Below are positions 1 to 21,248 of a stretch of DNA of 21,248 nt, in pieces. Made by a program: the position numbers and the translations under genes. Within the stretch, counting starts at the first letter, position 1. Each line of letters begins with the position of its first letter. Origin of the DNA: a virus. Under the pieces are notes generated by a model. The model made no database searches, was not told the DNA's origin, and worked only from the letters and a program-made list of their open reading frames with translations. The stretch spans positions 1-21,248 of the IMG/VR virus record IMGVR_UViG_3300000117_000339; one strand, given 5' to 3'.

Positions 1-254
1 AAATACAAAGTCTAGCGGCTTCTGTAACTAATAGAGCATGTATAGCTATAAATAGATATATGAAAGAGAATAGAATACCTGGATGCATAGTTGCTCAAAT
101 CCATGATCAGATTATTGTAGAATGTCCCGAAAGACGCGCACCAATGATGCAAAAAGTTGTTCAAGATCTTATGGAAGCTTCTATGGCAGATGTTCTATCT
201 GTTAAACTAAAGGCTCCAGCAGAAATAAGTAGGAATTTTGCTGAAGGTCACTAA
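1..254 (+). CDS. Family A DNA polymerase, C-terminal end (5' truncated)
   Basis: Only the last 83 codons are visible; the frame is open to the left edge of the window, so the ATG at 60 is internal. The fragment matches the end of the palm/fingers of a Pol I-type (family A) polymerase. A helix beginning IQSLAASVTNRACIAINR corresponds to the conserved Q-x-x-A-A-D region that follows the fingers. It is followed by motif C as QIHDQIIVECPE, and the protein ends in a short tail finishing ...FAEGH, like the NW-x-x-AH ending of Pol I proteins. The enzyme would replicate the phage genome. Motif C has HDQ at 102-110 in place of the usual HDE: the aspartate is kept and the glutamate is replaced. The next gene follows on the same strand. 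The family assignment is firm; any exonuclease domain lies outside the window. Confidence 0.9.
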   Translation, partial: IQSLAASVTNRACIAINRYMKENRIPGCIVAQIHDQIIVECPERRAPMMQKVVQDLMEASMADVLSVKLKAPAEISRNFAEGH

Positions 255-318
255 ATGCCCATTTTGTATAAAAGTTTGCGGCAATAAATATTGCATATAT
301 TCTAGGGGGTTACAAAAA

Positions 319-882
319 ATGGATCAAGATTACTTTGATAAGAATTGGCATATGGAACCGCATGGAGAGAATGGGGTACTATTTACTGCGTACTATTCTC
401 ACCTAGCTACAGAAGAATTGATAGATTCAGACAAAGCAGAGCTTGCCATAGAAGCCGCATTTGCTCAAACGGAGCACCCCCTATCCCACGATAACATGAC
501 TGGTATTGTGTGTCTAAGTAAAATGTACGATTTAGATTATCATAAAAAATTTACGCATAAAGATTGGAAAAGAAGGGCGCATCCGCGAGATGTGGCTTTC
601 TATCTCTACGCAAAATGTCCTATACTTAGACCATTGACCGTTCTTACAATTCTTAGTATGTTCTGGGCATGCTGGCATAAGCAACAAAGTATGGGTGTGT
701 TAGATACAGACGGTAAATTATTATCCTGGTTAAGATGTAAAAGTTTCGGTTGGACCTTGACAGAAAAGATGTGCACTGCTATAATAAAATATCGTCATAA
801 TCTAAATTGGTCTGATATCTTCAAGATTTATTTTAGAAACGATGCGCACCCAAATGTTAGAATTTCTAGGGAGATAGAATGA
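319..882 (+). CDS. Conserved phage protein of unknown function
   Basis: A 187-residue soluble protein. I chose the ATG at 319 because AGGGGG at 304-309 lies 9 bases upstream. The same frame is open back to a TTG at 238, inside the polymerase gene, which would add 27 residues including CPFCIKVCGNKYC. Visible features are an N-terminal acidic segment (MEPHGENGVLF), a central PLSHDNMTGIVCLSKMY stretch, HPRDVAFYLY, a hydrophobic helix PLTVLTILSMFWACW that is short for a membrane span, and a GKLLSWLRCKSF segment. The SHDN..G and HPRDV blocks look like ones I remember from uncharacterised proteins in other phages, but no function is known to me. It ends in an ATGA overlap with the next gene, so the two are probably translationally coupled. 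Confidence 0.7.
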   Translation: MDQDYFDKNWHMEPHGENGVLFTAYYSHLATEELIDSDKAELAIEAAFAQTEHPLSHDNMTGIVCLSKMYDLDYHKKFTHKDWKRRAHPRDVAFYLYAKCPILRPLTVLTILSMFWACWHKQQSMGVLDTDGKLLSWLRCKSFGWTLTEKMCTAIIKYRHNLNWSDIFKIYFRNDAHPNVRISREIE

Positions 883-1535
883 ACCAAAAAGAAATAGATG
901 AAACTGTAAGGCTTCATAGATTATGGTTAAAAGACGACCCTAAGGGTAAAAGAGCAGATTTTAGTGAAGCAGATTTAAGAGGAGTAATGCTTATAGGCTT
1001 AGACCTTCAAGAAGCAATTTTTACCAATGCAAATCTTCAAAATGCAGAGTTTAGTAATACACATCTACGAGGTGCAGATTTTAGTAATGCAGACCTTAGA
1101 GACACATACTTTAGATATGCAAATCTACATGGTGCGTGTATGTATAGGGCAAATCTAAAAGATGCAAACCTATACAGAGCATCTTTATTTTATGCACATC
1201 TTAGCTTCGCAAACCTACAAGGTACAAACCTACAAGGTACAAACCTACAAGGCACAAACTTTAATAATGCAAATCTAGAAGACTCAAATCTAATAGAAGC
1301 AAATCTACAATATACAAATCTAATAAATACAGATTTAAGAGGTACAGGACTTTTAACATTTCAATACCATAAACACTTTGCATATAGTGTAGGAAATAGT
1401 ATAACTATTGGATGCGAAACTCATTCTATCCAAGAGTGGTTATATTGCTATAAAGAGTTGGGCAGAATTGAAGGATACACAGAAAAAGAAATAAAAATGT
1501 ACGGAAATTTTATTAAAATGTGTGCAGAGAGGTAA
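879..1535 (+). CDS. Pentapeptide-repeat protein with phage C-terminal domain
   Basis: A 218-residue protein. Residues about 26-155 are an almost unbroken series of A(D/N)LXX pentapeptides, such as ADLRG, ANLQN, ANLHG and TNLQG, which should fold as a right-handed quadrilateral beta-helix. The last 60 residues are a separate block containing FQYHKHFAYSVGN, ITIGCETHSIQEWLY and a charged helix ending YGNFIKMCAER; this type of tail recurs after pentapeptide repeats in phage proteins. Some pentapeptide proteins mimic DNA and block gyrase, but nothing here shows that this one does. The start is supported by AGGGAGATAGA upstream and the ATGA overlap with the preceding gene. Three near-identical 15-bp units at 1211-1255 show recent growth of the repeat. 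Confidence 0.9.
   Translation: MNQKEIDETVRLHRLWLKDDPKGKRADFSEADLRGVMLIGLDLQEAIFTNANLQNAEFSNTHLRGADFSNADLRDTYFRYANLHGACMYRANLKDANLYRASLFYAHLSFANLQGTNLQGTNLQGTNFNNANLEDSNLIEANLQYTNLINTDLRGTGLLTFQYHKHFAYSVGNSITIGCETHSIQEWLYCYKELGRIEGYTEKEIKMYGNFIKMCAER
1211..1255 (+). repeat. Three 15-bp direct repeats inside the pentapeptide gene
   Basis: Three consecutive copies of AAACCTACAAGGTAC, at 1211-1225, 1226-1240 and 1241-1255. The third has one change (GGCAC). Each copy encodes one TNLQG-type pentapeptide. Most other pentapeptides in the gene use different codons, so this block is a young slippage or duplication product. Confidence 0.9.
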
Positions 1536-1538
1536 TAT

Positions 1539-1865
1539 ATGACAAAGGGAGATAAAGTATTTTTACCAGAAAATCAGCATCCAGATCTCCACGGAGAAGG
1601 GGTCGTTATAGACCATTCGGATGGACCTTGTATATCTATCTGGACGCTTAGTATAAAGGGTGCGGCTGTAAAGATGACCCAGGATTTAATAGACGGAACT
1701 TTTTTACTATCCCCTAAGGCATATAGCAATAATCCTTTTATTATACTAGGACCAAATTGGGATACAGAATACCACGAAGATCCGAAGTGTGAGTGCGGAG
1801 CTATGCATACTAACAATAAAAACTGCCACTCAGACTGGTGCGCAATGTATAAGGAATCTAAATGA
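1539..1865 (+). CDS. Small phage protein with C-terminal Cys-rich (zinc-like) motif
   Basis: A 108-residue protein preceded by AGAGG seven bases before the ATG. The N-terminal part (GDKVFLPENQHPDLHGEGVV...GPCISI) looks like a small beta-barrel, possibly SH3/KOW-like. The C-terminal 25 residues contain C-E-C-G, then N-C, then H-S-D-W-C, ending MYKE. The arrangement CxCG-x8-C-x4-C with an adjacent His could bind zinc. I do not recognise a function. The stop codon overlaps the next start by ATGA at 1862-1865, so it belongs to the same operon. Open frames on the opposite strand here are shadows. Confidence 0.7.
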   Translation: MTKGDKVFLPENQHPDLHGEGVVIDHSDGPCISIWTLSIKGAAVKMTQDLIDGTFLLSPKAYSNNPFIILGPNWDTEYHEDPKCECGAMHTNNKNCHSDWCAMYKESK

Positions 1866-2407
1866 AATTAAAAATAGACCATTATACTATTAAAAAATGC
1901 GAAGACTTCGCTGATAAGCGCACCAAAAATTCACAATTCTACAAAATGCGTGGAGGCTTCAAGTGGGAAGATATTTACACAGGGGCTCTAGCAGAATACG
2001 CATGTTATAAGTATCTAAAAAGCCGAGGATTTGAAGTAAAGAAGCCGGATCTAACAATTCACAGTCAGGGTAAGAAATCATACGATGCCGATCTAACTGA
2101 TGGTATAAAGAACTTCCATGTTAAGGGTCAGACTGTAGAATCAGCTAAACGTTATGGAAATTCTTGGTTAATGCAGAGGAGAGACCCTATTATAAACGAC
2201 CCAAAATTCGGGCACTATCTCATGCCATGCTTCGTTGATGGTAATAGTGTAGAAATACTAGGATGTGTTCCACTAAAAACAATTGTAGAAAATGATCTTA
2301 TAGGAGAGTGTAAAGTTCCTAAATTCCGTACAAACAAAGTAGCTCTATATTGGGATGATATTAAAGCGGGGTTGCAAAATAATCAAAGATGGAGTATACT
2401 TTACTAA
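1862..2407 (+). CDS. Possible PD-(D/E)XK-like nuclease, phage accessory protein
   Basis: A 181-residue protein starting in an ATGA overlap, with AAGGA six bases upstream. The order of motifs recalls the PD-(D/E)XK nuclease fold. A helix GALAEYACYKYL carries Glu45. It is followed by KKPDLTI at residues 60-66, YDADL with Asp75 and Asp77, and a strand NFHVKGQT with Lys88 and Gln90. The residue two before the lysine is His86, not Asp or Glu, so the third active-site position is not canonical. Such proteins in phages may be endonucleases, repair or Holliday-junction enzymes, or inactive homologues; I cannot choose between these. The 3' end overlaps the following lytic transglycosylase reading frame. 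Confidence 0.5.
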   Translation: MKLKIDHYTIKKCEDFADKRTKNSQFYKMRGGFKWEDIYTGALAEYACYKYLKSRGFEVKKPDLTIHSQGKKSYDADLTDGIKNFHVKGQTVESAKRYGNSWLMQRRDPIINDPKFGHYLMPCFVDGNSVEILGCVPLKTIVENDLIGECKVPKFRTNKVALYWDDIKAGLQNNQRWSILY

Positions 2408-2793
2408 TGATAACACTACTTACAATTATAGCAACATCTGTAGGAATAGACCCAACTCTACTAAAGTCAATTTGTTGGGTAGAGACCAATCACAGAAATG
2501 TAATAAACCAGGATGATGGTGGATCCCCTAGTTACGGACTATGTCAGGTAAAGTTAGAAACGGCACAATGGCTTCAAAAGAGACATAGATTACCGATTGT
2601 AACTAATGCAAATCTAATGATAGAAGAAACTAATGCGCTATATGCAGCACTGTATCTTAAATACCAACAAACTAGATATGATGATGTAGAGTGTGTAATT
2701 AGTGCATATAATGCTGGAAGTTGTATAGAGAGTAATAAGCCGACATATGTTAGAAAGGTGAAGAAGCGAATGGCGCACTATACGGAGGAATAA
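2407..2793 (+). CDS. Soluble lytic transglycosylase (SLT fold), probable endolysin
   Basis: The protein cleaves peptidoglycan glycan strands. It shows the SLT/goose-lysozyme signatures in order: helix TLLKSICWVETNH with the catalytic Glu, PSYGLCQVKLETA, and CVISAYNAGS followed by PTYVRKVKKRM. The frame is open from an ATG at 2389 (134 residues), but I prefer the ATG at 2407 (128 residues). It forms TAATG with the previous stop, GGAG lies at 2391-2394, and it places the protein directly at the first helix of the fold. The hydrophobic N-terminus reads as that first helix (TLLTIIATSVGIDP), not a clear signal peptide, so release would need the holin. The length fits a minimal single-domain endolysin. 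No cell-wall-binding domain is present. Confidence 0.85.
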   Translation: MITLLTIIATSVGIDPTLLKSICWVETNHRNVINQDDGGSPSYGLCQVKLETAQWLQKRHRLPIVTNANLMIEETNALYAALYLKYQQTRYDDVECVISAYNAGSCIESNKPTYVRKVKKRMAHYTEE

Positions 2794-2853
2794 AGATGCT
2801 AGAAAAATAGCAGGGTTTTACTAAACATAAAAACAATCATTATGGAGTAGTGT

Positions 2854-3210
2854 GTGGAAGATTATGAGTTTGCTAAATCAGGAACAGATAATTGTGGGGA
2901 CCCTATTTTCTCCTTGAGTAGGCTTAAAGAGCGGTTTGAGTTAATTCATATAAAAACAAAACAAGGGTCAGCGTGGTTCTGTCACAGTAAAGATTTAGAT
3001 TGGATGCGTTTTTCTTTATTTGACTACCACTCATCTAGTGATTCTGATATAGGAGTGAGTATTATATTCCACGGAATGGGTCCATCAAATGTATTAAGAG
3101 AAATGAGGCATATATATTGGGGAGCTGATGGGAAGGGGTATACTTTTTATCTAAATAGAGACGCAGTCCGCAAATCTATGGATATATTAGATAAATTTTT
3201 CGATGATTAA
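2854..3210 (+). CDS. Hypothetical protein
   Basis: A 118-residue acidic soluble protein starting at GTG, with GGAG at 2844-2847 six bases upstream. The 60-base gap before it holds no other convincing gene. It has two Trp-containing patches (GSAWFCHSKDLDWMRF and RHIYWGADGKGYTFYL) and ends in an amphipathic helix KSMDILDKFFDD. There is no signal peptide, membrane segment or known motif, and I do not recognise the family. It is read as part of the same rightward operon. Confidence 0.6.
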   Translation: MEDYEFAKSGTDNCGDPIFSLSRLKERFELIHIKTKQGSAWFCHSKDLDWMRFSLFDYHSSSDSDIGVSIIFHGMGPSNVLREMRHIYWGADGKGYTFYLNRDAVRKSMDILDKFFDD

Positions 3211-3227
3211 AGGGGGGGTTGGAACAC

Positions 3228-3404
3228 ATGATGGAACTTAAAGTATTATTAACATCTTGTCTTGTTTTGACACTAAGTATACTTCTTGCAATGGTGTCTG
3301 AATACCTCAATAATAAGGCACTAGAGCGGCTCTGTATAGGGACAATGACACTATCGCTTCTAACTGCTATAATATCTTTTGCGGTGATGATATGGAAATC
3401 ATAG
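3228..3404 (+). CDS. Small two-helix membrane protein
   Basis: About 58 residues. Two hydrophobic helices (LLTSCLVLTLSILLAMV and IGTMTLSLLTAIISFAVMI) are joined by a short charged loop EYLNNKALERL. The ATG at 3228 is preferred; AGGGGGGG at 3211-3218 is a strong ribosome-binding site, and a TTG at 3219 lies too close to it. The size and topology would suit a small holin, and it sits two genes after the lytic transglycosylase. There is no sequence signature, and a better holin candidate lies on the other strand. The gene overlaps the next one by 13 bases. Confidence 0.6.
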   Translation: MMELKVLLTSCLVLTLSILLAMVSEYLNNKALERLCIGTMTLSLLTAIISFAVMIWKS

Positions 3405-3646
3405 GATGGATAGGAAACATATTACTCTCTTTTTGCGGACTTCCGGAAGCAATAAGAGCTGTGTTTCGAAAGAAATGCGAAGTGCCGTGGAGCTTATTAA
3501 TTCCTTGGTTCCTAGGCGAAGTACTAGTATTGGTATATGTGGTATATAAATATAACTCCGCACCACTTATAACAAACTACTGCGCCAATATAATTATAAT
3601 CCTTATAATGGGGAGATACAAAATTTATGATAAATCTAACAACTAA
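3392..3646 (+). CDS. SemiSWEET-like PQ-loop membrane protein
   Basis: An 84-residue protein with three predicted membrane helices (residues about 3-20, 33-52 and 57-74), the size and topology of one PQ-loop repeat. Helix 1 ends in FCGLPEAIRAVFRKK, matching the LPQ motif with Glu in place of Gln. This is followed by VPWSLLIPWFLGEVLVLVYV and a third helix TNYCANIIIILIMGRYKI. Bacterial SemiSWEETs of this size dimerise to move sugars across the inner membrane. A transport role here is inference; it could equally be an unrelated small phage membrane protein. No good Shine-Dalgarno precedes the ATG, and translation probably depends on the overlapping upstream gene. Confidence 0.6.
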   Translation: MEIIGWIGNILLSFCGLPEAIRAVFRKKCEVPWSLLIPWFLGEVLVLVYVVYKYNSAPLITNYCANIIIILIMGRYKIYDKSNN

Positions 3647-3738
3647 AGATGGAGAACCTTGGATGTTACACGAAAAAGACATTGCAGACATCAGACAAAT
3701 AGAAGATGAGGGTTATAAAGACGGGTGTATAGTATATT
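3600..3738 (+). repeat. 139-bp tandem duplication, left copy
   Basis: This unit is repeated directly at 3739-3877. It contains the last 15 codons of the PQ-loop gene, a GGGGAG ribosome-binding site and the first 38 codons of the downstream small gene. Bases 3600-3688 are identical to 3739-3827. The last 50 bases differ at 9 positions, 8 of them synonymous in the small gene (the other changes Tyr to Cys). Confidence 0.95.
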
Positions 3739-3785
3739 TCCTTATAATGGGGAGATACAAAATTTATGATAAATCTAACAACTAA
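3627..3785 (+). pseudogene. Truncated left copy of the FlbD-like gene, fused to PQ-loop tail
   Basis: This frame begins exactly like the intact gene at 3766 (MINLTTKDGEPWMLHEKD...). After residue 38 (...CIVYF) it crosses the duplication junction, and because the unit is 139 bp (not a multiple of three) it enters the frame of the PQ-loop gene and ends LIMGRYKIYDKSNN. The result is a 52-residue chimera with the 5' half of one gene and the C-terminus of another. It keeps GGGAG at 3610-3614, so it may still be translated. It overlaps the end of the PQ-loop gene by 20 bases. Confidence 0.75.
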
Positions 3786-3877
3786 AGATGGAGAACCTTG
3801 GATGTTACACGAAAAAGACATTGCAGATATTAGGCAAATAGAGGACGAAGGCTGTAAAGACGGTTGTATAGTATATT
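3739..3877 (+). repeat. 139-bp tandem duplication, right copy
   Basis: Right-hand copy of the unit at 3600-3738. It carries a non-coding remnant of the PQ-loop gene's 3' end, now serving as leader and ribosome-binding site, and the 5' part of the intact small gene at 3766. It ends at ...GTATATTTC, after which the two sequences diverge completely (TGGGATGG against CTTATAATGG). Confidence 0.95.
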
Positions 3878-3960
3878 TCTGGGATGGAGAGACTATTGAG
3901 GTAGTGGAAAATAAAGATGAAATTATGTGGACCGGTGCTAATACCACTTGGACTTCTTAA
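3766..3960 (+). CDS. Short FlbD-like protein (intact copy)
   Basis: A 64-residue protein. The plan is MINLTTKDGEPWMLHEKDI, then a short strand, then CIVYFWDGETIEVVENKDEI. It recalls FlbD-like small proteins (MI.LT..G....LN.D.I...... I.L.DG..I.V.E..DEV), a pattern common in phages with no established role. The ribosome-binding site GGGGAG lies about 11 bases upstream and derives from the duplicated PQ-loop 3' end. This is the last rightward gene; the late operon converges 15 bases downstream. Confidence 0.65.
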   Translation: MINLTTKDGEPWMLHEKDIADIRQIEDEGCKDGCIVYFWDGETIEVVENKDEIMWTGANTTWTS

Positions 3961-3980
3961 GGAATTATTGGAACCCTAAG
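3956..3980. terminator. Possible weak bidirectional terminator at convergent junction
   Basis: An imperfect inverted repeat: CTTAAGG (3956-3962) pairs with CCCTAAG (3974-3980) with one mismatch around an 11-base loop. It lies exactly where the rightward and leftward operons meet and overlaps the holin stop. No proper U-tract follows on either strand, so termination is uncertain. Confidence 0.25.
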
Positions 3981-4356
3981 ATTTCACAATTTTAGCAACT
4001 TTTTCTGCAGACCTAGCTCCAATATATCCCCCCAAACACATTCTTATTGTAGTCCAGAGTTCGCTAGATAGACCTGGATCTTGTGGAATATAAAAATTTA
4101 AATCAAAAGCAGTTCTTATATAAACCACTACATCGTACATAAACCAATGCGTGCCTATCATAGTGGCACATAATACCGCGAACATTGGGCGCCAATTTCG
4201 GGTCAAATAGCTTCCTGAGGACTGCTCTGCTTTTATAATGTCACTCTGCATCTTCATTTGCTTAGTAACTTCTTGGGTAAGAGATACTTTTAACTTATCT
4301 CTCTCAGATTGATCTGGTATAAATTTATTTACAATATCTAATATAGGACCAATCAT
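3976..4356 (-). CDS. Holin, three-transmembrane (HP1-type) family
   Basis: A 126-residue protein from the ATG at 4356, chosen because AGGAG lies six bases upstream. An open extension back to 4428 overlaps the upstream gene and is unlikely. It begins with an amphipathic helix (MIGPILDIVNKFIPDQSERDK) and a Lys/Gln-rich helix. SYLTRNWRPMFAVL then opens a long hydrophobic stretch ending near VVVYI, and WTTIRMCLGGYIGARSAEKV forms the last helix. The NWRP...GGYI.GRSAEK pattern is characteristic of phage 3TM holins. It would open the inner membrane so the endolysin can reach the wall. It is the last gene of the late operon, eight bases after the XhlA-like gene. Confidence 0.85.
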   Translation of the reverse strand: MIGPILDIVNKFIPDQSERDKLKVSLTQEVTKQMKMQSDIIKAEQSSGSYLTRNWRPMFAVLCATMIGTHWFMYDVVVYIRTAFDLNFYIPQDPGLSSELWTTIRMCLGGYIGARSAEKVAKIVKS

Positions 4357-4364
4357 TTTAGCTC

Positions 4365-4559
4365 CTAGGGAAGTTTTGCCCATGCTGTGAAGAATGCCGC
4401 CGCTCCGATAACAGCACCAATAGCCCATTTGGCGCCGTTGTATGCCCTATATACCGGAGTAGTCATCTTCTCTAACTCATCTGTGCGCTTGATATGGTAT
4501 TTCAAATCAGCTTTAATCTCAACTAAGGTCTCTTTTATATCATCAATTTTCTTTTCCAT
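4365..4559 (-). CDS. XhlA-like coiled-coil/membrane lysis accessory protein
   Basis: A 64-residue protein. The N-terminal coiled coil (MEKKIDDIKETLVEIKADLKYHIKRTDELEKM) leads to a linker and one membrane helix (AIGAVIGAAAFFTAWAKLP). The same plan, including the YHI.RTD.LE motif, is common in phages and in the haemolysin XhlA family beside holins, where it helps lysis or modulates the holin. The start overlaps the stop of the 715-residue gene by one base (TAATG), implying coupled translation. The opposite-strand open frame here is a shadow. Confidence 0.7.
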   Translation of the reverse strand: MEKKIDDIKETLVEIKADLKYHIKRTDELEKMTTPVYRAYNGAKWAIGAVIGAAAFFTAWAKLP

Positions 4560-6706
4560 TAGATTTTAGGTTCCTTCTTACCTTTCTTATTTCTTTTATG
4601 AATAATTGCCATACTAGAAAATGGAACTTCTTCAACAAATTTTGGGACATTTGATCCATTCTTAGGAAGAAGTTGCTCGAGATGAACACTTTTCTGTGTG
4701 TTACTTATATTAGCATTTTGTATCAACTCTTTAGATTTCATAATACCGAGCTCCGTACGCACAACTCCGTCAAAACCAATACCAGGGGCAATATACTGAC
4801 TGCCTAAATCAGTGTTACTTACTGATTCCAGTATTGACAAAGCCTTATCATTGTCCCCGCTCTTCAAAGATCCCATAAACTGATCTCTAAGGTTAATATC
4901 AAATTTTCCTAAGATTGTCGATATATCGCCAGCTCTACTAAAAACCTCCTCCGAAGTACGCTCTAAAGGAGAGTGGTCTAGGCTTATATGTGCTTGAGTA
5001 AAAGCCAGTTCTTTAACAAAATCAGCAGTACCTAAAGAGGCAGAGGCAAGTAGTCTGTTAACAATTGGGGCATACTTACCAGGACTATTCTCTATAATAT
5101 CCCCTATACTAAGTAGCTGAGAAACCTGTTTAGTACTATTAGCTAGGTTTTTAGTAAAATCAGAATTTTTAAGAACCTTACCAACGGCTCCTAAAGTTTT
5201 ATAATTACTATTTAGAAATGTAACACCAAATGCCACTTCCAACCCAGTACCCACACTACTCTCTAGGCTGGTACCTTCAACAGCATATCTAGACCCACCA
5301 AGAGCGGCAAGTAATTTTACTCTATTCTTTAAATCTACCCAACTCTCACCAAACTGTTGAATATCTGTTCTATGTTTAATAATTTCTTTATTTAATATAT
5401 CTGCTGTTTCCCTCATAAACCCATAATCAGATTTAGGATTTTTAAAAAACTCCTCAACGCCCTCAGCCCCTAGATTAAATTCCACAGCGGCTTCCATTTC
5501 ATCCTTTATAGCCCTATGAGCTGCTAAAACCACTTCATTAGCCTCACTGCTACTCGACGAGATATTCCTAACCGAATTCTTAATGGTTTGAGTCTCAGCT
5601 AAAGATAAACCTCTTGGAGCGCCGGTAAGGGGGTCTACCATATTAGAGGACTTAATCTTACCCAAAGATACATTTATATTACTTAAAATAGTCTCTATTT
5701 GTTTATCAGTCTTATCAGGCTTAACACTTTTAACATAATCTATCAACCTAGCCTGCAGCTCTTCTGAATTTATGGCACCCTGGGGATTGGCTTTATCTAT
5801 CTCTCCCATAATGGGCATAATCTCTTTTTCCCAAATACTCTCAGCTAATTCATCCATATTTTTCTGTAAATGAGCTGGAGATAGAGAGTTCTCTAAACCT
5901 AGTTCTTTTTTATACTTTAAAATAGAGTTTAAATATTTTTCAGGAGTAGCGCCTTTCCTCTTTAGGATTATATTTTCAAATTCCTTCAAATTAGAACTAC
6001 CCTTCACTCCAATATTATCTAAAAACCTCAAAACCACCTCATCATCTAGCATGGATTTTGGTTCATTAAATAATGAGCCCTTAATAGCACTTGATACCTT
6101 ATCTTTAGCTCCCCTAAGTAACTGGGGGACTTTCCCTACTTGAGAAAATGTGCCAGATAGCAGACCCATTCCAACAGCTGAAGACACTCCTTCCAAACTA
6201 CCTAAATCATCAATAGAATCCATACCATACACAGTTCCTAGGGCAAATGCATCCTTAAATCGATTCATTGCCAGCGCAGATACTGACTTAACAGCCCCAC
6301 CAACGACGTTTTGAGCAAGACCCCCAAAAACTTGACCTGCGGCGAATTCTAACTCACTACCCCTATTTAAAGCGTCATAAGCAGCTTGCTTCTCACGTTT
6401 AGAAATATCCATCAATTCGGAGAAGTCGGAAATACCTAAATTAGGATCAGCAGCTATATCCACGGTAGTATCTATCGCCGCCTGTATCTCATCCCGCTTA
6501 CCTAAACTTATAACATCCTGAGCTCCAGATAAAAATGCCGACATCTTATCCTCAGCCGTGGGAGCTTCCTCAACTACGGTAAATTCCTCACCATTGATCT
6601 CTTCAACGGTCTCCACAGTTTCAGGCTCTGGAACTAATGCTTGCAGCTCCTCTACTGACATTGAATCAAGTTCAGCATCTGTAAAATCTCTATCTAAATC
6701 GCTCAT
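4559..6706 (-). CDS. Large putative internal virion (ejection) protein
   Basis: A 715-residue, mostly helical protein. It has a very acidic N-terminus (SDLDRDFTDAELDSMSVEEL), two Gly/Ala-rich hydrophobic segments at about residues 121-145 and 170-192 (FGGLAQNVVGGAVKSVSALA; SSAVGMGLLSGTFSQVG), long charged helices, and a basic C-terminal tail (HKRNKKGKKEPKI). The start has a consensus AGGAGGT just upstream (6711-6717), inside the end of the previous gene. Its place after the tail genes, size and composition fit podophage internal or ejection proteins that enter the cell with DNA. No enzyme motif was seen, including no transglycosylase. The role is inferred from position only. Confidence 0.6.
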   Translation of the reverse strand: MSDLDRDFTDAELDSMSVEELQALVPEPETVETVEEINGEEFTVVEEAPTAEDKMSAFLSGAQDVISLGKRDEIQAAIDTTVDIAADPNLGISDFSELMDISKREKQAAYDALNRGSELEFAAGQVFGGLAQNVVGGAVKSVSALAMNRFKDAFALGTVYGMDSIDDLGSLEGVSSAVGMGLLSGTFSQVGKVPQLLRGAKDKVSSAIKGSLFNEPKSMLDDEVVLRFLDNIGVKGSSNLKEFENIILKRKGATPEKYLNSILKYKKELGLENSLSPAHLQKNMDELAESIWEKEIMPIMGEIDKANPQGAINSEELQARLIDYVKSVKPDKTDKQIETILSNINVSLGKIKSSNMVDPLTGAPRGLSLAETQTIKNSVRNISSSSSEANEVVLAAHRAIKDEMEAAVEFNLGAEGVEEFFKNPKSDYGFMRETADILNKEIIKHRTDIQQFGESWVDLKNRVKLLAALGGSRYAVEGTSLESSVGTGLEVAFGVTFLNSNYKTLGAVGKVLKNSDFTKNLANSTKQVSQLLSIGDIIENSPGKYAPIVNRLLASASLGTADFVKELAFTQAHISLDHSPLERTSEEVFSRAGDISTILGKFDINLRDQFMGSLKSGDNDKALSILESVSNTDLGSQYIAPGIGFDGVVRTELGIMKSKELIQNANISNTQKSVHLEQLLPKNGSNVPKFVEEVPFSSMAIIHKRNKKGKKEPKI

Positions 6707-7623
6707 TTAAACCTCCTGGAGCCATTTCCAGTTTTTATAGTAGCATCCAACTTTTTCCTGATAGCCTCTTTTATCTTCTCTTTATTAAGTGCCACTCTAT
6801 CCTTACCAACGACTTTAGGCTTCTGGACTTCGGTTTCTCGATCAATCCTCTTCTTATTTTGTAGATAATTTCTAAATAAATTCTCACCATCGATAGTTCT
6901 ATTTCTAACCTCTAACATTATATCTTTTTCATTATTATCTCTAGCATTAAGTAATTTAGTGAGCTGGAAACCTAATGCAGTTGGGTCACCTACTAAATTC
7001 ATAATTTCCTTCTTATCTAACTCTTGGAGTACGCCTAATTGCTTTTGATCCTTCAATACCAGTAATAACCTTGCCGTCTCTGATTCCGCCCTAGCGCGCT
7101 CTTTTGGATCAGTCATGTTACCAATATTCTTCCTAAAAGATATTAATTTACGTAAACTATCATCAATTTGGTCATATTGCACAAATCTATCAGTAAGCGC
7201 TACCCGATCTGCCTCGCTTCTAGCATACCCAGCCCTAGGTAGAAATAACTTATTTTTATCAGCCTCAGCTTTAGCAGCAGCACTTTTTATCTCCCTCGAT
7301 AGTTTTTTATCTATATTAAGATTATCGGCACTAATTTTCACATCCTGGAGAGTAGCTGCAAGTAGGGTTTTATTTCTAAATTCTTTTCTCCTCTCCTCAC
7401 GATCTAATGCATCTTTTTCAGCAGCTTTAAGAGTCCTTAACCCAAGCTGCCCGGCTTTTGCACCAATAGCTCCGCCCTCAGATCCACCAAAAGCAGCACC
7501 AACTACTGTAGGCAATAACCCTACCAATGCCTGCTCAAACACACTAGATGGTTTATAAGTAGGCTCCTCTTCTTTCATAAACTGACGAACAGCATCCGTT
7601 GTGGGAGATTCTTTTTCAGCCAT
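6703..7623 (-). CDS. Putative structural/internal virion protein
   Basis: A 306-residue helical protein. After a charged N-terminus there is a Gly/Ala hydrophobic segment (ALVGLLPTVVGAAFGGSEGG, about residues 32-51). Long charged helices follow (REERRKEFRNK, KLSREIKSAAAKAEADK), and the C-terminus is basic (KKLDATIKTGNGSRRFK). This glycine-zipper-plus-coiled-coil plan is frequent in podophage ejection proteins. Its stop overlaps the next start by ATGA, and its own start overlaps the GNAT-like gene by TAATG. I do not recognise the family; open frames on the other strand are shadows. Confidence 0.55.
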   Translation of the reverse strand: MAEKESPTTDAVRQFMKEEEPTYKPSSVFEQALVGLLPTVVGAAFGGSEGGAIGAKAGQLGLRTLKAAEKDALDREERRKEFRNKTLLAATLQDVKISADNLNIDKKLSREIKSAAAKAEADKNKLFLPRAGYARSEADRVALTDRFVQYDQIDDSLRKLISFRKNIGNMTDPKERARAESETARLLLVLKDQKQLGVLQELDKKEIMNLVGDPTALGFQLTKLLNARDNNEKDIMLEVRNRTIDGENLFRNYLQNKKRIDRETEVQKPKVVGKDRVALNKEKIKEAIRKKLDATIKTGNGSRRFK

Positions 7624-7952
7624 TATAATTCCTTATACAATAATATATCATGGTTATCCGTACCTACGACTTCAAAACCATACTGTAATAATATTTTCAA
7701 TGTACCCGTAGTATTTGCCTGCTTTGTAAAACAAGCCGCAGTAAGTGCCGTACATCTATCGCTCACTTTCTGTATAACTGCCTTCATCAAATCTCTAGCA
7801 ACCTTTCCGTCCCGAACTTCGGGCTTTACGTAGATAACACAAATATGGCAAGTTTTCCCAACGACCTTATAGGTTACAAAACCATGGTCTGGATACTCAA
7901 GAGTTTCCTTGCCCTCTTTTTCGGATAAATATAAGCTGTAGAGACTACTCAT
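7623..7952 (-). CDS. GNAT-like acetyltransferase-fold protein
   Basis: A 109-residue protein with the core of the GNAT fold: strand HICVIYVKPEVR, a loop and helix DGKVARDLMKAVIQKV, strand ALTAACF, helix TGTLKILLQYGFEVVG, and a final strand DILLYKEL. The acetyl-CoA loop is degenerate: RDGKVA does not fit Q/R-x-x-G-x-G/A exactly. It is shorter than most GNATs at the N-terminus. GNAT-like genes of this size occur among phage virion genes with unknown substrates. It is embedded by one-base overlaps on both sides between virion genes, so it is co-expressed with them. Confidence 0.65.
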   Translation of the reverse strand: MSSLYSLYLSEKEGKETLEYPDHGFVTYKVVGKTCHICVIYVKPEVRDGKVARDLMKAVIQKVSDRCTALTAACFTKQANTTGTLKILLQYGFEVVGTDNHDILLYKEL

Positions 7953-8842
7953 TATTTACTACCACTACCAGCGGCGGCTGTAGCGGCGTGCTGTGCGGCT
8001 ACTGCTCTATCTGATGATGTATCGCCGGCAACGAGTGATGCAAACCCGAAACCAACTCCCATTTGCGCCTGTTTTTCATTAGCAGCTTGTTGAAGATTAA
8101 ACCTTTCTTGCTCAGCTTGTAATTGCTGCTCTCTAGCTTGTTGCCCCACATTAAATTTTAACAAATCTGCTTTTGCTAACTGCCTCTCGGCTTCATTACG
8201 CTCCGCACCTGTAACAGAGTTCTCAAAGGCACTTAAAGCCTCTCGCTTCATTCGTGTATTTTCTAAAAATAAATCCCTCTCAAACTCAGCTCTACTACGA
8301 ACACCTTGTGTGAGTACATCTAACTGTTGTGAAGCGGCTGTACCACCTCTAACGCCTTGCTGAGATTGGATAGCTTGTAACCTACGTCTCTGAGTTTCTG
8401 TCTGTCTACCTATCTGCTCCGATGCAATATCTCTCTGTGCTTGCTGCTCTTCTCCGGTAAAACCACCAAGTGCCTCTCTTCTTTTTGCTATAATATCAGC
8501 AATATCAGAAGATCTACCTTGACGAACAGTACCAGTATCTACTCTTTGAAGTTCTGTGGAAGTTTTAGCTCTACCTAAAGATCCGGTTTTAACGATCTCT
8601 TTTCCAAGTTCCAGACCAGTTTGTATTCTACTCTCTGCCGTTTGTTGTGCGCGCTTTTCTTGATCTAACTCAGTCTGTCGTGAAGAAATCCTTTTTTGAA
8701 TATCTTCGAAAGCACCCTGAGCTGTTACCCCTTGAAACATAGAGTCTTGACCTTGCTCAGCGATCTGCTTCTTCAAACCAGCAGTGGTTTCGCTTAGACT
8801 AGCAATTTCTCTCTCTAGTATTTGTGTCCTCGATTCTGCCAT
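7952..8842 (-). CDS. Coiled-coil putative internal virion protein
   Basis: A 296-residue protein rich in Gln, Glu, Arg and Ala, predicted to be almost wholly coiled coil (TQILEREIASLSETTAGLKK; EEQQAQRDIASEQIGRQTET; a Q-rich stretch near residues 235-258). It has a small hydrophobic, Gly/Ala-rich C-terminus (MGVGFGFASLVAGDTSS ... AAAGSGSK). The start has TAGGATA six bases upstream. The order after the tail hub and before two further helical proteins is like the three-protein ejection cassettes of T7- and P22-like phages. The function is inferred from context; there is no enzymatic motif. Confidence 0.55.
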   Translation of the reverse strand: MAESRTQILEREIASLSETTAGLKKQIAEQGQDSMFQGVTAQGAFEDIQKRISSRQTELDQEKRAQQTAESRIQTGLELGKEIVKTGSLGRAKTSTELQRVDTGTVRQGRSSDIADIIAKRREALGGFTGEEQQAQRDIASEQIGRQTETQRRRLQAIQSQQGVRGGTAASQQLDVLTQGVRSRAEFERDLFLENTRMKREALSAFENSVTGAERNEAERQLAKADLLKFNVGQQAREQQLQAEQERFNLQQAANEKQAQMGVGFGFASLVAGDTSSDRAVAAQHAATAAAGSGSK

Positions 8843-8849
8843 ATGTATC

Positions 8850-9152
8850 CTACTTTAAAAATAATAATTTTACAGTACTACTGTTAGTACTATCATGGTT
8901 CTTAATATAAACAAATTCCGTAGTCCAAGCCGTATCTCCACGAGTAACCAAAGCGTCGCCCTTAGAATCTATTATAACACGATTTGGTATAAAAGTCAAG
9001 GAGTTACGTATCTTTTCTTCAGTATTTGCAGCTATTTCTACCTCTACCTCAAAACTTTCAAAGTTATCGGAGAACGTAAGTCTTGATAATCCCGTACCAA
9101 GCTCCTTAAGTAGCTGTTTAATGTCAAATATAGTTCCTAATGAAAACTTCAT
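8850..9152 (-). CDS. Small structural protein of unknown role
   Basis: A 100-residue, beta-rich protein. An N-terminal helix (FDIKQLLKELGTGLSRLTF) is followed by alternating strands: FESFEVEVEIAANTEEKI, RNSLTFIPNRVII, and WTTEFVYIKNHDSTNSSTVK. The pattern recalls small beta proteins placed after the tail hub in other phages, but I know of no assigned role. It lies 5 bases after the hub gene and 7 bases before the coiled-coil gene, in the same operon. Confidence 0.6.
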   Translation of the reverse strand: MKFSLGTIFDIKQLLKELGTGLSRLTFSDNFESFEVEVEIAANTEEKIRNSLTFIPNRVIIDSKGDALVTRGDTAWTTEFVYIKNHDSTNSSTVKLLFLK

Positions 9153-9157
9153 TTAAC

Positions 9158-11704
9158 CTATTCCTTAAAAAACGGCTTAAATGGAGCACTTACTTCTAAC
9201 TCATAGCCAGATATAAGAACATCCTCACTTTGGGTATTATTTGAAAATTTAAGCTTTAAAGCCCTAGTTTTCGTGGATTTTAACTTTCCGCGCAGTTCGG
9301 GTATAGGACTATCACCCCATGGTGTATTACCACAGCCACCATTTCCATATCCAGATGTTCCTCCAGAGAAGTCCATAGTAAATGAGGATATAGGAGCAGG
9401 AGTTCTAAAGTTAACTTCTTGCTCTGTAGTCAAGGTATATAAAGAAGCCTCTCCATCCAAAACATCAGAAGAAAGTGCAAATACCTTTAATCTTAAGAAT
9501 TTCTTAAATATTTGTGGATCCCCAAGAGTTTCCCAGTGAGTTTCATATTCAAAATCTACAGCATTCTGATGATCATTATAATCATTTAAATTACCATAAT
9601 TATTAAATACAGCTAATGGGAATTCAGCGTTACCACTATCAGAATCTAATCTTCTTGAGTGAAAATACAATGTAGATCCTGTACTAGCAAAGCCACCTTG
9701 AGCATTTATATTATCCCACTTCAACCAAGCATCTCTACTATAATCATAAGCATATACTACACTATCAGAGTTTGCATATTTATTAGAAGATCCATCTGAA
9801 CTCTCATCAGACATAAACAAAAGATACTTATCTCTATCTACCCAGTTAGCTGATGTAGCTTTTTGAAATGTATATCCGACATCAAATTTAGTAAATTCAG
9901 GCTCTATACGCTCACCAACCGAGGAAACACCTTCTAAATTAACAGCAAAAACACCTTTTGCGGATAGAAAGAACAAAGATCCAGATATCCTTTGAATAGA
10001 ATGGTGCGCAACACATCCAATACTACCATAAGATATTTCATCAACTCTAAATTGGTCTTGAGCTATATCACCAGTAACCGCTTGAATACTCTTATCTTTA
10101 AAGACCACAACAGCTGTATCTAGTGCTGAAATTCCCCGAATTTTACTTCCAGGAAATGCATCTACTAGGAAGCTATTCTCAGATGCTGGAAAATACTCAG
10201 GACTATCGATATCAGAATACCTTACCTGATTAGCATTAGTTGGATCACCGGCGGAGAATAGAAGATTCCTAAATGCCGTTAAATATCTGCCTTTTGGTGG
10301 CAAACTATGAGCTTTTATAGGAGTTATAAATTCGGCTCCTAAATTAGCAGCGGGGATTTGGTCTACATACACCTGAGTAGCAGCTCCAATACTATCATTT
10401 GGTATCTCAGCAACTAATGCATAAGTATAGGTAACAGCAGCATTCGGTAGAGTAACTCCACTGGCATTAGTAGTTCTATATATACCTATCCGAAGATTAT
10501 TTGATATAACTGCATTATCAGCCACATCAACAGCACCAGAGAACACAATGGTAGTGGCAGTAGTAGAAGTGATTGTGCGAGTGACATATGCGGACGTACC
10601 TCCGTCATAAAAGTATGCAGTGTCGCCAGAATTAAGAGTATGCCCACTATCAACAGTAATAGTTGTAACAGCATTTTGAGCTCCGTTAACAATTGCGCAA
10701 TTAGTGTTAAATCCACTAGAAGCGCTTACATTAGTAACTGTAACATTATTATCATCACCAGCGGCTTTTGTAAGCTTAGAGGAAAACGGAGATATATTTC
10801 CCTCTATTATATTTCCCTTATTATCCACCTGTTTATACAAGTACATATAGTAAAATTCATCACTTGTAGTAAACGCAGTACCCGACCCAGCATCTGCAGT
10901 AGTAGGAGCAGTTCCAATATCACCAGAACCATCAGCATCACCACCTGCAGGCATACCAGCTCTGTAGAATGTCTGACCGTCATATTTATGTAAATTATCG
11001 TACCCAGTACTTACATATAAAACATTATTTAAAGTAGCAAAGCTAGCATTCTCAAAATCTGTATCATTTTTTGCGGCTAAAGTTGTAGCCAATGGGTTAG
11101 CACTACTCTCATTTGCAGCACTCCATCTTTTATAAGCAATAGCAGTTGCAGTACTAGTAAGCTCCACATCTCTTTGTAGATCTAGAAAAGCAGCTGATCC
11201 TGTAGTAATAGTCCCACCAGATGCTGCATAGTCTGTTAGAGCATCAATAGTACTGATAACCGTAGCAATCGTTGTTGCTGAGGATTCATCTATTCCTAGC
11301 TTTAAACTTTGGTCCAATATAGAAACAGTATCTTCAACTATTGTGAGATGTAGATTATCATTAGTAGTATCTACTTTTATGCTCAATAATGCAGTACCTG
11401 ATCCAGAATATGTAACATTAAAAGAATCCGAAACTAATGTATGTAAGGAATCATCTACAGTTACAACTGTCTCTGTAACAGAACCGGTAGTAGTATCAAT
11501 ATCACGATACACGTCAGTTCCAAAACCACCTGTTGTATCCGCTTTATATTGATACCCCTTTCTTTTAGCTATCGCATTGGTTTTATTATAATCAGCATTT
11601 TTCATACCGGAAGAGAATTTCTCCCCTCGCACCAAGTCGGATGATCTAAGATCTAGACCCTGAAACTGGCTGAAATTTTTAACCATTAAGTTGGTTGCTG
11701 CCAT
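9158..11704 (-). CDS. Large tail protein, beta-propeller-like (putative tail hub/nozzle)
   Basis: An 848-residue Ser/Thr/Gly/Asp-rich beta protein. The N-terminus (FSQFQGLDLRSSDLVRG, then ADYNKTNAIAKRKGYQ) resembles the opening of podophage tail-hub proteins that list a feature and then KR.GY. Propeller-like blades follow, for example ATLNNVLYVSTGYDNLHKYD, then NQVRYSDIDSPEYFP, KIRGISALDTAVVVFKDKSI and GSLFFLSAKGVFAVNLEGV. The R(Y/F)SDI...I.GI....VVFK..SI series is shared by phage stabilisation/nozzle proteins of the P22 gp10 and T7 gp12 type. The adjacent upstream gene looks like the adaptor that would bind it. I infer a role in closing the tail channel; homology needs a search. A Ser/Thr-rich insertion lies at about residues 60-210. 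Confidence 0.55.
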   Translation of the reverse strand: MAATNLMVKNFSQFQGLDLRSSDLVRGEKFSSGMKNADYNKTNAIAKRKGYQYKADTTGGFGTDVYRDIDTTTGSVTETVVTVDDSLHTLVSDSFNVTYSGSGTALLSIKVDTTNDNLHLTIVEDTVSILDQSLKLGIDESSATTIATVISTIDALTDYAASGGTITTGSAAFLDLQRDVELTSTATAIAYKRWSAANESSANPLATTLAAKNDTDFENASFATLNNVLYVSTGYDNLHKYDGQTFYRAGMPAGGDADGSGDIGTAPTTADAGSGTAFTTSDEFYYMYLYKQVDNKGNIIEGNISPFSSKLTKAAGDDNNVTVTNVSASSGFNTNCAIVNGAQNAVTTITVDSGHTLNSGDTAYFYDGGTSAYVTRTITSTTATTIVFSGAVDVADNAVISNNLRIGIYRTTNASGVTLPNAAVTYTYALVAEIPNDSIGAATQVYVDQIPAANLGAEFITPIKAHSLPPKGRYLTAFRNLLFSAGDPTNANQVRYSDIDSPEYFPASENSFLVDAFPGSKIRGISALDTAVVVFKDKSIQAVTGDIAQDQFRVDEISYGSIGCVAHHSIQRISGSLFFLSAKGVFAVNLEGVSSVGERIEPEFTKFDVGYTFQKATSANWVDRDKYLLFMSDESSDGSSNKYANSDSVVYAYDYSRDAWLKWDNINAQGGFASTGSTLYFHSRRLDSDSGNAEFPLAVFNNYGNLNDYNDHQNAVDFEYETHWETLGDPQIFKKFLRLKVFALSSDVLDGEASLYTLTTEQEVNFRTPAPISSFTMDFSGGTSGYGNGGCGNTPWGDSPIPELRGKLKSTKTRALKLKFSNNTQSEDVLISGYELEVSAPFKPFFKE

Positions 11705-12676
11705 TTAGTATATCCAGTCTTCAAGTATTGGTATTTCGTGTATATCTTCTTCAATTTCTTGATAAGATGATATTATATCTCTCTCTAACAGTGACAATTC
11801 CTGCAATTGCTCATTAACATCAACAGAAGAGTCGGTCTTAAGAACCTTAAATGCAGCAAAGTTTATTAAATATCTTTCTATATTTCTAGGAAGGTTACTA
11901 TGAGTATTGGTATCTTTACCACCAACAATATAATCCCCAACAGCAATCGATTCTCCAGAATTATAAGTAAAAGATGATCCTTCTAAAGTTACGACACCTG
12001 TCGATGTATCGATAGAATCTCCACCATCTCCGTCAAACTCTAGATTACGCATCTTCATAGTACCATTTTTACCTACTACACAAAAGAATTCATGTTCTGC
12101 TAAATCAGTAGTATCTATAGGAGGTGTTCCGGATACATCCAACGTAAGAGATGTAATAGCAGATCCAGAATCTGTAACTAAACTTACAACACCACGTCTT
12201 TTATCTAAGTTATCCATTCTCTGCACATAAGTAATTCTAAACTGACCAGAAGCATCCTGTGGAGCTGGACTTGCTAGAAACGATCCAGTAGCATTAGTAT
12301 ACTTATCTCTTCTAATGTAATGAACCGGTAGACCACTTACGTGAGAAATCCTATTCCTCTCCACGCCTGGCTTGAGCTTGTAATATATGGGATCCGCAGC
12401 GCTGGCATTTGTAGTATACTCAACAGAAAGTATTTTATTAGCCAAAAACACATCAGATGGGAGATTATACTCTTCCTGATCCTGAACAGCGGCAATTGTA
12501 GTTTCTGTTACAAATACCCTTGGATGTTGGGATAGTATTTTAGCCTGAATCCGATGCTGAGCCTCATTTATATACTCTATAATTTCATTATCTGCAATAT
12601 CTGTAGTAGAATTTGCAGTCTCATTTTCGGTAATAGATCTTATATGGTCTATCAGCCGATCTACTCGTCTAGACAT
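11705..12676 (-). CDS. Putative head-to-tail adaptor protein
   Basis: A 323-residue protein. Its N-terminal helices (RVDRLIDHIRSITE, then DIADNEIIEYINEAQHRIQAKI) match the NEA.R.(I/L) helical pattern seen in adaptor/tail accessory proteins of short-tailed phages (T7 gp11 or P22 gp4 type). These sit between portal and tail hub. The middle is beta-rich, with an insertion around residues 170-250, and the C-terminus is helical (RYLINFAAFKVLKTD ... LLERDIISSYQEIEED). It is immediately followed by the hub gene and overlaps the Gly-rich gene by one base. The assignment rests on position and helix pattern, so it is moderate. Confidence 0.5.
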   Translation of the reverse strand: MSRRVDRLIDHIRSITENETANSTTDIADNEIIEYINEAQHRIQAKILSQHPRVFVTETTIAAVQDQEEYNLPSDVFLANKILSVEYTTNASAADPIYYKLKPGVERNRISHVSGLPVHYIRRDKYTNATGSFLASPAPQDASGQFRITYVQRMDNLDKRRGVVSLVTDSGSAITSLTLDVSGTPPIDTTDLAEHEFFCVVGKNGTMKMRNLEFDGDGGDSIDTSTGVVTLEGSSFTYNSGESIAVGDYIVGGKDTNTHSNLPRNIERYLINFAAFKVLKTDSSVDVNEQLQELSLLERDIISSYQEIEEDIHEIPILEDWIY

Positions 12677-12951
12677 TATCTACCGCCAAATGCGCTTCTA
12701 AGAGACGCCATTATATTATTAAGCGCGTTCTGCTGCAGCGTACCTCTATTCTGTTCAATTTGCGCAATATTTTGAAATTTTTGAAACTCTAATTGACGCT
12801 TTTGAGCCTTTCTATTCGCCCTTTGCTGCATTAAGCCACCTAGCAAAGCAGCTCCTGCCATTATTCCTGCACCAGCTGCTCCGCCTCCGCCTCCTGTTTC
12901 GCCTCCGCCTCCTGTTCCGCCTCCGCCTGATGTTCCTGTTGGTCCTGACAT
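12676..12951 (-). CDS. Small Gly-rich, coiled-coil virion-associated protein
   Basis: A 91-residue protein in three parts: a Gly/Thr spacer (residues 2-28), a short hydrophobic Gly/Ala helix (IMAGAALLGGLM), and a Gln/Asn/Arg-rich coiled coil (RKAQKRQLEFQKFQNIAQIE) ending SLRSAFGGR. AGGAG lies eight bases before the ATG. Small proteins of this plan are often found beside podophage tail and ejection genes, without a proven role. The Gly tract is encoded by tandem 18-bp units (12882-12935). Confidence 0.55.
   Translation of the reverse strand: MSGPTGTSGGGGTGGGGETGGGGGAAGAGIMAGAALLGGLMQQRANRKAQKRQLEFQKFQNIAQIEQNRGTLQQNALNNIMASLRSAFGGR
12882..12935 (-). repeat. Three 18-bp repeats encoding the Gly spacer
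   Basis: On the + strand, CGCCTCCGCCTCCTGTTT at 12882-12899, CGCCTCCGCCTCCTGTTC at 12900-12917, and CGCCTCCGCCTGATGTTC at 12918-12935. They encode glycine-rich hexapeptides of the small Gly-rich protein. The block is strikingly GC-rich in an AT-rich genome, and unit number may vary by slippage. Confidence 0.85.
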
Positions 12952-12954
12952 ATC

Positions 12955-13284
12955 TTATTCTCCTGTAGAGGCTGTACTTCTCGCCTCTTCTCTCTTAAGT
13001 TTAACTTCTGCTGGAATATCTTTTCCGGTCTCTAACTTACGGATTACATACCAGTCAGTGCTTGCTAAATATTGCTTAGACTCTATCACCTTATCTGCAC
13101 GCTCCTCATCTTCAACCCTTTTCGCAGTATCATCATCTAATTCAAATCGTAATTCTTCCGGAAACGGCTTTCCAGATGTAGAATCCCAAAGCACCCTCTC
13201 CTCTTCAAAATATACACAAGAATCTCCAACATTAAGTAGCTCTAATGAATTCTTATGTGGTTCTCTAACTAATAATTGTTTCAT
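12955..13284 (-). CDS. Putative tail-fibre assembly chaperone
   Basis: A 109-residue acidic protein directly downstream of the tail-fibre gene. Its C-terminal block YLASTDWYVIRKLETGKDIP followed by EVKLKREEAR matches the STDWY..R..ETG..IP..V...R.EAR ending common to phage fibre-assembly proteins (Tfa/gp38-like or virion-associated XkdW-like). AGAGG lies six bases before the ATG. The likely role is trimerising or protecting the fibre tip, inferred from motif and position. The frame on the opposite strand is a shadow. Confidence 0.65.
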   Translation of the reverse strand: MKQLLVREPHKNSLELLNVGDSCVYFEEERVLWDSTSGKPFPEELRFELDDDTAKRVEDEERADKVIESKQYLASTDWYVIRKLETGKDIPAEVKLKREEARSTASTGE

Positions 13285-13292
13285 AAAATCCT

Positions 13293-15071
13293 CTATACTT
13301 GTGTACTTACAGCAGTAACTACGATCCCAGGTCGAGCCGTATTACCCGGAACACTTTTATCACCATGTGGTCTGAGAACGTCTCCGCTCGCTAGCTTTAC
13401 AGATGCGGTCATATTATATGGGAAAGATCCAGTCTGACCGTGACCCAAACATACTCTATGCGCGGCTGTAATAGAAACAGGGTTAGTAGTAAGTTGATTA
13501 CTATTTAAACTAATACCAGAAACTGCGTGAGCTCCTCCAGGAGAGTATTGTGCCCATGACATAGTCACTACACAATCTCTTGTGGCTGTAACCGCAAACC
13601 CATTTGTAGAATCATTAGTTATAGTTAACATGGACTCACCAGTATTTGTATCCTGTGTAGTAAAATATGGGATAGACGTATTAGTAGACCCATATCCAGC
13701 ATGTCCAGAATATGCAATATATTGGTGAAATGTAGAAACAGTTCCAACAATCAACCAATTACTTCCGTCACAAATAAGTTCTAAAGCCTCATACTGTTTC
13801 TGGATAGTTTTAGTAGTGGATCCATTTATAGTCTCACTAGCATTACCATCTACTGTAATATCATTAGAATCACTAGTAGTTTTTACAATCTTTAACTTTC
13901 TACCACTATTTCCAGAAGCTGCATAAAGATTTACAGTAACGGCACCGGCAGATGTATCAACTTTTATAGTATCATCAGTAGTTAGGGCAGTGTATGGAGA
14001 GTCTCCATTATTTATAGAAGTAACAGCCACAGGAGATGCGGTATTTGTAGCCCATGCAGGAACTCCGCCAGATACTTGTAATACCTGACCAGCAGATCCG
14101 ATCCCTAATCTAGAAGCGGTAGTTCCACTAGAAGAATATATAATATCCCCTGTAGTAGTTATTGTAGTAGGTAGTTTTGCATCTATTTGCGTCTGAGCAT
14201 TAGAGCTTAGGGTATTAATATACTGAAATTCAGTACTAGTAACACTTCCATCAGCAATCTTAGTAGCATCTATCGCAGCACCGGCTTTAATATCCGCATT
14301 CACAATATTAGTAATGGTATTATTATCAGAATCTATAGTCTTATTTGTTAAAGTATCTGTAGAGCTAGTGCCAACTTTAGTATCTAACTGAGTCTGAATA
14401 GCACTTGTAACACCATTAACATATCCAATCTCAGTAGCAGTAGTAGTAGCAGCGCTTACAAAGCCAGATCCATCACTAACTACCGCTCTAGATGCAGTTA
14501 CTGCAGCTAATTTATCAACCGCAATTGCAGCAGAAGCCTTAATATCCGCATTTACAATATTAGTAATGGTATTATTATCAGAATCGATAGATTTATTAGT
14601 GAGTGTAGCAGTATCATCTTGTAACACTATTGTACCAGTAGCATCAGGAGAACTGAGCGTTCTAGTAGTTCCGGTAGTTATAGAAGCTGCATTTAGCGCA
14701 ATAACTTTAGTATTATCAGCATTATCAACGATCGTAAGACCATCATCCTGTATTTCTATTGTCCCAACCGACGCGCCGAATTCCACTTCATCACTAGTAT
14801 TTATCTTTGCGAGATTTATATTCCCAGAATTAGCCTGATTTCTACCACGCAAATACTCATCATTAGCTAGCAATATCTTGGCGCCAGTGATGGTATCATC
14901 AGCGAAGGCTCCAGCGGATAGTTGAACACCCTTTCCAGACGCTCCCGTATGATCATGGGTAGCAATCTTTAAGAATGTATCTGTCCTCATAGTCTCGTCC
15001 CAGCCCGTAGACCCGCGAGTTGGTACTTTTATCTGTAGCTGAGAAGTAGTACCTATTGTAATAAATGGCAT
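13293..15071 (-). CDS. Tail fibre / receptor-binding protein with internal repeats
   Basis: A 592-residue protein that should form trimeric fibres for host recognition. The N-terminal part (about 1-110) includes ATHDHTGASGKGVQL and likely attaches to the tail. Residues about 155-310 hold two long repeats: TLTNK(S/T)IDSDNNTITNI and VNADIKA(S/G)AAI, each followed by a TEIGYVNGVTSAIQTQLDTK-like unit (EFQYINTLSSNAQTQIDAK in the second). This is the familiar phage fibre shaft repeat. Residues about 340-440 form a beta segment (DTIKVDTSAGAVTVNLYAAS). The last 140 residues (from FHQYIAYSGHAGYG) look like a C1q/TNF-type jelly-roll tip. The putative chaperone gene follows. Confidence 0.8.
   Translation of the reverse strand: MPFITIGTTSQLQIKVPTRGSTGWDETMRTDTFLKIATHDHTGASGKGVQLSAGAFADDTITGAKILLANDEYLRGRNQANSGNINLAKINTSDEVEFGASVGTIEIQDDGLTIVDNADNTKVIALNAASITTGTTRTLSSPDATGTIVLQDDTATLTNKSIDSDNNTITNIVNADIKASAAIAVDKLAAVTASRAVVSDGSGFVSAATTTATEIGYVNGVTSAIQTQLDTKVGTSSTDTLTNKTIDSDNNTITNIVNADIKAGAAIDATKIADGSVTSTEFQYINTLSSNAQTQIDAKLPTTITTTGDIIYSSSGTTASRLGIGSAGQVLQVSGGVPAWATNTASPVAVTSINNGDSPYTALTTDDTIKVDTSAGAVTVNLYAASGNSGRKLKIVKTTSDSNDITVDGNASETINGSTTKTIQKQYEALELICDGSNWLIVGTVSTFHQYIAYSGHAGYGSTNTSIPYFTTQDTNTGESMLTITNDSTNGFAVTATRDCVVTMSWAQYSPGGAHAVSGISLNSNQLTTNPVSITAAHRVCLGHGQTGSFPYNMTASVKLASGDVLRPHGDKSVPGNTARPGIVVTAVSTQV
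14287..14338 (-). repeat. 52-bp fibre-shaft repeat, downstream copy
   Basis: Matches 14539-14590 with two differences over 52 bp, 252 bp (84 codons) apart and in frame. It encodes the IDSDNNTITNIVNADIK segment of the second shaft repeat. DNA identity this high shows recent duplication or conversion within the fibre gene. Confidence 0.9.
14539..14590 (-). repeat. 52-bp fibre-shaft repeat, upstream copy
   Basis: Partner of 14287-14338, encoding the same peptide in the first shaft repeat. The two differences are at CATT(C/T)AC and AATC(T/G)ATAG. Confidence 0.9.
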
Positions 15072-15081
15072 AGCCTACTCC

Positions 15082-15453
15082 CTACCGTTGATTCCCAAAG
15101 TGTAATTCTACTTTAACAGTTGCACCACTAGTAGTAGATGCACTCAAAATAGATGCTCTAACATGCGGTAAAATCGGAATTGTTACATCATGAATAAGAA
15201 CAGCTGCATCTGTTGACTGAGCTGATCCGGCTTTCCATGTATGCCACACCACACCATCTGCACTATGTTCGATAGTTGTAGTATATGTTCCATCTGTTCT
15301 AGAAGATACAGTACTAATTGCAATTATTTGGTTCGCATGTACCGGCAAAAGCCTAGCTGTACTAGTTGTAGTGGTATCAGATGTTATTGCCGTTGCGGGA
15401 AATAGATCCACCGGTTTTCCGTTTCCATCTTTTGTTTGATTATGACTTGCCAT
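15082..15453 (-). CDS. Small beta-rich virion protein
   Basis: A 123-residue Thr/Ser-rich protein with no signal or membrane segment. Core strands include YTTTIEHSADGVVWHTWKA, AAVLIHDVTIPILPHVRASI and ATVKVELHFGN, suggesting a small jelly-roll or immunoglobulin-like fold. AAAGGAAA precedes the ATG. It lies just before the fibre gene in a run of four small virion-type genes, so a decoration or fibre-attachment role is plausible but unproven. Confidence 0.55.
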   Translation of the reverse strand: MASHNQTKDGNGKPVDLFPATAITSDTTTTSTARLLPVHANQIIAISTVSSRTDGTYTTTIEHSADGVVWHTWKAGSAQSTDAAVLIHDVTIPILPHVRASILSASTTSGATVKVELHFGNQR

Positions 15454-15496
15454 TTTTTTCCTTTAGTTTTTTAGGGCTTCGTTATTGAAACCATTA

Positions 15497-16126
15497 CTAT
15501 ACTTTTAATCCGTATGCAATTGCATCGAATTGATCCACACCTGTGGTATTATCTCTTATTGTTATTTTTAACTGATCTGTTGTTCCAGCTCTTAGTTTAA
15601 ATCCATACCTCATTCCAAACACATTTTCAACATCTAAAACTGGTATATATCCTTCAGAAGTAGATATAACATTTGAAGCTCTAAATGCTCCAGTACCATC
15701 TCCATATCCCGGATTACCTACACATAACCTCACAAATTCAAAATTACTCGTTAATTGATCAGATATAATAACTGTTCCCTGATCTTGAGTAACCCATTCC
15801 AATTTACAACCATTTGATAATGCAGTTATATTACCAAATTTATTTAATGTAGCACCCGCATCAGCTATAACAAAACTAATTGTTTTTATGTAAATATCCT
15901 TTAACGGATCCGCATCTACAGTATATTCCACATTAGCAGAAGAACCATCAACTTGCATATCATTAGATCCGGCTGAGTTTGTAAAAAACTGTCTAACTGG
16001 AGCCATTAAAGTCGTATCACCTTTAGGTGGATGTGCGTGATTTACAACATTTAACTGCCCTTCCTCACTAACCTTAACATCATTTCCAGATCCATGCCCA
16101 TCTGCTAATATAGTTTTTATAGACAT
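15497..16126 (-). CDS. Virion protein with DGxGxGNxVKV N-terminal motif (A)
   Basis: A 209-residue beta-rich protein. Its N-terminus KTILADGHGSGNDVKVSEEG is shared in pattern with the neighbouring gene at 16130-16726, so the first 25 residues may be a common virion-binding anchor. The rest has alternating strands (YIKTISFVIADAGATLNKFG; FGMRYGFKLRAGTTDQLKIT) and ends DAIAYGLKV. There is no enzymatic motif. The two genes are four bases apart, in the same orientation and of similar length, which suggests paralogues or two alternative surface proteins. Confidence 0.55.
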   Translation of the reverse strand: MSIKTILADGHGSGNDVKVSEEGQLNVVNHAHPPKGDTTLMAPVRQFFTNSAGSNDMQVDGSSANVEYTVDADPLKDIYIKTISFVIADAGATLNKFGNITALSNGCKLEWVTQDQGTVIISDQLTSNFEFVRLCVGNPGYGDGTGAFRASNVISTSEGYIPVLDVENVFGMRYGFKLRAGTTDQLKITIRDNTTGVDQFDAIAYGLKV

Positions 16127-16129
16127 TTA

Positions 16130-16726
16130 TTAAACGTCCGATCCTTCACCATCTTTTAGGTGAACAATGAATGCTCCGTAATAATTAGCTGATCCAGAGC
16201 TTGCATTAGCTGTTAATTTAACCGCCATTGAACTCCCCTTTGGTAGTATCATATTAATTGTATAAAAAGATCTTCCACCTGGAGTGACTTGAAGTAAAGC
16301 TAAATCCTCTCCACCTGTAACAGTTCCACTTACTTTTCCTTTATAAAAGTTAACAGTAGCAGTTTTATTAGATCCAAAATTTCTATTAGCATTTAAAACA
16401 CCAGATACTGTAGCATCTGAAATTAAATCTCCACCAGTAGGATTTCTAACTACTGTAAGATATGGATCATCAGAGTGTGTAATACCCTCAAATGAACCTA
16501 TCGCAAGGGCTTCAATAACCATATCTAAATCTTCATTGTTTTTAATATACATTAAAGTAGCATCACCAGTTATGGACATTAACCCAGTATTTAAATTATA
16601 AGCATTTCCCTGCTCAGATGCTTGTATAGCCTCATCTTCAGAAACTGCTTGAACATGCAATCTATTATTGGCATCAACCTTTACATTATTCCCTTTTCCA
16701 GTTCCGTCACCTATTAGTACTGACAT
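16130..16726 (-). CDS. Virion protein with DGxGxGNxVKV N-terminal motif (B)
   Basis: A 198-residue beta-rich protein beginning SVLIGDGTGKGNNVKVDANN followed by RLHVQ, the same anchor-like motif as its neighbour. Later strands include LMYIKNNEDLDMVIEALAIG, TATVNFYKGKVSG and FYTINMILPKGSSMAVKLTA. GGAG lies about eight bases before the ATG. It is likely a capsid- or baseplate-attached surface protein; the exact role is unknown to me. Confidence 0.55.
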   Translation of the reverse strand: MSVLIGDGTGKGNNVKVDANNRLHVQAVSEDEAIQASEQGNAYNLNTGLMSITGDATLMYIKNNEDLDMVIEALAIGSFEGITHSDDPYLTVVRNPTGGDLISDATVSGVLNANRNFGSNKTATVNFYKGKVSGTVTGGEDLALLQVTPGGRSFYTINMILPKGSSMAVKLTANASSGSANYYGAFIVHLKDGEGSDV

Positions 16727-16729
16727 ATT

Positions 16730-17227
16730 TTAATCTCCATTAAGTTCTAAGCCAGTAACGGCTTGTAATTGTAATTCTAATCTTTCTATAGACTGTTGCA
16801 TACGCTTAACGTTGCAATTTAATTCTAAAAAATATTTATTTTGAGTGGCTAGTAGTTCCTCTATACCGCTATTTGTTTTTGGGTCTGTGTAAAATCCTGA
16901 AGCTATTAACTTAGGAATTTTTCCTTGTGCGGGACTATAAATATCACAATTAAATCTAATTAAATCATATCTACCAATATCTAAGATATGTAAATTACTA
17001 GCATCGCAAATTAAAGCGCCCTTAATTTTTGATATGTTAATCCAATCATTAGCTCCCTGCATCTTGCCTTGAACCAATATTTCATTCCCACCCTGCACAT
17101 TTTCCACCGCAATTACTAGAGACCTTTCTCCGTATATGCGTGTTCCATTTATAGGCTCTATTACACCTTGAGATGTAAAATTCGATTCTTTATGAAATCG
17201 ACTACTTAATGCTTGATAATCTGCCAT
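16730..17227 (-). CDS. Virion protein with C-terminal coiled coil; first gene after a leaderless promoter
   Basis: A 165-residue protein. Residues 1-110 are beta-rich (GERSLVIAVENVQGGNEILV; LDIGRYDLIRFNCDIYSP). Residues about 120-160 form a coiled coil (SGIEELLATQNKYFLELNCN, then KRMQQSIERLELQLQAV), suggesting an oligomeric stalk. There is no usable Shine-Dalgarno before the ATG and no alternative start with one; the next in-frame Met is far inside the beta domain. A TATAAT box ends seven bases before the ATG, so transcription should start at or beside it. It is the first gene of the tail/ejection/lysis unit. Confidence 0.6.
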   Translation of the reverse strand: MADYQALSSRFHKESNFTSQGVIEPINGTRIYGERSLVIAVENVQGGNEILVQGKMQGANDWINISKIKGALICDASNLHILDIGRYDLIRFNCDIYSPAQGKIPKLIASGFYTDPKTNSGIEELLATQNKYFLELNCNVKRMQQSIERLELQLQAVTGLELNGD

Positions 17228-17262
17228 AAACCTATTATACCATATTTATTGATAATATGCAA
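17228..17262 (-). promoter_or_regulatory. Extended -10 sigma70-type promoter for the tail/lysis unit
   Basis: On the minus strand, TTGCAT (17262-17257), a 17-base spacer and TATAAT (17239-17234), preceded by TG at the extended -10 position (TGGTATAAT). The -10 is a perfect consensus and the -35 matches TTG only. The discriminator is AGGTTT, then ATG. It lies between a terminator and the gene start in one of the few intergenic gaps of the late strand, which argues against chance. Confidence 0.75.
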
Positions 17263-17264
17263 GT

Positions 17265-17284
17265 AAAAAGGGGCATTTAGCCCC
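17265..17284 (-). terminator. Intrinsic terminator after the small head-associated gene
   Basis: Read on the minus strand: GGGGC (17284-17280), loop TAAAT, GCCCC (17274-17270), then TTTTT (17269-17265). It is a compact GC stem with a U-tract, 12 bases past the stop of the gene at 17297. It ends immediately before the -35 box of the next promoter. Confidence 0.85.
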
Positions 17285-17296
17285 CAAAATTACTGT

Positions 17297-17635
17297 CTAT
17301 CCTTCGTAGAATCCGCTTGCGTCACTACCAATTATAAGTAGTTGCACATCTCCGTCACTTAGTGCCGGTGTCTCATCGATATCATTAACCTTAACGACAA
17401 CAGTACTAGTAGTTGTAGTAATAGTAACAGCCTTATCGACCGCTTCCGCATTACCAACAGCTATAGGAGCTTGTGTAAAAGCCTTGTCAAAAGTAATGGT
17501 ATAGTGACCAGTACCAGTGTCAGCAATTGTACATTCTAGCTTAGAAGGTCCCTCAAGACTTGGTGTTCCAGTAGATCCTTCAATTCTAAGAGTAAGAACT
17601 CTCAACTTTCTTTGTTTACTCATTAATGGAGTCAT
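17297..17635 (-). CDS. Small head-associated protein (possible capsid decoration)
   Basis: A 112-residue protein just downstream of the capsid gene. It has a basic N-terminus (SKQRKLRVLTLRIEG) and Thr/Val-rich strands (GHYTITFDKAFTQAPIAVGN; VTITTTTSTVVVKVND), then a short acidic end (DVQLLIIGSDASGFYEG). AAAGGAT lies six bases before the first ATG, so I use that start over the Met at residue 5. Position and beta-rich composition suit a capsid decoration or head-completion protein; no family is recognised. It sits alone between two terminators, and no clear promoter of its own is visible. Confidence 0.5.
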   Translation of the reverse strand: MTPLMSKQRKLRVLTLRIEGSTGTPSLEGPSKLECTIADTGTGHYTITFDKAFTQAPIAVGNAEAVDKAVTITTTTSTVVVKVNDIDETPALSDGDVQLLIIGSDASGFYEG

Positions 17636-17684
17636 TTTTAATCCTTTGTAAAAGAGCCATCTTCCATATCCAGCTCAGTATGTT

Positions 17685-17714
17685 AAAAAAGGGATGCAAC
17701 GATTGCTGCACCCC
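17685..17714 (-). terminator. Intrinsic terminator after the major capsid gene
   Basis: Read on the minus strand, GGGGTGCAG pairs with TTGCATCCC (two G-T pairs) around a short loop, followed by TTTTTT. The stem spans 17714-17691 and the T-run 17690-17685. A strong terminator right after the major capsid gene is common in phages and keeps capsid mRNA abundant, with partial read-through to the next gene. Confidence 0.85.
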
Positions 17715-17749
17715 TAGTCGCGCCGACCGGGAGAAATCAGCGCTTAGTT

Positions 17750-19003
17750 TTAGCTATCAGCTAATCCAGTCAAACGACCTTGAAATCGTGGCTGAATGAA
17801 GATTTCCATGTACCCACCATAACGTGCTTGGTAAGTATCAGAAGCATCTCTTCTAAGGAAAACTGTTCCGTCTTCGTCAAACCAACCAAAATCAGGAGCA
17901 TGAAGAGCTTCAATTTTGTTTGTGTTGATTGCGTAAACATAGTCTTTCTGAACAAATCTGTCAGCAACTATAGGAACTGGTCCAGAAGCACTCATGAATT
18001 GAAGAGCACTGAAAGAAACTTTTCCAACTAAACGCTCATCACGTGGTTGTACTTCAATTCTTTTATGATCACTCATGAAATCTTTGATTTTACGGAATTG
18101 GTAGTAAGAAGCAACGATCATGTCAGGAGTTTCTCCACTTTCTTCTTCAATCTCTAATACCAATTGGTTTAGAAGATCTTCAGAGATAGCAGCTCCGCCA
18201 GCAGCGATGCTTGTACCTTGGAAACGTCTTTGAGTGTGTGAAACACCATAAGTAGTTCCAGAAGTATTTCCGATCATTGCAAGACCTTCAGGATCTGTAT
18301 CTTTTGATCCCTGACAGTAAATAACGTCAGAAGTTGTAAATGGATTTGCACCAGCAAGTGTTCCAAGACGTGAAGAAGTTCCAACAAGTTGAAGCTGCTC
18401 AGATCCAGAAGTCTTTACAACAGCTTGGATAGAAAGATTAGTAGTTTCACTGTTAATATTAACGAGGTCACCTTCTTCAAAGTTTGCCCAGATAACAGAA
18501 GTAGCATCACCATCTACAAGAACGTCATAAGGATCACCAGCAGTACCGGCTCCTGTTACGTTAGAGTTACTTGCATTTCCAGTATAAAGAGCACCATCGC
18601 CAGCACCAAAAAGGATACGACTCATGTTTCTCTGAAGTGAAGATACAGCGCGCTTTGCAACATGCTCAAGAGCAGAAACGTCAAAGATACCTTTTTCGTT
18701 CTTACCAGCTTTCATTGCAAGTCTATCGATTTCAACAACAGAGTAAACTTTCTTATGAGTAAGCTCTGCCTGATCGTAAGAAGCACTGTCGTTAGAAACA
18801 GTTGGAAGGCTGTTTGTACCGAAACCAGAACCGTTTGAAAGTCCTAGTGATCTGTATTGTTTTTTACCAACAAAAGAGAATGATTTCTTGATTTTCATCC
18901 AAGTTACATTACTGTTATTGTATTGGTCCATTGATTTACCAGCAAATTCCTCTTTAAAAGCATCGGAAATGTCGGTAAGATTAAAATTTGTGCTATTAGC
19001 CAT
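17750..19003 (-). CDS. Major capsid protein, HK97 fold
   Basis: A 417-residue protein that forms the icosahedral shell. Visible landmarks are an N-terminal arm (about 1-40), KKVYSVVEIDRLAMKAG (E-loop to spine transition) and ALEHVAKRAVSSLQRNMSRI (long spine helix). A beta-rich insertion follows at about residues 140-232, then ESGETPDMIVASYYQFRKIK and PVPIVADRFVQKDYVYAINT (P- and A-domain). The end is ARYGGYMEIFIQPRFQGRLT, the typical closing strand of HK97-type capsids. It lies directly after the scaffold, has AGGAT upstream, and is followed by a strong terminator. Its codons (many Arg CGT) differ from the early genes, as expected for a highly expressed product. Confidence 0.9.
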   Translation of the reverse strand: MANSTNFNLTDISDAFKEEFAGKSMDQYNNSNVTWMKIKKSFSFVGKKQYRSLGLSNGSGFGTNSLPTVSNDSASYDQAELTHKKVYSVVEIDRLAMKAGKNEKGIFDVSALEHVAKRAVSSLQRNMSRILFGAGDGALYTGNASNSNVTGAGTAGDPYDVLVDGDATSVIWANFEEGDLVNINSETTNLSIQAVVKTSGSEQLQLVGTSSRLGTLAGANPFTTSDVIYCQGSKDTDPEGLAMIGNTSGTTYGVSHTQRRFQGTSIAAGGAAISEDLLNQLVLEIEEESGETPDMIVASYYQFRKIKDFMSDHKRIEVQPRDERLVGKVSFSALQFMSASGPVPIVADRFVQKDYVYAINTNKIEALHAPDFGWFDEDGTVFLRRDASDTYQARYGGYMEIFIQPRFQGRLTGLADS

Positions 19004-19013
19004 TTTCTAAATC

Positions 19014-20165
19014 CTATTCAAAAAAATTAATGTTTGAACCCCTATGGTTCAGTTTTTGTTCAAATTTATGTGATTTTTCTATCTTAGGTGGTTTCTTTTC
19101 AGTAGCAACCTTCTTTGATAAATTAACCACTGCCTTGTCAACGTCAGTACCCCATAGTTTAGTAGCTGTATCAAGCAGTTGTTCATCAGTTATCTGAGGG
19201 TTACCTCTAAGGAGGCTCTCTAACTGTAACACTTTTTGATCATCTTCTAACAATTTGGCATCAACTTTGCCTAAAGCATTATCGACTCTATCTAATCTAA
19301 CCATTGAACTATGAAGTTCTAAGACATTTTCCGGATTTACTTCTGTCTTATAAACTTCTTGTAACTCAGTAGCTATATAGTTGAGTCTCTCATCATCGAT
19401 TCCATGAGTCTCTTGCATCTCTGAATAACGGTTACGAAGTTCCACTTGGGCTTGCTCCGATGCGCGCTTTTGAGCTGCATTCTCTTGTTGTCGACGTAAG
19501 TAATCTAATTCCTCTCTTTGATCATAATGTAAGCGCTGAGTCTCATCCATTTGTAAATACTCACCGTATTTATTAAGCAGCTCTGATCTAAGTTGCTTTT
19601 TGTATTCTAATGGATTGATTCCTACAGCTTCAGCCAATCTTATCAATCCTTCCACTTTATCTTCTTTACTAACTTCTGCAAATTTAGATATATATTTATT
19701 AACTGCATCTAAATCTTTCTTATATGCACCACGTTCTTGATCTAACTCAGAGTATTTCTTATCCCAGCTTTGTTTTCCACTATAATTATTTAGTAATTCC
19801 TGTAGCCCAACTTCTACTTCTTCACCATCAACTTTGTGCGTAAACTTAGCTTCTGCCGGTATCTCATACTTCTCTTCGCCATATAAAGCGTTAAGTTTTT
19901 TAATCTGATCTTCTATTTCTTCCTTAATTTCTTCTGCAGTCTCTGCTGCCTGTTCTCCAACTACTTCCTCTTCCTGCTTCATCTCAACTTCAGCTTCAGT
20001 AGATGAGACCACCTCCTTTTCTGCCTCCGGCTCCTCTTGAGTCTCTGGCTCCTCTTCTTGCTTAAAGAGATCGGGTGTTTGGTCGTCCATGTCATTAGTT
20101 GTAAAAGATTCCTCTTTCAACGACTCTGGACGTTCATCATTGTTTCTAAAAAAATCATATCCCAC
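19014..20165 (-). CDS. Capsid scaffolding protein
   Basis: A 383-residue, highly charged helical protein. An acidic disordered stretch at about 25-90 (KQEEEPETQEEPEAEKEVV; MKQEEEVVGEQAAETAEEIK) precedes a motif EIPAEAKFTHKVDGEEVEVG and LQELLNNYSGKQSWDKKYSE, which recurs in phage scaffolds. Long coiled coils follow (REELDYLRRQQENAAQKRAS), and the C-terminus is basic (TEKKPPKIEKSHKFEQKLNH), probably the capsid-binding tail. The start is GTG (20165-20163), with GGGAG seven bases upstream and a TAGTG overlap with the portal stop. It directs procapsid assembly and is lost during maturation. The position between portal and capsid is classical. Confidence 0.85.
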   Translation of the reverse strand: MGYDFFRNNDERPESLKEESFTTNDMDDQTPDLFKQEEEPETQEEPEAEKEVVSSTEAEVEMKQEEEVVGEQAAETAEEIKEEIEDQIKKLNALYGEEKYEIPAEAKFTHKVDGEEVEVGLQELLNNYSGKQSWDKKYSELDQERGAYKKDLDAVNKYISKFAEVSKEDKVEGLIRLAEAVGINPLEYKKQLRSELLNKYGEYLQMDETQRLHYDQREELDYLRRQQENAAQKRASEQAQVELRNRYSEMQETHGIDDERLNYIATELQEVYKTEVNPENVLELHSSMVRLDRVDNALGKVDAKLLEDDQKVLQLESLLRGNPQITDEQLLDTATKLWGTDVDKAVVNLSKKVATEKKPPKIEKSHKFEQKLNHRGSNINFFE

Positions 20166-21248
20166 TATTTTGCTCCCTTGTTAATAGCTTCTCCGGGAAA
20201 AGTTTCAGGCTCTGTCGCGGGCATTGCCCCAGTTACCTCTTCTCCGCGGTTAGTTTGACCTTGTACTTCCATCTCTTGCTGTTCTCTACTTGGTGGAACC
20301 GGAGCTTCCCAGAATAATGGGTATTGCTCTAGTTGCGCTAATTTAGCTGCAAATAATGGATTCTTTAATGCTTTTTCAGCTGCTAGCATTTCCGTGACCT
20401 TAGTGTGCATAATTAATGCCTCACGTGCTGGCTCAGGCACATCTTCCTTAAACGATCTTGCTTGCATTTTTTTATAATGTATTCTTAAATGTGTAATTAG
20501 GTCTTCCCACTCTTTCGGCTCTTCTACTGGATTACCTTCTAATATATCTTCATTCTCTGATTCAGCACTAGTAATAGCTTCTGTAATGAGTGTGTGCATC
20601 TTCTCAGTGCTACCAAACTCTAATAACTCTGCCCAACGCTCAGGAGTAAATAAAGTAGGTGCATATTGCATGGTCTGAATAATTCTTTCCATCTTAGCTG
20701 CCTTACTTTGAGGTAAAGCACTAGAGTTTTGAATTCTAATATCATAATCTTTATGTAAATTAGCGGCATCAAAATACTTAATCATATACTTATTTTCTTT
20801 ACCAAGTACTCTAAGCATTCTTCCATCTTCAATCTGATAGTAATCACCAGCTACAGAAATACTCTTCAACGCAACTTTAACTACCAATTGATTATGTTTA
20901 GCTATATCACTAATACCACGCTCTGTCTCTTGTTCGTTAAGAAACTGTAACGCAACCGCAGCAGTAATTCCTTTAGGGGGTTCGCCTCTAGATACTTGAT
21001 GTACGCCCATTATCTGACCCATCTCTTGCTCTGTTTTATCTCTAAAATTAAAGCTAGTGGGTGATGTGGGGTTCATTTGAACGAGCTGAGGAGCTATGCC
21101 GCCTTGATATTGGATGACTGTTCGACCATTGCCTAGTTGTTCTAATTTACACGCACCACGAGGCATAACCCACTTAGGAGCTGCCATAAGAAATTCATTT
21201 TTCATTATACTTTGAGAAAGATTATTATGAGCATTCTGTAATACCATA
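20165..21248 (-). CDS. Portal protein, C-terminal part (cut by window edge)
   Basis: About 360 residues are visible and the frame is open to the right edge, so the ATG at 21247 is probably internal. The segment RGEPPKGITAAVALQFLNEQ followed by ETERG is a hallmark of phage portals (clip/stem region). It is preceded by NFRDKTEQEMGQIMGVHQVS and followed by KYFDAANLHKDYDIRIQNSS. Further helices (KAAKMERIIQTMQYAPTLFT; WEDLITHLRIHYKKM) and an acidic, Pro-rich tail end the protein. The portal forms the dodecameric vertex through which DNA enters and leaves. The neighbouring scaffold and capsid confirm it; a terminase would be expected beyond the window. Confidence 0.85.
   Translation of the reverse strand, partial: MVLQNAHNNLSQSIMKNEFLMAAPKWVMPRGACKLEQLGNGRTVIQYQGGIAPQLVQMNPTSPTSFNFRDKTEQEMGQIMGVHQVSRGEPPKGITAAVALQFLNEQETERGISDIAKHNQLVVKVALKSISVAGDYYQIEDGRMLRVLGKENKYMIKYFDAANLHKDYDIRIQNSSALPQSKAAKMERIIQTMQYAPTLFTPERWAELLEFGSTEKMHTLITEAITSAESENEDILEGNPVEEPKEWEDLITHLRIHYKKMQARSFKEDVPEPAREALIMHTKVTEMLAAEKALKNPLFAAKLAQLEQYPLFWEAPVPPSREQQEMEVQGQTNRGEEVTGAMPATEPETFPGEAINKGAK

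Follow-up and report, generated by a model that had tools for sequence, protein, structure and literature searches.

The window analysed here, 21,248 nt of the virus record IMGVR_UViG_3300000117_000339, contains a unit of 139 nt that is present twice on the plus strand, head-to-tail and without a gap. The left copy is at 3600–3738 and the right copy at 3739–3877. Two independent repeat finders, one of them TRF, agree on this pair and on the nine differences between its copies (94% identity), as a preliminary description of this DNA had reported. Similarity at an offset of 139 ends sharply at both edges of the repeat, and this excludes chance as its origin. The junction of the duplication, ...GTATATT/TCC..., lies at 3737–3740 and contains no Ns. 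Only about 2 nt (TC) are common to both parental ends, an amount of homology that chance would often give and that does not discriminate between mechanisms. The sequence TATAAT is found within each copy (3604–3609 and 3743–3748), outside any promoter-like site of a pattern scan. In the 21 other loci fetched, just under 200 kb, there was no near-identical tandem pair of at least 60 nt, only degenerate repeats.

The unit spans the boundary between two overlapping genes. It begins with the last 47 nt of a gene for a PQ-loop-type membrane protein (3392–3646, plus strand, 84 aa), continues through a ribosome-binding site, and ends at the first base of codon 38 of a small gene (3766–3960, plus strand, 64 aa in its intact form), so that it takes in the 5' part (58%) of the latter. 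The left copy thus holds the PQ-loop gene end, the ribosome-binding site, and the start and codons 1–37 of the small gene. The PQ-loop assignment comes from relatives: the PF04193 profile finds no match in the protein of the window, which is 50–53% identical to two proteins (from loci L002 and L005) that both match at E about 1e-12. The small protein had been labelled FlbD-like. A comparison with the FlbD profile (PF06289) bears this out weakly at most, with an E of 0.17 and 12 bits against a cut-off of 24.7, and a second search gave no match.

The PQ-loop-type protein was compared with relatives from 18 IMG/VR loci (32–53% identity). Those that lie wholly within their contigs have 79–98 aa, and in most the C-terminus comes no more than about 10 residues past the same ...YK... 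motif. With 84 aa and an end of ...GRYKIYDKSNN, the window protein has the usual length and C-terminus of this family and is therefore complete. Because the left PQ-loop tail fits the natural C-terminus of the relatives, the left boundary is the ancestral one, and it is the tail in the right copy that is extra. By the same comparison, the pair of PQ-loop gene and small gene, with an overlap of 20 nt, is likely to be the ancestral arrangement. The preliminary description had suggested gene decay in progress. This does not agree with two parent genes that are both complete, nor with a PQ-loop protein of ordinary family length and C-terminus.

The chimeric reading frame

Between the two intact genes lies an in-frame fusion of them, an open reading frame of 52 codons at 3627–3785 on the plus strand (LIMGRYKIYDKSNN). 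The ORF list and the alignment of the copies give its composition. Codons 1–37 are those of the small gene, codon 38 is formed across the junction and encodes Phe in both contexts, and residues 39–52 are the PQ-loop tail. Since 139 is 1 mod 3, the small-gene frame continues past the junction in register with the original frame of the PQ-loop tail, and both this arithmetic and the 52-residue product had been described correctly before. The PQ-loop stop and the small-gene start overlap by 20 nt, and so do the chimera and the next start. PQ-loop gene, chimera and small gene thus form a chain in which every neighbour overlaps the next by 20 nt.

A ribosome-binding site, GGGGAG, precedes each of the two small-gene starts in an identical context on the plus strand, at 3610–3615 for the chimera and at 3749–3754 for the intact small gene. 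The whole initiation region (-27 to +62) is the same in both. It had been proposed that the PQ-loop tail of the right copy has become an untranslated leader that supplies the intact gene with its ribosome-binding site. The tail does carry that site. Yet its re-use as a new leader does not follow, as the GGGGAG of the small gene sits inside PQ-loop coding sequence and was already embedded there in the original pair. Nor is the tail an untranslated leader, for 3739–3785 lies inside the chimeric ORF and is read there in the frame it had before, provided that the chimera is made.

Because the initiation regions are identical, any translation of the intact gene from this mRNA should be accompanied by translation of the chimera. 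Translational coupling works best when the spacing is -4 to +3 nt and becomes weaker as the overlap increases (PMC12548453). An overlap of 20 nt would therefore be expected to couple the genes weakly, leaving the embedded ribosome-binding site as the likelier driver. The last 26 of the 64 residues of the small protein are missing from the chimera. Judged by this loss, the 52-residue product would be a by-product, probably a useless fused mini-gene. AlphaFold models were poor for both the chimera (pLDDT 51) and the intact small protein (47) and are uninformative on the folding of the chimera. RNA folds around the two starts were no more stable than those of shuffled sequences.

Differences between the copies

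The nine differences are confined to one part of the unit. The first 89 nt, 3600–3688 in the left copy and 3739–3827 in the right, are identical and hold the PQ-loop tail, GGGGAG, the ATG and codons 1–20. For this block the 95% upper bound on divergence is 3.3%. All nine differences fall in the 37 nt that follow, at unit positions 90–126 (3689–3725 against 3828–3864). Along the small gene this gives changes in none of the first 20 codons, then in 9 of 13, and then in none of 5. Under random placement the probability of a span of 37 nt or less is 7.8e-5. Eight of the nine are synonymous third-position changes, and the other exchanges Tyr30 for Cys30. The probability of at least eight synonymous changes in nine under random change is between 6e-6 and 3e-4, varying with the transition bias.

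Did these differences accumulate after the duplication, or were they there before the copies were joined? On the simplest account, the unit was duplicated within a single lineage and both copies then mutated in the ordinary way, in accord with the overall identity of 94%. This account is strongly disfavoured by the restriction of all differences to 37 of 139 nt and by the synonymous bias. A left copy drifting as a non-functional fragment would be expected to show many protein-altering changes, where eight of nine are synonymous. We reject simple duplication with drift on the distribution of the differences, and it is the least probable of the readings considered.

A second account makes the chimera a newborn gene, produced and selected, with purifying selection responsible for the synonymous character of changes that arose after the duplication. 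The open frame, the ribosome-binding site and an initiation region equal to that of the intact gene are consistent with this, as is the fact that eight of the nine differences are synonymous in the frame common to both ORFs. But if the chimera had been selected since the duplication, synonymous changes would be expected in its first 20 codons too, and selection leaves unexplained why there are none there and eight in the next 13. The part that is new, the PQ-loop tail, is unchanged and so gives no sign of selection either way. Gene birth, which the preliminary description had also suggested, can thus be retained only as a statement that there is a new ORF, which is a weak sense of the term. 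As a selected gene the chimera is very improbable. Less probable still is the fuller version of this idea, in which duplication over the boundary of overlapping genes adds, in one step and with harm to neither gene, a fusion gene that comes with its own ribosome-binding site and is then kept by selection.

The pattern is read most economically if the small gene existed as two functional alleles, already divergent in this block, and the copies were joined afterwards. Codon usage gives no answer as to which allele is native (log ratios of 0.07 and -0.36).

Origin of the duplication

We favour, at a probability of roughly 0.6, a recent tandem duplication with a short junction that was made, or then altered, when related phages recombined; the chimera would be a by-product. 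In an SU10-like phage, a short-junction (illegitimate) event would have taken place where the rightward gene block ends, across the 3' end of the PQ-loop gene and the 5' part of the small gene, and would have copied the gene overlap and the ribosome-binding site along with them. The two copies would represent alleles of the small gene that both existed beforehand and were functional. This could have happened in one step, through unequal crossover at the junction between two co-infecting related phages. Alternatively, a duplication in one phage may have been followed by a homologous crossover with another phage. Either route requires DNA molecules that actually contain the junction. Taking all variants together, with and without exchange between strains, a real duplication is in our judgement, which is not a computed value, somewhat more probable again.

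The main rival is an error of assembly, in which the locus is single-copy, two of its strain variants coexisted, the assembly set them end to end, and no phage carries two copies. The window is from an uncultivated, metagenome-derived IMG/VR record, and the duplication and its two alleles are known from this record alone. Allele-like differences that are clustered and synonymous are what strain variants would give, although real recombination between strains predicts the same. Chimeric contigs were present in every viral assembly benchmarked, usually at less than 2.5% of contigs and at less than 5% for those of at least 10 kb (PMC5610896). For vertebrate assemblies, false duplications of haplotypes are well documented (PMC9516828). 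They resemble the present case in that two diverged copies of a single locus carry allele-like differences, and differ from the phage contig in that they are described for diploid vertebrates.

Against an error of this kind stands the junction. It has no Ns and its ends share only the 2 nt or so, and a graph assembler normally needs a real or chimeric read across such a junction. Because the junction is clean and offers no usable overlap, we lean towards a real junction read. In addition, the nearest variant sites lie 13 and 89 nt from the junction, and these values appear to fit no single common k-mer length, which is a weak point. An assembly error is therefore possible but distinctly less probable than a real duplication. 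The nine differences had been put forward as an argument against an artefact. Clustered and nearly all synonymous as they are, they are just what joined strain alleles would give, and that argument is lost. More generally, an assembly artefact is not ruled out by the mere fact that tandem copies in a metagenome contig have diverged, and the pattern of the differences needs inspection.

The kind of event we favour is already known. In Staphylococcus aureus, short-junction tandem duplication makes the chimeric genes nusG'-'sigH and rplK'-'sigH, which are documented experimentally (PMC3486894). There, as here, duplication across a gene boundary fuses the start of the downstream gene to the rest of the upstream gene, the intact parents are kept, and the ribosome-binding site and start of the downstream gene drive the chimera. 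The S. aureus unit is 1210 bp in one clone and is flanked by 8-bp repeats, its copies come from one cell, and the function of the chimera was shown; the phage contig has a unit of 139 nt, homology of about 2 nt, two alleles, and a chimera known from sequence alone. Phage T4 undergoes segmental tandem amplification bounded by microhomology (PMC9391042), and there too phage DNA is repeated in tandem between ends that have a short sequence in common. The T4 amplification involves whole genes, selection on dosage and typically 6–10 bp of microhomology, whereas the phage contig has partial genes and about 2 nt. In Streptococcus pneumoniae, merodiploids arise by unequal exchange between DNA molecules (PMC3784515), and such crossing-over forms tandem duplications that could leave different alleles in the copies. 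Long repeats are required and the duplications measure about 100–900 kb, in contrast to the phage contig, where no sequence is shared beyond about 2 nt.

The locus would therefore be one more, small example. If real, it is a clean case in which duplicating the boundary of two overlapping genes yields a fusion gene already equipped with a ribosome-binding site, while both parents are spared, and also an example of allelic exchange between co-infecting phages.

Related loci and gene neighbourhood

Searches of IMG/VR with the small gene, the 3TM holin, the 715-aa protein, the 118-aa protein and the transglycosylase found no relative covering the locus, and the small gene found none among genome contigs. 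There was no match to 3001–4500 among phage isolates by blastn, and tblastn of the small gene gave chance-level matches only. Two contigs with related capsids, L020 (82% aa identity) and L021 (79%), stop short of the locus, and in the distant relative L022 the small gene has no match. Compared with L020 and L021 (about 80% identity in the capsid, IMG/VR), several neighbouring genes of the window are far less conserved or without a match. The capsid protein (17750–19003) and the adaptor (11705–12676) match SU10-type profiles.

The repeat lies at the end of a rightward gene block, where it meets a leftward block of structural and lysis genes. The leftward block includes a GTA-type 3TM holin gene at 3976–4428 and an XhlA-like gene at 4365–4559. 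The convergent genes at 3960–3976 are only 15 nt apart, and a pattern scan found no terminator-like site between them.

Other repeats are present in the window. A gene for a pentapeptide-repeat protein (879–1535; PF00805, E 3.5e-40), two genes past the end of the family A DNA polymerase gene, has near-exact tandem units of 15 nt at 1210–1259. An ORF of 592 aa (13293–15071) contains a repeat of 126 nt at 14236–14361 and 14488–14613 (75% identity, spacing 252, in frame) with the motif TLTNKSIDSDNNTITNIVNADIK, which is possibly a tail-fibre repeat. Degenerate tandem arrays are also found in L021 and L022.
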